From: Ruegeria atlantica
GTDB taxonomy: Bacteria; Pseudomonadota; Alphaproteobacteria; Rhodobacterales; Rhodobacteraceae
DNA length: 64,000 nt
Assembly (NCBI GenBank): GCA_013032095.1
Contig: WQBJ01000002.1
Location: 7,501 to 71,500, forward strand
Reading direction: 5' to 3'
In this document: positions 1 to 64,000 of the stretch, piece by piece
Position numbering within the stretch: the stretch's first letter is position 1
Layout of the letters: the number at the start of each line of letters is the position of its first letter
The notes under the pieces: generated by a model
What the model was told of the DNA's origin: nothing
The model's database searches: none
What the model saw: only the letters and a program-made list of their open reading frames with translations
Translations under genes and position numbers: made by a program

Positions 1-1248
<1,248 letters not shown>

Positions 1249-2865
1249 ATGGAATTCGACTACGTCATTGTTGGCGGAGGGTCCGCGGGCTCGGTCCTCG
1301 CCAACCGCCTGAGCGAAGACCCCGACACACATGTCTGCCTGCTCGAGGCCGGAGGGCGGGGCGACAGCATTCTGGTCCGAATGCCGGCGGCAGTGGTGGC
1401 CGCCTTGCCCGGGCAACCCAGGATTAACAATTGGGCTTTTGAAACGGTGCCCCAACCGGGGCTGAACGGACGTCGAGGATATCAGCCGCGCGGAAAGGCG
1501 TTGGGGGGATCCAGCGCGATCAACGCAATGCTCTATGTACGTGGTCAGCGTCAGGACTATGACGGCTGGGCCGCGATGGGTTGTACGGGCTGGGGATGGG
1601 ACAGTGTTCTGCCCTATTTCAAACGGTCCGAGAACAATGAGGACGGCGCCGATGACCTGCATGGCGACAGCGGACCGCTACAGGTCTCGCACCAGAAGGA
1701 GCCTCGGCCGATCACGCGTGCCTTCATCGAGGCGGCAGAGCAGATGCAACACCGCCGCACGCATGATTTCAATCGCGGCGACAACGAAGGCGTCGGCCTC
1801 TATCAGGTGACTCAGTTTCATGACCCGGCCCGCAATGGCGAGCGGTGCTCGGCTGCTGCGGCCTACGTCCTTCCGGTCATGGGGCGCCCCAACTTGACGG
1901 TCCTTACGCACGCTCATGTCAAGGAACTGACCTTTGACGGCAAGCACGCGACCGGCGTGATCTACAAGAAGAAAGCAAGAGGTCCTGACACCACGGTCAC
2001 GGTCAGGCGCGAAGTGCTGCTTTGCGCAGGGGCGCTGAAGTCACCGCAGTTGTTGCAACTGTCAGGGATCGGGGCAGCGGATGAGTTGAAGCGCCACAGC
2101 ATTGCCGTGCGTCAAGACTTGCGCGGGGTCGGCAAGAACCTACAAGATCACTTGGATTTCATCCTGTCTTACAAAACTAAAGACAGGGACAACTTTGGGA
2201 TTAGTGCGGCGGCCTCGGTCAACCTGCTGCGCCACCTACAGCGCTGGCGCAAAGACGGCGTGTCGATGGCGGCCACACCGTTTGCCGAGGGGGCTGCATT
2301 CCTAAAAACCTCACCCGATCTGGATCGGCCCGACATTCAACTGCATTTCACCATCGCTCTGGTCGACGATCATGCCCGCAAGCTGCACTATGGCCATGGA
2401 TTCACCTGCCACGTCTGCAAGCTGCGCCCGGAAAGCAGGGGCACGGTCGGGCTGCACAGCACCGATCCGTTCGCCGTGCCTGCCATTGATCCGGGCTTTT
2501 TGTCAGACGACCGGGATCTGGACACTTTGATCAAAGGCGCACGAATGACGCGCGACATCGTGCAGGCCCCAGCGCTAAAGGAATACCGGCACAAGGAAAT
2601 GTTCGGAACCGATACCGCCCGGACGGATGCTGATTGGGAACACCACATTCGCGCCCGCGCCGATACGATTTATCACCCGGTTGGGACCTGCAAGATGGGA
2701 GTGGATGACATGGCCGTGGTCGACCCCCAACTGCGCGTCCGTGGAATCGAGGGGCTGAGGGTGGTCGATGCTTCGGTCATGCCGACACTGGTGTCGGGCA
2801 ACACGAATGCACCAACCATTATGATTGCCGAGAAGGCCGCCGATTTGATCAAAGCCGCCGGATAA
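1249..2865 (+). CDS. GMC-family FAD-dependent oxidoreductase (choline / alcohol dehydrogenase type)
   Basis: Flavoprotein of the glucose-methanol-choline family, which oxidises primary alcohols and passes electrons to an acceptor. The N-terminal FAD-binding motif VGGGSAGSVLANRL (residues ~8-21) is followed by the family signature GKALGGSSAINAML near residue 85. The catalytic pair is present as YHPVGTC (His ~476) and NTNAPT (Asn ~519). At 538 residues it is the normal family length. No betaine-aldehyde dehydrogenase or betI lies next to it, so I do not call it betA; the substrate is unknown. It appears monocistronic and convergent with the SDR gene 3 bp downstream. The start follows GAGGAAAG. 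Confidence 0.9.
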   Translation: MEFDYVIVGGGSAGSVLANRLSEDPDTHVCLLEAGGRGDSILVRMPAAVVAALPGQPRINNWAFETVPQPGLNGRRGYQPRGKALGGSSAINAMLYVRGQRQDYDGWAAMGCTGWGWDSVLPYFKRSENNEDGADDLHGDSGPLQVSHQKEPRPITRAFIEAAEQMQHRRTHDFNRGDNEGVGLYQVTQFHDPARNGERCSAAAAYVLPVMGRPNLTVLTHAHVKELTFDGKHATGVIYKKKARGPDTTVTVRREVLLCAGALKSPQLLQLSGIGAADELKRHSIAVRQDLRGVGKNLQDHLDFILSYKTKDRDNFGISAAASVNLLRHLQRWRKDGVSMAATPFAEGAAFLKTSPDLDRPDIQLHFTIALVDDHARKLHYGHGFTCHVCKLRPESRGTVGLHSTDPFAVPAIDPGFLSDDRDLDTLIKGARMTRDIVQAPALKEYRHKEMFGTDTARTDADWEHHIRARADTIYHPVGTCKMGVDDMAVVDPQLRVRGIEGLRVVDASVMPTLVSGNTNAPTIMIAEKAADLIKAAG

Positions 2866-2868
2866 GTT

Positions 2869-3714
2869 TCAGGTGTCCTTCATTAAGGCCTCTAGCCCAG
2901 AGCGATATTCGGGATACAGCAGACGCACGCCCAACTCATCCTTGATCCGGTCATTCCTGACCCGTTTGTTCTCACTATAGAAACTACGGGCCATTGGCGT
3001 CAGGTCAGCCTCGTCAAATGGGACTGCGGGCGGCAGGGGCAGGCCCTGAAGCTCGGCAGCATAGGAGATGACATCCTGCGGTGGCACCGGTTCATCATCG
3101 CAGACGTTATAGATTGCACCGGGATTGGGCGCGGCCATCGACGCGGCCAGAACCTGCGCGATATCCGCGACGTGAATGCGTGAAAACACCTGATCGGGTT
3201 TGATGATTCGCCGCATCCCCGCCCGTTTGAGCTTGGAAAACGGACCTCGTCCGGGGCCATAGATACCGGCCAATCGGAAGATATGTACAGGCAACCCAGG
3301 AATGCTCAGCCATTGCTGCTCGGCCCGTACCCGCCATCGGCCGCGTTCAGCTGTCGGCGCGGGCGGGGTGGTTTCATCGACCCAACCGCCCTGATGGTCA
3401 CCATAGACCGCAGTGGTCGACAAATATCCAACCCATTTGAATTGCCCGGCCCGCGCTGCGATTTCGTCCTGCAACGCCGCCAGGACCGGATCACCCTCCC
3501 TATTGGGTGCCGTCGAGATCAGCAAATGCGTCACCCCTTCCAAATCGGGCGTGTGCCCCGGCCAGATCAACGGGTCAGCACCGGATGCGCGGATAGTTTG
3601 GGATTGGGCCGGGTCGCGAGTGGTGCCGCAAATGCGCCACCCTTGTGGTTTCAGCAGCTGGGACAAGGCTTGCGCCGAATATCCGTGGCCAAACGAAAAA
3701 AGAGATCCTGTCAT
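2869..3714 (-). CDS. extended SDR-family NAD(P)-dependent oxidoreductase/epimerase-like protein
   Basis: A 281-residue Rossmann protein of the extended short-chain dehydrogenase type, similar to the YeeZ group. The cofactor loop GHGYSAQALS is near residues 8-17 and the sugar-epimerase-like segment FRLAGIYGPGRGP is near residue 145. The usual YxxxK catalytic pair is not evident (YGDHQ at the expected tyrosine), so an ordinary dehydrogenase reaction is doubtful. I chose the ATG at 3714 because AAAGG precedes it by about 4 bases; a longer frame back to 3786 adds residues unlike the family. It runs divergently from the methyltransferase gene and ends 3 bp from the GMC gene. Confidence 0.82.
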   Translation of the reverse strand: MTGSLFSFGHGYSAQALSQLLKPQGWRICGTTRDPAQSQTIRASGADPLIWPGHTPDLEGVTHLLISTAPNREGDPVLAALQDEIAARAGQFKWVGYLSTTAVYGDHQGGWVDETTPPAPTAERGRWRVRAEQQWLSIPGLPVHIFRLAGIYGPGRGPFSKLKRAGMRRIIKPDQVFSRIHVADIAQVLAASMAAPNPGAIYNVCDDEPVPPQDVISYAAELQGLPLPPAVPFDEADLTPMARSFYSENKRVRNDRIKDELGVRLLYPEYRSGLEALMKDT

Positions 3715-3804
3715 GGTGCCTTTGATGATCCGCAATCCCGGCGGATGCAAGCATCTGCGCCAGAATACTTGATTCGAATCCCTCAATGCGCCTTTCTTTT
3801 AAGC

Positions 3805-4437
3805 ATGAGTAACAAAACACCCAATCTGCACTCCGCCTACAAGCTGGAATCACCGGAAGAGCATAAACAGCTCTATGCCGAATGGGCCGGAGATTATGAT
3901 GACAGCTTCGCCGCGCGCGAGGATTATCAGTTGCACATTCACACGGCGCGGGCTTTTGTCGCCGCGGGCGGACAGGGCCCGGTTCTGGATGTAGGCGCGG
4001 GCACCGGGTTATGCGGCGCAGTTCTGGCTGGGCTGGGCGTCGGCCCAATCGACGCCACCGATATCAGCCCCGAGATGCTGGACCAGGCCATGCGCAAGGA
4101 TATCTATCGCGACGCGATTGAGGCTGACTTGAACCAAGGCATTCCGGTCCCGCCCGACAGCTATGCCGGCATTGTGTCCTCGGGCACTTTCACTCATGGC
4201 CATTTGGGTCCCGAGGCCCTGCCCTCGCTGTTGCGCATTGCCCGCTCCGGCGCGCAATTCGCCTTGTCGATCAACGCGCAGCACTATGAAAAGCTGGGCT
4301 TTGCGGAAACCCTGCACAAGCTGTCGCACGGTAAGATTCGGAACCTCACCCTGCCCGAGGTGCGAATTTACGGCGATCTCGCAATTGGCCCCAATAAAGA
4401 TGACACTGCGCTGATTGCGTTGTTCGAACGGACCTGA
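3805..4437 (+). CDS. class I SAM-dependent methyltransferase
   Basis: A 210-residue Rossmann-fold methyltransferase of unknown substrate. Motif I appears as VLDVGAGTGLCG near residue 53, with acidic motif II (DATDIS) about 20 residues later; the segment SSGTFTHGHLGP near residue 128 is typical of small-molecule methyltransferases of this class. The longer frame from 3283 overlaps the SDR gene and is rejected; the ATG at 3805 begins MSNKTPNLHSAYKL, which fits the family, although its ribosome-binding site is weak. It converges with the membrane hydroxylase gene 3 bp away. Confidence 0.85.
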   Translation: MSNKTPNLHSAYKLESPEEHKQLYAEWAGDYDDSFAAREDYQLHIHTARAFVAAGGQGPVLDVGAGTGLCGAVLAGLGVGPIDATDISPEMLDQAMRKDIYRDAIEADLNQGIPVPPDSYAGIVSSGTFTHGHLGPEALPSLLRIARSGAQFALSINAQHYEKLGFAETLHKLSHGKIRNLTLPEVRIYGDLAIGPNKDDTALIALFERT

Positions 4438-4440
4438 CCT

Positions 4441-5430
4441 TTAAGTATACATCTGTTTCTTGAACGCCCTTGTCCGGGTTGTCGCCTCGGCCGATCCGTC
4501 ATGATAAGTGCCGAACCACTTGTCGAAGGGAATCTCGGAGGTGCCGTAGTTGCACTCGAAATACCGGTGATGAAGCTGGTGGAAGAAGTCCCCGGCCCGG
4601 GCGGCATCCATTTCCCTGGCCCGCAGCTTTTCGAACCCTGAGTGCGACAGGACTGGGCTGATCTGCTGGAAATAAGCGTGAAACAACAGATGCAGAGGGT
4701 GCGAAGGCACGATCAGGTGGATGAAGTAAGTAGTAAAATACAGCAGGTTCTCATACCAGTGGTTCGAAATCCCAGACCACGGACCGATATTGACGTTGCG
4801 GTGATGCACGGCATGGACGTGCTTGTAGAGCTTGGGGTGATGCTCCAGCCTGTGCACCCAATAAAAATGCAGGCCCGACCACATTGGAATGAATGCCATC
4901 CACACCAAACACCAGACCGGCGCACTAGCCCATGTTACAGTGGGTACATATCCATTCGCCATCGCCCAATAGATGATCCATTGATAGACGGTGGCCACAG
5001 TCATCGCGCTGCCCAGCGTCCACCAGATGTTGTCCCAAACCTGATTGCGGAAGGTAAAGTTGCCGTTGTTGCGGGTCAGGTCGCGGCGGTCGAATTTCTT
5101 GTACATACCCTGTCCCTTGCGCATGTACAGCCACCAATGCAGACCGCCCGCGATAAGGATTTGAGGCACCATGTTCAGCAACCAGATACGGAACATCCAG
5201 CCCGGCGCAAAGCTCTGCATCGTCTCTAATGCAGGGAAAAAGAACACATAGGCTGTCACCGCCAACAACATGCACAGCGTCAGCGACGTGATCTGCAACC
5301 ACGCGCCGCTATACCATTTCAGCACCGCTGCGGGGCGCGGGGGCCAGTTAAAAAGGGGGTTCAATCCCACCGGTCCTTCGGGGTGATAGTGCCAGCGGGC
5401 GGCTTCGGGGTCCTGAGTGGCGTCAGTCAT
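4441..5430 (-). CDS. sterol desaturase / fatty acid hydroxylase family membrane protein
   Basis: A 329-residue integral membrane di-iron oxygenase. Hydrophobic segments lie near residues 48-70, 80-100, 140-160 and 165-190. They are followed by the histidine clusters HRLEHH, HAVHHR and FHQLHH that bind the iron pair in this superfamily. The family hydroxylates or desaturates lipids, sterols or carotenoids in the inner membrane; the substrate here cannot be read. It lies 11 bp downstream of the class II aldolase gene on the same strand and is probably cotranscribed with it. Confidence 0.88.
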   Translation of the reverse strand: MTDATQDPEAARWHYHPEGPVGLNPLFNWPPRPAAVLKWYSGAWLQITSLTLCMLLAVTAYVFFFPALETMQSFAPGWMFRIWLLNMVPQILIAGGLHWWLYMRKGQGMYKKFDRRDLTRNNGNFTFRNQVWDNIWWTLGSAMTVATVYQWIIYWAMANGYVPTVTWASAPVWCLVWMAFIPMWSGLHFYWVHRLEHHPKLYKHVHAVHHRNVNIGPWSGISNHWYENLLYFTTYFIHLIVPSHPLHLLFHAYFQQISPVLSHSGFEKLRAREMDAARAGDFFHQLHHRYFECNYGTSEIPFDKWFGTYHDGSAEATTRTRAFKKQMYT

Positions 5431-5441
5431 GGCAATACCCT

Positions 5442-6197
5442 TTATGTGGCGTAGTCGGAGCCGTCGGCATCCAGCAAAGCTTTGATCTCACGCAGATGAG
5501 CCTCGGCCTGATCGGGATAGTCGTCGAGTTCTTGTGCGGTCTTCTCGGCAATCTCATTGGACAACACGCGCAGTGGCTGACCGGTTTGCAGAGCGCGGAT
5601 GTAAGTCTCAGCAGCGCGTTCAAAATAATAGAGCCGATTGAAGGTATCTGCCGGGTTGCTGCCGATCACTAGCACTCCGTGGTTGCCCATGATCATCACC
5701 TTCTTTTTCGGGTCAGACAGCATTGAGGCGCAGCGTTCGCCTTCGCTTTCAAAGGCCAGCCCGCCAAATTCGTTGTCCACCACGTAACGGTTGTAGAAAG
5801 TCGCGGTATTCTGGTCGATCGGCGGCAAAGTGCTATCGGCCAGCGAGGCAAGAACGGTTGCAAAGATCGAATGCACATGCATCACGCAGCGCGCATGCGA
5901 GCAATGACGGTGAATCGAGCCGTGCAGGCCCCAAGCCGTCGGATCAGGCGCACCGGGCTGAGACATCACGTCCGGGTCCTTGGCATCCAACAGCAACAGG
6001 TTTGAAGCCTTGATCCGCGCAAAATGCATCTGGTTGGCGTTCATCAGAAACTGCGTGCCATCCTCATTTACGGCCAGGCTGAAATGATTGGCGACGGCTT
6101 CATGCATGTTCAGCCGCTCGGTCCAGCGGAAGGTGGCGGCAAGGTCGACGCGGTCCTCCCAATGATCAATATTGGGGCGCAGGTTTGTGACGGTCAT
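5442..6197 (-). CDS. class II aldolase/adducin family protein
   Basis: A 251-residue cytoplasmic protein of the zinc-dependent class II aldolase/adducin fold. The metal-ligand region HARCVMHVHS (residues ~100-109) and a later GNHGVLV segment match the family, whose members are sugar-phosphate aldolases, epimerases and decarboxylases. The exact reaction is not deducible. It is the first gene of a probable two-gene unit with the membrane hydroxylase. It is divergent from the LysR gene across 111 bp that includes a perfect 19-bp palindrome, so the LysR protein may control it. Confidence 0.86.
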   Translation of the reverse strand: MTVTNLRPNIDHWEDRVDLAATFRWTERLNMHEAVANHFSLAVNEDGTQFLMNANQMHFARIKASNLLLLDAKDPDVMSQPGAPDPTAWGLHGSIHRHCSHARCVMHVHSIFATVLASLADSTLPPIDQNTATFYNRYVVDNEFGGLAFESEGERCASMLSDPKKKVMIMGNHGVLVIGSNPADTFNRLYYFERAAETYIRALQTGQPLRVLSNEIAEKTAQELDDYPDQAEAHLREIKALLDADGSDYAT

Positions 6198-6282
6198 GGC
6201 GGGCTCTCATTCGCGTTTTTGAGGCTTTCGAAAAGCGTGCCCGCGCTGTGGAAATTTGACCAACGAAAAAAACGCAACTATT

Positions 6283-6301
6283 CCATTAGTTGAACTAATG
6301 G
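6283..6301. promoter_or_regulatory. perfect 19-bp palindrome, likely LysR-type operator
   Basis: CCATTAGTTGAACTAATGG is a perfect inverted repeat (9-bp arms, one central base). It contains a T-N11-A core (TTA...TAA), the form expected of a LysR-family box. It lies in the intergenic space between the divergent aldolase and LysR genes, only 7 bases before the first LysR ATG. Binding there would be expected to autorepress the regulator and could act on the aldolase-hydroxylase unit. Binding is inferred. Confidence 0.65.
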
Positions 6302-6308
6302 CAAAGTT

Positions 6309-7190
6309 ATGCACATGCAGAAACCGCTTCCTCCGCTGGGCTGGCTGCGCACGTTTGAGGCCGCCGCCCGCCATCTGTCCTTTACCGGAGCGGCCCGCGA
6401 CCTGAACATGACCCAAAGCGCGGTGAGTCAGCAGATCAAGTCGCTTGAGGGTTATCTGGGCCAACCTCTGTTCCTGCGCCGCCCCCGCGCTTTGGAACTG
6501 ACCGAAGCGGGGATCACCTACCTGCCTGTGGTGCGCGAGGCGTTTCGAACGCTGGTACGCGGCACGCAGGCGGTCACCGGGGCGCAGCAAAATGCAGTGC
6601 AGGTACAGAGCAACATAACCTTTGCAGTGAACTGGCTGGCCCCACGCCTGCCGCAGTTCCGGGCTGCGCATCCTGAGGTGCAACTGAACATCTTTACCGA
6701 GCTATGGGAACCACGTGAAATGGCCGAAGGGGCCGCGGTGGAAATCCGGTATTCGCTGCGGCCGTCGGATACGGTGCGCACAGAATTGCTGCGGACCGAT
6801 CACTATTACCCGGTCTGCGCCCCGGGATACGAGGTAACGCTTGAGACGCTGCAGCAACAGCCGCTTTTTGATTGTTCGAATCTTCTATCGAACTGGGCAA
6901 ACTGGGCCGAAGATCAGGCTCTAAACTGGGCAAATCCTTCGATCACCTATTCCACCACCTATCTTGTCAGCCTGTCGGTTGCGATGGTCGGAGGCGGTCT
7001 CTGCCTAACCCATGACACCATCGCTCGGGATCTTATCGAACAGGGCAGGCTGGTGGCGCCCTTCGCCCACCGAGCGGTGATGCCTGAGGCCTATTACCTG
7101 CTGTTGTCACCGCAGGCTGAGGAAACCCCGGGCGCGCTGGCCTTTGAAGACTGGCTGCGTAAGGAGATGGAGGTGGATCGGCTGCGCTGA
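6309..7190 (+). CDS. LysR-family transcriptional regulator (GcvA-like)
   Basis: A 293-residue LysR regulator. The N-terminal winged helix-turn-helix spans residues ~10-65 (FTGAARDLNMTQSAVSQQIKSLE), and the effector domain occupies ~95-290. The N-terminus PPLGWLRTFEAAARHLSFT is typical of the GcvA/AmpR-like branch. Two in-frame ATGs occur (6309 and 6315) and I cannot choose firmly between them. Likely targets are its own promoter, the divergent aldolase-hydroxylase pair, or the adenine deaminase gene that starts 145 bp downstream on the same strand. Confidence 0.92.
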   Translation: MHMQKPLPPLGWLRTFEAAARHLSFTGAARDLNMTQSAVSQQIKSLEGYLGQPLFLRRPRALELTEAGITYLPVVREAFRTLVRGTQAVTGAQQNAVQVQSNITFAVNWLAPRLPQFRAAHPEVQLNIFTELWEPREMAEGAAVEIRYSLRPSDTVRTELLRTDHYYPVCAPGYEVTLETLQQQPLFDCSNLLSNWANWAEDQALNWANPSITYSTTYLVSLSVAMVGGGLCLTHDTIARDLIEQGRLVAPFAHRAVMPEAYYLLLSPQAEETPGALAFEDWLRKEMEVDRLR

Positions 7191-7335
7191 TCCGGGGTGC
7201 TCCCGCCCATCGTCAATGCCGCTTGCGCGGCATCTCCTCTGGTTGGGCCGGGTAGCGCTGACGCGCTGCGTGACGGTTTGATGATAGCTGTTCGGCAGGG
7301 GTTGAACCTTTCTCAGCATTCGGGAAAGTTGAATC

Positions 7336-9138
7336 ATGGAATACACACCCTTCCCAAGCTGGCCCGATGTCGCCCCTCGTTTGATTGCCGTTGCCGCAGG
7401 GCGGGAGGCCGCAGATATGGTCATCCGGGGTGGCACCTGGGTAAACGTCCACAGCCGCGAGACCCTGCCTGACCATGATATTGCCATCGCGGCCGGTCGC
7501 ATCGCATTTGTGGGGCCGGATGCATCGCATTGCATTGACCCGAAAACACAGATCATCGAGGCGCAGGGGCGTTTCATGTTACCCGGCCTGTGCGACGGGC
7601 ATATGCATATCGAATCCGGTATGCTGACCCCAGCCGAGTTCGCCCGCGCAGTGATCCCACATGGCACCACTTCGATGTTCACCGACCCGCATGAGATTGC
7701 CAATGTGCTGGGGCTGGACGGTGTGCGCATGATGCATGACGAGGCGCTGATGCAGCCGGTGAACATCTTCACTCAGATGCCGTCTTGCGCTCCATCGGCA
7801 CCGGGGCTCGAGACCACGGGGTACGAAATCACCCCAGAAGATGTGGCCGAAGCGATGAGTTGGCCCGGGATCATCGGGCTGGGCGAAATGATGAATTTCC
7901 CTGGCGTGATCCACGGCGACTCAAAGATGTTGGCGGAAATCGCGGCAACTCAACGTGCGGGTAAAACCGTTGGTGGGCACTACGCTTCGCCCGATTTAGG
8001 GCCTGATTTTGCGGCCTATGTGGCTGGAGGACCGGCGGATGACCATGAGGGCACCTGCGAGGCCGACGCGATCGCCAGAGTACGGCAGGGGATGCGGTCA
8101 ATGATGCGTCTGGGCTCGGCCTGGTATGACGTAGAGAGCCAGATTACCGCCGTCACCGAAAAGGGGTTGGACCCGCGCAACTTCATCCTGTGCACGGATG
8201 ATTGCCACTCGGGCACATTGGTCAATGACGGCCACATGAACCGCGTGGTGCGTCATGCAATTGCCTGCGGGTGCGATCCTCTGATCGCACTGCAAATGGC
8301 GACGATCAACACCGCGACGCATTTTGGGCTGGAGCGTGAGATCGGCTCGATCACTCCTGGGCGGCGAGCGGATATCATCCTCAGTTCAGATCTGACCGAA
8401 TTGCCTATCGAGACGGTCATTGCACGCGGGAAGATCGTGGCTGAGAAGGGTGCAATCACCGTGGATTGTCCTCACCTGAACTGGCCCGATAGCGCGCGCA
8501 ACACCGTGCATCTGGGTCACGCACTGAATGGCGCGGATTTCGAGATCAAAGCCCCCGCCGGCGCAAACCGCGTGCAGGCCAATGTGATCGGCGTGGTCGA
8601 GAACCAGGCCCCGACCAAAGCGCTGAAAGCCGAACTGCCGATCATCGGCGGGCTGGTCGAGGGCGAAGGTGAGGTCTGCCAGATCGCCCTGGTCGAGCGC
8701 CACCGTGCGACCGGGGGGGTGACGAACGCCTTTGTCTCGGGCTTTGGATATCAGGGCAGGATGGCGATGGCGTCCACCGTGGCCCATGACAGCCACCATA
8801 TGATCGTGGTGGGCACCGACCGTGACCAGATGGCTCTGGCCGCGAACCGGCTGGCGGAGGTCGGCGGCGGCATCACCATTTTCCGCGATGGTGAGGAACT
8901 GGCTCTGGTCGAACTGCCCATAGCAGGGTTGATGTCCGACAGCCCGGCGACCGACGTGGCCGCCAAGGCCGAGCAGATGGTCGCGGCAATGCAGGCCTGC
9001 GGCTGTCAGTTGAACAACGCGTATATGCAACACTCCTTGCTGGCCCTTGTGGTGATCCCCGAGCTGCGAATTTCTGACCTCGGGCTAGTGGACGTGCGGA
9101 CCTTTGAAAAAATTGACCTTCTGGAACCCCTTGCATGA
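7336..9138 (+). CDS. ade: adenine deaminase
   Basis: Converts adenine to hypoxanthine and ammonia in purine salvage. The 600-residue length fits the Ade family. The amidohydrolase metal-binding motif DGHMHIES lies near residues 90-97, and MVIRGGTWVNVHS near residue 28 is the typical N-terminal beta-sandwich segment. Later conserved segments include FILCTDDCHSG and the C-terminal GFGYQGRMAMA. Its stop overlaps the start of AMP nucleosidase by 4 bases (ATGA), indicating translational coupling. Confidence 0.95.
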   Translation: MEYTPFPSWPDVAPRLIAVAAGREAADMVIRGGTWVNVHSRETLPDHDIAIAAGRIAFVGPDASHCIDPKTQIIEAQGRFMLPGLCDGHMHIESGMLTPAEFARAVIPHGTTSMFTDPHEIANVLGLDGVRMMHDEALMQPVNIFTQMPSCAPSAPGLETTGYEITPEDVAEAMSWPGIIGLGEMMNFPGVIHGDSKMLAEIAATQRAGKTVGGHYASPDLGPDFAAYVAGGPADDHEGTCEADAIARVRQGMRSMMRLGSAWYDVESQITAVTEKGLDPRNFILCTDDCHSGTLVNDGHMNRVVRHAIACGCDPLIALQMATINTATHFGLEREIGSITPGRRADIILSSDLTELPIETVIARGKIVAEKGAITVDCPHLNWPDSARNTVHLGHALNGADFEIKAPAGANRVQANVIGVVENQAPTKALKAELPIIGGLVEGEGEVCQIALVERHRATGGVTNAFVSGFGYQGRMAMASTVAHDSHHMIVVGTDRDQMALAANRLAEVGGGITIFRDGEELALVELPIAGLMSDSPATDVAAKAEQMVAAMQACGCQLNNAYMQHSLLALVVIPELRISDLGLVDVRTFEKIDLLEPLA

Positions 9139-10598
9139 CGATTATAAGAACACCCGACGTTCCGACGCCCGAGAAATTCACCGATCCTGCCGCTGCAGTC
9201 GCGCGGCTTGAACAGCTTTACGATCAGGCAACCAAGTTCCTGTGCGACAGCTTTTCCAAAGCGATGGAGCAAGGCACCCCGACGGAGCGATTCAGAGCTT
9301 ATTACCCAGAAATTCGCATCAAAACTGCGTCCTACGCCCAAGTCGACAGCCGCCTGAGTTTTGGCCACGTCTCCGAACCCGGCACCCACGTCACGACCGT
9401 CACGCGACCAGATCTGTTCCGGTACTACCTGACCCAGCAGATCGCATTGCTGATCAAGAACCATGATCAGCCAGTGACGATCGGCGCCTCAAACACGCCC
9501 ATACCAGTGCATTTCGCGGTATCCAACAATCCCGATCTGGTAGTGCCACATCAGGGAGCCGCCGGGTTCACACTGCGTGATGTGTTTGATGTGCCGGATC
9601 TGACCACCACCAATGATGATATCGTCAATGGTGTGCATGATCCCGAGGATGAGGTCGGCCCGCTGGCCCTGTTCACCGCGCAACGGGTGGATTACTCGCT
9701 GGCACGGCTGTCGCACTACACTGCGACGGACCCCAGTCATTTTCAGAACCACGTTCTGTTCACCAACTACCAGTTCTATGTCTCGGAATTCGAAAACTTC
9801 GCCCGCGCCCAGCTGGCGGACCCAAAGAGCGGCTATACCAGCTTTATCTCAACCGGGAATGTCGAGATCACGACCCCGGATGCTGAACTGAAGGAGCCTC
9901 TGAAACTGCCGCAGATGCCGACCTATCACCTGAAACGCGCAGACGGGTCCGGGATTACGCTGGTGAATATCGGAGTGGGGCCGTCAAACGCCAAAACAGC
10001 AACTGATCATATCGCCGTCCTGCGCCCTCATGCTTGGCTGATGGTTGGCCATTGCGCCGGGCTGCGGAACACACAGGCACTCGGGGATTTCGTGCTGGCC
10101 CATGCCTATCTGCGCGAGGACAAGGTGTTGGACGATGACCTGCCAGTCTGGGTTCCAATCCCGCCACTGGCTGAGATTCAGGTGGCTTTAGAGCAAGCCG
10201 TGGCAGAGGTCACCGAGTTAGAAGGCTATGAGCTGAAACGGATCATGCGCACCGGCACAGTAGCCTCGGTCGATAACCGGAATTGGGAGTTGCGCGATCA
10301 GTCCGGCCCGGTCCAGCGCCTCAGCCAGTCACGCGCGATTGCGCTGGATATGGAGAGCGCCACGATCGCCGCCAATGGCTATCGCTTCCGGGTTCCCTAC
10401 GGCACATTGCTGTGCGTGTCCGACAAGCCGCTGCATGGCGAATTAAAGCTTCCCGGCATGGCCTCGGCGTTCTATACCACTCAGGTCAGCCGCCACTTGG
10501 CGATCGGAATACGCGCGATGGAACATCTACGCGGCATGCCGTTAGAGCGTCTGCACAGCCGGAAATTGCGTTCGTTTGACGAAACGGCCTTCCTCTGA
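9135..10598 (+). CDS. amn: AMP nucleosidase
   Basis: Hydrolyses AMP to adenine and ribose 5-phosphate, the step that supplies substrate to the adenine deaminase encoded immediately upstream. The 487-residue length matches the family. An N-terminal Amn domain (residues ~20-170) precedes a nucleoside-phosphorylase-like catalytic domain, with the phosphate/ribose-binding stretch NIGVGPSNAKTATDH near residue 278 and ALDMESATIAANGYRF near residue 407. It overlaps ade by 4 bases, and a weak hairpin with a short T-run follows it. Confidence 0.94.
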   Translation: MTIIRTPDVPTPEKFTDPAAAVARLEQLYDQATKFLCDSFSKAMEQGTPTERFRAYYPEIRIKTASYAQVDSRLSFGHVSEPGTHVTTVTRPDLFRYYLTQQIALLIKNHDQPVTIGASNTPIPVHFAVSNNPDLVVPHQGAAGFTLRDVFDVPDLTTTNDDIVNGVHDPEDEVGPLALFTAQRVDYSLARLSHYTATDPSHFQNHVLFTNYQFYVSEFENFARAQLADPKSGYTSFISTGNVEITTPDAELKEPLKLPQMPTYHLKRADGSGITLVNIGVGPSNAKTATDHIAVLRPHAWLMVGHCAGLRNTQALGDFVLAHAYLREDKVLDDDLPVWVPIPPLAEIQVALEQAVAEVTELEGYELKRIMRTGTVASVDNRNWELRDQSGPVQRLSQSRAIALDMESATIAANGYRFRVPYGTLLCVSDKPLHGELKLPGMASAFYTTQVSRHLAIGIRAMEHLRGMPLERLHSRKLRSFDETAFL

Positions 10599-10619
10599 AG
10601 CAAAAAAGTAACGAAATCC

Positions 10620-10637
10620 CCCTATTTTTAGGGTTTT
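10620..10637 (+). terminator. weak hairpin terminator after amn
   Basis: CCCTA-TTTT-TAGGG forms a 5-bp stem followed by TTTT about 20 bases after the amn stop. The stem is short, so termination may be partial. Confidence 0.4.
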
Positions 10638-10728
10638 CGGCGCTACTATTCGTTGTGTTTGGCCACAATATCCCGTTACAGTTACGCGGTGAGGCCCTAT
10701 TTATCGGGCACGTTAAGGAGACCAAGAA

Positions 10729-11016
10729 ATGGCAAAGCCTATGACAAAGACTCAGCTGGTTGCTGCTCTCGCTGAGGAAATGGGAACCGACAAGAAAGCC
10801 GCAAACGCCGCGCTGGAGGCCATGACCGGCCTGATCACCCGCGAAGTTTCGGCTGGTGGTGCGGTAACCCTGCCCGGCGTTGGCAAAATCTACTGCCGCG
10901 AGCGCCCCGAGCGCATGGTGCGCAACCCCGCCACCGGCGAGCAGTTCAAGAAAGAGGCCGACAAAGTGGTCAAGATGACCATCGCGAAGGCGCTGAAGGA
11001 CAGCGTGAACGGCTGA
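10729..11016 (+). CDS. hup: HU-family DNA-binding protein
   Basis: A 95-residue HU/IHF-fold nucleoid protein that binds and bends DNA without strong sequence preference. The sequence opens MAKPMTKTQLVAALAEEM. The beta-arm normally carries a proline-containing tip; here RPERMVRNPATGEQF occupies that position near residues 60-75. AAGGAGACC precedes the ATG. It has a strong terminator downstream and is probably a single-gene unit. Its upstream region carries a small TTGTG/CACAA dyad at about 10653-10668. Confidence 0.95.
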   Translation: MAKPMTKTQLVAALAEEMGTDKKAANAALEAMTGLITREVSAGGAVTLPGVGKIYCRERPERMVRNPATGEQFKKEADKVVKMTIAKALKDSVNG

Positions 11017-11041
11017 TCTCAGCTTTCATTTAGATATGATC

Positions 11042-11068
11042 AAGGGCCGCCGTTTGGGGGCCCTTTTT
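11042..11068 (+). terminator. Rho-independent terminator of hup
   Basis: AAGGGCC ... GGCCCTT forms a 7-bp stem that runs into a 5-T tract, 26 bases after the hup stop. Confidence 0.85.
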
Positions 11069-11140
11069 CATTTCCACCACCTGAAACCGGTCTTTCGTTT
11101 TTCCCTGCTTTAAGCTTTTTTTCTTTCCGAAAACCCGAAT

Positions 11141-11566
11141 TCACTGCTCCGGTGTGTATGCCGGATTGTAGATTGAATACACTCTGACATAGGTGAACTT
11201 GTTGTTAGGGCTTACGTCGTAAAACGCACACATCATAAGGCGGAATTTTGTACCTGCTTTGTATGAAACGCCGTTCCACTCAACGTCCTCCCTGCACAGA
11301 AAGTCTATCGGTGCTTCTGACGCCACTGTAGTCTCGTTTGCCAGGTAGTGCGTGTGAGCAAGAATAACCTCTTGCATCTTGTCACCAACCCCGCTCCAAA
11401 AACTCAGAACTTCTTTTCTGCCAATGTTTTTTCGGGCCTGTGGCACATACTCAAAGGTAGCGTCTTGCTCGTAATACTTGTCGAAAAAGTCTGGCAATGA
11501 CATCCCGCCGACAAAAGTTGAGTTAAAGTCACTTATGTATTCTTGGTATCTGGCTTCGCTGAACAT
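11141..11566 (-). CDS. NTF2/SnoaL-like small protein
   Basis: A 141-residue protein of the NTF2-like fold: helical N-terminus with DFFDKYYEQDATFEYVP (residues ~25-41), then beta-strand segments such as TKFRLMMCAFYDV. Members are polyketide cyclases, isomerases or ligand-binding proteins; no function can be assigned. I prefer the ATG at 11566, preceded by CGAGGTTGG, over the longer frame to 11608. It is noticeably AT-richer than its neighbours and sits on the edge of a patch containing a broken transporter-gene fragment, so horizontal acquisition is likely. Confidence 0.62.
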   Translation of the reverse strand: MFSEARYQEYISDFNSTFVGGMSLPDFFDKYYEQDATFEYVPQARKNIGRKEVLSFWSGVGDKMQEVILAHTHYLANETTVASEAPIDFLCREDVEWNGVSYKAGTKFRLMMCAFYDVSPNNKFTYVRVYSIYNPAYTPEQ

Positions 11567-11781
11567 GTTCCAACCTCGTTGCAAAAATACGTTGGTGATT
11601 GCCGTCATATTGCCCTCAACAGCGCGTCGGCACTGTTAGTGTAGTCGCACGACCACTGAGATGCACCCCACACCATTTTAGCCTTTTCCGCAGCCCAGAT
11701 GTACGAAAGTCCCTGCGGCATCATTCTTTCCCGAACAACGGAAAAACCGACGCCGCGCAAACGGCCGCAGATGGAAATCGC

Positions 11782-11805
11782 AAAAAAAATAGGCGCTCAA
11801 AGCGC
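11782..11805 (-). terminator. hairpin terminator left beside the BCCT gene fragment
   Basis: Read on the minus strand, AGCGC-TTTG-like hairpin (GCGCT/AGCGC, 3-base loop) is followed by an uninterrupted run of eight T. It lies about 30 bases past the 3' end of the broken BCCT fragment and differs in sequence from the terminator of the intact gene. Confidence 0.65.
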
Positions 11806-11832
11806 TCATTTCTGGCTCTTAACTTTCACTGA

Positions 11833-11905
11833 GCAGTGAACAGTCTCAACCTTGTGGAAGTCCAGATCGCGATCATCAGTCATCGAGGCGATGCTCAGCA
11901 TCTCA
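11833..11905 (-). pseudogene. remnant of the 3' end of a second BCCT-type transporter gene
   Basis: This stretch matches the last 23 sense codons of the intact transporter gene (12388-12456). By hand count 59 of 69 bases agree, and 18 of 23 amino acids, including the run DRDLDFHKVE. The match stops sharply on the 5' side at about 11905, so nothing else of the gene remains. The stop codon position has changed (CAC TGA in the intact gene, CAC TGC here). It lies on the same strand as the intact gene, with a 77-codon ORF between the two. Confidence 0.8.
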
Positions 11906-12026
11906 CTGTTGTGTCGTCATCAATCCATCCAAGGTTTCAGCAAAGTTAATGTTTGGCTTTGGACGAATGATCCGGTTGGGTACTTCGATACGATGAAGGA
12001 CCAACATTCGGTCGTTTTTTTTGCTT

Positions 12027-12260
12027 TCAATGCAGGCTCAGCAGCACTTCCAGATCTCGACGGCTTAGGCGGGTCATCAAAGACCTCTCATCAGCGGACA
12101 ACCTTGCCCCTTTGCGGATATAATTTGCAAGATACGTGGCGATCTCACTGGTCGGCCGGTAATACAGGTCCGGCGAAGAATGGCTAAGTTCATTCACCAG
12201 CCTAAGCAGAAGTTTCTTCTGTTTCTCCGAGTCCAAATCCTTGCGCTTTTCTTCCAGCAT
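12027..12260 (-). CDS. small hypothetical protein, cargo between BCCT gene and its 3' remnant
   Basis: A 77-residue highly charged, mostly helical protein (starts MLEEKRKDLDSEKQKK) with no family I recognise; no signal peptide or membrane segment is visible. The composition, rich in Lys, Glu and Leu, is that of a real soluble protein. The start could be the ATG at 12260 or a TTG at 12281; AGGAAA lies upstream of the ATG at rather long spacing. It lies between the intact BCCT gene's terminator and the broken BCCT 3' end. Confidence 0.5.
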   Translation of the reverse strand: MLEEKRKDLDSEKQKKLLLRLVNELSHSSPDLYYRPTSEIATYLANYIRKGARLSADERSLMTRLSRRDLEVLLSLH

Positions 12261-12326
12261 GACGTCATTTTTCCTATCCAATTGTGGTAGAAACTAGCGC
12301 AACACTGCTAAAAACCAACTGCAGAC

Positions 12327-12360
12327 AAAACGAAAACGGGCGCCGCTTGCGACGCCCGTT
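12327..12360 (-). terminator. Rho-independent terminator of the BCCT-type gene
   Basis: On the minus strand an 8-bp stem AACGGGCG/CGCCCGTT is followed by a T-rich run (TTTTCGTTTTG), 25 bases after the transporter stop codon. Confidence 0.85.
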
Positions 12361-12384
12361 GCATGGTTTAGACATCCAGTCGGA

Positions 12385-13587
12385 TCAGTGAACTGCTTCA
12401 ACCTTGTGGAAATCCAGATCGCGGTCTTCGGGCATCGAGTCGATGCTCAGCACCTCTTTGCGCTTGGCGATCAGGATATAGACCACGCAAGCCAGGTAGA
12501 GGCCGACGACCACGGCACCGATCCACTGGATCTGCAGCCACTGGCTTTGGAACAGCAGCGTCAGGACAAACAGCAGCGCGACGTTTCCTGCAACGTAGGG
12601 TGCCTTGCCAAAACGCTCGACGGTCATGTTCAGGTTGTCGGTGTACAAACGGATCAGCGAGTCCAGAGAGTTGATCACGAAGGTCACACCCACGATCACC
12701 ATCGCGATGTTGGTGATACCTGCGGTGCTGATGCCGTTCAGGTGGTAGTAGTAGAGAACGGTGAACCAGATCGCCAGCGGGATCGACGGGAAGATCAGCA
12801 GCGCGGCCAGCAACTGCCAGGTGGTCAACCCACCAACAAAGCGCGAGGTAAACTGGCCAATCATGATCGACCATGCGAACCACCAGAACAGGTAGAAGGC
12901 GTGGTAGTCGGTCAGCGGCAGGACAAACTTGTGCAGATTGGCGAAGTAAGCACCGATATTGCTGCCGGTTTCAGCGAAATCGGTCAGGCCCATCCCCGCC
13001 GCGGCCCACATGCCGAAAATCAGCGCCAGGAATAGGAAGGTCGAACCCACCGACAGGACGCGCACATATTTCAGATCGGTCGACGAATAGGCCGCTGCCA
13101 GAATGGCTACAAACACGATGATGTAGAAGGTAGTGACAACGGACTCGCCGTCTCCGATCTCGGGCAGGTAGCCGGGCAGGTAGATCAGGAACAGGCTGGC
13201 GGTGAAGGCGCAGGTGCCGATGATGACCACGTTATTGATCAGTTTGACCAGCGGGATTTCAAAGAATTTCACCCGCGGTTCGATCACACAGAAATAGAAG
13301 GCTGTAAGGAAGTAGAACGCCCAGATCAGGAACCCCCAGAATCCGAACTCAATCGCCAGCGGATTGGCGAAGGCATAGGCCGGGTCTTCGGCGTAGCCGC
13401 CAAACTCGGTCAGCGGGAACATGATCAAACCAACATCCAGACCGGATGTGAACAGGATCGCGATGAACGTAAAAAGGTGGACGGGCGTTACGCCGACACA
13501 GCGCAGGTTCCACCATTTCACAACGAAGAATGCGACCAGGCCCAGGGCCAGCAGGACGCCAAAAGACAGGATGTACTCCAGCAACAC
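12385..13587 (-). CDS. BCCT-like (betaine/choline/carnitine-type) transporter, short form
   Basis: A 400-residue inner-membrane protein with about ten hydrophobic segments. The segment FWWFAWSIMIGQFTSRF near residue 235 resembles the Trp-rich helix that forms the substrate site in BCCT sodium- or proton-coupled carriers. The family is usually 500 residues or more with 12 helices, so this is a short, divergent member; the substrate cannot be named. The start is probably the GTG at 13587, since GGGAGGTG lies 5 bases upstream. The soluble C-tail EDRDLDFHKVEAVH is the part duplicated as a remnant about 0.5 kb downstream. Confidence 0.7.
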   Translation of the reverse strand: MLLEYILSFGVLLALGLVAFFVVKWWNLRCVGVTPVHLFTFIAILFTSGLDVGLIMFPLTEFGGYAEDPAYAFANPLAIEFGFWGFLIWAFYFLTAFYFCVIEPRVKFFEIPLVKLINNVVIIGTCAFTASLFLIYLPGYLPEIGDGESVVTTFYIIVFVAILAAAYSSTDLKYVRVLSVGSTFLFLALIFGMWAAAGMGLTDFAETGSNIGAYFANLHKFVLPLTDYHAFYLFWWFAWSIMIGQFTSRFVGGLTTWQLLAALLIFPSIPLAIWFTVLYYYHLNGISTAGITNIAMVIVGVTFVINSLDSLIRLYTDNLNMTVERFGKAPYVAGNVALLFVLTLLFQSQWLQIQWIGAVVVGLYLACVVYILIAKRKEVLSIDSMPEDRDLDFHKVEAVH

Positions 13588-13766
13588 TTAACACCTCCCA
13601 TATTTTTGTTGCTCAGATTTCCCGGCAATTATCTTTAATTGGCCAGTCAATCAATAAAAACATTACAAGAGTCGCTCTTGACGCGAAGGTGTGGCTTTTT
13701 TGGCTAGGAATGCTTGCGGCCAAACCGAAAATCGGGAACAGTCCCGGCAATGTGACGGGAGGCCCA

Positions 13767-14654
13767 ATGGATTTTCGCGCGATTGCCATGGGGCTGACAT
13801 TTGCCTTCATCTGGTCCTCGGCCTTCACATCGGCACGGATCATAGTCGCGGATGCGTCTCCTCTATTCTCCTTGGCGCTGCGGTTTCTGATCTCGGGATG
13901 TCTGGGCGTCGCCATCGCGCGTGCCATGGGGCAAAGCTGGCACCTGACCCGACCCCAGTGGCGTGCAACAATCCTGTTTGGAATTTGCCAGAACGCCCTT
14001 TATTTGGGTCTGAATTTTTATGCGATGCAGACGGTAGAGGCTTCTTTGGCAGCGATCATAGCCTCGACCATGCCGCTGTTGGTCGCTTTGGCTGGATGGC
14101 TGTTTTTGGGCGAGAGACTACACCCGATTGCGGTGTTGGGCTTGTTTGCGGGATTTGCCGGAGTTGCCCTGATCATGAGCACCCGCATTGTCGGCGGTGT
14201 CGATCTGTTTGGTGTGACCTTGTGCTGTATCGGGGCGTTGGCGCTGACCTTTGCCACACTGACGATACGCGGCGCCACCTCGGGCGGGAACTTCATGATG
14301 GTGGTCGGATTGCAGATGCTGGTAGGTTCCGCCGTACTGTTCGTGGCCGCACCACTGTTCGAGACGATTTATATCCACCTTACTGCGCCATTGATGCTGG
14401 CATTCACTTATACGACTCTGTTCCCCGGACTTCTGGCAACGCTGATCTGGGTTCTGTTACTGGACCGGATCGGAGCCACCCGCGCCGCGACCTTCCATTT
14501 CCTGAACCCGGTTTTCGGTGTCACCATCGCCGCGATGCTTCTGGGCGAAAGACTTGGCCCACTGGATGTGGTCGGAGTGGGAATCACAACACTGGGTATT
14601 CTGGCGGTGCAGCTATCGCGGCAGCCTGCTCAACGAAGCAAACTCTCTACCTGA
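13767..14654 (+). CDS. DMT-superfamily EamA transporter
   Basis: A 295-residue inner-membrane protein with ten predicted helices arranged as two EamA repeats, the second beginning near residue 150. The segment FLNPVFGVTIAAMLLGERL near residue 255 is the usual end-of-repeat motif. Such proteins export metabolites or amino acids; the substrate is unknown. The ATG at 13767 follows GGGAGG; the longer frame back to 13530 runs antisense into the BCCT gene and is rejected. Its 3' end overlaps the convergent glutathione peroxidase gene by 25 bp. Confidence 0.87.
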   Translation: MDFRAIAMGLTFAFIWSSAFTSARIIVADASPLFSLALRFLISGCLGVAIARAMGQSWHLTRPQWRATILFGICQNALYLGLNFYAMQTVEASLAAIIASTMPLLVALAGWLFLGERLHPIAVLGLFAGFAGVALIMSTRIVGGVDLFGVTLCCIGALALTFATLTIRGATSGGNFMMVVGLQMLVGSAVLFVAAPLFETIYIHLTAPLMLAFTYTTLFPGLLATLIWVLLLDRIGATRAATFHFLNPVFGVTIAAMLLGERLGPLDVVGVGITTLGILAVQLSRQPAQRSKLST

Positions 14655-15151
14655 CGCAGCAACTTGGGCGAATCCGGTTTTACTTTCGCGCCATAGGTGG
14701 CAATGACCGACCCTTCGGGATCCAGCAGGATTTTGTTGAAATTCCAGCGGGGCACAAACCCGGTCTGCGTCGCGACCGCTTTGTAGAACGGGTGTGCATC
14801 CGCACCTTTGACCGGAGTAATATCGGTCATTGGAAGGGTCAGATCATAGTTTAATTCACAAAACTCTTTCACCTCTTCGGCCGAGCCCAGTTCCTGATTG
14901 AAGGAATCCGAAGGCACCGCCAAGACCACCAACCCGCGATCTGAGTAGATCTCATATACCTTTTGTAGAGCCGCATATTGCCCGGTGAAACCACAATGCG
15001 ACGCGGTATTCACCACCAAAACAGGCTGACCCCTCCAATCGTCGATCGACAATGTACCACCGTCGATCGAGGCAAATTCACCACTCACAGGAGCCGCCTG
15101 CACGGTGCGGCCCAACAATATGAGCGCCGTAAGCACTAGCATTCTGATCAT
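14630..15151 (-). CDS. glutathione peroxidase, exported
   Basis: A 173-residue thiol peroxidase of the glutathione peroxidase family. The catalytic cysteine lies in NTASHCGFT (Cys, not selenocysteine), and the tryptophan-asparagine partner lies in PRWNFNK. An N-terminal hydrophobic signal ([14 protein letters not shown], cleavage after VQA) suggests periplasmic action. The ATG at 15151 follows GGGAGG; an upstream in-frame start at 15211 is rejected. It is divergent from msrB-msrA, giving a small peroxide and methionine-oxidation repair neighbourhood. Confidence 0.9.
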
Positions 15152-15298
15152 CGTACAGCCTCCCTTGTTGCTTCCATTACGCACGAAAACTGCTCTCAGA
15201 TCACTCCGCACGACTGCGCGAGCACTTTGAAACAGGGGTTTGCTTTCTGCGTCCTTACCCCCAGATTATGCCACAAATGTAAAACGACCGGAGGAGCC

Positions 15299-15748
15299 AT
15301 GACCCGATACACCAAATCCCCCGAGGCCATCGCCGCCCTTTCCCCCGAAGAGTTTCACGTCACCCAACGCAGTGGAACCGAGCGTCCTGGCACCGGAAAG
15401 TACCTGAGCAACAAAGAACCAGGCATCTATGTGGACATCGTTTCGGGCGAGCCTTTGTTTGCCTCGACTCACAAATACGAATCCGGTTGTGGCTGGCCCA
15501 GCTTCACCAAGCCAATTATCCATGAACATGTGGAAGAGTTCCACGATACCACTCATGGTATGATCCGGACCGAGGTCCGCTCGAAACACGGCGACAGCCA
15601 TCTGGGGCATGTCTTTCCAGACGGCCCGCGTGAACATGGCGGGCTGCGCTATTGCATCAACTCTGCCGCCTTGCGGTTCATTCATCGCGATGAGATGGAG
15701 GCCGAAGGGTATGGCGAATACCTGATCCATGTGGAGGAAATCCAATGA
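15299..15748 (+). CDS. msrB: peptide-methionine (R)-S-oxide reductase
   Basis: Reduces methionine-R-sulfoxide in proteins. The 149-residue sequence contains [10 protein letters not shown] (residues ~60-70) and the catalytic-cysteine segment [11 protein letters not shown] near residue 120. The paired CxxC zinc sites of many MsrB proteins are absent, which marks the non-zinc form. GGAGGAGCC lies just before the ATG. Its stop overlaps the msrA start by 4 bases, and the two make a coupled pair for both sulfoxide stereoisomers. Confidence 0.95.
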
Positions 15749-16254
15749 CTGAGCAACGCGCTGTTCTGGCCGGAGGTTGTTTCTGGGGCATGCAGGATCT
15801 GATCCGCAAGCTGCCGGGGGTGTCCCGCACCAGTGTCGGTTACACTGGCGGTGACGTTCCCAACGCCACCTATCGCAATCACGGCACCCATGCCGAAGGG
15901 ATCGAGATCTTTTTCGACCCCGCCAAAATCACCTATCGTGACCTGTTGGAGTTCTTCTTCCAGATCCACGATCCGACCACGCTGAACAGGCAGGGCAATG
16001 ATCGCGGGATGAGCTACCGCTCGGCTATCTATTATGTGGATGACGAACAGAAACAGGTTGCGCTGGATACGATCGCAGACGTGAACGCCAGCGGCCTCTG
16101 GCCCGGCACAGTCGTGACCGAGCTCGAATCTGTCGGTGATTTCTGGCAGGCGGAACCCGAGCATCAAGATTATCTGGAGCGGATTCCCAACGGCTATACC
16201 TGCCACTTCCCGCGCCCCGATTGGGTTCTGCCCAAACGCGACGCGGCGGAATAA
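15745..16254 (+). CDS. msrA: peptide-methionine (S)-S-oxide reductase
   Basis: Reduces methionine-S-sulfoxide in proteins and free methionine. The 169-residue sequence has the catalytic motif GCFWG at residues ~11-15 and the conserved GYTGG shortly after. It lacks obvious extra recycling cysteines near the C-terminus except the Cys in GYTCHFPRP. It is translationally coupled to msrB by an ATGA overlap. Confidence 0.95.
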
Positions 16255-16259
16255 CGGGT

Positions 16260-16278
16260 TAGCCCCCTTTCGGGGCTA
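16260..16278. terminator. hairpin between convergent msrA and hydantoinase-like gene
   Basis: TAGCCCC-CTTTC-GGGGCTA forms a perfect 7-bp stem in the short gap between two convergent genes, and its right arm includes the TAG stop of the minus-strand gene. There is no clear T-run on either side, so it may be Rho-assisted or only partly active. Confidence 0.5.
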
Positions 16279-18279
16279 TCCCAACGCCACTCGAGGCCGA
16301 CCACTGGCTTCGACTGTAATCAGCGCCTCAACAAACACTTCCTGTGCCTCGATACGGGCCGTGCGGATATCCCGGTCAACCACAACGCGGATGTCCGCGG
16401 CCCCGGCCTGACGCACAGCCCCTTCCGCCTCGGTCCGCAAAACGGATTCCAAAAGTGCCAGCGCTTTGTCCGATTCATTGAAATCCTGCGGGCCGTTTTC
16501 GAGATGCACACGAAAACGCCCTTCGGACGGAGATGTCACCGTACCCGAACGGCGCAGGGTTAGACGCCCGACCACTGCGCCGATGGCATTGGCCACACCC
16601 GCATGTTCGGGAAGAACCATACGGGCATGCAGCCGTTCTCCGACAGCCGGGTAATAGCTGGGGGCAGACGCTCCCAAGCCAACAACGTCCACATTCAAAG
16701 CCGCATCCAATGCCAGCAATCCGCGATGGCGCGACAGTCCTTTTTGCATCAAAACATGCCGGGCCAAGTCAGCAGGGGAAACACCGAAATCTTCAGCCTC
16801 TTCCGCAAAAGCAGTCTCTAACAAGGTCAAAACTGTTTGTTCTGTCAGCTGATCAACAATGACCTGCGCCAGCTCGTCTGGCCCCGATGCCAATCTGTCC
16901 CCTGTTCCGACCCGTTTGCGCGCCACCAATTCCAGCGCTTTGCGCGCGGCGTCTGCATCCCAGGCGTCCAGCCGGCCCAAAACATGGCTGGCATCCGACG
17001 GCGTCACGCCCGAGACCTGAACGATCCCGCGATCCACCAACCGTGTCAGCGCACCGCTTTCCATTCGCGTGCGTAGCAGGTCGCTCAAAGGCAGAACTTT
17101 ATCACCCAACCTCTCCAGCAGCGCGTCTTCCCGAGCGCCCACCCCCTCAGCGTGAATACCGGGGACACGACGGGCAAACCGAGTATCATGTTCACCAACC
17201 GTCGTGGCCCGCAGTTGAGAATCCAGAACAGCATGCACAGCCTCCGGGGCTTCCGACGCGATCAGGGACACAGGCAAGACCCGACGTGGGCCGAGGAAGA
17301 CGCCGCCACCCAATCCTTCGGTCACCACATGCACCTGACTGTCGCCGCCTAGCCCATGGGTTCGCATCGCGACTGCCTCGACCATGGTGCGAAATCCGCC
17401 GACCTGAGCGCCTGCTGGATCAATGGCGGGTTTGCCATCTCGGATCAGCGCCACGTCCGTGGTGGTCCCACCGATATCCGACACCAGAGCATTTTCAGTC
17501 CCTGTCAGCCAGCTGGCCCCGACAATCGAGGCTGCCGGGCCGCTGAGGATCGTCTCGATCGGTCGTTCCCGCGCCTGTTCCGCGCTCATCAACGCACCAT
17601 CCCCACGGACCACCATCATCGGCGCGGTGATGCCGAGTTCCAGCAATCGGTCCTGCGCGCGCCCGATAAGTCGATCGATCATACCTATCAGCCGTGCGTT
17701 CAGCACCGCAGTCACCGCTCGCTTCGGGCCGTTCAGCTTAGCCGACAAGTGATGCGAACACGTCACCGGTGCGCCAGTCCTGTCGGCAATAATCCGTGCT
17801 GCCTCAAGCTCATGAGCTGGGTTCCGCGTGGCAAACTGGCCTGCCACAGCAAAGCCGGAAATACCCTTATGAGAGTCTAAAAATGCCTCGAGCGTCGCCA
17901 CATCCAACGGTGCGGCTTCGCCTCCGGCATGGGTGTGACCGCCGGAAATCACCAGGGCAGGATCTCCTTTCAGAGCGTCCCGCAACCCATGCCTGTCCAG
18001 ATCACTTTCCTTGAACCCGATATAGACCAGTGCCACACGACCGCCCTGCCCCTCAACCAGTGCATTCGTCGCCAATGTAGTCGACAAAGAGGCCATCGAG
18101 ATCTGATCCGGCGCCACCTGTGCCTGATCCAGAACCGCCTGAATCGCCTTGCCCACGCCAATCGCCAAATCGGCACGCGTGGTCAGGGACTTGGCCGAGG
18201 CGATCACCTCTTTCTCGTCCCGGATCAGCACCGCATCCGTGTATGTTCCACCCGTATCCACCCCCAAAGCCAACGCCAT
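16276..18279 (-). CDS. hydantoinase/oxoprolinase family protein (HyuA-like)
   Basis: A 667-residue protein of the ATP-dependent hydantoinase A / 5-oxoprolinase A family. It opens with the actin-like nucleotide motif GVDTGGTYTDAV (residues ~5-16) and has a second phosphate motif VSDIGGTTTDVALI near residue 267. Members normally pair with a HyuB subunit; none is adjacent here, so it may act alone or with a distant partner. The ATG at 18279 follows AAGGAGAA, and the frame extension to 18351 is rejected. It lies 72 bp after queG on the same strand. Confidence 0.86.
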   Translation of the reverse strand: MALALGVDTGGTYTDAVLIRDEKEVIASAKSLTTRADLAIGVGKAIQAVLDQAQVAPDQISMASLSTTLATNALVEGQGGRVALVYIGFKESDLDRHGLRDALKGDPALVISGGHTHAGGEAAPLDVATLEAFLDSHKGISGFAVAGQFATRNPAHELEAARIIADRTGAPVTCSHHLSAKLNGPKRAVTAVLNARLIGMIDRLIGRAQDRLLELGITAPMMVVRGDGALMSAEQARERPIETILSGPAASIVGASWLTGTENALVSDIGGTTTDVALIRDGKPAIDPAGAQVGGFRTMVEAVAMRTHGLGGDSQVHVVTEGLGGGVFLGPRRVLPVSLIASEAPEAVHAVLDSQLRATTVGEHDTRFARRVPGIHAEGVGAREDALLERLGDKVLPLSDLLRTRMESGALTRLVDRGIVQVSGVTPSDASHVLGRLDAWDADAARKALELVARKRVGTGDRLASGPDELAQVIVDQLTEQTVLTLLETAFAEEAEDFGVSPADLARHVLMQKGLSRHRGLLALDAALNVDVVGLGASAPSYYPAVGERLHARMVLPEHAGVANAIGAVVGRLTLRRSGTVTSPSEGRFRVHLENGPQDFNESDKALALLESVLRTEAEGAVRQAGAADIRVVVDRDIRTARIEAQEVFVEALITVEASGRPRVALG

Positions 18280-18351
18280 CGGGTTCTCCTTCCTGTTCGC
18301 TGCAGACGGGTGTAGCGGTTTGGACCGACACGTCCAGCCTGTTTGCGGCAC

Positions 18352-19389
18352 TTATTGCAGTCGTTGCACCGCCCAGCGCGCGGCATCAGCCACTGTCGGG
18401 TCAGGATCATCGGTCAAACCCTGAGCTAAAGGTCGCAATTCAGCCACGCCCGAGTTTCCGATGGCATAAAGCACGTTGCGCACGAAGCGGTCACGTCCGA
18501 TCCGCTTGATCGGTGACCCGGAAAACTTGGCCCGAAAAGCCGCGTCATCCAGTACGGCCAAGTCCGCCAAGGGCGGCGCCTTCAACTCTTCGCGCGCCGC
18601 ATAACGAATATCGCTCGCCGCAACGGCGAACTTATTCCAAGGGCAGGCTGCCAGACAATCGTCACAACCGTATATCCGGTTACCCAACTTGGCGCGTAAT
18701 TCTTCGTCCACAGGCCCTTTATGTTCGATGGTCAGATAAGAGATGCACCGCCGCGCATCTAACTGATAAGGAGCCGGAAAGGCGTCCGTCGGACAGGCAT
18801 CCAGACAGGCACGACACGAGCCGCAATGATCCACCTCGGCCATATCCGATGGCAGGTCCAAAGTTGTGAAAACAGACCCTATAAAGGCCCAATTTCCCCA
18901 ATCACGGCTCACAAGATTGGTGTGCTTGCCCTGCCACCCCAATCCCGCGGCATGACCCAAAGCCTTCTCTGGCACCGGCGCTGTGTCGACGAAGACCTTC
19001 ACCTCTCCTCCGCCCTCGGCAATCAGCCAGCGCGCCAGCCGCTTGAGCCGCTTCTTGACCAGATCATGATAGTCCTTGTTCTGGGCATAAACGGAAATCG
19101 CCGCCCGATCCGGGTGATCCAGCACCTCAGTCGGATCATGGTCGGGCGCGTAACTTTCGGCCAGCATGATCACTGATTGCGCCTCGGGCCAAAGCGCCGC
19201 TGGGTCGCCGCGCCAATGAGTTCGCTCGGTCATCCACCCCATCTGCCCATGATACCCGGCCTGCAAAAACGACTCTAACCGGGCGGGAACTTCGGGCACG
19301 TCCCAAGGCCGACACACACGACAGGACACAAAGCCTTCGCTCAAAGCCTGCTCTATCAGTCTTTCCTTTAAACCCGATTCACTCTTCAT
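18352..19389 (-). CDS. queG: epoxyqueuosine reductase
   Basis: Cobalamin- and Fe-S-dependent enzyme that performs the last step of queuosine synthesis in tRNA. The 345-residue sequence has two [4Fe-4S] motifs, [12 protein letters not shown] near residue 190 and [13 protein letters not shown] near residue 242. A C-terminal HEAT-like segment ending [13 protein letters not shown] is also family-typical. The N-terminal segment GYHGQMGWM is characteristic of QueG. It appears to be in a minus-strand run mtgA - GST - queG - hydantoinase-like gene with 58-73 bp gaps. Confidence 0.95.
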
Positions 19390-19462
19390 CTGGCTAAAAA
19401 TATCCTAAGGGGTGAGTTGGCCTAAAGGGCCACTGGGGGCTGGCGAACCCTGAACTACCCTA

Positions 19463-20128
19463 TCAGAAATCCAAATCGGCGTAATGGGAAGGTGGCCGAA
19501 ACCCAGGTACCTGATCCGCCAGGATCGACCGGAACGCCGGCCGGGATTTGATCTTGGCGTACCAATCCTTGACCGCCTGCGAGCGGTTCCAATCTACGTC
19601 CGAGATATAGTCCAGCGCCGACAAATGCGCCGCTGCTGCAAAATCTGCCAGCGTCATCTGGTCCCCAGCCAACCAGCGGCGATGATCCAGTAGCCAAGCC
19701 ATGTAGTCCAGATGGTACTTTATCGCGCGGGCACCTTCCTTGACGTTTTTGCTGTCTGGATAACCCTCACCGGTCACCTTTTTGTTCACCCGCTCATACA
19801 GCAGCTTCGAAGTCACCTCGTGATGGAATTTATCATCAAACCAGCCCACCAAACGCCGCACCTCGTACCGCGCGTCAGCCTTTTTGGGCATCAGCGGAGG
19901 TTCTGGCCGGGTTTCCTCGATATACTCGCAAATGGCGGCACTTTCCGACATGATCTGCCCGTCCAGACGCAAGACCGGCACTTTCCCCGCGGGGTTGCGG
20001 CGCAGGAAATCCGGGTCTTTCTCCCAGTATTTCTCCTCGACCAGCTCAACCTCGATCTTCTTTTCCGCCAAGGACAGACGGACCTTGCGGCAATAAGGGG
20101 ACAGGGGAACGTGAAACAAACGCGCCAT
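19463..20128 (-). CDS. glutathione S-transferase family protein
   Basis: A 221-residue cytosolic GST. The N-terminal thioredoxin-like domain (residues 1-78) has the glutathione-site segment PLSPYCRKVRL, the cis-proline segment GKVPVL and the SESAAICEYI motif. The all-helical C-terminal domain contains LAGDQMTLADFAAAAHL. The substrate is unknown. The ATG at 20128 (MARLFHVP) fits the family, while the frame back to 20215 overlaps mtgA. It is the second gene after mtgA on the minus strand. Confidence 0.9.
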   Translation of the reverse strand: MARLFHVPLSPYCRKVRLSLAEKKIEVELVEEKYWEKDPDFLRRNPAGKVPVLRLDGQIMSESAAICEYIEETRPEPPLMPKKADARYEVRRLVGWFDDKFHHEVTSKLLYERVNKKVTGEGYPDSKNVKEGARAIKYHLDYMAWLLDHRRWLAGDQMTLADFAAAAHLSALDYISDVDWNRSQAVKDWYAKIKSRPAFRSILADQVPGFRPPSHYADLDF

Positions 20129-20186
20129 GGGCTTCCAATCGGACCAGTGAATACCCCCCAGCTTTAGCCTCGAGGGGCAATGAGTT

Positions 20187-20921
20187 TCAATCCTCGAAAC
20201 AATCCGCGCGACCATCTGCGCGGATGGTAGCCGCCCCGTCCAAGATCGAGGCCGCCCGCCTGCGCGTATAGACCGACGGATCGGTAACAGATCGGTTGCG
20301 CGGCGCGGGTAGTATCGCCGCGATCCGCGCCGCTTGCACCGGGCTCAACCGGGCGGCTGGCACGTTGAAATTGCTTTGGGCAGCAGCCTCAACCCCGAAA
20401 ACACCCTGTCCGGTTTCGGCAACGTTCAGATAGACCTCGAGAATGCGTTGTTTGCTCCAGAAAATCTCGACAACCGGTGTGATCGAGGTTTCCAGTGCCT
20501 TGCGCACCCAACTGCGGCCCTGCCACAGGAATACGTTCTTAACCACCTGCTGCGTTATGGTTGATGCCCCACGCGAACCGCCATCCTCCAGCGCGTCCCT
20601 GATCGCTTCGACGTCGAACCCCCAATGCAGGCAGAAATTGGCGTCCTCGGCCGCCACGACCGAGCGTGCCATGATCGGTGAAATTTCTTCGATCGGCACC
20701 CAATCGCGCTCGACCTTGCCCAACCGTCGCCATTCAGACCAGATCGTATGGGTCACTGGCGGATTGACCACCGAATACAAAATCACCAGACCCACGACAA
20801 AAGCAACCACACCCAATGCGGCGCGTGTCACCCATCGGCGAATCCGCGAGGATGTTTGATTTTTTGCCTTCGACGCCTTGCTTTTCTTACTGCTCGACTT
20901 GCGCGCTGCTTTTTTTGCCAT
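20187..20921 (-). CDS. mtgA: monofunctional biosynthetic peptidoglycan transglycosylase
   Basis: Glycosyltransferase family 51 enzyme that polymerises lipid II into glycan strands on the periplasmic face. The 244-residue protein has a very Lys/Ser-rich N-terminus (MAKKAARKSSSKKSK), one membrane anchor (~30-52), the catalytic-glutamate motif AAEDANF with HWGFD (~90-100), and the GASTITQQVVKNVFL motif near 120. There is no transpeptidase domain. Confidence 0.95.
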   Translation of the reverse strand: MAKKAARKSSSKKSKASKAKNQTSSRIRRWVTRAALGVVAFVVGLVILYSVVNPPVTHTIWSEWRRLGKVERDWVPIEEISPIMARSVVAAEDANFCLHWGFDVEAIRDALEDGGSRGASTITQQVVKNVFLWQGRSWVRKALETSITPVVEIFWSKQRILEVYLNVAETGQGVFGVEAAAQSNFNVPAARLSPVQAARIAAILPAPRNRSVTDPSVYTRRRAASILDGAATIRADGRADCFED

Positions 20922-21271
20922 GCTCTTGCTATACGACGCGGCGCGAGAGTTGGGAACGGTTTAAATCATCGATGCGCGCCTCACGCGGCCGAACCACCGG
21001 GCGCGGTTTCCGGCATCACCGGGTTGTGGGCGCGCAGTTCCGGGAACAGGCGCAGCACTTCAGCCTGCGTTACAGCATGGCCCGGAAACTAGCTTTCGCT
21101 CTTTGCACCGTTGCAAATGACAATTTCATGCCGGGCGAATAGCAGAGGGATTTATTCGAACTCATTACATTGGGTCTCAGTTTGGCTACAAATCTCAAAA
21201 AATCTATGGCCATAGCCGGGAGCGATCTGCCAAAGTACGCAATAAAGTCGGAGAATTCGCCAAAAAAATAG
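20922..21271. other. gene-poor stretch with a possible C-terminal gene fragment
   Basis: No complete gene is supported in these 350 bp. On the minus strand, about 20980-21085 reads as a 34-codon frame ending EVLRLFPELRAHNPVMPETA...GSAA and a TGA stop. It has coding-like codon use but an upstream in-frame TAG and no start codon at a plausible place. It may be the leftover 3' end of a lost gene; I do not recognise the family. The part at 21140-21270 is AT-rich and shows nothing clear. Confidence 0.3.
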
Positions 21272-21304
21272 AAAAAACCCGCGTGTCTCTGGTGACACGC
21301 GGGT
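21272..21304 (-). terminator. strong Rho-independent terminator of gltB
   Basis: A perfect 11-bp stem ACCCGCGTGTC/GACACGCGGGT with a 6-base loop lies 29 bases past the gltB stop and, on the minus strand, is followed by a run of T. Confidence 0.9.
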
Positions 21305-21333
21305 CCTTTTGCTTTGGGCCTGTGTAAGGCTGT

Positions 21334-24300
21334 TTATTCGGCGGGAACCGCCTCGACTTCGTTGGCCAGAGGGTGGCTGAGCTTGTTCAGCATCTCTTTC
21401 GGGCAGACCTGCAGGAAGTTGGCTTTTTCAACATCCCAATGCTGCAGAATGTCTGCGGCCTTGCGGCTGAAAGTCTCGGCCTGATGGGTTTCGATCAGCG
21501 ATTTCAGCTGCTCTTCCCAGTGGTCGACAGTCACCGAGCAGGTCACAAGCGTTTCTTTGTTCATCAGCGCCTCAGCTTTGCCTTCCGGGTCGTACAGATA
21601 GGCCATGCCGCCCGTCATGCCCGCGCCGAAGTTGGCACCGATGTCGCCAAGGATCACCGCAATACCGCCGGTCATGTATTCGCAACCATTCGAACCACAG
21701 CCCTCGATCACCACTTTGGCGCCCGAGTTCCGCACCGCAAAACGCTCACCTGCTCTGCCGGCGGCAAACAGGTAACCATCGGTGGCGCCGTACAGGACAG
21801 TGTTGCCGATGATGGTGTTGTCATCCGCCTTCAGCGGGCTGACTTGCGGCGGGCGCACGACAATCATGCCGCCCGACAGACCCTTGCCAACATAGTCGTT
21901 GGCATCACCGGATACTTCCAGTTTCAGACCCGGAGCGGCAAATGCCCCCAGCGACTGACCAGCCGAGCCCTGCAGCTTCACATGCAGGTGATCGGACTGG
22001 AACGTGTTCCGCATCCCGAAATTCTGCACGATATGGCTGGAAACGCGGGTACCCACGGTCCGGTGCGTGTTCTGGATCGCGTAAGACAGCTGCATCTTTT
22101 CACCGTCTTTCAGGAAGCGTGCCGCGTCGCGGACAATCTCTGCGTCCAGGGTGTCCGGAACCGCATTGCGATCCTTGTCACGGTTGTAGACGATGTCATG
22201 CGCACCATCGACGGTGATCAGCAGCGGGTTCAGGTCCAGATCATCCAGATGTGCAGACCCACGGCTGACCTGAGCCAGCAGATCGGCCCGTCCGATGATC
22301 TCGTCAATCGAACGCGCACCAAGGCTGGCCAGCAACTCGCGCACTTCCTGTGCGTAGAAGGTAATCAGGTTCACCACCTTGTCCGCGTTGCCGGTGAACT
22401 TGGCGCGCAGGCTTTCGTCCTGCGTACACACGCCAACTGGGCAAGTGTTCGACTGGCACTGACGCACCATGATACAGCCCATCGCGATCAGGGCGGCGGT
22501 TCCGATGCCGTATTCCTCGGCCCCCATCATTGCGGCCATGACGATGTCGCGCCCGGTGCGCAGGCCACCGTCGGTCCGCAGGGTGACGCGGTCGCGAAGG
22601 TTGTTCATTGCCAGAACCTGATGCGCCTCGGTCAGGCCCATCTCCCACGGAAGACCGGCGTATTTGATGCTGGTCGCGGGCGACGCACCCGTACCGCCAT
22701 TGTGACCCGAAATAAGGATAATATCCGCTTTCGCCTTGGCCACACCGGCAGCAATCGTGCCAACGCCCGAAGAGGCCACCAGCTTCACCGTCACCTTGCA
22801 GCGCGGGTTGATCTGTTTCAGGTCGTAGATCAGCTGCGCCAGATCTTCGATCGAGTAGATGTCGTGGTGCGGCGGCGGCGAGATCAGGGTCACGCCTTTG
22901 GTCGAATGACGCAGGCGCGCAATCAGGTCGGTGACCTTCATGCCGGGCAACTGACCACCCTCACCGGGCTTCGCACCCTGGGCCACCTTGATCTCCAGCT
23001 CTTCACACTGGTTCAGGTACTCGGCGGTTACACCGAACCGACCCGAGGCAACCTGTTTGATCTTGGCTGACGGATTGTCGCCATTGGGTTCCGGCACGAA
23101 GTGTGCGGGGTCTTCACCACCCTCGCCCGAGTCGGACTTGGCACCAATCCGGTTCATCGCTACGTTCAGCGTCTTGTGCGCCTCAGGCGACAGCGCGCCC
23201 AGCGACATGCCCGGGGTGACGAACCGCTTGCGGATCGAGGTGATCGACTCAACCTCTTCAATCGGGATCGGCTTGCCCAAGGGCTTGAAGTCCATCAGGT
23301 CGCGCAGATGGATCGGCGGATTCGACTGCATTTTGGCCGAATACTGCTTCCACAGCTCATACGAGGCGCGGTTACAGGCCATCTGCATCATATGCATCGA
23401 GGTCGCTTCCCAGGCGTGGGTCTCACCCGATTTCCGCGCTTTGTAGAAACCACCGATAGGCAGCACGTCCAGACCGCTGTCCCAACCCTTGGCGTGGATT
23501 TCTTCGACCTTGGTCTGGATACCGGTCACGCCGATGCCCGAAATTCGGCTGGTCATGCCCGGGAAGTACTCGGCCACCATGGCGCGGCTAAGGCCAACAG
23601 CCTCAAAGTTTAGACCTCCGCGATACGAAGAAATCACCGAGATGCCCATCTTGGCCATGATCTTCAGCAGGCCCTGGTCGATGGCTTCACGATAGCGCGC
23701 GACGTTTTCAGTCAGGGTGCCGTCCAGCAGACCGCGATCGATGCGGTCTGCCAGCGAATCCTCCGCCAGATAGGCGTTCACGACGGTGGCACCACAGCCG
23801 ATCAGCACCGCAAAGTAATGCGGATCAACACATTCCGCAGAACGCACGTTCAACGAGCAGAATGTCCGCAGCCCCTGACGGGTCAGGTGCGAATGCACCG
23901 CGCTGGTCGCCAGAATCATCGGCATCGCCACACGACCTGCGCCCGAGTTCATGTCGGACAGCACCAGATGACCTGCGCCCGAGCGCACGGCCTCTTCTGC
24001 TTCGGCTCTAACACGGGCCAAAGCCGCGCTCAGTGCGCTCCGTCCAGGTTCAAAGCTACAGTCGATTTCGGCCTGTGGTGCGTTGAAGTTCTCAACGAGG
24101 ATGTCCCACTGCGCGTTGCCGACGAAGGGGCTCTCCAGCACGATGATTTCGGTCTGGCTGCTGTCTTCGTCCAGCACGTTCTTAAGGTTTCCAAACCGTG
24201 TTTTCAGCGACATCACCCGGTACTCACGCAGCGAGTCGATCGGCGGGTTGGTCACCTGGCTGAAGTTCTGACGGAAGAAATGGCTCAGCGGCCGGTATTG

Positions 24301-25866
24301 CTTGGACAAAACTGCCGACGGGGTATCGTCGCCCATCGAGGCAATCGACTCCTTGCCGTCTTCGGCCATCGGCGCAAGGATTTGTTCCAGTTCTTCAACC
24401 GAATAGCCAGCCGCGATCTGACGCTTGCGCAGCTCTTCTCCCGAGAAAATCGGGGCTTCGTTCACACCTGCCAGCGTCACGTCCAGATCGTTTATCTTCC
24501 CGACCCATTCTCCGAAGGGCAGCGCACGCGCCAGTTTGTCCTTGATCTGCTTGTCGCGGAAAAGTTTGCCCTTCTTCATGTCGACGGCCAGCATCTGACC
24601 CGGGCCAAGCGCGCCTTTTTCGGTCACGCTGGCCTCATCAATCGGCACCATGCCTGCTTCAGAACCTGCGATAACCAAGCCGTCACCAGTAACGACATAG
24701 CGCATCGGACGCAGACCGTTCCGGTCTAGACCGGCGCAAACCCAACGGCCATCAGTCATTGCCAGCGCAGCGGGACCGTCCCATGGTTCCATCACCGAGT
24801 TGCAGTAGGAATACATGTCACGCCAGGCCTGCGGCAGCTCCACCGCCTGCTTGGACCAGCTTTCCGGCACCAGCATGGTTTTCGCCATCGGCGCCGATCG
24901 GCCCGCGCGGACCAGAACCTCGAAAACAGAGTCTAATGCTGCCGAATCCGACGATCCGCCTGCGATGATCGGCTTGATATCTTCGGCATAGTCACCAAAA
25001 GTCGAGGACGCCATGCGGATCTCATGGCTCTTCATCCAATTGATGTTGCCCTTCAGCGTGTTTATCTCACCGTTATGCGCCAACATGCGGAACGGTTGCG
25101 CCAGCCACCATTGCGGGAAGGTGTTGGTCGAGTAACGCTGGTGATAAATCGCGAAGGCGGATTCAAAACGCTCATCCATCAGGTCCGGGTAGAACACGGC
25201 GACCTGTTCAGCCAGCATCATGCCTTTGTAGATGATCGACCGACAAGACAGCGACGCCAGATACAGGCCCGAGATACCAGCAGCGGCAGCAGCTTTTTCA
25301 ATACGGCGACGAATGACGTACAACTCACGCTCAAAGGTCTCTTCGTCCACGCCTTTCGAGTTCGAGATCAGGATCTGTTCAATCTCTGGCCGGGTCGCGT
25401 TGGCCTTGTCACCCAGGCAAGTGACATCGACCGGCACGTGACGCCAGCCATAGATGTAATAACCCATGCGCAGAACTTCGGATTCCACGATGGTCCGGCA
25501 CTGTTCCTGCGCGCCGAAATCGGTGCGGGGCAGAAAAACCTGACCAACCGCGATCAGCTCATCCATGTTGGGCTCGTGACCGGTACGACGGATCTGGTCA
25601 TAGAAGAAGGGCACCGGAATTTGCACATGGATGCCGGCACCGTCACCGGTTTTGCCGTCTGCGTCCACCGCGCCGCGGTGCCAGATCGCCTTCAGCGCGT
25701 CGATACCGGCATCCACAACCTTGCGCGATGGCTTTCCGTCAACGGATACAACAAGACCCACACCGCAGGAGGAATGCTCTTCTTCCTCGGAATAGAGACC
25801 GTTTTCCGCCATCCACTTGCGCTTGGCTTCTTCGGCCCGCACCCAATCGGCATCATATTTGGTCAT
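21334..25866 (-). CDS. gltB: glutamate synthase (NADPH) large subunit
   Basis: Transfers the amide nitrogen of glutamine to 2-oxoglutarate in ammonium assimilation. The 1510-residue length is standard. Cys34 (SSCGVGLV) would become the N-terminal nucleophile after propeptide removal. The FMN/synthase domain and [3Fe-4S] cysteines CIMVRQCQSNTCPVGVC lie near residue 1130, and the C-terminal beta-helix domain with GxxxG repeats (NSGAKVVIEGCGSNGCEYM) follows. Its ATG overlaps the stop of the GFA-family gene by 4 bases, so it is part of the unit gltD - GFA gene - gltB. Confidence 0.97.
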   Translation of the reverse strand: MTKYDADWVRAEEAKRKWMAENGLYSEEEEHSSCGVGLVVSVDGKPSRKVVDAGIDALKAIWHRGAVDADGKTGDGAGIHVQIPVPFFYDQIRRTGHEPNMDELIAVGQVFLPRTDFGAQEQCRTIVESEVLRMGYYIYGWRHVPVDVTCLGDKANATRPEIEQILISNSKGVDEETFERELYVIRRRIEKAAAAAGISGLYLASLSCRSIIYKGMMLAEQVAVFYPDLMDERFESAFAIYHQRYSTNTFPQWWLAQPFRMLAHNGEINTLKGNINWMKSHEIRMASSTFGDYAEDIKPIIAGGSSDSAALDSVFEVLVRAGRSAPMAKTMLVPESWSKQAVELPQAWRDMYSYCNSVMEPWDGPAALAMTDGRWVCAGLDRNGLRPMRYVVTGDGLVIAGSEAGMVPIDEASVTEKGALGPGQMLAVDMKKGKLFRDKQIKDKLARALPFGEWVGKINDLDVTLAGVNEAPIFSGEELRKRQIAAGYSVEELEQILAPMAEDGKESIASMGDDTPSAVLSKQYRPLSHFFRQNFSQVTNPPIDSLREYRVMSLKTRFGNLKNVLDEDSSQTEIIVLESPFVGNAQWDILVENFNAPQAEIDCSFEPGRSALSAALARVRAEAEEAVRSGAGHLVLSDMNSGAGRVAMPMILATSAVHSHLTRQGLRTFCSLNVRSAECVDPHYFAVLIGCGATVVNAYLAEDSLADRIDRGLLDGTLTENVARYREAIDQGLLKIMAKMGISVISSYRGGLNFEAVGLSRAMVAEYFPGMTSRISGIGVTGIQTKVEEIHAKGWDSGLDVLPIGGFYKARKSGETHAWEATSMHMMQMACNRASYELWKQYSAKMQSNPPIHLRDLMDFKPLGKPIPIEEVESITSIRKRFVTPGMSLGALSPEAHKTLNVAMNRIGAKSDSGEGGEDPAHFVPEPNGDNPSAKIKQVASGRFGVTAEYLNQCEELEIKVAQGAKPGEGGQLPGMKVTDLIARLRHSTKGVTLISPPPHHDIYSIEDLAQLIYDLKQINPRCKVTVKLVASSGVGTIAAGVAKAKADIILISGHNGGTGASPATSIKYAGLPWEMGLTEAHQVLAMNNLRDRVTLRTDGGLRTGRDIVMAAMMGAEEYGIGTAALIAMGCIMVRQCQSNTCPVGVCTQDESLRAKFTGNADKVVNLITFYAQEVRELLASLGARSIDEIIGRADLLAQVSRGSAHLDDLDLNPLLITVDGAHDIVYNRDKDRNAVPDTLDAEIVRDAARFLKDGEKMQLSYAIQNTHRTVGTRVSSHIVQNFGMRNTFQSDHLHVKLQGSAGQSLGAFAAPGLKLEVSGDANDYVGKGLSGGMIVVRPPQVSPLKADDNTIIGNTVLYGATDGYLFAAGRAGERFAVRNSGAKVVIEGCGSNGCEYMTGGIAVILGDIGANFGAGMTGGMAYLYDPEGKAEALMNKETLVTCSVTVDHWEEQLKSLIETHQAETFSRKAADILQHWDVEKANFLQVCPKEMLNKLSHPLANEVEAVPAE

Positions 25867-26297
25867 TGGTTGTCTCCTTCTTCCGCGGGGGCGAACATCG
25901 CTTCGACCTCGGCTTTGGTCATTTGCTTGCGCTCGCCTGCGAACGCGTACCCTTCGGGCTTTTTGTCGATAAAAAGTTCCAGTTGCAGCGGGTTTCCTGT
26001 GTCTTCGAACAGGCCCGCTGCCATCTCAGTGTGTCCGTGCATCTCGCCCGGTGCGGTGACCCGATACCAAAGTGCCGATCCACATTCCGAACAAAACGCG
26101 CGCTCCGCCCAATCGGACGAGGTAAAGGTCTTGACCGGACCCAGTGCCGCATAGCCAGGCTCGGCCTGAAAGGTCACCAGCATCGAACTGGTCCAGCGAC
26201 GGCATTGGTCGCAATGGCACGCACCCAGCGAGTCCTTCGCGGAGGTGGCGGTCACTGTAACCGCGCCGCACATGCATTGGCCTTGCAATTCGGGCAT
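25863..26297 (-). CDS. GFA-family zinc protein embedded in the glt operon
   Basis: A 144-residue protein of the glutathione-dependent formaldehyde-activating enzyme / CENP-V fold. Zinc-binding cysteines are seen in GQCMCGAV (~7-14), CHCDQCRRW (~27-35) and FCSECGSALWY (~68-78). Many members have no proven activity, so formaldehyde processing is only a family label. It lies between gltD (27 bp upstream) and gltB (4-base overlap), so it is almost certainly cotranslated with glutamate synthase. Confidence 0.85.
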   Translation of the reverse strand: MPELQGQCMCGAVTVTATSAKDSLGACHCDQCRRWTSSMLVTFQAEPGYAALGPVKTFTSSDWAERAFCSECGSALWYRVTAPGEMHGHTEMAAGLFEDTGNPLQLELFIDKKPEGYAFAGERKQMTKAEVEAMFAPAEEGDNQ

Positions 26298-26324
26298 TCG
26301 AACCCTCCTGTCGCTGGGCTGGGG

Positions 26325-27758
26325 TTACTCGGCTGCGATGGCAGCCTTGGTGTTGAACCGGTCGATGATCGCATCGGCGCAGTCGCGGCCGTCTCGGATT
26401 GCCCAAACCACCAGCGAGGCACCGCGCACGATGTCGCCAATGGCGTAAACACCGTCCATCTCTGTTTCACCGGTCTGGAACGCTGCCTTGACGGTGCCCC
26501 AGCGGGTCACGGGCAGGTCGGGCTGGCCGAACAGGGTGGGCAGGTCTTCGGGCTCGAAGCCCAGCGCTTTGATTACCAGATCGGCCTCTTCTACGTAATC
26601 AGCACCTTCGATCACTTCGGGTGCCTGACGGCCCGAGGCGTCGGGCTGACCCAGACGCATCTTTTGCACCATCACGCCGGACACTTTGTCGTCGCCGGTG
26701 AAACCCTTAGGCGCGCTGAGCCATTCGAACACCACGCCTTCCTCTTCGGCATTCTGGGTTTCACGCTGCGAACCGGGCATGTTGGCGCGATCGCGGCGAT
26801 ACAAACATTTGACCGAGGTTGCACCCTGACGGATCGAGGTCCGCACGCAGTCCATCGCGGTATCGCCGCCGCCGATCACGACGACTTTCTTTCCGTCGGC
26901 GTTCAGGCGGCCATTATCGAAATCTTCGACGGCATCGCCAAAGCTCTTGCGGTTGGAAGCGGTCAGGAAGTCGATAGCTTTTTCGATGCCATTCAGCCCG
27001 CTGCCGGGCATGGACAGGTCACGCGACTTGTAAACGCCAGTCGCGATAATCACGGCGTCATGTTTGGCGCGAATCTCTTCGAATTTCGCAGCGTCCACGT
27101 CGCAGTTCAGGACGAATTCGACACCGCCATCGGCCAACAGGTCATTGCGGCGCTGAACAATGTCTTTTTCCAGTTTAAAGCCCGGAATACCGTACATCAG
27201 CAGACCACCCGCGCGGTCATAGCGGTCATAGACGGTGACCTGAATACCGGCACGGCGCAGCATGTCCGCCGCTGCCAGGCCACCGGGCCCGCCACCAATT
27301 ATGCCAACGCTTTCACTGCGCTCGACTGCGGGCGCGACCGGCTTCACCCAGCCTTTGTCCCAGGCGGTGTCCGTGATGTATTTCTCGATCGTGCCAATAG
27401 TAACGGTGCCGTGGCCCGACTGTTCGATCACGCAATTACCTTCGCACAGGCGGTCCTGCGGGCAGATGCGACCACAGATTTCCGGGAAAGTGTTGGTGGC
27501 TTGGCTGGTCTGGTAAGCCTCTTCGAGACGACCGGTCGCGGTCAGACGCAGCCAATCTGGAATATTATTGTGCAACGGGCAGTGGGACTGACAATATGGC
27601 ACACCACATTGGCTGCAGCGGCTGGCTTGCTCTTCCGCTTTGGTCGACGCGAATTCGGCATAGATTTCGTCAAAGTCTTCTTTGCGGTCATCAGCGGCAC
27701 GCTTTTCCGGCATGACGCGATCGATCTGCACAAATTTCAGCATCGGTTGCTTGGCCAC
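26325..27758 (-). CDS. gltD: glutamate synthase small subunit
   Basis: Supplies electrons from NADPH to GltB. The 477-residue protein has the N-terminal Fe-S cysteine clusters CSQCGVPYCQSHCP (~48-61) and CGRICPQDRLCEGNC (~95-109). The FAD-binding GIIGGGPGGLAAADML lies near residue 150 and the NADPH-binding VVVIGGGDTAMDC near residue 292. It is first in the minus-strand glt unit, with uppP divergent 230 bp away. Confidence 0.96.
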   Translation of the reverse strand: MAKQPMLKFVQIDRVMPEKRAADDRKEDFDEIYAEFASTKAEEQASRCSQCGVPYCQSHCPLHNNIPDWLRLTATGRLEEAYQTSQATNTFPEICGRICPQDRLCEGNCVIEQSGHGTVTIGTIEKYITDTAWDKGWVKPVAPAVERSESVGIIGGGPGGLAAADMLRRAGIQVTVYDRYDRAGGLLMYGIPGFKLEKDIVQRRNDLLADGGVEFVLNCDVDAAKFEEIRAKHDAVIIATGVYKSRDLSMPGSGLNGIEKAIDFLTASNRKSFGDAVEDFDNGRLNADGKKVVVIGGGDTAMDCVRTSIRQGATSVKCLYRRDRANMPGSQRETQNAEEEGVVFEWLSAPKGFTGDDKVSGVMVQKMRLGQPDASGRQAPEVIEGADYVEEADLVIKALGFEPEDLPTLFGQPDLPVTRWGTVKAAFQTGETEMDGVYAIGDIVRGASLVVWAIRDGRDCADAIIDRFNTKAAIAAE

Positions 27759-27988
27759 GGGTCAGACTCCATGAATTGGCTTGGTCGAGCCTCTTTAAGG
27801 GATAAGATCACAGATGAAAAGGCAATATTACTGACCTATTTTGAAAATTTTTTACCCTCTCGGTCAACTCTTCGAAAATAATTCAGTTTTTTAGTTCCGA
27901 ATCGGACCTATTTACGCACTTTCCTTTTTGGCACCACACTTATACCCATTGCGGGCAATGAATACGCGACGGCAGAACGGCGGGGCAG
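27759..27988. other. divergent promoter region of gltD and uppP
   Basis: A 230-bp AT-rich gap with no gene; it must hold the promoters of gltD (minus) and uppP (plus). T-rich tracts occur at about 27838-27895. I saw no clear NtrC or sigma-54 type site. Confidence 0.5.
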
Positions 27989-28792
27989 ATGAGTTTATTC
28001 CAGTTGATTCTTGCGGCGATTATTCAGGGAATTACCGAATTTTTGCCAATCTCTTCCTCAGGCCACTTGATCCTTCTGCCTAGCCTGACCGGCATGGATG
28101 ATCAGGGTCTGGCCATTGACGTCGCCGTGCATGTCGGCACGCTGGGTGCCGTGATTTTGTATTTCTGGTCCGACGTGAAACAGGCCGTCGCTGGCGTACC
28201 ACGCGCCCTGACTGGTCGGATCGACACTCCGCAGGCGCGCCTGGCGATGTGTCTGATCATCGCGACGATTCCCACAGTTATCGGCGGCACTATCCTGTTC
28301 AATACAGGTCTCTTCCAATCCGTGCGCTCGATGGCAGTGATTGGATGGACAATGCTGGGCTTTGGACTGCTGCTGTATTGGATGGACCAGAAGGGTCCGC
28401 AGACCAAAAAGGCCGATGACTGGGGCTTACGCGATGCGATCATCATGGGGCTTTGGCAAGCTCTGGCGCTGATTCCCGGCACCTCGCGATCAGGCATCAC
28501 CATCACCGGAGCACGGCAGTTGGGCTACAACCGGCAAGACGGCGCACGGATTGCGATGCTGATGTCGATCCCGACGATCCTGGCCTCGGGCGTATTGCTG
28601 TCAGCGGAAGTAATCCGCGAGGCGGATGCGCAACTGGCCAAAGACGGCGCAATTGCCGCTGCCTTTGCCTTTCTCTCAGCCTTGTTGGCGTTGACTTTGA
28701 TGATGCGCCTGCTGCGCAGCGTCAGCTTCACACCCTATGTCATATATCGCGTTATCTTGGGCGCAATCCTTTTGGTGATCGCCTATACCTGA
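27989..28792 (+). CDS. uppP: undecaprenyl-diphosphatase
   Basis: Integral membrane phosphatase that recycles the lipid carrier undecaprenyl pyrophosphate and confers bacitracin tolerance. The 267-residue length is standard. The two catalytic motifs are present: EFLPISSSGHL (~17-27) and PGTSRSGITI (~165-174), with about eight membrane helices. Its stop abuts the stop of the convergent NDUFA9-like gene with no spacer. Confidence 0.95.
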   Translation: MSLFQLILAAIIQGITEFLPISSSGHLILLPSLTGMDDQGLAIDVAVHVGTLGAVILYFWSDVKQAVAGVPRALTGRIDTPQARLAMCLIIATIPTVIGGTILFNTGLFQSVRSMAVIGWTMLGFGLLLYWMDQKGPQTKKADDWGLRDAIIMGLWQALALIPGTSRSGITITGARQLGYNRQDGARIAMLMSIPTILASGVLLSAEVIREADAQLAKDGAIAAAFAFLSALLALTLMMRLLRSVSFTPYVIYRVILGAILLVIAYT

Positions 28793-29776
28793 TCAGGTGC
28801 GCAGATTGTCGGCCGACTTTTGAATCTCGTCATACTGACCCGAGGGACGGAACTTCCACAAATAGTCCGGCAATACGGATTCCAGCGTGGCGGGTTCGAT
28901 CCCCAAATCACCAAAGCTCTTGGCCCCTTCGGACACAACATTGTCGCGGCGCAGATTCTTTAGCTGGTCGCGGGTCAGGATGTGGTTTGGGAATAGCTGA
29001 AAGCTGACGAACTTAACAATGTCCAGCACGCCTGCCATGATCCGCGCTGCCCAGAAAGGCATGCCGATGATCACCCGGCGGCGGTGAATCACTCCTAGCA
29101 TCTGCTGCATCAGTGCACGGAAGGTTTTCACTTCGGGGCCGCCCAGCTCGTAAACACCGGCCTCAGCCCGGCCGAGAACGCCCTGAACCGCAGCTTTGGC
29201 GACGTCATCCACGTAAACCGGCTGGAACTTCGTTTCAGCACCAACCAGAGGCAGAAACGGCCCCATGCGGGTCATCCCGGCAAAACGGTTAAAGAACTGG
29301 TCCTCGGTGCCGAAAATGACCGACGGCCGCAGGATCACCGCATTCGGCATGTGCCTTAGCACACCGGCCTCACCCTGGGCTTTGGTGCGGGAATACTCGC
29401 TGTTCGATTCAACATCAGCGCCGATGGCCGAGATATGCACCATCCGTTCAACGCCCTGTTCAGCGGCGATACGCGCAACCCGCTCAGCCCCTTCAGCCTG
29501 TACACTGTCGAATGCGTTCTTGCCCAATTCGTTCAAAACACCCACACAGTTTACGACAGCGTCAGCCCCATGCATTACGGCTGCGACGGAGGCATCATCG
29601 CGGATGTTGCACAGAATGGGTTCGACCTGACCAACCACACCATAGGTTTTGACAAACATAGCCTCATTCGGCCGTCGCACTGCGACCCGCACGCGCCATC
29701 CTTCGTTTGCCATACGCCGGGCGATATACCGACCGACAAATCCCGATCCGCCATAAATCGTGACCAGTTTGGACAT
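28793..29776 (-). CDS. NDUFA9-like atypical SDR protein (complex I-associated family)
   Basis: A 327-residue NAD(P)-binding protein of the atypical short-chain dehydrogenase group that includes the mitochondrial complex I subunit NDUFA9. The Rossmann motif TIYGGSGFVGRYIAR is at residues ~6-20, and ILRPSVIFGTEDQFFNRFA near residue 148 is characteristic of this group. Bacterial members are thought to act in complex I assembly or quinone/lipid metabolism, but the role is unproven. No nuo genes are in the window. Confidence 0.87.
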   Translation of the reverse strand: MSKLVTIYGGSGFVGRYIARRMANEGWRVRVAVRRPNEAMFVKTYGVVGQVEPILCNIRDDASVAAVMHGADAVVNCVGVLNELGKNAFDSVQAEGAERVARIAAEQGVERMVHISAIGADVESNSEYSRTKAQGEAGVLRHMPNAVILRPSVIFGTEDQFFNRFAGMTRMGPFLPLVGAETKFQPVYVDDVAKAAVQGVLGRAEAGVYELGGPEVKTFRALMQQMLGVIHRRRVIIGMPFWAARIMAGVLDIVKFVSFQLFPNHILTRDQLKNLRRDNVVSEGAKSFGDLGIEPATLESVLPDYLWKFRPSGQYDEIQKSADNLRT

Positions 29777-29930
29777 GCGAGGGCTCCTGCTGATGGGTCT
29801 TGATCCGATCTACCGCCCAAAGCCCCCGCAAACAAGGCGCAATAACGCCGCGCATCCGGGAAAAAACCAGCAAATTCCAGAGTGTTTCAGACGTGGGTCA
29901 AAAAACTTTCAAAAAACTCTTCGAATCTGG

Positions 29931-29958
29931 TTGACGCCCCTCGCCAGTAAGCTTAAAC
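29931..29958 (+). promoter_or_regulatory. probable promoter of tRNA-Leu
   Basis: TTGACG (29931-29936) and TTAAAC (29953-29958) are separated by 16 bases and end 17 bases before the mature tRNA 5' end, a good housekeeping sigma match. Confidence 0.55.
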
Positions 29959-29975
29959 GCCCCTCCACGACACCT

Positions 29976-30062
29976 GCCCAGGTGGCGGAATTGGTAGACG
30001 CGCTAGCTTCAGGTGCTAGTGTCCGTATGGACGTGGAGGTTCGAGTCCTCTCCTGGGCACCA
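29976..30062 (+). tRNA. tRNA-Leu (anticodon CAG)
   Basis: An 87-base class II tRNA with a 7-bp acceptor stem GCCCAGG/CCTGGGC, discriminator A and an encoded CCA (30060-30062). The D-loop segment GGCGGAATTGGTAGACGC is typical of tRNA-Leu. The anticodon stem CTAGC/GCTAG closes the loop TTCAGGT with CAG at 30010-30012. There is a variable arm and a GGTTCGAGTCC T-arm. Confidence 0.97.
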
Positions 30063-30155
30063 TATCCCCGAAAAGACAATGATGTCAGGCGCCTTAGGGC
30101 GGATCAAGTCAATTCGGCCATCCATTCAACGCGTAATGACCAACTTTCCGCGATC

Positions 30156-30551
30156 TCACCAAGTGTAGTGGGGAGCACGCTCACCTCTCAGAAATCGCAA
30201 AACATCAATACTATCGATAACCAGTGAAACTGTGTTGAAGACGATCAACGCCACGACCCAAACATACAATGTCGGCTGAGACATAGCGTCGGGCAGATTC
30301 ATTAGAAAATAGGCGATCATGGGCACCCAAAGAATATGCCCGATGCCCAGAAGCCTGGCGAAACCCACACGCTGATAGATGAAGATCATTAATGCGATGC
30401 CGAGACCAATGGCAGCAAGATTCATCTGGGCGTAGATCGTGTCGAGAAAGAACAGTGATCCAAGATTCACAAGGATCAGACACACCGCCCAAACGCGCGC
30501 CACTGGCTGAAACCGGAAAAGTGCGATCCAGAGGATTTCGAATGCGCGCAT
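30156..30551 (-). CDS. small integral membrane protein, unknown function
   Basis: A 131-residue protein with four likely membrane helices (about residues 20-37, 43-64, 72-90 and 97-118) and a short basic C-tail. I do not recognise the family. The frame extends to 30653 but the ATG at 30551 (MRAFEILWIALF) with an AGG upstream is the more natural start. It lies 139 bp past the coxG stop on the same strand and may or may not belong to that unit. Confidence 0.6.
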   Translation of the reverse strand: MRAFEILWIALFRFQPVARVWAVCLILVNLGSLFFLDTIYAQMNLAAIGLGIALMIFIYQRVGFARLLGIGHILWVPMIAYFLMNLPDAMSQPTLYVWVVALIVFNTVSLVIDSIDVLRFLRGERAPHYTW

Positions 30552-30690
30552 AGACCTATAATTGCCATTGCGCTGTATCTTGTCACCATTCGGTTCTGGT
30601 ACGGGCCCAACAGAGCCCTTGGTTGGTAAAAAACTGCGATGCTGCTTTTCCAAGGCACCGCAGTTCCTTTGGTCTATGTCAAGGCCCGGA

Positions 30691-31143
30691 TCAGGACACC
30701 GACTGTTCCGATACGATCTCCCCGAACCGGGTGAAGAACTTGCCAGACAGTTTCTTGGCCGTGCCTGCTATCAAGCGGCTGCCCAGTTGGGCGATCTTGC
30801 CACCCACATCGACTTTGGCTGTATAGGTCAGAACCGTTTCATCCCCGTCCTCGGCCAACGTCACGTCTGCGCCGCCTTTGGCGAAGCCGGCAGCCCCCCC
30901 TTTCCCCTCACCAGACAGGGAAAACCCGCCAGGCGCATTGGTCTTGTCCAGTGTAACCTCGCCGGCGAATTTCGCTTTGACCGGGCCGATTTTCAGGACC
31001 ACTTTGGCTTCGAGCTCATCCGGTGAGTTCTGCGTCAACTCCTCGCAACCCGGAATGCATTCTTTCAAAATTTCGGGGTTGTTCAGGGCCCGATACACCA
31101 CATCCCGCGGCGCGGTGATGCGAATTTCGTCACTGAGTTCCAT
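30691..31143 (-). CDS. coxG: CoxG, CO dehydrogenase subunit G family (SRPBCC)
   Basis: A 150-residue START/SRPBCC-fold protein of the CoxG family, which in Oligotropha helps recruit CO dehydrogenase to the membrane. The fold signature DVVYRALNNPEILKECIPGC (in the region of residues 14-33) is clear, followed by Gly-rich beta segments. It is the last cox gene, 15 bp after the small Cys-Cys ORF. AAAGGGA precedes the ATG. Confidence 0.9.
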   Translation of the reverse strand: MELSDEIRITAPRDVVYRALNNPEILKECIPGCEELTQNSPDELEAKVVLKIGPVKAKFAGEVTLDKTNAPGGFSLSGEGKGGAAGFAKGGADVTLAEDGDETVLTYTAKVDVGGKIAQLGSRLIAGTAKKLSGKFFTRFGEIVSEQSVS

Positions 31144-31158
31144 TCAATTTCCCTTTGT

Positions 31159-31266
31159 TCAACAGCATCTTGGATACACAAGAAGCGCAGTCTCTGTCGC
31201 CTCTTCAGGAGTTTGCTCGGGGCGCGCGGGCCACAGGGCTCGCAGGCGGTTAAGCACGTTTCTCAT
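31159..31266 (-). CDS. 35-residue ORF ending in Cys-Cys inside the cox operon
   Basis: A short frame (MRNVLNRLRALWPARPEQ...) that ends LLVYPRCC and a TGA stop. It overlaps the 3' end of the XdhC-like gene by 17 bases and ends 15 bp before coxG, so it fills the only gap in that part of the operon. GGGAG stands 7 bases before the ATG at 31266 (another ATG is at 31269). The first half is basic and amphipathic and the vicinal cysteines end the chain. No family is recognised; metal binding or a role in the Mo-Cu site is only speculation. Confidence 0.5.
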   Translation of the reverse strand: MRNVLNRLRALWPARPEQTPEEATETALLVYPRCC

Positions 31267-32062
31267 CATGGGACTCCCTTTTCGATTTGTCACTGTTTCG
31301 CCAAAGCACAACTTCGGCGAGGATCGACACAGCGATTTCATGCGGGTCGATCGCATGGATATCCAACCCTGCCGGCGATTTGAGCTGTGCCGCCCGCACC
31401 GGGTCCAAGCCTTGCGTAATCAGTTTGGTCGTCAGAGTCTCAGCCTTGCGGCGACTGGCGACCATTGACACACGGGCGGCGTCCGTTTGCAGCGCGGCAG
31501 CCAAAGCAGCGGCATCCCCCTGCCCCTGCGAAGCGACAACGACGAAATCCCGCGCTTCAATCCCTAGATCCCCGATGGTTTCAGGTGTGAACCGTTGGAG
31601 ATTACCGTCTGCCTCCGCACCTTCGCTAACGCAGACCCGGAACCCGGCCAGCGCCGCGTGCGCCGCCAAAGCCGTTGCGATCGGTGATTCTCCAAAAATC
31701 ACCAAGCGTGGCGCATTCTGGTAGGGTTCCACAAGCAGGTCGACCGTGCCACCGGACGGGCACCCGCTTTTGAATGTCTGAACACCGTCAGGGTCAGTCA
31801 TGTTCACCACCTTTTCCGAAGGTTTGACCCGGATCATCTGCGGTTCGCCACTGGTCAGCGCCTGTTGTGCCGAGGATCGAACCGCGCGTTGAACGCAGCC
31901 CCCGCCCAGGTGGCCCAGAATCTGTCCGTCTTTTGTGATCGCGGCCTTGCCCCCAGCCTTCGCCGAGGTTGCATCCGCAGTGCGCAAAACTGTGGCCACG
32001 CAGAAGGCTTCGTCGGTTTTGCGCAGCTGCTCAATTGTGTCGAATATGTCGAAACTTGCCAT
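31250..32062 (-). CDS. coxF: CoxF, XdhC-like CO dehydrogenase maturation protein
   Basis: A 270-residue XdhC/CoxF family protein. XdhC members carry and protect the molybdenum cofactor before insertion, and CoxF is needed for the Mo-Cu centre of CO dehydrogenase. The N-terminal domain has GHLGGGCVQ and KSGCPSGGTVDLLVEP, and a Rossmann-like part (RLVIFGESPIATALAAHAAL) begins near residue 138. The ATG at 32062 follows AAAGGA. It lies 11 bp after coxE. Confidence 0.88.
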   Translation of the reverse strand: MASFDIFDTIEQLRKTDEAFCVATVLRTADATSAKAGGKAAITKDGQILGHLGGGCVQRAVRSSAQQALTSGEPQMIRVKPSEKVVNMTDPDGVQTFKSGCPSGGTVDLLVEPYQNAPRLVIFGESPIATALAAHAALAGFRVCVSEGAEADGNLQRFTPETIGDLGIEARDFVVVASQGQGDAAALAAALQTDAARVSMVASRRKAETLTTKLITQGLDPVRAAQLKSPAGLDIHAIDPHEIAVSILAEVVLWRNSDKSKRESHDEKRA

Positions 32063-32073
32063 GAGAATTCCTT

Positions 32074-33261
32074 TCACAGCTTACGGAATTGCGGCTCAAG
32101 CGCTGCCAACGCCTCAAGCGTATTGGCGGGCAGGTGCGCATCCAAATGAGGTTCGGCCGCCTGCATCGCGGCCGCAATAGGTTGGTAGTCGCGCCAGCCT
32201 TTCAGCGGGTTCAGCCACACAATCCGCCGCGCCTTGCGACGGATCCGCGCCAGTACGTCGCCCAGCGCCTGCGGATCGGAACTGCAATACCCATCGGACA
32301 GGATCAAAACGATCGTTCGTCCGTTCAAAGCCCGCGCACCGTATCCGTTCAGGAAGTGCTCAAGACTGCCCGAGATGTCCGTGCCCCCGCCAAACCCCTC
32401 GGCTATCAGCGACAACCGTCCTGCCGCGCGCAGCGAGTCGTGGTCGCGCAGCGCATCGGTGACGCGCATCAGGCGGGTGTGGAAGAGATAAGCGTCCGCC
32501 TCTGTTCCGCTTCCAACGAGACCTTTTAGGAAGGCCAGAAAAACGCGGGAATAAACTGTCATCGATCCGCTGACGTCACATAGAGCCACGATACGCATCG
32601 GACGAGGAGGACGGGCGCGGCGATACAGGTCCATCGGCTCTCCGCCCCGAGCAAGACTGGCGCGTTGTATCCGGCGCATATCCAGGGCCGGTCCCCGCAG
32701 ATATTGTTTCCTGCGACGCGAACGACGGTCGCGAATAGCGCGCGAGATGGCGGTTGCGGCCCGTTCGGCCTGCCTCAGCGAGTCTTCATCCATCAGTTCG
32801 CGCAAATCCCGGCGCGACAGGTTGGCCGTACGGGTTGCGATTAGCTTCCCGTCTCTCCCCACGGCCTCCCCATCGCTGGAATCAGGTGCGGCGGCCTGAT
32901 CCGTTCCGGTTTCTGTTTCCTGTGTATCTTGGCTTTCCTGCTGCCAGATCATCGGCTTGGCGGATTGAACCCGCACATGCGCCGTTTGGGCGGTTCCCGT
33001 GCGTTGCTTCCCGGTATTGAACCAATAAGCCTCGAACAGATCATCGAACCGCCGCCAATCGTCAGCGTCGCCTGCCAGCAAGACACAAAGCGCCTGCTGG
33101 GCCTGTCTGACATCCGTCGCCTCAACCGCCGCCAGCGCGGCCAATGCGGCCCCCGTTTCAGCCGGCCCGACGCGCATCCCGTTCATGCGCAGATGCGCGA
33201 TGAAGCCGGACATGCGATCCGACAAACCGGACGCGCGAGAGGGGAACCGGGTGACCTGCAT
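32074..33261 (-). CDS. coxE: CoxE, von Willebrand factor A domain protein
   Basis: A 395-residue protein that works with the AAA+ protein CoxD in building the Mo-Cu centre. The central region is acidic and Gln/Thr-rich. The VWA domain from about residue 220 has the MIDAS motif DVSGSM and later a GGGTDISGSL threonine segment and LSDGYCSSD. Its ATG shares one base with the coxD stop (TGATG), showing translational coupling. Confidence 0.92.
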   Translation of the reverse strand: MQVTRFPSRASGLSDRMSGFIAHLRMNGMRVGPAETGAALAALAAVEATDVRQAQQALCVLLAGDADDWRRFDDLFEAYWFNTGKQRTGTAQTAHVRVQSAKPMIWQQESQDTQETETGTDQAAAPDSSDGEAVGRDGKLIATRTANLSRRDLRELMDEDSLRQAERAATAISRAIRDRRSRRRKQYLRGPALDMRRIQRASLARGGEPMDLYRRARPPRPMRIVALCDVSGSMTVYSRVFLAFLKGLVGSGTEADAYLFHTRLMRVTDALRDHDSLRAAGRLSLIAEGFGGGTDISGSLEHFLNGYGARALNGRTIVLILSDGYCSSDPQALGDVLARIRRKARRIVWLNPLKGWRDYQPIAAAMQAAEPHLDAHLPANTLEALAALEPQFRKL

Positions 33262-34127
33262 CAGGCCACCTTTCCAATCAGGCGATCCATCACTTCGGGC
33301 GGGGCAGCGTCATAGTCGGCTGCAGTTTTTAGAAGACAAACAAGGGTTGCCTGAATCTCTTCGCGGGATTGCGCCATGTCGTTTACACCCAGCCCCGACA
33401 GCGCCGCCGCCCAGTCCAGCATTTCGGCGATGCCGGGGGTCTTTTCCAAATCTTCTTTGCGTAATGCTTGGACGACGCCAATAATCTGGCGCGCCAGCAA
33501 CCCTTCGACTTTGGGCATACGGGCTTTCAGGATCGCCATTTCCGTTTCGTGCGATGGGTAGTCAAGGAAACTATACAGGCACCGACGCCGCAGCGCGTCC
33601 GACAGGTCCCGCGTCCCGTTTGCCGTCAGGATCACAATGGGCCGCGAACGCGCCTTGATGGTGCCGAGTTCCGGGATCGTGATCTGAAAGTCGGATAAGA
33701 TTTCCAGCAGATAGGCCTCAAACTCCTCATCGGCCCGGTCGATTTCATCGATCAGCAGAACAGGTGGTTCTTCTTCGCTGATTGCTTCCAACAATGGCCG
33801 CTTCAGCAGATAGTCATCAGTAAATAGCTGGGCCTCGCTGGTGCCACCCTGTGCCTCGCTTGCGCGAATAGCCAGCAACTGGCGCTGGTAGTTCCACTCA
33901 TAAATCGCATGGCTGGCATCCAGCCCTTCGTAGCATTGCAACCTGATCAACCGTGCGGCGCGCTGTGCTGCCAACGCCTTTGCCACCTCGGTTTTTCCGA
34001 CCCCTGCCGGGCCTTCCAGCAGCAGCGGACGCCCAAGCGTCTGCGCCAGATGCAGCGCCATCGCCAAACGGTCGTCGGCAACATAGCCCACCTCGGCGAG
34101 GCCTTGCTGTATGTCCTGCAAGCTCAT
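33261..34127 (-). CDS. coxD: CoxD, MoxR-family AAA+ ATPase
   Basis: A 288-residue AAA+ chaperone needed to install sulfur and copper in CO dehydrogenase. Walker A GPAGVGKTE lies at residues ~38-46, Walker B LLIDEIDRAD near 109-118, and sensor 1 LTANGTRDLSDALRRR near 155. It lies 53 bp after coxL and overlaps coxE by one base. Confidence 0.93.
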   Translation of the reverse strand: MSLQDIQQGLAEVGYVADDRLAMALHLAQTLGRPLLLEGPAGVGKTEVAKALAAQRAARLIRLQCYEGLDASHAIYEWNYQRQLLAIRASEAQGGTSEAQLFTDDYLLKRPLLEAISEEEPPVLLIDEIDRADEEFEAYLLEILSDFQITIPELGTIKARSRPIVILTANGTRDLSDALRRRCLYSFLDYPSHETEMAILKARMPKVEGLLARQIIGVVQALRKEDLEKTPGIAEMLDWAAALSGLGVNDMAQSREEIQATLVCLLKTAADYDAAPPEVMDRLIGKVA

Positions 34128-34180
34128 GCCATTCTCCCGAATTGCCGCCGCGCTGTGTTTAAGCGCGGCGGCCTTTCCTG

Positions 34181-36598
34181 TTAGCCGTGCATTCCCAGAC
34201 CGTTGGCGATCTTCCAGATGCGCCAGTGGTCATGCGGCATGTGGCTCTGAACAAGGCCAAAGGGGCGGAAAGCATCATGCACTGCGTTCGAGAACGCAGG
34301 CACACCGCCGACATTCGGGCTCTCGCCCACGCCTTTGGCACCGATCGGATGGTGCGGAGATGGCGTCACCGTATGATCGGTGGTGTAGTTGGGCGTCTCC
34401 CATGCCGTGGGCAGGAAGAAGTCCATCAGAGTACCGGTCTTCACGTTGCCCATCTCATCATAGGCGATTTCCTGACCCATCGCGATGGCCAGCGCTTCGG
34501 TTACGCCACCATGGACCTGCCCTTCGATGATCATCGGGTTGATCCGGGTGCCGCAATCATCCAGCGCGTAGAACTGCCGAACGTCCCATTCGCCGGTATC
34601 CACGTCGATCTCCATGACACAGATATAAGCTCCGAACGGATAGGTCATGTTCGGCGGATCATAGTAGCTGACAGCCTCCAGACCGGGTTCCAGCCCTGGG
34701 ATCGCCTGATTGTAGGCGGCGAAGGCGATTTCCTTCATCGTCTTGAACCGCTCTGGCGCACCTTTGACCGAGAACCTGTCCACGTCCCATTCGACGTCGT
34801 CGTCATGCACCTCCAGCAGATAGGCTGCGATCATCTGTGCCTTGGCGCGGATTTTGCGGGCGGCCATCGCCGTCGCGGCACCGGCTACGGGCGTCGACCG
34901 AGACCCATAGGTCCCCAGACCATAGGGCGCAGTGTCGGTGTCTCCTTCCTCCAGCGTGATATCATCGGCGGGTAGGCCGATCTCGCTTGCAATGATCTGG
35001 GCAAAGGTCGTGGCATGGCCCTGACCCTGACTGATCGTCCCCAGCCGCGCGATGGCGGAGCCGGTCGGGTGGATGCGGATTTCGCAGCTATCGAACATGC
35101 CCAGCCCGAGGATATCGCAGTTCTTCACAGGGCCAGCGCCAACGATTTCGGTGAAATGCGTCAGACCGATGCCGAGCAGTTTGCGAGTCTTGCCGGCCTT
35201 GAAATCCTCGACCCTCTGAGTCTGCTCGGAGCGCAGACCTTCGTAATCGACAGCCTTCAGCGCCTTATCCCAAGCGGTGTGATAGTCGCCCGAGTCATAT
35301 TCCCAGCCCAGCGCCGACTGATACGGGAACTGGTCGGCCTTGATGAAGTTGATCCGGCGCAGCTCGGCCGCGTCCATGTTCAGCTTGATGGCAAGAACCT
35401 CGATCATGCGTTCGATGAAATAGGCAGCCTCGGTCACGCGGAAGGAACAGCGATAGGCGACACCGCCCGGCGCTTTGTTGGTATAGACCCCGTCCACTGC
35501 CAGATAGGCTGTTGGAATGTCATAAGACCCGGTGCAGATATTCATGAAACCGGCCGGGAATTTGGTCGGGTCGGCACAAGCGTCAAATCCTCCATGATCC
35601 GCCGTGGTATGACACCATAGGCCGGTGATCTTGCCGTCCTTGGTCGCCGAGATCTTACCCTGCATCCAGTAGTCGCGGGCAAAGGCGGTGGACATCAGGT
35701 TTTCCATCCGGTTCTCGACCCATTTCACAGGTTGGCCGGTGACAATTGAGGCGACAACCGAGCAGACATAGCCCGCATAAGCGCCAACCTTGTTGCCAAA
35801 GCCACCACCGATATCAGGGCTGATCACTCGGATATTGTGCTCGGCGAGGCCAGAGATCAGCGACACGACAGTGCGGATCGCGTGAGGGGCTTGGAAGGTA
35901 CCATAAAGCGTCAGCTTACCGGTGACCTTATCCATCGAGGCAACACAGCCGCAGGTCTCCAACGGGCATGGGTGGGTCCTGTGGTAATAGACCATCTCTT
36001 CGGCCACGACATCGGCCTCGCCCAGAACAGCTTCGGTCGCGTCTTTGTCGCCCTGTTCCCAGGTGAAGATGTGGTTGTGATGCTTACGCGGCCCGTGCGC
36101 ACCCTCGGTCTGACCCGCAAGGTCTTCGCGCAGAACGACGTCCGATTTCAGCGCCTCGAACGGGTCAGTCAGGACGGGCAGCTCTTCGTACTCAACTTCA
36201 ACCAGCTCTGCCGCATCCGCCGCGATGTAGCGGTTTTCGGCTACGACATAAGCGACTTCCTGGCCCTGAAACAGAACCTTGCCATCAGCCAGCACCATTT
36301 GTTTGTCGCCTGCAAGCGTCGGCATCCAATGCAGACCCAGCGGCGCAAGGTCTTCGGCGGTCAGAACGGCAACAACACCGGGCACGGCCAGCGCAGCCTC
36401 TTTGTTCACACTGACAACGCGAGCGTGGGCGTAAGGCGAGCGGACAAAAGCGCCAAACAGCATCCCGTCCAGCTTGATGTCATCGACATAGTTGCCCTTT
36501 CCTTGGGTGAACCGCACGTCCTCGACGCGCTTACGGGCGCAGCCCATACCCTTGAGGTTGGCGGCGCGTTCTTCGGGGGTCATGGTTTGATCGTTCAT
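34181..36598 (-). CDS. coxL: aerobic carbon-monoxide dehydrogenase large subunit (form I)
   Basis: Catalytic molybdo-copper subunit that oxidises CO to CO2. The form I signature AYRCSFR, whose cysteine carries the copper, lies in [15 protein letters not shown] near residue 380. The molybdopterin-site glutamate is in [11 protein letters not shown] near residue 760. The 805-residue length is that of true CoxL. The start at 36598 overlaps the coxS stop by 4 bases; the frame extension to 36787 runs antisense and is rejected. Gene order M-S-L is that of form I clusters (form II is S-L-M). Confidence 0.97.
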
Positions 36599-37089
36599 TC
36601 CGCGGCCTCCTTCTGAGCGTTCAGCATGTCGGCAGAGGCAGAGATTGCTTTGACGATATTCTGATATCCCGTGCAGCGGCACAGATTGCCGGCCATTCCA
36701 AAGCGGATTTCTTCCTCGGTCGGGTTCGGGTTCTCCTGCAGCAGGCGGTGCGCGCGTGTGATCATGCCCGGCGTACAGAAGCCACACTGCAGCCCGTGAT
36801 GCTCACGGAACATCTCTTGCAATACACCAAGGCTGCCATCGTCATTGGTCAGCCCTTCGACGGTGGTGATATCGGCACCGTTCACCTGCGCCACGAATGT
36901 CGTACAGGATTTGACGGATTTGCCGTCGATATCCACGGTGCAGGCCCCGCAATGACTTGTCTCGCATCCAATATGAGGACCGGTAATTTTCAGATCTTCC
37001 CGCAGGAAGTGGATCAGCAGCGTGCGCGGCTCGGCCAGACCTTCGACCTGTTTGCCGTTCACTGTTAGTTTTACGTGCATTTTTGACAT
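36595..37089 (-). CDS. coxS: CO dehydrogenase small (iron-sulfur) subunit
   Basis: A 164-residue subunit carrying two [2Fe-2S] clusters that pass electrons from CoxL to the flavin in CoxM. The plant-type cluster [11 protein letters not shown] is near residue 41, and the C-terminal cluster is CGFCTPGM with CRCTGYQ. The ATG at 37089 follows GGGGAGGAA. It overlaps coxL by 4 bases and starts 14 bp after coxM. Confidence 0.96.
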
Positions 37090-37103
37090 GGTTGTTCCTC
37101 CCC

Positions 37104-37937
37104 TCAACTCGCGCGGCTTTGCGCACGGTCGATGGCGCGGCGAAGCATCACGGCGGCCACGTGTTTCTTGAATTCGACGGGGCCGCGGTTGTCGGCCACC
37201 GGATCGATCGCGTCGAGCATTGCCGACACGCAGCCCTCGACATCGCCACCCGCAAGAGCGGTGCTGGCGTCTTCCGACCAGACCGGCGTGTCCGACAGGT
37301 TGGTCATTGCAACCGAGGCCGTTCCGTTGCCGACCATCACGGCGGCGGCGGCGGTGGCATAGTCACCGATCTTGCGCTTTTGTTTCTCATAGGCCTGACC
37401 AACACCCGCCTCCGGCACCGGGATCGAGATGCGGGTCAGGATTTCTTCATCCTCGCGGGCGGTGAAATAGGCCGCTTCGTAAAAACCACGCGCGGCGACA
37501 CTGCGATTGCCATCGGGGCCGGACAGTTCGAACTTTGCGTTCAGGCACTGCATCAGCCCCGGCATGTCGTTGCCCGGATCACCATTGGCGATGTTGCCGC
37601 CAACGGTGCCCATATAGCGCACCTGAGGGTCGGCAATCTGCAAAGCCGCCTCGCGGATCAATGGAATGGCTGCGGCCAGACCATCATGGGTGATCAACTC
37701 ATGCTGTGTGACCATCGCGCCCAATGTGACGGTATCGGAGCCAATCTCGATGCCCTTCAATTCCTCAATCGCCTGCAGATCGACCAGATGGCCCATCTCG
37801 GCCATGCGCAGTTTCATCATCGGGATTAGGCTGTGCCCGCCCGCGATCACGCGCGCTTCATCCCCGTGTTCCTGTAAAATGCCAATGGCCGAGGCGATGT
37901 CGCCTGGCCGGTGATACTCAAAACCGGCTGGTATCAT
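37104..37937 (-). CDS. coxM: CO dehydrogenase medium (FAD) subunit
   Basis: A 277-residue FAD-binding subunit of the CO dehydrogenase heterotrimer. The two flavin motifs [13 protein letters not shown] (~32-44) and [14 protein letters not shown] (~110-123) are intact. GGGAGG stands 5-10 bases before the ATG. It is the first structural gene of the cox unit, and the 140-bp gap ahead of it carries notable repeats. Confidence 0.96.
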
Positions 37938-38019
37938 GTTTTTCCTCCCTGGGTCCGAGCGGTATGCCTTGGGGGACCTGAGGATAGAAAAGCGGCGCCG
38001 GCGCTATACCTTCCAGTCG

Positions 38020-38077
38020 CGTGAAACGGAGCGCGCAGCTTGTTTCACGAATTGCGAATAGGCTGCACGAGTTGCGA
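38020..38077. promoter_or_regulatory. inverted and direct repeats upstream of coxM
   Basis: An 8-bp perfect inverted repeat CGTGAAAC / GTTTCACG (38020-38027 and 38042-38049, 14-base spacer) overlaps a direct repeat CACGAATTGCGA / CACGAGTTGCGA (38046-38057 and 38066-38077, 11 of 12 identical, 20-bp period). They fill the space between the coxC stop and coxM, about 85-145 bases ahead of coxM. LytTR-domain proteins typically bind direct repeats about two helical turns apart, so CoxC is a candidate binder. Confidence 0.5.
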
Positions 38078-39166
38078 TCAAAGGCCCAGCGCCTCGCGAA
38101 TGTCCGTCAGACGGGATCGGCTGACCGGGACCTTGCTCAACGCATCGACCCCGTCGAAGTAACAGGTGCCGTTGTCCTTGTGCCGCTCAAAGCTCGAGAC
38201 ATGTTTGGGGTTCACAAGGTAACTGCGATGGGCACGCAAAAAGCCGTCTGGTTTCAGTCGGGTCTCGGCCTCGGTAATCGACCAGGGACAGAAGAGTTTC
38301 TCTGAGCCCATGTAGAGGACGGTGTAATGCCCTTCTGCCCGAATGGCGGCAATCTGCGCAGGTTCTGCGAAAAAGGTCTGCCCTTCGCGTTCGAACGGCA
38401 CGCCAGCGCGCAGGGCGGTCGGCTCTGGAGCAGAGGCTTCGGCAGGCGCAGCCTCGGGTTCCGGCCCAATGAACGTGATTCCAGTCAGCAGAAAGGCCCC
38501 GCAGATCAGAAAGACCGAGACAGTGACTCCCATTGCCAGTATCTGATTGTTCAGCGCAGGCCCCGCCCCGCCAGCATTTTCGCTGGCGACGAAATCGGTC
38601 AGGCCTGCGGCTACGAAATGCATCGTGAAAACGGCCAGACCGAAACACACTGTCCCAAGCAAGATATTGCGCTGGGTGCGGTTATCATAGGCCACCCAAA
38701 TCGCCAGAACGGACAGAACCACAGATGCCACGGTCGAAATCATCACATCCCAGAAGGTGTAGACCGGGCGGCACAACTCCATCCCCGCCATGCCGACATA
38801 GTGCATCACTACGATGCCAAGGCCGACGATGACACCCGCCGTCACAATGGTCTGCATTGTCCGTGGCCGGAAATGCAGCAGCAGCAGAGCAAGCCCGACC
38901 ATCAGGATTGCCACCAATGCCGAGATCAACGTGATCAACGCGTCATAGTAGAACAGGATCGGCAACTGCAGGCCCAGCATAGCCACGAAATGCATCGACC
39001 AGATTCCGCCACCCAGAATGATCGCGGCCAAGGCAACGATGAACTTGCGCCGCTGCGGCTCCAACTTGGATGCGCCATGGGTCAGATAGAGGCCGGTAAA
39101 TCCTGCCATCAGCGCCACGGCCAATGAGGCCGCCACAAGCCAGGCGTTATGCGAATAGTCCAACAT
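38078..39166 (-). CDS. coxC: CoxC-type MHYT sensor with LytTR DNA-binding domain
   Basis: A membrane-anchored regulator. The N-terminal part (about 230 residues) has seven hydrophobic helices with the MHYT-type repeats SMHFVAML, MHYVGMAG and TMHFVAAG, which have been proposed to bind copper and sense a diatomic gas. The C-terminal ~105 residues are a LytTR domain (IRAEGHYTVLYM, FLRAHRSYLVNPKHV). The architecture matches CoxC and CoxH of CO-oxidising bacteria. The start is uncertain: ATG at 39166 or GTG at 39178 near GGGGAGGG. It lies directly upstream of coxM. Confidence 0.88.
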   Translation of the reverse strand: MLDYSHNAWLVAASLAVALMAGFTGLYLTHGASKLEPQRRKFIVALAAIILGGGIWSMHFVAMLGLQLPILFYYDALITLISALVAILMVGLALLLLHFRPRTMQTIVTAGVIVGLGIVVMHYVGMAGMELCRPVYTFWDVMISTVASVVLSVLAIWVAYDNRTQRNILLGTVCFGLAVFTMHFVAAGLTDFVASENAGGAGPALNNQILAMGVTVSVFLICGAFLLTGITFIGPEPEAAPAEASAPEPTALRAGVPFEREGQTFFAEPAQIAAIRAEGHYTVLYMGSEKLFCPWSITEAETRLKPDGFLRAHRSYLVNPKHVSSFERHKDNGTCYFDGVDALSKVPVSRSRLTDIREALGL

Positions 39167-39333
39167 ATGGGTTTGCACGCCCTCCCCGACGCGAGGGCGA
39201 CGTTAGCAAACGGATTTGATTGGGACAATTGGCTACCGGACTTGAATGCAATGATGCGCCCAACCAGGACATTTCTCATTACGCAGGCAAGCCATGGAAG
39301 ACCTGGCCTAAGAAGGTTTGACAGGCGCTTTCT

Positions 39334-40338
39334 CTACTGGATGACCGCGTTTTCCCAAGCCGACAGAAATTTCCTACGTTTCAGGTCATCCAAAAATGTC
39401 AGCAAAGCAGGATTCAGGCCAATCGTCTCTCGATCCGTTGCGCCATCCTGAGACGTGAGCGGTGGAAGCGAAGACGAAATATTCTGCGAGGCGGGTTTCT
39501 CTGTGACCAGATAGCGGACAAATGCCTCTGCGGCATCCGGTTCTTGTGTTGTCTGTGAAACTAAGGCTGTACGCATCATAATCGTCTGAAAGTCAGTGGG
39601 CAAAATCACCTCTAGCGCGTCCTTACCCTCTGTGCGGATAGCGGCATAGCTGCCAAGGACGTTGTAAGCGACCAAGATCGTCCCGGAAGCGAGATCATTT
39701 ATCATTTCGCCCGAACAGCAATACAATCGAACATCCAGACTGCCCATGACCTCCATCAGGCGCCAATATGTTTCCGAAGCACGTGCATCCTGTGTCGCGA
39801 AAAGATAACCGAGACCAGACTCGCGGACATCATAGGTACCTACTTTGCCGCGAAATTCTTCCGGTCGCTCGCGCAGGGCTTCGATTAATTGCTGGCGCGT
39901 CTGTGGGAGTTGCTGACCCTCGAACGCCGTGCGGTTGATCACGATTGCCGCAGGCTCAGTCGTGAACGAGAACAAGCTTTGGTGCCACTGCGCCCAAGAC
40001 GGCGTTTCGATATCGTCGATTGGCAGCGCATAGCCGTCATTTGCCAGTTTCAGTTGCAGATCCATCGCGCTGGAGACAACAACGTCGAAAGCGTCAGGCG
40101 TGGCACGGACGCGTTCGTTGATATCAGCTGTGCCAGATACAAGGTATTCGACACTAATTAAGGGATTTTGGGCAACAAAACCCTCAATCAACGGTGCAAA
40201 CAAGACCGTGTCCGTGCTTGAGACAACCCGCAGACGAGGCCCCGCTGCGCCTTCGTTAAAGATCAGGCGATCTTCCCAGTCGTCGGTCCACCCCAAGCCA
40301 GGCAGCAAAATCAGAGTCAGAGCGATAAGATAACGCAT
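39334..40338 (-). CDS. periplasmic substrate-binding protein coupled to the TctE-like kinase
   Basis: A 334-residue exported protein of the extracellular solute-binding type (iron/organic-ion ABC-binding-like fold). Signal peptide MRYLIALTLILLPGLGWTDD is followed by LRVVSSTDTVLFAPLIEGF, the usual first strand. Its start overlaps the 3' end of the histidine kinase gene by 22 bases and no ABC permease is nearby. It is therefore more likely a ligand-presenting partner of the sensor kinase than a transport component. The ligand is unknown, probably a carboxylate. Confidence 0.8.
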   Translation of the reverse strand: MRYLIALTLILLPGLGWTDDWEDRLIFNEGAAGPRLRVVSSTDTVLFAPLIEGFVAQNPLISVEYLVSGTADINERVRATPDAFDVVVSSAMDLQLKLANDGYALPIDDIETPSWAQWHQSLFSFTTEPAAIVINRTAFEGQQLPQTRQQLIEALRERPEEFRGKVGTYDVRESGLGYLFATQDARASETYWRLMEVMGSLDVRLYCCSGEMINDLASGTILVAYNVLGSYAAIRTEGKDALEVILPTDFQTIMMRTALVSQTTQEPDAAEAFVRYLVTEKPASQNISSSLPPLTSQDGATDRETIGLNPALLTFLDDLKRRKFLSAWENAVIQ

Positions 40339-41678
40339 GCGCCCCCCTTTGGCCGGTTTGTAAGAACCAGTGTGCCACCGTGTGCGGTCGCCACATCCTC
40401 TGCGATGGTTAATCCCAGCCCCGATCCAATCGTCCCGACGGCGTTTTTTCCGCGCTCAAACCGTCGCGTCAGTTGATCAATTTCTTCCGGAAGAAATCCC
40501 GGTCCCGAGTCGCTGACCCTGACCTCAGGTTTCGCTGTGACCTCTATCTCAACAGTGCTGTCCGCAGGGGCATATTTCAGCGCGTTATCGATCATGTTTC
40601 GAACCGCGTTCTGGATCAGGATTGGATCACCGGAATAGGGAACCGTTGGATCACCCGTCAAGGAAAGCGACAGCTCCTTCATTTCTGCAATTGGCGTTAA
40701 TCGTTGAACAAGCTCGCGGATCAACTCAACGAGATCGACATCCTCACGTTCTAGGCGATCAGCCCGAGATGTGATCATTGCATGATCCAATAACTGGCCC
40801 GCAGCGCGAGAGCTTTCGTCAATCGCACGGACCATAGCCCGCAGCGCCTCGCGATTTTCTTTCCTTTCTACCCGGTGAAGCGTTGCCTCCGCATAAGACC
40901 TGACAGTCGCGAGCGGCGTTCGAACGCGGTGGGCCGCCTCGGCGATAAAATCCTCAGACTGGCTGAGTGACTGATCCAGACGCCCCATCAGTGAATTCAA
41001 GGACATGACCAATGGTGCCATTTCTCGGGGAACAGGTTTCTTGAACGGGCTGAGATCCTGTGGACCCCTTCGTGTCACCGACGTCGTAAGTTTGTTGAGC
41101 TGACCGATAGTTGTCGAAGTAACCCAAAAGGAAAGCGCCGCTGCAAGAAGAAAGAAGCCTAATCCCAAAAGGGCGGCATTGCGTGAAATCTGGTCCAGAG
41201 TTTGCGAAAGCGCGTCTTGGGTCTGACCGAGAACAACTTCGATTTCTGTCTGCCGCCCCAGCCCAACAAGCGTTCGACTGGCGCTGACTTGTCGGACACG
41301 CTCACCTCGGAGTTCCCCTGATTTGAAGGACCAATCGCTGTCTTCAAGCCCGTTCGCAAGACGAAGGTCTTCGTAACCGGACAGGAATTCCCCGTCCTGA
41401 AAAATCGCGTAAAAAACCCGATCATCCGACGGGGTGCTCAGCATCGAGAACGCAGCATATGGGATATCCACTTCAAGCGTTCCATCCCTCAGCGCAGCGG
41501 CGTCCAAAATAGACGTAACCGACGCCTCTAAGATGTTGTCCTGACCTTGCTGGGCCACCTGTGCTGCATAGTTTCGAACCGCGAAGAACAGAAGGATCGC
41601 AAGAACCACTGCACCACCTATCAGTGTCAGCACAAGCCTGTTTCGCAAAGACCCTGAAACGGTCGGATTAGCGGTCAT
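40317..41678 (-). CDS. TctE-like sensor histidine kinase
   Basis: A 453-residue inner-membrane kinase. Two membrane helices (~15-33 and ~168-190) flank a periplasmic TctE-type sensor region. A HAMP-like linker, the phospho-acceptor box FIAEAAHRVRTPLA (His near 252) and the ATPase motifs N (NMIDNALKYA), G1 (VSDSGPGF) and G2 (GSGLGLTIAE) follow. Its start overlaps the response regulator gene by 11 bases and its end overlaps the binding-protein gene by 22. Confidence 0.9.
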   Translation of the reverse strand: MTANPTVSGSLRNRLVLTLIGGAVVLAILLFFAVRNYAAQVAQQGQDNILEASVTSILDAAALRDGTLEVDIPYAAFSMLSTPSDDRVFYAIFQDGEFLSGYEDLRLANGLEDSDWSFKSGELRGERVRQVSASRTLVGLGRQTEIEVVLGQTQDALSQTLDQISRNAALLGLGFFLLAAALSFWVTSTTIGQLNKLTTSVTRRGPQDLSPFKKPVPREMAPLVMSLNSLMGRLDQSLSQSEDFIAEAAHRVRTPLATVRSYAEATLHRVERKENREALRAMVRAIDESSRAAGQLLDHAMITSRADRLEREDVDLVELIRELVQRLTPIAEMKELSLSLTGDPTVPYSGDPILIQNAVRNMIDNALKYAPADSTVEIEVTAKPEVRVSDSGPGFLPEEIDQLTRRFERGKNAVGTIGSGLGLTIAEDVATAHGGTLVLTNRPKGGACVILSL

Positions 41679-42336
41679 GATCCAACCTGTATCCCAGACC
41701 GCGCAAAGTGGTTATTTTCAGATCCGACGGTTCAAGATGCCTGCGTAAGCGCCCGACATAGACCTCGATGGCGTTGTCCGACACGTTGTCATCATACGAA
41801 AACAACCTGTCTGCCAGTTTCTGCTTCGAAAACACGTGGCCCGGGGCGTTTATGAATAGCTCCATCATGCGCAATTCACGGTTTCTTAGAGAGACGGTTT
41901 CACCTGCGACCGTCAGATGACCGGCCACCGGATCAAACACCACGCCACCAATCTCGATGGTCGATTTTGCAATTCCCGACTTTCGACGCAGAACAGCGCG
42001 ACAGCGCGCTTCAAGCTCGGCATGGTCGAACGGTTTGGTCACGTAATCATCCGCCCCCAGATCAAGCGAACCGATTCGATCTGAAACCTGACTTCGGGCG
42101 GTCAAAACGATCACCGGCGTGTCCAGACGGCTTGCCCGGTGGCGTTTCAGAAAGTCACGACCATCCCCGTCCGGCAGCATAATGTCCAAAAGGATCAGGT
42201 CATATTCCTCGGTTTCGACGTAGGCGGTCGCATCCTCCAAATTTGCTGCATGATCAATGACATGACCGTCCAGTCGCATGCGAGAACTGATCGCATTCGC
42301 GAGATCCATATTGTCTTCGACAAGCAGAAATTTCAT
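41668..42336 (-). CDS. TctD-like OmpR-family response regulator
   Basis: A 222-residue regulator. The receiver domain has the acidic pair EDN, phospho-acceptor Asp in LILLDIMLPD (~52) and Lys in TKPF (~102). The winged-helix OmpR/PhoB domain ends VGRLRRHLE and TTLRGLGYRL. The ATG at 42336 is preferred over TTG at 42345. It is divergent from tctC, and the intervening DNA holds a tandem 11-bp repeat of the kind OmpR-family proteins bind. Confidence 0.92.
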   Translation of the reverse strand: MKFLLVEDNMDLANAISSRMRLDGHVIDHAANLEDATAYVETEEYDLILLDIMLPDGDGRDFLKRHRASRLDTPVIVLTARSQVSDRIGSLDLGADDYVTKPFDHAELEARCRAVLRRKSGIAKSTIEIGGVVFDPVAGHLTVAGETVSLRNRELRMMELFINAPGHVFSKQKLADRLFSYDDNVSDNAIEVYVGRLRRHLEPSDLKITTLRGLGYRLDHDR

Positions 42337-42364
42337 CAGGCTCAACCAGTATTTTTCCGCGTGA

Positions 42365-42386
42365 CAGGTTGATGTCAGGTTGGTGT
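42365..42386. promoter_or_regulatory. tandem 11-bp direct repeat, probable TctD-type regulator site
   Basis: CAGGTTGATGT and CAGGTTGGTGT stand head to tail (10 of 11 bases identical, exact 11-bp period) in the 108-bp gap between the response regulator gene and tctC. OmpR/PhoB-class regulators bind such 11-bp tandem repeats as dimers, so this is a plausible site for activating tctCBA and controlling the regulator's own gene. Confidence 0.6.
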
Positions 42387-42444
42387 GTTCTTGTTTCCTC
42401 CAACTTGAGCCGCCCTGCGGCCGGTTGTCAAACGGGAGGAAATC

Positions 42445-43425
42445 ATGACGACATTCAAACTGGGCCGACGCGCCCTAATCGCAGCTGTGGCCGCAATTGG
42501 CCTGACTGGCCCGGCTTTGGCCGAAGATCAGGTCGTGGACAGCATCCACTTTCTGATCCCCGGTGGTGCTGGCGGCGGCTGGGACGGTACAGCCCGCGGT
42601 ACTGGCGAGGCGCTGACCAAAGCGGGCCTCGTAGGTACTGCTTCCTACGAAAACATGTCAGGTGGCGGCGGCGGTAAGGCCATCGGCTTCCTGATCGAAA
42701 ACGCCGACAGCAACCACGGTACGTTGATGGTGAACTCGACACCTATCGTGATCCGCTCGTTGACCGGTGTGTTCCCGCATAATTTCCGCGACCTGACGCT
42801 GGTTTCGGGCACCATCGGCGACTACGCCGCGATTGTTGTAGGCAAGGACAGCCCGATCAACTCGATGGATGATCTTCTGGCGGCCTTTGACGCTGATCCA
42901 TCGGGTACGGCCATCGGTGGCGGTTCGGTACCGGGCGGCATGGACCATCTGGTTGCAGCCATGGTGATGGAAGCGGCGGGCAAGGACGCCTTGGCCGTGA
43001 AATACATCCCCTACGACGCGGGCGGCAAAGCCATGGCGGCCTTGCTGTCAGGTGAGATCGCAGCCCTGTCGACCGGTTTCTCGGAAGCTGTCGATCTAGC
43101 GAATGCAGGCGAGGTCAAGATTATCGGTGTAACCGCCGAAGAACGCGTTGACGCAGCACCTGACGCGATGACCATGAAGGAACAGGGCATCGACACATCC
43201 TTCGTGAACTGGCGCGGCTTCTTCGCGGCCCCCGGCCTGCCGGAAGACAAGTTGGCCGCCTATCAGGACGCGATTGCCAAGATGTATGACACCCCGGAGT
43301 GGGAAGACGTTCGCGCCCGCAACGGTTGGGTGAACATCCACAACTCGGGCGATGACTTCCAGTCGTTCCTTGAGCAGCAGGAACAGCAGATTGGCGATCT
43401 GATGAAAAAGCTGGGTTTCCTCTAA
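42445..43425 (+). CDS. tctC: tripartite tricarboxylate transporter substrate-binding protein
   Basis: A 326-residue periplasmic binding protein of the TctC/BugD family. A signal peptide (MTTFKLGRRALIAAV..., cleavage after ALA near residue 26) precedes the ligand-binding lobes. The GGAGGGWDGTARGTGEAL segment near residue 40 is typical. It delivers a di- or tricarboxylate to TctAB. GGGAGG precedes the ATG. It is the first gene of the transport unit. Confidence 0.93.
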   Translation: MTTFKLGRRALIAAVAAIGLTGPALAEDQVVDSIHFLIPGGAGGGWDGTARGTGEALTKAGLVGTASYENMSGGGGGKAIGFLIENADSNHGTLMVNSTPIVIRSLTGVFPHNFRDLTLVSGTIGDYAAIVVGKDSPINSMDDLLAAFDADPSGTAIGGGSVPGGMDHLVAAMVMEAAGKDALAVKYIPYDAGGKAMAALLSGEIAALSTGFSEAVDLANAGEVKIIGVTAEERVDAAPDAMTMKEQGIDTSFVNWRGFFAAPGLPEDKLAAYQDAIAKMYDTPEWEDVRARNGWVNIHNSGDDFQSFLEQQEQQIGDLMKKLGFL

Positions 43426-43434
43426 TCAGACATT

Positions 43435-43460
43435 TGGCAGAGCGGTGCGCCGCTCTGCCA
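43435..43460 (+). other. intercistronic hairpin between tctC and tctB
   Basis: TGGCAGAGCGG-TGCG-CCGCTCTGCCA forms a perfect 11-bp stem with a 4-base loop 10 bases after the tctC stop, without a T-run. Such hairpins protect the binding-protein mRNA from 3' decay, giving more binding protein than permease. Confidence 0.75.
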
Positions 43461-43492
43461 TCCCCAACGACAACAAAAAAGGAGGGGGTACT

Positions 43493-43975
43493 ATGGCGCT
43501 GGATCGCTGGATCGCGCTCGTTCTGCTGGGTGTTTGTTTAACATATGGCTACGCCGCCTGGTTCACGATGGATAGTAGCCTGCCCCCCTTCATGCAGCGC
43601 AACCCTATCTGGCCGAGCACCTTCCCGAAGGTGCTGTCCATTCTGGGTATCGTCACAACAACAATCATCCTGCTGGGCTTTGAGAAATCCGAGCCGAAAG
43701 AGGCCGATATCGATTATCGGCGGCTGGGTGATTACCACTTGGGTCAGGCTCTCATTCTGCTGGCGCTGATGGTCATCTACGCCCTCTGCCTGCGCCCCGT
43801 GGGCTTCCTGATTTCGACCTCGGCCTTCCTGATCCTCGGATCCTTCATTCTGGGTGAGCGCAAGTGGCACATCATGCTGCCCGTAGCGTTCATCGCCACT
43901 GGCGCCGTCTGGTATTTAGTTCAGGAAGTTCTTGGCATCTACATGCGCCCTCTGCCGGGCATTTTCGGAGGCTGA
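43493..43975 (+). CDS. tctB: tripartite tricarboxylate transporter small membrane subunit
   Basis: A 160-residue protein with four membrane helices (about residues 7-25, 43-61, 84-103 and 108-150 split in two), the pattern of TctB. GGAGGGGG stands before the ATG at 43493. One base separates its stop from the tctA start. It associates with TctA to form the permease. Confidence 0.9.
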   Translation: MALDRWIALVLLGVCLTYGYAAWFTMDSSLPPFMQRNPIWPSTFPKVLSILGIVTTTIILLGFEKSEPKEADIDYRRLGDYHLGQALILLALMVIYALCLRPVGFLISTSAFLILGSFILGERKWHIMLPVAFIATGAVWYLVQEVLGIYMRPLPGIFGG

Positions 43976-43976
43976 C

Positions 43977-45488
43977 ATGCTTGAAGGACTTCTGATCGGC
44001 CTGCAAACGGCATTCTCAATCCAAAACCTTCTGATGGTCATCGCGGGCTGTCTGATCGGCACATTCATCGGCATGCTGCCGGGCCTCGGGCCGATGTCGA
44101 TCATCGCCATCATGATCCCGGTCGCTATCTCGATGGGAGACCCGTCAGCCGCGTTGATCCTGTTAGCCGGGGTCTATTATGGCGCGATCTTTGGCGGCTC
44201 GACGTCGTCGATCCTGCTGAACGCTCCGGGGGTCGCAGGAACAGTTGCCTCAAGTTTTGACGGCTACCCTATGGCGCGACAGGGCAAGGCTGGTAAAGCG
44301 TTGACAGTCGCCGCGATTGCCAGTTTCGCAGGCGGCACGCTGGGTGCTGTTCTGCTGATGGTTTTTGCTCCTGCGTTGTCTTCAGTCGCGCTGTTGTTCC
44401 ATTCGGCAGAGTATTTCGCACTGATGGTCGTGGGCCTTTCAGCCATTGCAGCCTTTGCGGGCAGCGGACAGGTCGCCAAGGCCGTGATCATGACGGTGCT
44501 CGGGCTGATCATGGCAACCGTGGGCGAAGGTGCGTTGTTCAATCTACCCCGTTTCACGATGGGGATCATGGACCTGCAATCGGGCTTTGGATTTATCACC
44601 TTGGCCATGGCCATGTTCGCCCTGCCGGAAGCCTTGTTTCTGGTTCTGAAGCCAAAGGACCTGAAAGGCGACGATGGCAAAATCAAAGACCTGCGCATCA
44701 CCAAGGCAGAGGCCAAAGCCATCGCACCGGTGGTGGGACGGCAATCTGTGCAGGGCTTCTTTATTGGGGTTCTGCCCGGCGCAGGGGCCACGATTGCCAG
44801 CTTCTTGGGCTATGCCGTCGAACGCAACATCGCACCGAAGGAAGAGCAAGAAGAGTTCGGCAAGGGCTCGATCAAAGGCCTGGCCGCACCCGAAACGGCG
44901 AACAACGCAGCCTGCACCGGGTCCTTTGTTCCGTTGCTGACGCTGGGCATTCCCGGATCAGGCACGACGGCCATCCTGCTGGGCGCTCTGATCGCCCTGA
45001 ACGTGACGCCCGGCCCGCGTCTGATGATTGATGAGCCACAGATTTTCTGGGCCGTCATCATGTCGATGTTCATCGGCAATCTGGTTCTGCTGATCCTGAA
45101 CCTGCCTCTGATCCCCTACATCGCCAAAGTGCTGGCCGTTCCGCGCAACTACCTGATCCCGTTCATTTTGTTCTTCACCCTTATGGGCGCATACATCGGA
45201 CAGAACAATGCGACCGAATTGCTGATACTCGTCGGTTTCGGCATCTGCGCTACGGCTTTGAAGTTCGCCGACTATCCGCTGGCCCCGCTGCTGATTGGGT
45301 TCATCCTCGGTGGGATGATGGAGGACAACTTCGCCCGGTCCATGCAGCTTTACGACGGTATCGCGTTCATCTGGGAGCGCCCCATGACGCTGGGACTGCT
45401 GGTGATTGCCGCACTGCTGGTACTGCTGCCCAGCTACCGCGCGCGTCGGGCACGGGCACGAGCAGCCGGAGTTGCAGATGGCGACTGA
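43977..45488 (+). CDS. tctA: tripartite tricarboxylate transporter large permease subunit
   Basis: A 503-residue inner-membrane permease with about eleven helices. The two family repeats GTFIGMLPGLGPM (~26) and FIGVLPGAGATIASFLGYA (~262) are intact, and PLLTLGIPGSGTTAILLGAL near residue 320 is the conserved transport segment. It moves the carboxylate with a cation. Its last codons overlap the start of the CoA-transferase gene by 11 bases, linking uptake and metabolism. Confidence 0.95.
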   Translation: MLEGLLIGLQTAFSIQNLLMVIAGCLIGTFIGMLPGLGPMSIIAIMIPVAISMGDPSAALILLAGVYYGAIFGGSTSSILLNAPGVAGTVASSFDGYPMARQGKAGKALTVAAIASFAGGTLGAVLLMVFAPALSSVALLFHSAEYFALMVVGLSAIAAFAGSGQVAKAVIMTVLGLIMATVGEGALFNLPRFTMGIMDLQSGFGFITLAMAMFALPEALFLVLKPKDLKGDDGKIKDLRITKAEAKAIAPVVGRQSVQGFFIGVLPGAGATIASFLGYAVERNIAPKEEQEEFGKGSIKGLAAPETANNAACTGSFVPLLTLGIPGSGTTAILLGALIALNVTPGPRLMIDEPQIFWAVIMSMFIGNLVLLILNLPLIPYIAKVLAVPRNYLIPFILFFTLMGAYIGQNNATELLILVGFGICATALKFADYPLAPLLIGFILGGMMEDNFARSMQLYDGIAFIWERPMTLGLLVIAALLVLLPSYRARRARARAAGVADGD

Positions 45489-46665
45489 GCCCCTGTCAGG
45501 CACACGGGTTCTTGACCTGACAAACGTTCTGGCGGGCCCGTACTGCTGCTATCAGCTTGCGCTGATGGGGGCCGAAGTGATCAAGGTCGAGCGCCCAGAA
45601 GGCGGCGACCTTGCTCGCGTTCTGGGGGCTGATCCAGACCGGAACAAGGCGGGTATGGGTATCAGCTTTCTCGCCCAGAACGCGGACAAGAAGTCCGTCA
45701 CCTTGGATATGAAATCCGCGAAGGGCAAAGCGCTGCTGAAACGGTTGGTGCAAACGGCGGATGTTCTGGTTGAGAACTTCAGACCCGGCGTGATGGACCG
45801 TCTGGGATTGGGCTATGAGGTTCTGCGCACCGAAAACGCCAACCTGATCTACTGCGCGATCAGCGGCTTTGGTCAGGACGGGCCTCGGCGAAAAGACCCA
45901 GCCTATGACCAGATCGTTCAGGGCTTCAGCGGGGTTATGTCAATTACCGGCGCAGCTAATACGGCACCGTATCGCGTTGGCTATCCGCTGGCCGATACCG
46001 TCGGAGGATTGACGGCGGCCTTCGCCATCAGCGCGGCATTGAACGCCAATCCACGTGGAACGTTTTTGGATATCGCCATGTCCGAAGCGGTGATTTCGAC
46101 GATGGGTTGGGTGGTTTCAAACTATCTGGTCGGCGGCGTCACCCCCGGCGCGCATGGCAACGAAAACACGACATCCGCGCCCTCCGGGACGTTTGCGACG
46201 GCCGATAACCCGATCAACATCGCCGCAAACCGCGACGAGCAATGGCAGGCACTCGCCCAACATCTCGGTCGAGAGGATTTGCTGCAAAACTCGGATTATG
46301 CGACGCGCGAAGACCGTAAGAGGAACCGCCACTCTCTTCGAGAAATTCTGGAAGCGACGCTCCGCACACGGCCGTCCAGTGAATGGGTCAACGAACTGAA
46401 TGCACTGGGCGTTCCGACCGGGCAGGTTTTGACTGTGCCCGAGGCCCTGTCGGACGAACAACTCGCTGGCCGTGGTTTGATTGGATCCCTGTCCGTACAC
46501 GGCGAAGAGATGAAATTGGCAGGCAGCCCGGTCGTTATGGATGGGCAACGCAGGATGCCCCGAACTTCACCCCCACCGCTTGGCGCGGATAACGCAGCTA
46601 TCTGGTTGGAGCTTGGTCTTTCAAGCGCCGAGATTGATGAATTGAAGAAGGAGGGTGTCATATGA
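45478..46665 (+). CDS. CaiB/BaiF family (class III) CoA-transferase
   Basis: A 395-residue transferase that moves CoA between carboxylic acids via an aspartyl intermediate. The N-terminal segment LSGTRVLDLTNVLAGPYCC and the VENFRPGVMDRLGLG segment (~90-105) are family hallmarks. The catalytic Asp is expected in the DPAYDQIVQGFSG region near 145. Its ATG lies within the end of tctA and its stop overlaps the citrate-synthase-like gene by 4 bases, so it probably activates the acid that TctABC imports. Confidence 0.92.
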   Translation: MATEPLSGTRVLDLTNVLAGPYCCYQLALMGAEVIKVERPEGGDLARVLGADPDRNKAGMGISFLAQNADKKSVTLDMKSAKGKALLKRLVQTADVLVENFRPGVMDRLGLGYEVLRTENANLIYCAISGFGQDGPRRKDPAYDQIVQGFSGVMSITGAANTAPYRVGYPLADTVGGLTAAFAISAALNANPRGTFLDIAMSEAVISTMGWVVSNYLVGGVTPGAHGNENTTSAPSGTFATADNPINIAANRDEQWQALAQHLGREDLLQNSDYATREDRKRNRHSLREILEATLRTRPSSEWVNELNALGVPTGQVLTVPEALSDEQLAGRGLIGSLSVHGEEMKLAGSPVVMDGQRRMPRTSPPPLGADNAAIWLELGLSSAEIDELKKEGVI

Positions 46666-47453
46666 GCGACGTCGCGGACTGGTGGAGTACCGCCATCATC
46701 GACATGGAACCCGGGCGCATCGACCTACGCGGAGAGCCTATTCAAGACCTCATCGGCAATCTCAGCTTCGCGGAAATGATCTGGTTCATGGTACGCGGCG
46801 ACCGGCCCTCACCCTCTCAACTAAGGTTATTCGAGGCCGCGTTGGTTGCTGCTGTGGATCACGGACCGCAGGCGCCTTCGATTGCAACGGCCCGAATGGC
46901 CGTGACCTGTGGGTTGCCACTGAATAACGCCATGGCCAGCGCGGTGAATATGCTGGGTGATATCCACGGCGGCGCCGGGGAACAGGCCGTGATGCTTTAC
47001 CAATTTGTCCACTCGCACCCTTCAGAGGTTGGCGCTGCGATGGATGAATGGATCGCCTCGCACGGAAAAATTCTCCCTGGATTTGGCCACCGGTTTCACA
47101 CGCCAACCGACCCACGCGCGCCGCGTTTGATGAGTTTGGTCGACGAAGCAATCGAACAAGGTGCCTGCGAGGGACGATTTAAAGCTGTCGCAACAGACCT
47201 TGAGACAGAGCTTGCACAACGCAAAAGTAAACCGGTTCCCATGAATATCGACGGAGCAACGGCGGTGATATACGCCGAGCTTGGTTTCCCTGCCCCACTT
47301 GCGCGCGGCTTGTTTTGCCTTTCCCGTTCGGTAGGTATTCTCGCGCACGCGTGGGAGCAGACCCAGCAAGGCGGGCGAAACAAAGGCCCGACACCGCCCA
47401 AATATCGCTGGACCTACCTAGACGCTGCGGCGCGGAGCGAAACTGGACCGTAA
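46662..47453 (+). CDS. citryl-CoA-lyase-like citrate synthase family protein
   Basis: A 263-residue short citrate synthase homologue (true synthases are ~430). It keeps GFGHRFHTPTDPR near residue 140, which aligns with the conserved GFGHRVY region, and RSVGILAHAWEQ near residue 228. MNIDGATAVIYAELG near residue 190 replaces the usual NVDFYSG-type aspartate segment. The short form fits citryl-CoA lyase, which splits an acyl-CoA into acetyl-CoA and a 2-oxo acid. It is coupled to the CoA-transferase gene by a 4-base overlap. Confidence 0.82.
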   Translation: MSDVADWWSTAIIDMEPGRIDLRGEPIQDLIGNLSFAEMIWFMVRGDRPSPSQLRLFEAALVAAVDHGPQAPSIATARMAVTCGLPLNNAMASAVNMLGDIHGGAGEQAVMLYQFVHSHPSEVGAAMDEWIASHGKILPGFGHRFHTPTDPRAPRLMSLVDEAIEQGACEGRFKAVATDLETELAQRKSKPVPMNIDGATAVIYAELGFPAPLARGLFCLSRSVGILAHAWEQTQQGGRNKGPTPPKYRWTYLDAAARSETGP

Positions 47454-47481
47454 ATTACGGACAGTGGAGGTAAGCCAATCA

Positions 47482-47508
47482 ACCTAGGGAACCGCTAGGT
47501 CTGTTTTT
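47482..47508 (+). terminator. hairpin terminator after the citryl-CoA-lyase-like gene
   Basis: ACCTAG ... CTAGGT (6-bp stem, 7-base loop) is followed by CTG and five T. It overlaps the stop codon of the convergent hemY gene. Confidence 0.5.
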
Positions 47509-49018
47509 CCACTACCGGCTCTACATCAGGCCGAACGGGTTCAACGTCGGGTCGAACGGGCTCCGCCTCCATCTCGATGACTTCGGGTTCAACCGTTTCC
47601 TCAGGTTCTTCCACTTCGGGCTCAGGCTCTGCCTTGTCCTCAAGCGCGCCAACAATCAGCGGCAGCATATGCACGCCCGTTGCGGTGGCGATTTCGGGCG
47701 TTTGCGGGGTCTGCCAACTGAGTGTGTCAAAACTGCCGCAGTTCTGACAGACCGGACCCCATTCCGGCTGAATGTCGTGGCAATTGTCACAAACCCATTG
47801 CGGGCCGCGCGGCGCATTGAGCGCCTTGGCCAGCCAGCCTTGCACCACCGCGTCCGAGGCACCCTCACCGCGTTCAATTGCAGCCATCAAAGTATAGGCG
47901 CGTGCATCAGCCTGTTTTTCCACCACATCACCCAGCGCGCGGCGGGCTTCGGGGAAATCCTCGGCAACGATGTTCAACTCGGCCAGAATCAGGTGGGTTT
48001 CCGGGTTTTCCGGATGGATACGGGTCAGAGCCGTGAACCGGGTGATCCGTTGCGCAGGGGTTTCATCCGGCGCAATCTCGGCAAAGGCATGGGCCAGATC
48101 GGGGTGCGGCTGAACCTCCCACGCCTTTTTCAGAATCTTAGTCGCAGCGCGCGGTTTGCCTTTTTCAATATAGGCACGGGCAGCCATAGCAGCGGCGGGC
48201 ACAAGATCAGGCGACAAGCGGTTCGCCTCAATCGCGTGTTCCCGCTGTTCGACCGTGGCGTCTTCATCCAGAATATCCTTAGCCTCGGACAAGGCCAGCA
48301 CCGCATCGCGCCGTTTGTACACGTCACGCGGCAGGTGACCGGCCTTTAGCTTGGCCGTCAGGGTCGAGCGCGCGCCGGTCCAGTCCTGCGATTTGGTTTG
48401 CAGACCCAGAAGAATGTCCTGAGTTTCGGCATGGCGCGGTTTGATGGCCAATGCCTTTTCGGCCAGTTTACGGGCGGTGTCGTCATCGCCCTCGGCCAGT
48501 TTCTGTTTCATGATCCCACGGACACCGACAAAGCGGGTGGCGTTGTTGGTGACCAGTTTCTTATAGGTCTCCGACGCCTTTTTCGTATCGCCATTCATCT
48601 CAGCAGCCTGCGCCACCAATAGGTTGGTCAGTTCCGGCTTGTTCAACAGCTTTTCTGCCTTATGGGCCTTGTTCATCGCCACGCGCCCTTCGCCCGAGGC
48701 CAGGGCCATTAGGCCATCTGACAAGGCTTGATAGCCGCGCTGCTCGCGGCTGCGGTCGAAGTAACGCGACAGGGCGGTTTCGTCGCCGTTCAGAAAATGA
48801 AGCGTCGCAATCAGCAGGGTCAGCAGTTTGAAGAACAGCCAGATCACGACCACGAGCACGCCCAGCGCGATTACCGATTGCAGCGGGCTCAGTGTAACCT
48901 CGGTTCCCATGGCGGTGATTTGCACGCCGCCGTCGGTGTTCATCAGGAACATGGCCCCCATGGCCAGCAGACCGATAATCGCTACAAAAACAATGATCTT
49001 TAACAATGACCACAACAT
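47495..49018 (-). CDS. hemY: HemY-like TPR membrane protein
   Basis: A 507-residue protein of the HemY family found with haem-synthesis genes. Two N-terminal membrane helices (~4-26 and ~45-70) precede TPR-type helical repeats (~100-370). A rubredoxin-like zinc-ribbon CDNCHDIQPEWGPVCQNCG follows near residue 403. The acidic C-tail has a tandem heptapeptide EPVRPDV repeated twice. The role is probably scaffolding or regulation of haem synthesis. It is 10 bp after the mitofilin-like gene in the minus-strand unit hemD - mitofilin-like - hemY. Confidence 0.88.
   Translation of the reverse strand: MLWSLLKIIVFVAIIGLLAMGAMFLMNTDGGVQITAMGTEVTLSPLQSVIALGVLVVVIWLFFKLLTLLIATLHFLNGDETALSRYFDRSREQRGYQALSDGLMALASGEGRVAMNKAHKAEKLLNKPELTNLLVAQAAEMNGDTKKASETYKKLVTNNATRFVGVRGIMKQKLAEGDDDTARKLAEKALAIKPRHAETQDILLGLQTKSQDWTGARSTLTAKLKAGHLPRDVYKRRDAVLALSEAKDILDEDATVEQREHAIEANRLSPDLVPAAAMAARAYIEKGKPRAATKILKKAWEVQPHPDLAHAFAEIAPDETPAQRITRFTALTRIHPENPETHLILAELNIVAEDFPEARRALGDVVEKQADARAYTLMAAIERGEGASDAVVQGWLAKALNAPRGPQWVCDNCHDIQPEWGPVCQNCGSFDTLSWQTPQTPEIATATGVHMLPLIVGALEDKAEPEPEVEEPEETVEPEVIEMEAEPVRPDVEPVRPDVEPVVEKQT
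47517..47558 (-). repeat. 21-bp imperfect tandem repeat in the hemY 3' end
   Basis: Two adjoining 21-base units (47517-47537 and 47538-47558) encode EPVRPDV twice, and a partial third unit gives a further EPV. The repeat keeps the reading frame and only lengthens the acidic C-tail. Confidence 0.75.
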
Positions 49019-49028
49019 GGCAGGTCCT

Positions 49029-50309
49029 TCAGTTCGAGTTTACGCTGGATTGCAGCGCATTCGCGGCGTCCACGGCAGCCACCCGCGTTTGCGCCGCCTG
49101 TTGCCAATCGGCCAAAGCGGCCTGTGCCGCATCGGGCAGGGATTTGAGTTCGGTCAGCGCCGTCGACACATCGCCTTTGGACAACGCCGCCTGCGCGCGC
49201 GACAAGATCGCGTCGGGGCCATCGCCCTCCTGCGGCGTCACCGACCGGGCACCGGTCTGCCGTTGCAGAAAGGCGACCAGCCCCGTGCCTTTGTCCGCGT
49301 CGCGCGCATCGGCCAATGCAGTGCGGGCTGCGGGCGGGAACGATTCGCGCAGCGCGGCAATCGTTGCAACGCCTTCGCCGGCCGGTGCTGACAGTGCATC
49401 GGGCACGCTGACGCCGCCCGCCGTCAGTTCAGCAATCAAATCTGCATAGGGCTGACCGGAGTCCAACTGACCCTGGACTTGCGACAGAACGACCGCATTG
49501 GTTGCAGCTTGAGCATCGGCAGCGGCTTTGGTCTCAAGCGCTTGCGCGTCCGCGACCATTTTTTCCACCTCGGTGCGTTGAGCGGCAAGCGAATCCTGCA
49601 GTTTTTTCAACTCGGCTTCAAACGCTGCGGACACTTCGGGCGACGCGCCTTGGGTCAATGCACCACTTTCCAACTCACTCAGGCGATTGGCCAGTGGGTC
49701 GACCTTGCCCTCCAGTCCCATGACACTGGATTTAAGCGCATCCATATCCGCGCTGAGCGGTGTAACCTGATCAGTCAGCGCCGCAATTTTCCCATCCACA
49801 TCCGAACTGTCGGACAGAGACTTCGTTAACTCCTCAATCTGGCCGGTCTGTTCGCGAATCTTCGCCCTTAACTCGGCAATCGCGTCAGTCTGGCCTGAAT
49901 TGAACAGTCCGGCGGTGCCTGCGGCAAAACCGATCGCAGCAGCGATCGCGCCACCGATCAAGGCGGGTACGAAGCCACCACGCTTTTCTTCCTGTTCCGC
50001 AGCGGGTTCTTCATAGGTTGATTCTGCAACCATTTCGGCTTCGGCTTCGGCTTCGGCTTCGGCTTCGGCTTCGGCTTCGGCTTCGGCTTCGGCTTCGGCT
50101 TCGGCTTCGGCTTCGGAAAGGTTCGAATCTACTGGTTCTGCCGCGTCAACCGCGGTTTCTTCTGGCTTGGTTTCATAGTTCTGTGCCGCCTCGTCCTTCG
50201 GGTCGGGCAGCTCAACAGGCGCCTCGTCCGAGGATGATACCGCGTCGTTCAGGTCTTCCGACTTGGGGTCTTCCACCGGCTTTTGATCGGATTTCTTCTT
50301 ACGAGCCAC
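49029..50309 (-). CDS. mitofilin-like inner membrane protein with Ala-Glu repeat
   Basis: A 426-residue protein of the COG4223 / alphaproteobacterial mitofilin type, thought to shape the inner membrane. An acidic cytoplasmic N-terminus includes about 14 consecutive Glu-Ala pairs (~66-93). One membrane helix (GFVPALIGGAIAAAIGFAAG, ~113-133) and a periplasmic coiled coil (~140-290) lead to the mitofilin signature region at the C-terminus. Position between hemD and hemY is the usual alphaproteobacterial order. Confidence 0.85.
   Translation of the reverse strand: MARKKKSDQKPVEDPKSEDLNDAVSSSDEAPVELPDPKDEAAQNYETKPEETAVDAAEPVDSNLSEAEAEAEAEAEAEAEAEAEAEAEAEAEMVAESTYEEPAAEQEEKRGGFVPALIGGAIAAAIGFAAGTAGLFNSGQTDAIAELRAKIREQTGQIEELTKSLSDSSDVDGKIAALTDQVTPLSADMDALKSSVMGLEGKVDPLANRLSELESGALTQGASPEVSAAFEAELKKLQDSLAAQRTEVEKMVADAQALETKAAADAQAATNAVVLSQVQGQLDSGQPYADLIAELTAGGVSVPDALSAPAGEGVATIAALRESFPPAARTALADARDADKGTGLVAFLQRQTGARSVTPQEGDGPDAILSRAQAALSKGDVSTALTELKSLPDAAQAALADWQQAAQTRVAAVDAANALQSSVNSN
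50034..50116 (-). repeat. hexanucleotide microsatellite (TTCGGC)n encoding Ala-Glu
   Basis: Nearly 14 perfect head-to-tail copies of TTCGGC (83 bases; GCCGAA in the coding sense) inside the mitofilin-like gene. A 6-bp unit cannot shift the frame, so slippage would only change the number of Ala-Glu pairs in the acidic linker before the membrane helix. Confidence 0.95.
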
Positions 50310-50363
50310 CGCAACATTCCCCTTATCGAATCCAAAATCTCATGAATAACAGGCCACTCTAAG

Positions 50364-51077
50364 TTAATCGGTGGTCTCGTCGCCCTCAACCCGCATCGCA
50401 TGTTTCACAAGCTTTTTAACGGCTTTCCGCATTTTCTTCGGGGTCGGCTCCTTAGCTATCTTCAAGCGCGCATAGTCCAAGGAATAAAGGGATTCCGCCG
50501 TCGAATCGCTGATCGCAGCCAGCCATAATGGCGCCGAACCGGTCCAGATATCGGCGAATTGTCGCGCCGTTCTGGGCGAAAAAATGGGCGCAATCACCGG
50601 TTTATTTTCATCGGCAGCAGCCGCGGCCTCGGGTGTCAGCGGTAACAGGTTCTGCTGATAAACGGGCTGTTCGCGGGCGGTTAGCCCCGACTCGGTCAGG
50701 CGCGTGGCAATATTTCCCCGGCTGTGTTCACCCCTAAGATGCAAGAGCGGACTGTCTGGCCGGTGTTTCAGCAAGTAGGCTACCAGCTCTTCGGCGGTTG
50801 CGCCGGCCATCTGTGCCGCCCACCCGGCCCCCTTGGCCGTGCCAGTGGTGGCTGGACCCACGCAAAAGGCGGGCATATCTCGCGCCAGACCCAAAGATAC
50901 GGCGGCATTCACCCCGTTGGCCGAGGTAAAAATCAGACCCCGCACACCGTTGGTATCTACGCTGATCGGCAAGGGTTTAATCTCGAGTATTGGGGAATAG
51001 ATGACCTCTACCCGGGATCTGGTGCGGGTCGGCAGCTGCGCAACGAACCTTTCAGAGGCCGCGCGCGGGCGGGTCAT
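50364..51077 (-). CDS. hemD: uroporphyrinogen-III synthase
   Basis: Cyclises hydroxymethylbilane to uroporphyrinogen III in haem, sirohaem and cobalamin synthesis. The 237-residue sequence has the weakly conserved HemD features: an N-terminal MTRPRAASERF, LIFTSANGV near residue 50, and a second half beginning near residue 120 (LHLRGEHSRGNIATRL). The frame extends to 51485 only because it runs antisense to tsaD; the ATG at 51077 is preferred although its ribosome-binding site is poor. It is divergent from tsaD across 97 bp. hemC, often the partner, is not in the window. Confidence 0.85.
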   Translation of the reverse strand: MTRPRAASERFVAQLPTRTRSRVEVIYSPILEIKPLPISVDTNGVRGLIFTSANGVNAAVSLGLARDMPAFCVGPATTGTAKGAGWAAQMAGATAEELVAYLLKHRPDSPLLHLRGEHSRGNIATRLTESGLTAREQPVYQQNLLPLTPEAAAAADENKPVIAPIFSPRTARQFADIWTGSAPLWLAAISDSTAESLYSLDYARLKIAKEPTPKKMRKAVKKLVKHAMRVEGDETTD

Positions 51078-51174
51078 TAGCAAATACAACGGTCGGCGCC
51101 CTCGGCCTTGGGATTGTTTGCATCCGCGCAGGGTGATACCCCGCTTGGCAATCATGGTGTAACGGATCAGGTCT

Positions 51175-52272
51175 ATGGTGCAAACACTTACCGTCCTCGG
51201 GTTGGAAAGCAGCTGTGACGACACAGCCGCCGCCGTCGTGCGCCAGACGGATGGATCCGGGGCCGAGGTGCTGTCGTCCATTGTGCATGGCCAGACTGAG
51301 TTGCACGGCGCCTTTGGCGGCGTGGTACCCGAGATCGCCGCGCGGGCACATGCGGAAAAGCTGGACATCTGCGTGGTACAGGCGCTGGAGGCCGCGGAGA
51401 TGACCCTTGCTGATATGGACGCTATCGCCGTCACCGCTGGGCCAGGGCTAATCGGCGGCGTCATGTCTGGCGTGATGTGCGCCAAGGGGCTGAGCGCCGC
51501 GACTGGCCTGCCCCTGATTGGGGTGAACCACCTGGCCGGGCATGCGCTGACGCCGCGCCTGACCGACGGAATCGCCTTTCCCTACCTGATGCTGTTGGTG
51601 TCGGGCGGGCATTGCCAATACCTGATCGCGCACGGGCCGGAACAATTTACCCGTCTGGGCGGTACCATCGACGACGCGCCGGGTGAGGCGTTCGACAAGA
51701 CCGCCCGCCTGCTGGGTTTGCCACAACCGGGCGGCCCCTCGGTCGAGGCTGAGGCGCGATCCGGCGATCCCAAACGGTTCCGTTTTCCCCGACCGCTGCT
51801 GGATCGGCCCGGATGTGACTTGTCTTTCTCTGGACTGAAGACCGCGCTGATGCGGATGCGGGATCAGATCGTTGCTGAAAAAGGCGGGCTGACCCGCCAG
51901 GATCGCGCCGATCTCTGCGCCGGGTTCCAGCAGGCCATTGTGGACACGCTGGCCGAAAAATCCCGTCGGGCGATGGATCGCTATCTGGAGGAAAACCCGT
52001 CGGATCCGGTAATCGCCGTGGCCGGAGGGGTAGCTGCAAATTCGGCAATTCGTTTAGCGTTAGAGACTGTTTGCGCCGAAAAAGGTGCCCGTTTCACCGC
52101 CCCACCTCTGAACCTGTGCACCGACAACGCGGCGATGATTGCCTATGCCGGGATAGAGCGGTTTCGCAACGGTGCCCGTGATGGTCTGGACCTGACTGCC
52201 CGTCCCCGCTGGCCTTTGGATCAGACCAGCCCTGCCATGCTGGGCAGCGGTAAGAAAGGGGCCAAGGCATGA
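51175..52272 (+). CDS. tsaD: tRNA N6-adenosine threonylcarbamoyltransferase
   Basis: Transfers the threonylcarbamoyl group to A37 of ANN-decoding tRNAs. The 365-residue protein opens [14 protein letters not shown] (ASKHA nucleotide fold). The metal-binding HxxxH motif is in [10 protein letters not shown] near residue 118, and [11 protein letters not shown] and [12 protein letters not shown] are also conserved. It is the first of four tightly packed genes tsaD-gpsA-yciI-EVE (4-base overlap with gpsA). Confidence 0.96.
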
Positions 52273-53231
52273 GTGTTTCGGTGCTCGGATCAGGTGCATT
52301 TGGCACGGCACTGGCAATTTCACTGGCCGGGAATGGCGCGGTGACACTGTGGTCGCGCAACGCTGAACAGGCCACGCTTATGCGAAAAAGCCGAGAAAAT
52401 GAAGCGCGCTTGCCGAACGTGACCTTACCGGAGGGGATAAGGGTTACGGCGAATATTCAGGACGCCGTGGCCGCCGATGTCTTGTTACTGGCCGTGCCCA
52501 TGCAGAAACTGCGCGCGGCTCTGACGGAACATGCCTCGGCACTGTCTGGGAAAACGCTGGTTGCTTGTTGCAAGGGGATCGAACTGTCCTCGGGCCTCGG
52601 ACCCATTTCGGTGATCCGCCAGACGATCCCTGACTCCCGCCCAGCCCTGCTGACCGGGCCTAGCTTCGCCGATGACATCGCGCGAGGCCTGCCGACGGCG
52701 CTGACTTTGGCCTGCGCGGATGCGGAGCTGAGTGAAACGCTGCAATCCGAACTGACCACCGCAAACCTGCGCCTCTATCGCACCACCGATGTGATCGGTG
52801 CTGAACTGGGCGGCGCGCTGAAGAACGTCATGGCCATCGGTTGCGGAGCCGCCATCGGTGCCGGGCTGGGCGATAGCGCCCGCGCCGCCCTGATGACCCG
52901 TGGATTTGCCGAGATGCAGCGCTTTGCCCTGATGCGTGGTGCGCAACCGGACACGCTAATGGGGTTGTCAGGGCTGGGCGATCTGGTGCTCACCTGCTCG
53001 TCTGAGCTGTCCAGAAATTACCGTTTCGGCCTGTGTTTGGGTCGAAATATGCCGTTCGATACCCAAACCACGGTCGAAGGTGTCGCCACTGCGCGCGCCA
53101 TGGCCGAGATCGCTACTGCTGAGGGGTTGGACATGCCCATCAGCGCCACGGTGGCCGACCTGAGCCACGGCACCTATAGTGTAACCCAAGCCATTCAAAC
53201 CCTGCTCAACCGACCCCTCAAGGAGGAATAA
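52269..53231 (+). CDS. gpsA: glycerol-3-phosphate dehydrogenase [NAD(P)+]
   Basis: Makes sn-glycerol 3-phosphate from dihydroxyacetone phosphate for phospholipid synthesis. The 320-residue sequence has the dinucleotide loop [10 protein letters not shown] (~7-16), the [15 protein letters not shown] segment (~137) and the catalytic-lysine segment [14 protein letters not shown] (~185). It overlaps tsaD by 4 bases, and the YciI gene starts one base after its stop. Confidence 0.96.
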
Positions 53232-53232
53232 T

Positions 53233-53502
53233 ATGCTCATCGCCCTGATCGCCAAGGACAAGGACGGCGCCCTGCAAACCCGGCTGGACAACCGTGCCGA
53301 CCACTTGGCCTATATCGAGGAAACCGGCGTCGTCTCGCAAGCCGGGCCCTTGCTGGACGGTGACGCGATGATCGGTTCGCTGATCGTTCTGGAGGTAGAA
53401 GACATGGCCGCCGCGCAAGCCTGGGCCGACAATGACCCTTATGCCAAAGCGGGGCTGTTTCAGTCTGTTGACCTGATCCAATGGAAGAAGGTCATAGGCT
53501 GA
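53233..53502 (+). CDS. YciI-family protein
   Basis: An 89-residue ferredoxin-like-fold protein of the YciI/YCII family. Conserved His (RADHLAYIEE, ~24) and Asp (WADNDPYAKAGLF, ~72) form the putative active site. The family function is uncertain (possible hydrolase or dehydrochlorinase-like). GGAGGAATA precedes the ATG. It overlaps the EVE gene start by one base (TGATG). Confidence 0.9.
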   Translation: MLIALIAKDKDGALQTRLDNRADHLAYIEETGVVSQAGPLLDGDAMIGSLIVLEVEDMAAAQAWADNDPYAKAGLFQSVDLIQWKKVIG

Positions 53503-53924
53503 TGGCGAACTGGCTGTTCAAATCCGAGCCCTCGACCTGGAGCTGGGACCAGCAGGTCGCCAAAGGCGAAACCGGCGAGGAGTGGGACGGCGTGCGCAAC
53601 TATCAGGCGCGGAATTTCATGCGTCAGATGCAAATCGGCGATCGCGGGTTCTTTTACCATTCGCAAAAGGACAAGGCGATCGTCGGCATTGTCGAGGTCT
53701 GCACCGAAGCCCATCCCGACAGCACCACAGATGATGACCGTTGGGAGTGTGTGGACATCAAGGCGGTTCGGCCCTTTGTTACTCCGGTCACGCTAGACCA
53801 GATCAAAGCCGATGAACGTCTTGACGATATGGTGCTGGTTAAAAACTCGCGCCTGTCGGTGCAGCCGGTCAGCGACGCCGAATGGCAGGTGATCTGCGAT
53901 CTAGGCCAGACGCAGGCGGACTAA
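53502..53924 (+). CDS. EVE-domain protein
   Basis: A 140-residue PUA-like EVE domain protein, a fold that binds modified bases in nucleic acids. The N-terminus WLFKSEPSTWSWD, the WDGVRNYQARN segment (~30-40) and the GFFYHS segment (~53) are diagnostic. It is the last gene of the tsaD-gpsA-yciI-EVE unit. Confidence 0.93.
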   Translation: MANWLFKSEPSTWSWDQQVAKGETGEEWDGVRNYQARNFMRQMQIGDRGFFYHSQKDKAIVGIVEVCTEAHPDSTTDDDRWECVDIKAVRPFVTPVTLDQIKADERLDDMVLVKNSRLSVQPVSDAEWQVICDLGQTQAD

Positions 53925-53941
53925 CCATTGCAGCTATAAAA

Positions 53942-53974
53942 AGGGAAGGCCCTGACGGATACAGAACCTTCCCT
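53942..53974. terminator. long-loop hairpin in the EVE/DUF2853 convergent gap
   Basis: AGGGAAGG and CCTTCCCT form an 8-bp stem with a 17-base loop 18 bases past the EVE stop. No T-run follows, so function as a terminator is uncertain. The remaining convergent space to 54131 shows nothing else clear. Confidence 0.35.
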
Positions 53975-54131
53975 ACCCCCGCGTGCTCCCTACTCACCAC
54001 ACGCGTCTGGAAATCTTTGGCTCTGACCGTCCTGGTCATACTCTGACGTTAGTCGAATTTCGCTTCTTGGTACAAATACCAAGTGTTTAAAATTGAATGT
54101 GTCCACCGAAGCGGGCTCCCAGGAAAAGCAT

Positions 54132-54473
54132 TCACCCGTAGATCGACTCTTTGCCGAAATGCTTGGCCAGCATGTAATAGACGACGGCGCGGTACTTGTT
54201 GCGTTCGGACATACCATAGGTTTCGAGCGCTTTGTTGATTGCTTCCATCAGCTCGGGTCCGTCGGACAGCCCCAGTTTCTTGATGAGGAAGTTGTTCTTA
54301 ACCGTCTCAAGCTCACCCTCTTGCTTGGCCGCCACGGTCGACGCGTCGGCGTCATAGATTGCCGGACCACAGCCGATGGCGACCTTGGTCAGCAGATCAA
54401 TGTCGGGGTCCATTCCGCACTTGTTTTTCAGGTCTTCTGCGTATTTGGCGATTAGCTCGTCGCGTTTTCCCAT
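54132..54473 (-). CDS. DUF2853 family protein
   Basis: A 113-residue small helical protein of the DUF2853 family (MGKRDELIAKYAEDLKNK at the start, RNKYRAVVYYMLAKHFGK near the end). Function is unknown; it is cytoplasmic, without signal or membrane segment. GGAGACGAC precedes the ATG. It is divergent from the DUF899 gene across 186 bp. Confidence 0.87.
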   Translation of the reverse strand: MGKRDELIAKYAEDLKNKCGMDPDIDLLTKVAIGCGPAIYDADASTVAAKQEGELETVKNNFLIKKLGLSDGPELMEAINKALETYGMSERNKYRAVVYYMLAKHFGKESIYG

Positions 54474-54617
54474 TGTCGTCTCCTAGCTGCGGTTTTGCGG
54501 TCAATCCATCATCCAAAACACGGTATTCTTCAGGGTAATTTGCACAATGGGAAAAACCGCCTGCATTCCCCCTGGCTAAGATCCGATGTTGGTGAGCCTT
54601 GATTTTCGCCATCTCAT

Positions 54618-54639
54618 TATTTAACATTATTGTTAAATA
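54618..54639. promoter_or_regulatory. perfect 9-bp inverted repeat, probable repressor operator
   Basis: TATTTAACA-TTAT-TGTTAAATA is a perfect AT-rich palindrome (two 9-base arms, 4-base spacer) ending 20 bases before the DUF899 start codon, where it would overlap the promoter or transcription start. The form resembles ArsR/SmtB- or MarR-type operators. No such regulator gene is adjacent in the window. Confidence 0.6.
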
Positions 54640-54659
54640 GAGTAGATCAGGAGTTTGCC

Positions 54660-55307
54660 ATGACCGTTTCCCTGCCAAATGAAAACCCTGAATACAGAGC
54701 CGCACGTAACACATTACTGTTAGCCGAAGCGGATCTGCGCGCGAAGGTAGAAGAGGTTGCAAGCCTAAGGCGGGGCCTGCCCAAAGGGGGAGAAATTCCG
54801 CAAGATTATCCATTTCGCACCCTTGAGGGCGCGGATGCACCTCTTTCCTCTCTGTTTGGCCCTCATGATACCCTTGCGATTTATTCGCTGATGTATGGGC
54901 CTGATGCGGATCAGCCCTGCCCTATGTGTTCGGCCTTTCTGGATGGGATGAACGGGCAGGTAGCTCACATTTCTCAGAAAATCAGCTTTGGTGTCGTCGC
55001 CCAGAACACGCCCGAAAAACTATCTGATCTGCAAGCCAGGATGGGGTGGAGCCAGCTGCCGCTCTATTCGGCGCTCAGCACCGAGTATCAGCACGACTAT
55101 CTCGCTGAGGCTGAGGATGGAAGTCAGCTGCCGATCCTGAATATTTTTCAACGCGATCCGGATGGGATTCATCATTTCTGGAGCTCCGAGCTGTTTTTCG
55201 AACCCAGCGACTGGCATCCACGGCATATTGATACGGCATGGCCCCTGTGGAACATTCTGGATTTTACACCGCAGGGCCGCGGGGATTTCTTTCCATCCTT
55301 ACGCTGA
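54660..55307 (+). CDS. DUF899 thioredoxin-like family protein
   Basis: A 215-residue protein of the DUF899 family, which has a thioredoxin-like fold. The motif PCPMCSAFLDG near residue 82 gives a CxxC-like pair. ALSTEYQHDYLAE and VFQRDPDG-like segments and the C-terminal WHPRHIDTAWPLWNILDFTP are family-typical. The reaction is unknown. The ATG at 54660 follows CAGGAG. The palindrome just upstream suggests tight repression. Confidence 0.86.
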   Translation: MTVSLPNENPEYRAARNTLLLAEADLRAKVEEVASLRRGLPKGGEIPQDYPFRTLEGADAPLSSLFGPHDTLAIYSLMYGPDADQPCPMCSAFLDGMNGQVAHISQKISFGVVAQNTPEKLSDLQARMGWSQLPLYSALSTEYQHDYLAEAEDGSQLPILNIFQRDPDGIHHFWSSELFFEPSDWHPRHIDTAWPLWNILDFTPQGRGDFFPSLR

Positions 55308-55320
55308 GGCCAAAAAATGA

Positions 55321-55345
55321 AACGGCGGCCAAATCGGCCGCCGTT
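55321..55345. terminator. bidirectional terminator between DUF899 gene and ahcY
   Basis: AACGGCGGCC-AAATC-GGCCGCCGTT, a perfect 10-bp GC-rich stem in the convergent gap, with A-rich and T-containing flanks on both sides. Confidence 0.8.
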
Positions 55346-55367
55346 CCCATTCCGTTTTCCGCAGAAA

Positions 55368-56756
55368 TCAATAGCGATAGTGCTCGGGCTTGTACGGGCC
55401 ATCCGGCTTTACGCCGATATAGGCTGCCTGTTCGCTGTCCATTTTGGTCAGTTTCACGCCGATACGATCCAGATGCAGGCGGGCCACTTTCTCATCCAGA
55501 TGCTTGGGCAGGATGTAGACCTTGTTTTCGTACTGGTCACCTTTGGTGAACAGTTCGATCTGCGCCAGAACCTGGTTGGTGAACGACGCCGACATCACGA
55601 AAGAGGGGTGGCCGGTGGCGTTGCCGAGGTTCAGCAGACGACCTTCGGACAGCAGGATGATGCGATTGCCCGAAGGCATCTCGATCATGTCTACCTGTTC
55701 CTTGATGTTGGTCCATTTGTGGTTCTTCAGGTTGGCCACCTGAATTTCGTTGTCGAAGTGCCCGATATTGCCGACGATGGCCATGTCCTTCATCTCGCGC
55801 ATATGCTCGATGCGGATCACGTCCTTGTTGCCAGTGGTGGTGATGAAGATGTCGGCGTTTGCCACTTCGTCTTCCAGCAGGGTGACTTCGAAACCGTCCA
55901 TCGCAGCCTGCAGCGCGCAGATCGGGTCAACTTCGGTCACTTTGACACGGGCACCGGCACCGCGCAGCGAAGCGGCCGAGCCCTTGCCTACGTCACCGTA
56001 ACCGCAAACAACAGCAACCTTACCCGCCATCATGGTGTCGGTGGCGCGGCGGATACCGTCGACCAGAGATTCCTTACAGCCGTATTTGTTGTCAAACTTC
56101 GACTTGGTGACGCTGTCATTCACGTTGATCGCCGGGAACGGCAGGTGGCCGTCTTTCACCAGCTGATACAGGCGGTTCACACCGGTGGTGGTTTCCTCGG
56201 AGACGCCCTGAATCTGGTCGCGCATCTTTGTGAACCAACCCGGCGAGGCTTCCATGCGCTTCTTGATCTGCGCCTTGATCACCTCTTCCTCTTCCGAACC
56301 CGGAACAGGGATGATGTCCTCACCCGCTTCGGCACGCGCACCAAGCAGGATGTACAGCGTTGCGTCGCCGCCATCGTCGAGGATCATGTTGGGGCCGTCT
56401 TCGAACAGGAAGGATTTGTCCAGATAGTCCCAGTGCTCTTCCAGCGACTGACCTTTGATCGCGAAGACCGGGATGCCTGCCTCGGCAATCGCGGCGGCCG
56501 CATGGTCCTGGGTCGAGAAGATGTTACAGGACGCCCAGCGCACATCCGCGCCCAGAGCGACTAGCGTTTCGATTAGAACAGCAGTCTGGATGGTCATGTG
56601 CAGCGAACCGACAATGCGCGCGCCTTTTAACGGCTTCGCTTCACCGTATTCCGCGCGCAAGGCCATCAGGCCCGGCATTTCGGTTTCGGCGATATCTAGC
56701 TCTTTGCGGCCAAACCCGGCCAGCGAAATGTCTTTGACGATATAGTCCCCGGCCAT
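55368..56756 (-). CDS. ahcY: adenosylhomocysteinase
   Basis: Hydrolyses S-adenosylhomocysteine to adenosine and homocysteine, keeping SAM-dependent methylation running. The 462-residue length is standard. The NAD-binding [17 protein letters not shown] lies near 256-272 and the substrate-site segment [16 protein letters not shown] near 75. The chain ends YKPEHYRY. The start at 56756 follows GGAG by 6 bases; an ATG four codons earlier (56768) lies within the ribosome-binding site. The leader is structured. Confidence 0.97.
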
Positions 56757-56851
56757 TAGGTGCTCCATTCCGGTAAATCACAGTTCGGGCTGCCCCTAGC
56801 ACTCCTTGGGGCAGGTGGCAACGAACATGGCCGGAAACGGGATGTTCCACC
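56757..56851 (-). promoter_or_regulatory. structured 5' leader of ahcY, possible riboswitch-like element
   Basis: On the minus strand a bulged hairpin (GGTGG-AACAT ... ATGTT-5 nt-CCACC, plus coordinates 56814-56851) adjoins a second hairpin CTGCCCC-11-base loop-GGGGCAG (56790-56814). GTGCT in that loop (56798-56802) is complementary to AGCAC overlapping the GGAG ribosome-binding site (56760-56764), allowing an H-type pseudoknot that would hide the site. It does not match the SAH or SAM/SAH riboswitch consensus as I know them. Confidence 0.35.
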
Positions 56852-56858
56852 GCTAAAA

Positions 56859-57173
56859 TCAGCTTGGCTCACCCTTCAGTTTAATCTTCGGGATCGCTTC
56901 AAAAAAATCTGTGCCAACGGCGACAATACAACTGATGCCGTTCGCCTGAGTCACCAGAACCGTGTAGCTTCCGGTTTCCTTCGAGGTCCAGACCTCCAAG
57001 ACCGCCTGCGCCCCGCGGGTTTTCTGCAATCCGCCAAAGGCCAGCTCTTCCGAATAGCTGTTCTGCAGCTTGGCAATTACATGCTCGCGCTGCGCACAGC
57101 TTTGGGCAAAGGCAGGTGGGGCAGTTGCGGCCATTCCAAAGGCCAGGGTCAATCCAAACAGTCGCTTAAACAT
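56859..57173 (-). CDS. small exported hypothetical protein
   Basis: A 104-residue protein with a clear signal peptide (MFKRLFGLTLAFGMAATAPPAFA, cleavage near 23) and two cysteines in the mature part (QSCAQREHV and GISCIVAVG), which could form a disulfide in the periplasm. The family is not recognised with certainty. The ATG at 57173 follows AAGGAG. It is upstream of ahcY on the same strand, and its 3' end stops just before the ahcY leader hairpins. Confidence 0.72.
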   Translation of the reverse strand: MFKRLFGLTLAFGMAATAPPAFAQSCAQREHVIAKLQNSYSEELAFGGLQKTRGAQAVLEVWTSKETGSYTVLVTQANGISCIVAVGTDFFEAIPKIKLKGEPS

Positions 57174-57378
57174 AGCGGGCTCCTTTCGATACGGGTTACG
57201 TTCCGAGAGGGGCACACCAGGAGGAGCATGCACCCCCCTCAGCACAAATGTCGGTATCACCACGCGCCAATTCAAAGCACGGCTGGTCAAGAAAAAGTTG
57301 GCAGCTGGTGATCTCGACAGGTACATCATAGCACAAAAACGCGAAATTTACGTGTCCCACTTCACAAGGCATGGCATT

Positions 57379-57972
57379 ATGGCAACACAAGCACGAGCAT
57401 GGCAGCGGATGTTGTCGGGGCGCAGGCTGGACCTGCTGGACCCGACCCCTGTGGACATCGAAATCGAAGATATCGCCCACGGACTGGCCTTTGTGGCCCG
57501 CTGGAACGGCCAAACGGCGGGTGATTTTGCCTATTCCGTGGCCGAGCATTCTCTTCTGGTTGAAGAGCTTTTTGGCCGGATTTCCCCCAAAGCACCGGCA
57601 AAATGGCGGCTCGCGGCTTTGTTACATGATGCGCCGGAATATGTGATCGGAGATATGATCTCGCCGGTAAAATCTGCCGTTGGCCCTGACTACGGGGCGC
57701 TGGACGACCGTCTGGCGGCAGCGATCCATATTAGGTTCGGTCTGCCCGCTGCAGTGCCGAAAACGGTGAAACGACAGATCAAAAAGGCCGACAAGATCAG
57801 TGCCTGGATGGAGGCCACCCAGATCGCTGGCTTTTCCGAGGCCGAGGCGACCAAGTACTTTGGTCGGCCGGATAAAGCGGTAATGGAGGGGTTGGAGATC
57901 GCGTTACGTGCGCCGGTTGAGGTGCGAGAGGCGTATTTGGCCCGGCATGAGGTTTTGATAACTCTTTTATAG
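57379..57972 (+). CDS. HD-domain phosphohydrolase (YfbR-like 5'-nucleotidase)
   Basis: A 197-residue HD-superfamily phosphohydrolase, close to the YfbR 5'-deoxynucleotidase group. Metal ligands are seen in VAEHSLLV (His ~57), ALLHDAPEY (His-Asp ~79-80) and a later KKADKISAW (Asp ~137). The ATG at 57379 follows AAGG; an upstream GTG in the same frame is possible. The last ~47 codons occur a second time, diverged, at 59148-59291, beyond the sulfotransferase-like gene. Confidence 0.87.
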   Translation: MATQARAWQRMLSGRRLDLLDPTPVDIEIEDIAHGLAFVARWNGQTAGDFAYSVAEHSLLVEELFGRISPKAPAKWRLAALLHDAPEYVIGDMISPVKSAVGPDYGALDDRLAAAIHIRFGLPAAVPKTVKRQIKKADKISAWMEATQIAGFSEAEATKYFGRPDKAVMEGLEIALRAPVEVREAYLARHEVLITLL

Positions 57973-58018
57973 AATACCAATTTCATCCAATGACGGCTCT
58001 GAGCCCTTTGCACCCGTT

Positions 58019-58178
58019 TCAACCAATGCGCAGCGGACGAATGGCATTTTCGTGGCAAGTCTGGGCTTCCTTGGGAGTGGAATTCTCGGCGTAGGCAGAT
58101 AGGGCAAACAGGATATTCCCATTTTCATTTTCAAGCGGGAAGATTATATCTCCCAAAAACGCGAACTTCGGAAATACA
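58019..58178 (-). pseudogene. possible 3' remnant of an unknown gene
   Basis: On the minus strand this stretch reads without a stop as protein-like sequence containing GDIIFPLENENGNILFALSAY and ending AIRPLRIG with a TGA. No start codon belongs to it; the frame continues only antisense to the sulfotransferase-like gene. It may be the tail of a gene truncated when the neighbouring DNA came in, or chance. The family is not recognised. Confidence 0.25.
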
Positions 58179-59003
58179 ATGAAATCCTTGCTACGCAGAC
58201 TGCAACCTTTTGCCCGTTTCGGCAAGAAATTCGAATATGAAAACCCGTTAACCAATCGTCCCGAAATCTTCCTGATCTACAGAAAGACCGGAACTGCTTC
58301 GACATTCCTGATGAGTTTGCTTAAGGGCGCTTATGCTACAACGCCGCTAGATTCGGTCAAAACAGACCAAGGCTGTTACAACACAGAGTATCCGAATGTC
58401 GTTGACTATCTGCTCAACATACGCCCAAGCATCCCTATCAATGTAATCGTATTGACACGGGATCCATTTACGCGGCATGTGTCGCAATTCTTTAAGAACC
58501 TTCACAATGACCAAATCAAGTGCCCAATAGATGGGAGCCTTATCGACAACCCGTTTCGAGTCGCAACAAGCAAATACGATTTCACACATTATGCTGAAGT
58601 CTTTACGCGTGCCAATCGGGATTTCTGTTGTCACTTCGACTCCGTAATCGAGGATAGCTTTCCAAGGCTATTTGGGATTAACCCTGAGGAACTCCAAATC
58701 AAAACGCCTAATACAGCGGCGTTTGCTAAGTCAGGGCGCTTTCGGTTGCTCGCGATGCGCAACGAAGACATTCCAAATTGGTCAAAACATATGAAAATTC
58801 ATTTCGGTGTAAACATTGATACTGCTCGATCAACACCCGTGAATGCAGCCAAAGATACAAAAAACGCGAACGCCTACTTTGATTTCCGGCGGCGCTACGA
58901 ATTTAGTAAACAAGATCAGCAGATGATGAAGGAGCTCCAGTCGTATCAAATATACTACTCTGAATCACCCGTGTCGCTACAGTTTCAGAGTGACGCTAGT
59001 TGA
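58179..59003 (+). CDS. AT-rich sulfotransferase-like / capsular polysaccharide synthesis protein
   Basis: A 274-residue protein resembling the putative capsular polysaccharide synthesis / sulfotransferase group. IFLIYRKTGTASTFLMSLLK (~30-49) looks like the 5'-phosphosulfate loop, and NVIVLTRDPFTRHVSQFFKN (~88-107) like the 3'-phosphate-binding segment of PAPS-dependent enzymes. It would decorate surface glycans. GC content and codon use (many AAA, AAT and ATA codons) are clearly unlike its neighbours, suggesting transfer. It is flanked by the HD gene and a diverged copy of that gene's 3' end. Confidence 0.68.
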   Translation: MKSLLRRLQPFARFGKKFEYENPLTNRPEIFLIYRKTGTASTFLMSLLKGAYATTPLDSVKTDQGCYNTEYPNVVDYLLNIRPSIPINVIVLTRDPFTRHVSQFFKNLHNDQIKCPIDGSLIDNPFRVATSKYDFTHYAEVFTRANRDFCCHFDSVIEDSFPRLFGINPEELQIKTPNTAAFAKSGRFRLLAMRNEDIPNWSKHMKIHFGVNIDTARSTPVNAAKDTKNANAYFDFRRRYEFSKQDQQMMKELQSYQIYYSESPVSLQFQSDAS

Positions 59004-59147
59004 TCCGCCATGAGGTAATCGCACATATCTCTAGCCTCAGAGCAACCGCGTGACCTCTCCGAAGCTTACCTTTGCGCTGTTCTTGATTTCACCTGAATAA
59101 ACAAAGCACCCGTCAGCAGTATCTCTTTACTTCATTCTTCCGTTTCG

Positions 59148-59291
59148 GGGTTCTCCGAGGCCGAGGCGACCAAGTTCTTTGGTCGTCCGGATAAGGCGGT
59201 GATGGAGGGGTTGGATATCGTTCTACGACCACCGGTTGAGGTACGGCGGGCGTATATGGATCGACATGCTTTCTTGTTAGAAAAGGCCTAA
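59148..59291 (+). pseudogene. diverged duplicate of the 3' end of the HD-domain gene
   Basis: A 47-codon open stretch beginning GFSEAEATKFFGRPDKA and ending at TAA matches the C-terminus of the HD protein encoded at 57379-57972. By hand count about 104 of 129 bases and 34 of 43 residues agree. The match begins abruptly at 59147-59148, and no start codon or upstream part of the gene is present. The strand is the same as that of the intact gene, 1.2 kb away. Confidence 0.85.
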
Positions 59292-59316
59292 AATCAAAAA
59301 TGAAGCTGAGTCAGCT
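59290..59316 (-). terminator. hairpin terminator after the regA-abutting ORF
   Basis: On the minus strand AGCTG-ACT-CAGCT is followed by a T-rich run (TCATTTTTGATTTT), 13 bases past the stop of the 139-codon ORF. Confidence 0.5.
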
Positions 59317-59328
59317 CGCTGTGAATGT

Positions 59329-59748
59329 TTAGGCACTCATTTCTAGCGTTAAAAACAACTCATCAATTAACTCGTCATCAACGCCTCTTTGTTCCTCGGA
59401 ACAATTGTATGACGCTACAAGCATAGAGTTACCGCTTCTGAAAAACCAAACTCTCCAGAAACTGTGGTCACTTGTATAAGCTGCGCAGATCCCCTTTACG
59501 CTTCCGTTGCTTACTTGATCATGTCCGATTTTCTGCCCCGCAAAATCTTGCAGAAACTCTATCAAATCTTCTTCAGTAACCGGACTATCTTTGTAGTAAA
59601 CGGACAGCGTAATTGACCCTGTTCCATCATTTTTCTCCAAAGAGACGATACGGTCATTTTCATCCGCAACGATGAAAACGTTTCCGAGATCCAACGACCA
59701 GTTATCTAGACTGAGCATTTTGCCACAAGCGCTTTTTGCGAGGATCAC
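59329..59748 (-). CDS. AT-rich orphan protein overlapping the regA stop codon
   Basis: A 139-residue soluble protein without signal peptide or membrane segment; the family is not recognised. It is rich in Asp, Ser and Glu (ENDRIVSLEKNDGTGSITL near residue 35; acidic C-terminus). The frame begins with a GTG at 59748 whose bases overlap the regA TGA (GTGA), allowing translational coupling to regA; an ATG at 59718 has no ribosome-binding site. GC content is far below that of regA, so it looks newly inserted exactly at the regA 3' end. Confidence 0.6.
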   Translation of the reverse strand: MILAKSACGKMLSLDNWSLDLGNVFIVADENDRIVSLEKNDGTGSITLSVYYKDSPVTEEDLIEFLQDFAGQKIGHDQVSNGSVKGICAAYTSDHSFWRVWFFRSGNSMLVASYNCSEEQRGVDDELIDELFLTLEMSA

Positions 59749-60299
59749 CGCGGACTGCGTTTCGCCAAAATCCGCTGCAACGTCCGGCGGTGCATGTTCA
59801 GGCGTCGGGCGGTCTCGGAAACATTCCGGTCACACAGCTCATAGACGCGCTGGATATGCTCCCAGCGTACACGATCCGCGCTCATGGGGTTTTCTGGTGG
59901 CGGGGGCAGCTCGTCGCCCTTGGCCAGCAGCGCGCTGGTGATGTCGGTGGCATCAGCGGGTTTTGACAGGTAATCGGTGGCACCGATTTTGACGGCGGCC
60001 ACGGCGGTGGCAATCGCGCCATATCCGGTCAAAACCACAACCCGGCTGTCGGGGCGTTTCTCGCGCAGAACCTCGACCACATCGAGCCCGTTGCCATCCT
60101 CAAGCCGCAGGTCAACAACGGCATAAGCCGGCGGACGGGCGGTGGAGATGGCGCGGCCTGCGGCGACGGAGCCTGCGGTTTCAACCTCGAACCCGCGTTT
60201 TTCCATGGCCTTGGCCAGACGTCTCAGAAACGGCTCGTCGTCATCCACTAGGAGCAGGGATTTATCGGGGCCGATATCGAGGTCAGAGCTGTCCGCCAT
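59745..60299 (-). CDS. regA: RegA/PrrA/ActR redox response regulator
   Basis: A 184-residue global redox regulator of photosynthesis, respiration, carbon and nitrogen fixation genes in alphaproteobacteria. The receiver domain carries DDDE (~19-22) and phospho-acceptor Asp in VVDLRLED (~63). A proline-rich linker ELPPPPENP is followed by a Fis-type helix-turn-helix ETARRLNMHRRTLQRIL. It is the partner of RegB, encoded 0.8 kb away on the other strand, with senC between. Confidence 0.97.
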   Translation of the reverse strand: MADSSDLDIGPDKSLLLVDDDEPFLRRLAKAMEKRGFEVETAGSVAAGRAISTARPPAYAVVDLRLEDGNGLDVVEVLREKRPDSRVVVLTGYGAIATAVAAVKIGATDYLSKPADATDITSALLAKGDELPPPPENPMSADRVRWEHIQRVYELCDRNVSETARRLNMHRRTLQRILAKRSPR

Positions 60300-60375
60300 A
60301 TTCTGTTCTTTCCGCTATTTCACGCCTTTGGCTTAAACATGAGTAATAGCAGCGCCATTTCAAAGGTCAAACGCA

Positions 60376-60996
60376 TCAGAGCTTGTCCAGGAAACATCCG
60401 ACCTTGTCGGCCATCTGCTCGGGCGTGTCATCGCGGTTGAAAAATTCAAGAAATCCGTGCTCAGGCGTCACCAGATAAGTAAAAGTGGAATGGTCGACCA
60501 GATAGAACTCGTCGCTTTTGTCATGGGCCTTGTAGTAGGTCTTGTAGGCCTGACTAGCGGCTTTCACCTGCTCGGGCGAGCCGGTCAGTGCGATGGTCTT
60601 GCCGCCGAGGTTGAATGCATAGTCAGCCATCACCTCGGGCGTGTCGCGGTCCGGGTCGATCGAGATGAACAGCGGCGTCACCGACTGGCCGCGCTCGGCC
60701 AGAATGTCCACTGCCTCGGCATTGCGCGACATATCGAACGGACAGACATCGGGGCAGAAGGTGTAGCCGAAGTAGACCAGTGTTGGCTCGGTGATCACGT
60801 CCTTATCGGTAACAGTCTCACCCTCGCCGTTGATCAGCTCGAACGGGCCACCGATGGCTGCTGAGCCACCCGCGATCTGGCTGGATCGGCATTGCGCGAA
60901 CTGATCATTCGATCCCGCACCCCGCGTCAGCAGCCACATGGCACCCAGACCAACGGCCAGCACAACGGTTGCAAGGATGGCGTAAAGACGGATCAT
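60376..60996 (-). CDS. senC: SCO1/SenC/PrrC copper chaperone
   Basis: A 206-residue membrane-anchored thioredoxin-fold protein that delivers copper to cytochrome oxidase and affects RegB signalling. There is one N-terminal anchor (~3-24), the copper motif FCPDVCPF (CxxxC ~78-82), and the distal copper-ligand His in LVDHSTFTYL (~170). The ATG at 60996 follows AGGA. The order regA-senC with divergent regB is the classical arrangement. Confidence 0.94.
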   Translation of the reverse strand: MIRLYAILATVVLAVGLGAMWLLTRGAGSNDQFAQCRSSQIAGGSAAIGGPFELINGEGETVTDKDVITEPTLVYFGYTFCPDVCPFDMSRNAEAVDILAERGQSVTPLFISIDPDRDTPEVMADYAFNLGGKTIALTGSPEQVKAASQAYKTYYKAHDKSDEFYLVDHSTFTYLVTPEHGFLEFFNRDDTPEQMADKVGCFLDKL

Positions 60997-61088
60997 GACA
61001 TCAATCCTGAGATGAGAGGGGTTGTTGATCGTTTCGACCGGGACACCTATCAAGATGAACAGCCGATGCAACAGGACATAATGGACCG

Positions 61089-62486
61089 ATGGCAAATTCG
61101 AACATCACTTTATTGCGCGGCCAGGAACGTAGTAGCTGGATTCGGCTGCGTACTCTGATTCTGCTGCGCTGGGTGGCCATCATAGGTCAGTTCACAGCTA
61201 TCACGGTCGCTCAGCAATATTATCACGTGCAGTTGGAGCTGGCACTGTGTTACCTCGCGATTGGTGTCTCGGTCATGGGCAACATGACGGCCATCCTGTT
61301 GTTCCCGCAAAACAAACGACTGACTGAGTTTCAAAACTTCCTGATGGTCTTGTTCGATCTGCTGCAGTTGTCGATTCTTTTGTACCTGACAGGGGGCCTG
61401 AACAACCCGTTTGCCCTGTTGCTGCTAGGGCCAGTGACAATTTCGGCCAATGTAATGAGCACTCGGTCAACCCTAATCGTGGGGGGCGTCGCGCTTCTGC
61501 TGACGTCCGTGCTGGCAAAGTTTCATCTTCCCCTCCACACGGCTGCGGGGATTGAGCTGCAAATCCCGGGTATCCTGCTATTCGGAAACTGGGCTGCCAT
61601 TGTCATCGCTATTGTTTTTATCGGCGCCTATTCCCATCGGGTCAGTTCCGAAGTGCAATCCATGTCTGAAGCACTTGCGGCCACACACATGGCCTTGGCG
61701 CGCGAGCAGAAGTTGACCGATCTGGGTGGCGTGGTCGCCGCCGCCGCGCATGAGCTTGGGACACCTTTGGCCACAATCAAGCTGACCAGCGCAGAACTGA
61801 TCGAAGAACTGGATGACCGCCCCGACCTGAAGGAAGATGCCGCACTGATCCGTGAACAGGCCAACCGCTGCCGCGATATCCTGCGCGATATGGGTCGCGC
61901 AGGAAAAGACGACCTGCATCTCCGGCAGGCACCGCTGTCCACAGTGATCCATGAGGCTGCCGAGCCTCATATCCACCGGGGCAAGTCCGTTCACTTTGCC
62001 GAAGGTCCAACCGGGGACGGCGACGTACAACAACCCTCGATCCTGCGAAAGCCCGAGATTATTCACGGCCTGCGCAACCTAATCCAAAACGCAGTGGATT
62101 TCGCGCAGGACAACGTTTGGGTCGAGGCTGAATGGACCACCGATCTTATCACCATCGACATAATGGATGACGGGCGAGGCTATCCCGCTCATATGATCGG
62201 ACGGATCGGCGATCCCTTCATGCGACGTCGTCGGGCCGAGACAGATCACCAAACCCGCCCGGAATACGAAGGAATGGGCTTGGGCCTGTTCATTGCCAAA
62301 ACATTGTTGGAGCGCAGTGGCGCGGAGCTGCATTTCGCCAACGGCTCGGATCCCTATCAAAACCTTTGCGACAATCCCGAGCGCCGGGGCGCGATTGTTC
62401 GTGTGTCGTGGCCACGCAATCTGGTTGACGCTCAGACCGGCGACACCCCGGTACCCTCGGGCGCAAACCAGCGCATTCAGGTCTGA
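61089..62486 (+). CDS. regB: RegB/PrrB redox sensor histidine kinase
   Basis: A 465-residue membrane kinase that senses respiratory electron flow. Six membrane helices occupy about residues 25-180. The quinone-site heptapeptide GGLNNPF lies near residue 102, the phospho-acceptor box AAAAHELGTPLATIK near residue 222, and the redox-active cysteine segment EQANRCRDILRD near residue 260. N and G boxes (NLIQNAVDFA, DDGRGYP, GMGLGLFIAKTL) are intact. Confidence 0.97.
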   Translation: MANSNITLLRGQERSSWIRLRTLILLRWVAIIGQFTAITVAQQYYHVQLELALCYLAIGVSVMGNMTAILLFPQNKRLTEFQNFLMVLFDLLQLSILLYLTGGLNNPFALLLLGPVTISANVMSTRSTLIVGGVALLLTSVLAKFHLPLHTAAGIELQIPGILLFGNWAAIVIAIVFIGAYSHRVSSEVQSMSEALAATHMALAREQKLTDLGGVVAAAAHELGTPLATIKLTSAELIEELDDRPDLKEDAALIREQANRCRDILRDMGRAGKDDLHLRQAPLSTVIHEAAEPHIHRGKSVHFAEGPTGDGDVQQPSILRKPEIIHGLRNLIQNAVDFAQDNVWVEAEWTTDLITIDIMDDGRGYPAHMIGRIGDPFMRRRRAETDHQTRPEYEGMGLGLFIAKTLLERSGAELHFANGSDPYQNLCDNPERRGAIVRVSWPRNLVDAQTGDTPVPSGANQRIQV

Positions 62487-62550
62487 GTTAAGACCCCGTT
62501 AACCTTTCCCGCACATAGTTCCCCTTTGTGGAGTCAGCCCCGAGGAACGC

Positions 62551-64000
62551 ATGGTCGAATGGATCATTCTGGCCGCTATCAGCCTGGTATCAGGCAGCTT
62601 GGCGGTGCAATGGCTTTTACCCCGTCGCCGACTGACGGGCGACAATTTTGGTTTGTCCGCCCCGGCAACGCTGTTCAACGCGGTTTTCCTGTTCGACGGA
62701 AGTCGGTTGATCAGCCACTCCGACATTGCGCTGGAAGGGTTTGAAACCGTCCGCGACTGGGCTGATCTGTGCCGTCTCCTGCAACGGGATTTCCCGACCT
62801 TCCCGGAAACGCCCGACCATGTTCGACGCGCAGGCACGCTGGTCATTCCCGCTATCGACTGCACCATCGAACGAGATGTCCTTTGCGAATGGATTGACGG
62901 CATTGTTCGCGTTCAGCTACGCGACAGCATAGATCGCCCGAACCCTACACAACGCAATGCGCAGGACCCTATCCGTCTGGCGATGGAGCAAGCACCCTAC
63001 CCCGTCTGGCTGTTGGATCATCAAAGCAATGTGCGTTGGTGCAACGCCGCCTATGTCTCACTGGTGCGCAAGGTGCGTGGTCAGGATGCAGATCTAACCG
63101 CACCGCTGTTCTCTGACGCGGGTCGGGATATGAGGTTGGGCGCAAAGACTCGTATTTCTATCTCGTCAGTCGAAAGTGAAAACAAGCTGTGGTTCGACTT
63201 GACTGTAGTTGAGCACCCCGAAGGGCACCTGTGCTATGCGGTCGATATCAATGCCATCGTTGCCGCAGAAACGACCCAGCGCAAATTTGTTCAGACCATG
63301 ACAAAAACCTTCGCCCAATTGTCGATCGGGCTGGCTATTTTCGACCGTAACCGCCAGTTAGCCCTGTTCAACCCGGCCTTGATCGACCTGACGACCTTGC
63401 CCCCGGATTTCCTCAGCTGCCGCCCCAGCCTGTCCAGCTTTTTTGACCGGTTGCGTGATCAGCACATGATGCCGGAACCCAAGAACTACCGCAGTTGGCG
63501 AAGTCAGATGAACGATCTTCTCGAAGCCGCTAAAGACGGAAATTATCAAGAGACATGGTCGCTGCCCTCCGGCTCGGTCTATTCTGTCAGCGGTCGCCCC
63601 CACCCGGATGGTGCCGTCGCCTTTCTGTTCGAGGATATCACCGCTGAGATCACACTGACCCGCCGGTTCCGTTCAGAAATGGATCTGATGCAATCGGTTC
63701 TGGACAAGCTGGCCGATGCCATCGCGGTGTTCGGCGACGATGGAACACTGGCTTTCACCAACCGCGCTTATAAAAAGCTGTGGGGCGACACCGGAGAAGT
63801 CGGATTCAAGCCGGATTCCGTGTTGGACATGACGCGCACCTGGCAGGAACAATGCGCTGCCACGCCGATCTTTGGTGAAATCCGAGATTTTGTGGAAATG
63901 AGGGACAACCGTACTGATTGGTCCAGCGACCTTCGTTTGCGAAATGGCACCAACCTGACCTGCATTGTCAGTCCAATGCAAAACGGCGCAACAATTGTCC
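62551..64000 (+). CDS. PAS-domain sensor protein, probable histidine kinase (3' end outside window)
   Basis: An open frame from the ATG at 62551 to the window edge (483 codons so far). A single N-terminal membrane helix (MVEWIILAAISLVSGSLAV) is followed by at least three PAS-like segments: APYPVWLLDHQSNVRWCNAAY (~150), LSIGLAIFDRNRQLALFNP (~258) and KLADAIAVFGDDGTLAFTN (~390). The kinase core would lie beyond the window. GAGGAA precedes the ATG. It follows regB by 64 bp on the same strand and may be cotranscribed. Confidence 0.85.
   Translation, partial: MVEWIILAAISLVSGSLAVQWLLPRRRLTGDNFGLSAPATLFNAVFLFDGSRLISHSDIALEGFETVRDWADLCRLLQRDFPTFPETPDHVRRAGTLVIPAIDCTIERDVLCEWIDGIVRVQLRDSIDRPNPTQRNAQDPIRLAMEQAPYPVWLLDHQSNVRWCNAAYVSLVRKVRGQDADLTAPLFSDAGRDMRLGAKTRISISSVESENKLWFDLTVVEHPEGHLCYAVDINAIVAAETTQRKFVQTMTKTFAQLSIGLAIFDRNRQLALFNPALIDLTTLPPDFLSCRPSLSSFFDRLRDQHMMPEPKNYRSWRSQMNDLLEAAKDGNYQETWSLPSGSVYSVSGRPHPDGAVAFLFEDITAEITLTRRFRSEMDLMQSVLDKLADAIAVFGDDGTLAFTNRAYKKLWGDTGEVGFKPDSVLDMTRTWQEQCAATPIFGEIRDFVEMRDNRTDWSSDLRLRNGTNLTCIVSPMQNGATIV

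Follow-up and report, generated by a model that had tools for sequence, protein, structure and literature searches.

Cargo acquisition with displacement of a housekeeping gene's 3′ end at an integrase-free hotspot of Ruegeria

The interval separating an HD-domain (YfbR-like) gene from a response regulator gene that we take to be regA/actR is probably a locus where Ruegeria species exchange cargo genes without integrases, the cargo entering by homologous recombination inside the 3′ tail of the HD gene. In the window, i.e. the whole stretch of 64,000 nucleotides of Ruegeria atlantica analysed here (genome G000), that tail is present twice. Comparison with relatives indicates that the truncated downstream copy, henceforth the remnant, is the native end of the gene, and that the tail of the intact gene and the cargo next to it are the newcomers, inserted near nt 446 of the HD gene (numbers preceded by nt refer to this gene). 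The case is genuine and well resolved: cargo has been acquired, and a 3′ end displaced, at an integrase-free hotspot (Table 1).

Table 1. Features of the HD-regA interval in the window
Feature	Position	Strand	Remarks
HD-domain (YfbR-like) gene body, nt 1-445	57379..57823	+	Native; ORF call, Pfam, identity to G011
3′ tail of the intact HD gene	57824..57972	+	Incoming from somewhere in nt 447-520 onwards; identities and mismatch counts
Cargo ORF, 274 aa, 45% GC	58179..59003	+	'Sulfotransferase-like', family unconfirmed
Right end of the insert, non-coding	59004..59142		regA tail not detected upstream of the remnant, p 0.67
Remnant, the displaced native HD 3′ tail	59143..59292	+	In frame to its own stop; repeat, profile search, comparison with G011
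139-aa ORF, native neighbour of the old tail	59329..59748	-	132-aa homologue follows the intact HD gene in G011
Response regulator flanking the hotspot on its right	59745..60299	-	Order ahcY-HD-gap-regA-sco in the family

The HD gene occupies 57379-57972, and its product matches the Pfam families YfbR-like (E 6e-8) and HD (E 8e-7). A preliminary description of the sequence had remarked that the 3′ end of this gene recurs at 59148-59291 with some 81% identity, beginning abruptly without any 5′ part. This was borne out: a direct repeat of 132 nt at 80% identity links 57829-57960 to 59148-59279, with a spacing of 1,319, while the last 144 nt of the gene are 75% identical to the downstream copy. 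A profile of the HD genes of the genus extends the copy over nt 449-592, almost to the stop codon (E 1.7e-32), and alignment with the relative G011 places the beginning of the homology at 59143, that is, nt 446. All told, about the last 147 nt of the gene recur. Read in the HD frame, the copy is open up to its own stop. Three near direct repeats (at least 60 nt, within 8 kb) are listed for the whole window, and this one exceeds the other two, which lie in 11831-12456 and 17431-18270 and have lengths of 74 nt (85% identity) and 60 nt (72%). The AT-richness noticed between the copies was also confirmed, with 46% GC from the HD stop to the remnant against 58% in the HD body; GC is 43% after the remnant (59293-59744).

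Which of the two copies is the native one? The remnant had been supposed to be the 3′ end of a related species, brought in together with the cargo. The comparison with G011 reverses this view. With the intact tail of G011 the remnant shares 93.1% identity, which is what the gene bodies display (93.0% over nt 1-440), and the intact tail of the window reaches only 74.5%; its best match, 82%, is in G004. Furthermore, the sequence past the remnant, 139-aa ORF included, is the sequence found past the intact HD gene in G011, a genome that has the empty site: it is collinear with the window leftward at 91% and, from nt 446, rightward at 84%, the window having 1,319 bp more. Because tail and body identities, flank match and empty site agree, the remnant is the displaced native end, of which the first 50 nt or so may be derived from the donor.

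The situation recurs with other cargo. Ruegeria sp. A3M17 (G041) differs from G019 by about 1,031 extra bp, the right-hand block starting at nt 454 (the sizes of extra DNA were derived from aligned blocks in these empty/filled pairs). The flank after remnant 1 of G041 is that which follows the intact HD gene of G040 and G019, as in the window/G011 pair, and a third, older case is provided by remnant 2, common to G019, G040 and G041, whose flank resembles at 77% that of the intact gene in G023. An empty site, other cargo lodged between intact gene and remnant, and a 3′ copy that fits the relatives, all of which the preliminary description had proposed to look for, were thus found, and its idea of foreign DNA arriving by recombination at the 3′ end of the gene, rather than of a recent tandem duplication, agrees with the empty site and with the polymorphism of the cargo.

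The HD gene is present in all 54 Ruegeria genomes from which the HD-regA stretch was taken. Both flanks could be recovered in 49: contigs end before regA in three (G004, G028, G047) and other genes follow HD in two (G013, G016). The order ahcY-HD-gap-regA-sco is that of the family, regA being placed downstream of HD in 68 of 80 family loci. Across the 49 genomes the gap varies from 25 to 5,044 bp (median 1,202), and what lies between the two conserved genes is a series of different whole-gene cassettes. The 54 stretches harbour 104 ORFs of at least 60 aa, some of the short ones possibly spurious, that make up 65 clusters, of which 46 are singletons. Pfam recognizes methyltransferases, glycosyltransferases, a GDSL lipase, glyoxalases, LysE, EamA and MFS transporters, a CHAP protein and others; many cluster representatives match no family. 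Of the 65 clusters, 16 hold shorter ORFs only and 49 reach 85 aa or more in some member; the scan covered 48 of the latter, and among these 48 representatives there was no recombinase, transposase or integrase.

Some cargo clusters consist of the genes found beside HD in G013 and G016 and resemble ordinary chromosome. In these two genomes (loci L044 and L047) small, differing cargo follows HD, then NUDIX-ArgJ and, farther away, SecA, with no regA: a rearrangement breakpoint lies on the same 3′ side of HD. Other neighbours deserve mention. Outside Ruegeria, HD is followed by a gene resembling, on inspection by eye, a GNAT acetyltransferase, which mostly overlaps the HD stop (31 of 57 loci examined), and an antisense gene of the glyoxalase family occupies 14 of the 46 Ruegeria gaps examined, overlapping the HD stop in nine.

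As for the cargo of the window, the 274-aa protein presumably contains a sulfotransferase-type motif, and it had been labelled accordingly. Family searches lend no support to this label: there is a single sub-threshold match to NKWYS (E 0.009), none in NCBIfam and none by phmmer in the PDB. The single-sequence structure model was unusable (pLDDT 30), and the protein does not match the sulfotransferase cargo of G015 (E 0.75). A search for a donor through 54 genomes of the genus and 198 of the family returned the window genome only. No integrase was found at the locus of the window, as had been stated from the outset, and this extends to the scanned cargo of the genus.

Remnants of the HD tail lie downstream of an intact gene in five of the 54 genomes: two are stacked in G041, and G000, G019, G037 and G040 have one each. 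Tails of regA are found within the gap in G001, G005, G015 (two of them) and G041, with E values of 1.1e-7 or better, a match in G045 (E 0.023) being taken as chance; altogether eight of the 54 genomes keep a remnant of one flanking gene or the other. The set of 80 family loci has part of the Ruegeria genomes in common with the genus set, and clear remnants appear in it in A3M17 only. By match count, seven other genera gave two HD-tail matches. Where a remnant of one gene exists, the other gene's tail is not always recognizable beside it: an HD tail follows the regA remnant of G005 (p 0.005, the floor of 200 shuffles), is borderline in G001 (p 0.08) and is not detected after the two regA remnants of G015 (p 0.84 and 0.20), and a regA tail is not detected upstream of the remnants of G019 (p 0.51) and G037 (p 0.89).

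Away from its locus, no copy of the HD tail was found at E 0.01 in the 54 genomes. Phages and viral contigs gave no match, and plasmid matches were restricted to five rhizobial replicons at less than 60% identity, which led us to discard the idea that the tail belongs to an episomal pool. These phage, viral-contig and plasmid searches did not reveal any circular or episomal form.

Comparison of pairs of genomes shows that HD tails go with the cargo rather than with the body of the gene. Over 53 genomes, the 70 pairs sharing a cargo have an excess tail identity of +0.045 once body identity is removed, relatedness being corrected in this way only, and none of 5000 permutations did as much. The excess is present in all seven body-identity bins, the upper ones containing few same-cargo pairs; the tail of regA seems to tend the same way, in five of six bins. 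In the same-cargo pair G019/G040, the relative rate falls from 0.32 to 0.02 at about nt 375, indicating a recent joint transfer of tail and cargo from there on.

Where, then, does native sequence give way to foreign sequence? A fixed cut site would have the switch at about nt 450. Instead, in 26 close pairs with different cargo, switch points are scattered from nt 78 to nt 564, ten of them at 510-525. The intact gene of G041 has 4 mismatches in 87 positions with that of G019, then 17 in 54 (p 3.5e-5), and is native to about nt 540; remnant 1 of G041 has 9 in 47 before nt 500, then 9 in 94, a weak contrast (p 0.12). The remnant of the window has 8 mismatches in 47 with G011, then 2 in 94 from nt 501 (p 0.0024), G011 itself being unusual at nt 454-500, and the intact tail has 7 in 47, then 29 in 94. 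The p values of these mosaics are flattering since the cut positions were picked after the alignments had been seen, but the pattern is that expected from homologous crossover within the tail, which we favour. The best single change point between window and G011, at nt 135, is outside the tail; as the first 135 nt are nearly identical, this pair does not place the tail crossover.

Remnant starts behave otherwise. The best placed are at nt 446 (window), 454 (remnant 1 of G041) and 445 (remnant 2 of G019, G040 and G041), a clustering that, for three independent events, has P 0.0008 if starts are uniform in the gene and 0.006 if they are uniform in its last 200 nt. The profile puts the start of the G037 remnant at nt 479, with weak similarity by eye back to about 457; this remnant may not be a separate event, given its similarity to remnant 2 at the right end. 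The recurrence of starts at nt 445-454 could mean that one ancestral joint, held in common, has been spread through recombination, that joints formed at microhomology, or that a specific site is used. We record that third-position diversity in the 54 genomes is at its minimum for the gene (0.18) at nt 406-435 (57784-57813), shortly before the remnant start, and this is of uncertain meaning because Trp and Met codons occur in the segment. A palindrome-like sequence (relatives of TGTCCGCTTTGAGCCCAAAGCGGACA) lies at about +19 to +34 past the HD stop in eight of the 54 genomes, namely G004, G010, G025, G030, G038, G046, G052 and the window (57991-58006, core only), and in G037 it is also present after the remnant; with so few genomes, and the full palindrome missing in the window, it was dismissed as a recombination site.

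The clustering of starts invites the alternative that an element with an attachment site at nt 445-457 or so inserts there and brings a tail to replace the old one, which it displaces, in the manner of prophage e14 in icd, its recombinase acting in trans or having been lost. At the position of the starts, TTTTC is found in 47 of 54 HD genes and 49 of 49 regA genes (GGGTTTTC in 30 of 54 and 46 of 49), and it is at a TTTTC-like stretch common to both genes that, at the end of the G041 insert, a regA tail is joined to the HD tail. Yet the common word is no longer than expected by chance (longest matches of 8-12 nt in 80 shuffles) and is the longest match in only nine of 49 genomes, so that we rejected a special site common to HD and regA; with scattered switch points, a G041 gene native far beyond the site, no recombinase among the scanned cargo and no tail copy elsewhere, site-specific integration is unlikely. 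The G041 joint would also suit homology-facilitated illegitimate recombination of linear DNA, with a homologous crossover in HD on the left and a microhomology joint at the TTTTC-like stretch on the right. The mechanism is known, its joints being mostly of 3-10 bp (PMC3240628), and it has been proposed for similar Vibrio arrays (PMC5361080). It is described as generally yielding a deletion of similar size (PMC3240628), whereas Ruegeria exhibits a duplication, and the mosaic remnants point rather to a crossover within the tail, which makes this route rather improbable. Finally, if the entire HD gene had been duplicated in tandem long ago, with decay of the second copy and gain of genes in between, a second 3′ copy in the same orientation would be explained, but this is scarcely credible and contradicted by the alignments: relatives with empty sites are collinear from nt 446 onward, which rules out a decayed full-length paralogue, the flank of the remnant is that of the intact locus in G011, and the remnant is in frame and identical to G011 at 92 of 94 positions from nt 501. 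The decayed paralogue without cargo polymorphism that the preliminary description had set against its own view did not materialize.

Returning to homologous recombination inside the HD tail, we picture an ancestor resembling G011, with an empty site, its native tail and the old neighbour gene. A piece of the chromosome of another Ruegeria, with that donor's HD 3′ tail and cargo, would have recombined within this tail, joining the native body to the incoming tail and cargo and displacing the old tail, with its neighbour, 1,319 bp downstream. The donor would be a Ruegeria chromosome, the incoming DNA circular or drawn from an already tandem donor locus, the recombination the work of host RecA, and the entry route transformation, a gene transfer agent or conjugation. 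As a fitting precedent, duplications have been reported to arise by a single crossover with a shortened circle (PMC3240628). Several facts sit uneasily with this account: plain homologous recombination does not predict starts at nt 445, 446 and 454, the change point of the window/G011 pair is where the tail is not, no regA tail was detected at the right end of the insert, and no donor of the cargo was found in the genomes searched. A bolder version, in which HD tail, cargo and regA tail make up a portable integrase-free cassette that circularizes at a short word common to HD and regA, docks at the HD or regA ends of other species and stacks like integron cassettes, the gene tails acting as homology arms, strikes us as quite doubtful.

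What makes the case significant is that 3′-end displacement, described for Rhs and T6SS loci, is now met in a housekeeping gene of the ordinary kind, and that related species have preserved both the empty and the filled site. The locus is a natural setting in which to test how single genes enter chromosomes without the help of integrases. It also carries a caution: where a truncated copy of a gene sits next to cargo, this copy can be the native end, not the foreign one. Among the literature matches listed, there were analogues for Rhs, T6SS and Neisseria, and none on the HD-regA locus or on integrase-free tail displacement in a housekeeping gene.

Rhs tips are toxins. In Rhs loci, too, a new 3′ end is placed on a conserved body, the old one surviving as a downstream fragment within an array of low GC, and homologous recombination with circular intermediates has been proposed for this displacement (PMC2935791). 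Ruegeria shares with them the displaced ends arrayed downstream of an intact gene. However, Rhs tips as described there are unlike one another and it is the core that is repeated, while in Ruegeria the repeated part is the tail itself, always the same domain of a housekeeping HD/YfbR-like protein (twelve tails align as one domain, 64-79% identical to the first), and the payload is the next gene. Effector-immunity arrays of the Vibrio cholerae T6SS similarly owe to serial insertions the downstream shift of old genes and 3′ ends, with two proposed modes, homologous replacement and illegitimate insertion (PMC5361080); Ruegeria differs in lacking effector-immunity selection, its cargo being unrelated single genes.

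Prophage e14 likewise supplies icd with an alternative 3′ end and leaves the other end beyond, but it is described as a phage excising at 11-bp direct repeats (PMC4759930), whereas the Ruegeria inserts of 1.0-1.3 kb have no recombinase that we could find, no integrase of their own among the 48 scanned representatives, and crossovers inside the tail: remnant starts cluster as one fixed core would have them, yet switch points and mosaics fall elsewhere. In integrase-less chromosomal hotspots, too, gene turnover between core genes is high and flanks recombine; the model given for them is double crossover in the flanks (PMC5635113), to which tail-displacing insertion would add a mode. In the minimal mobile element (MME) of Neisseria, different whole-gene cassettes lie between two conserved genes and are exchanged by homologous recombination (PMC3898611). 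The HD-regA interval resembles MME and integrase-less hotspots in its varying cassettes and in having no mobility gene in the scanned cargo, and homologous recombination accords with tail-cargo linkage and scattered switch points, if less readily with starts recurring near nt 450. It departs from MME, as described, in that the 3′ ends of flanking genes travel with the cargo and are found displaced in several genomes. The view we favour is that of a hotspot akin to a minimal mobile element, at which the tail of a housekeeping gene is displaced in the manner of Rhs.
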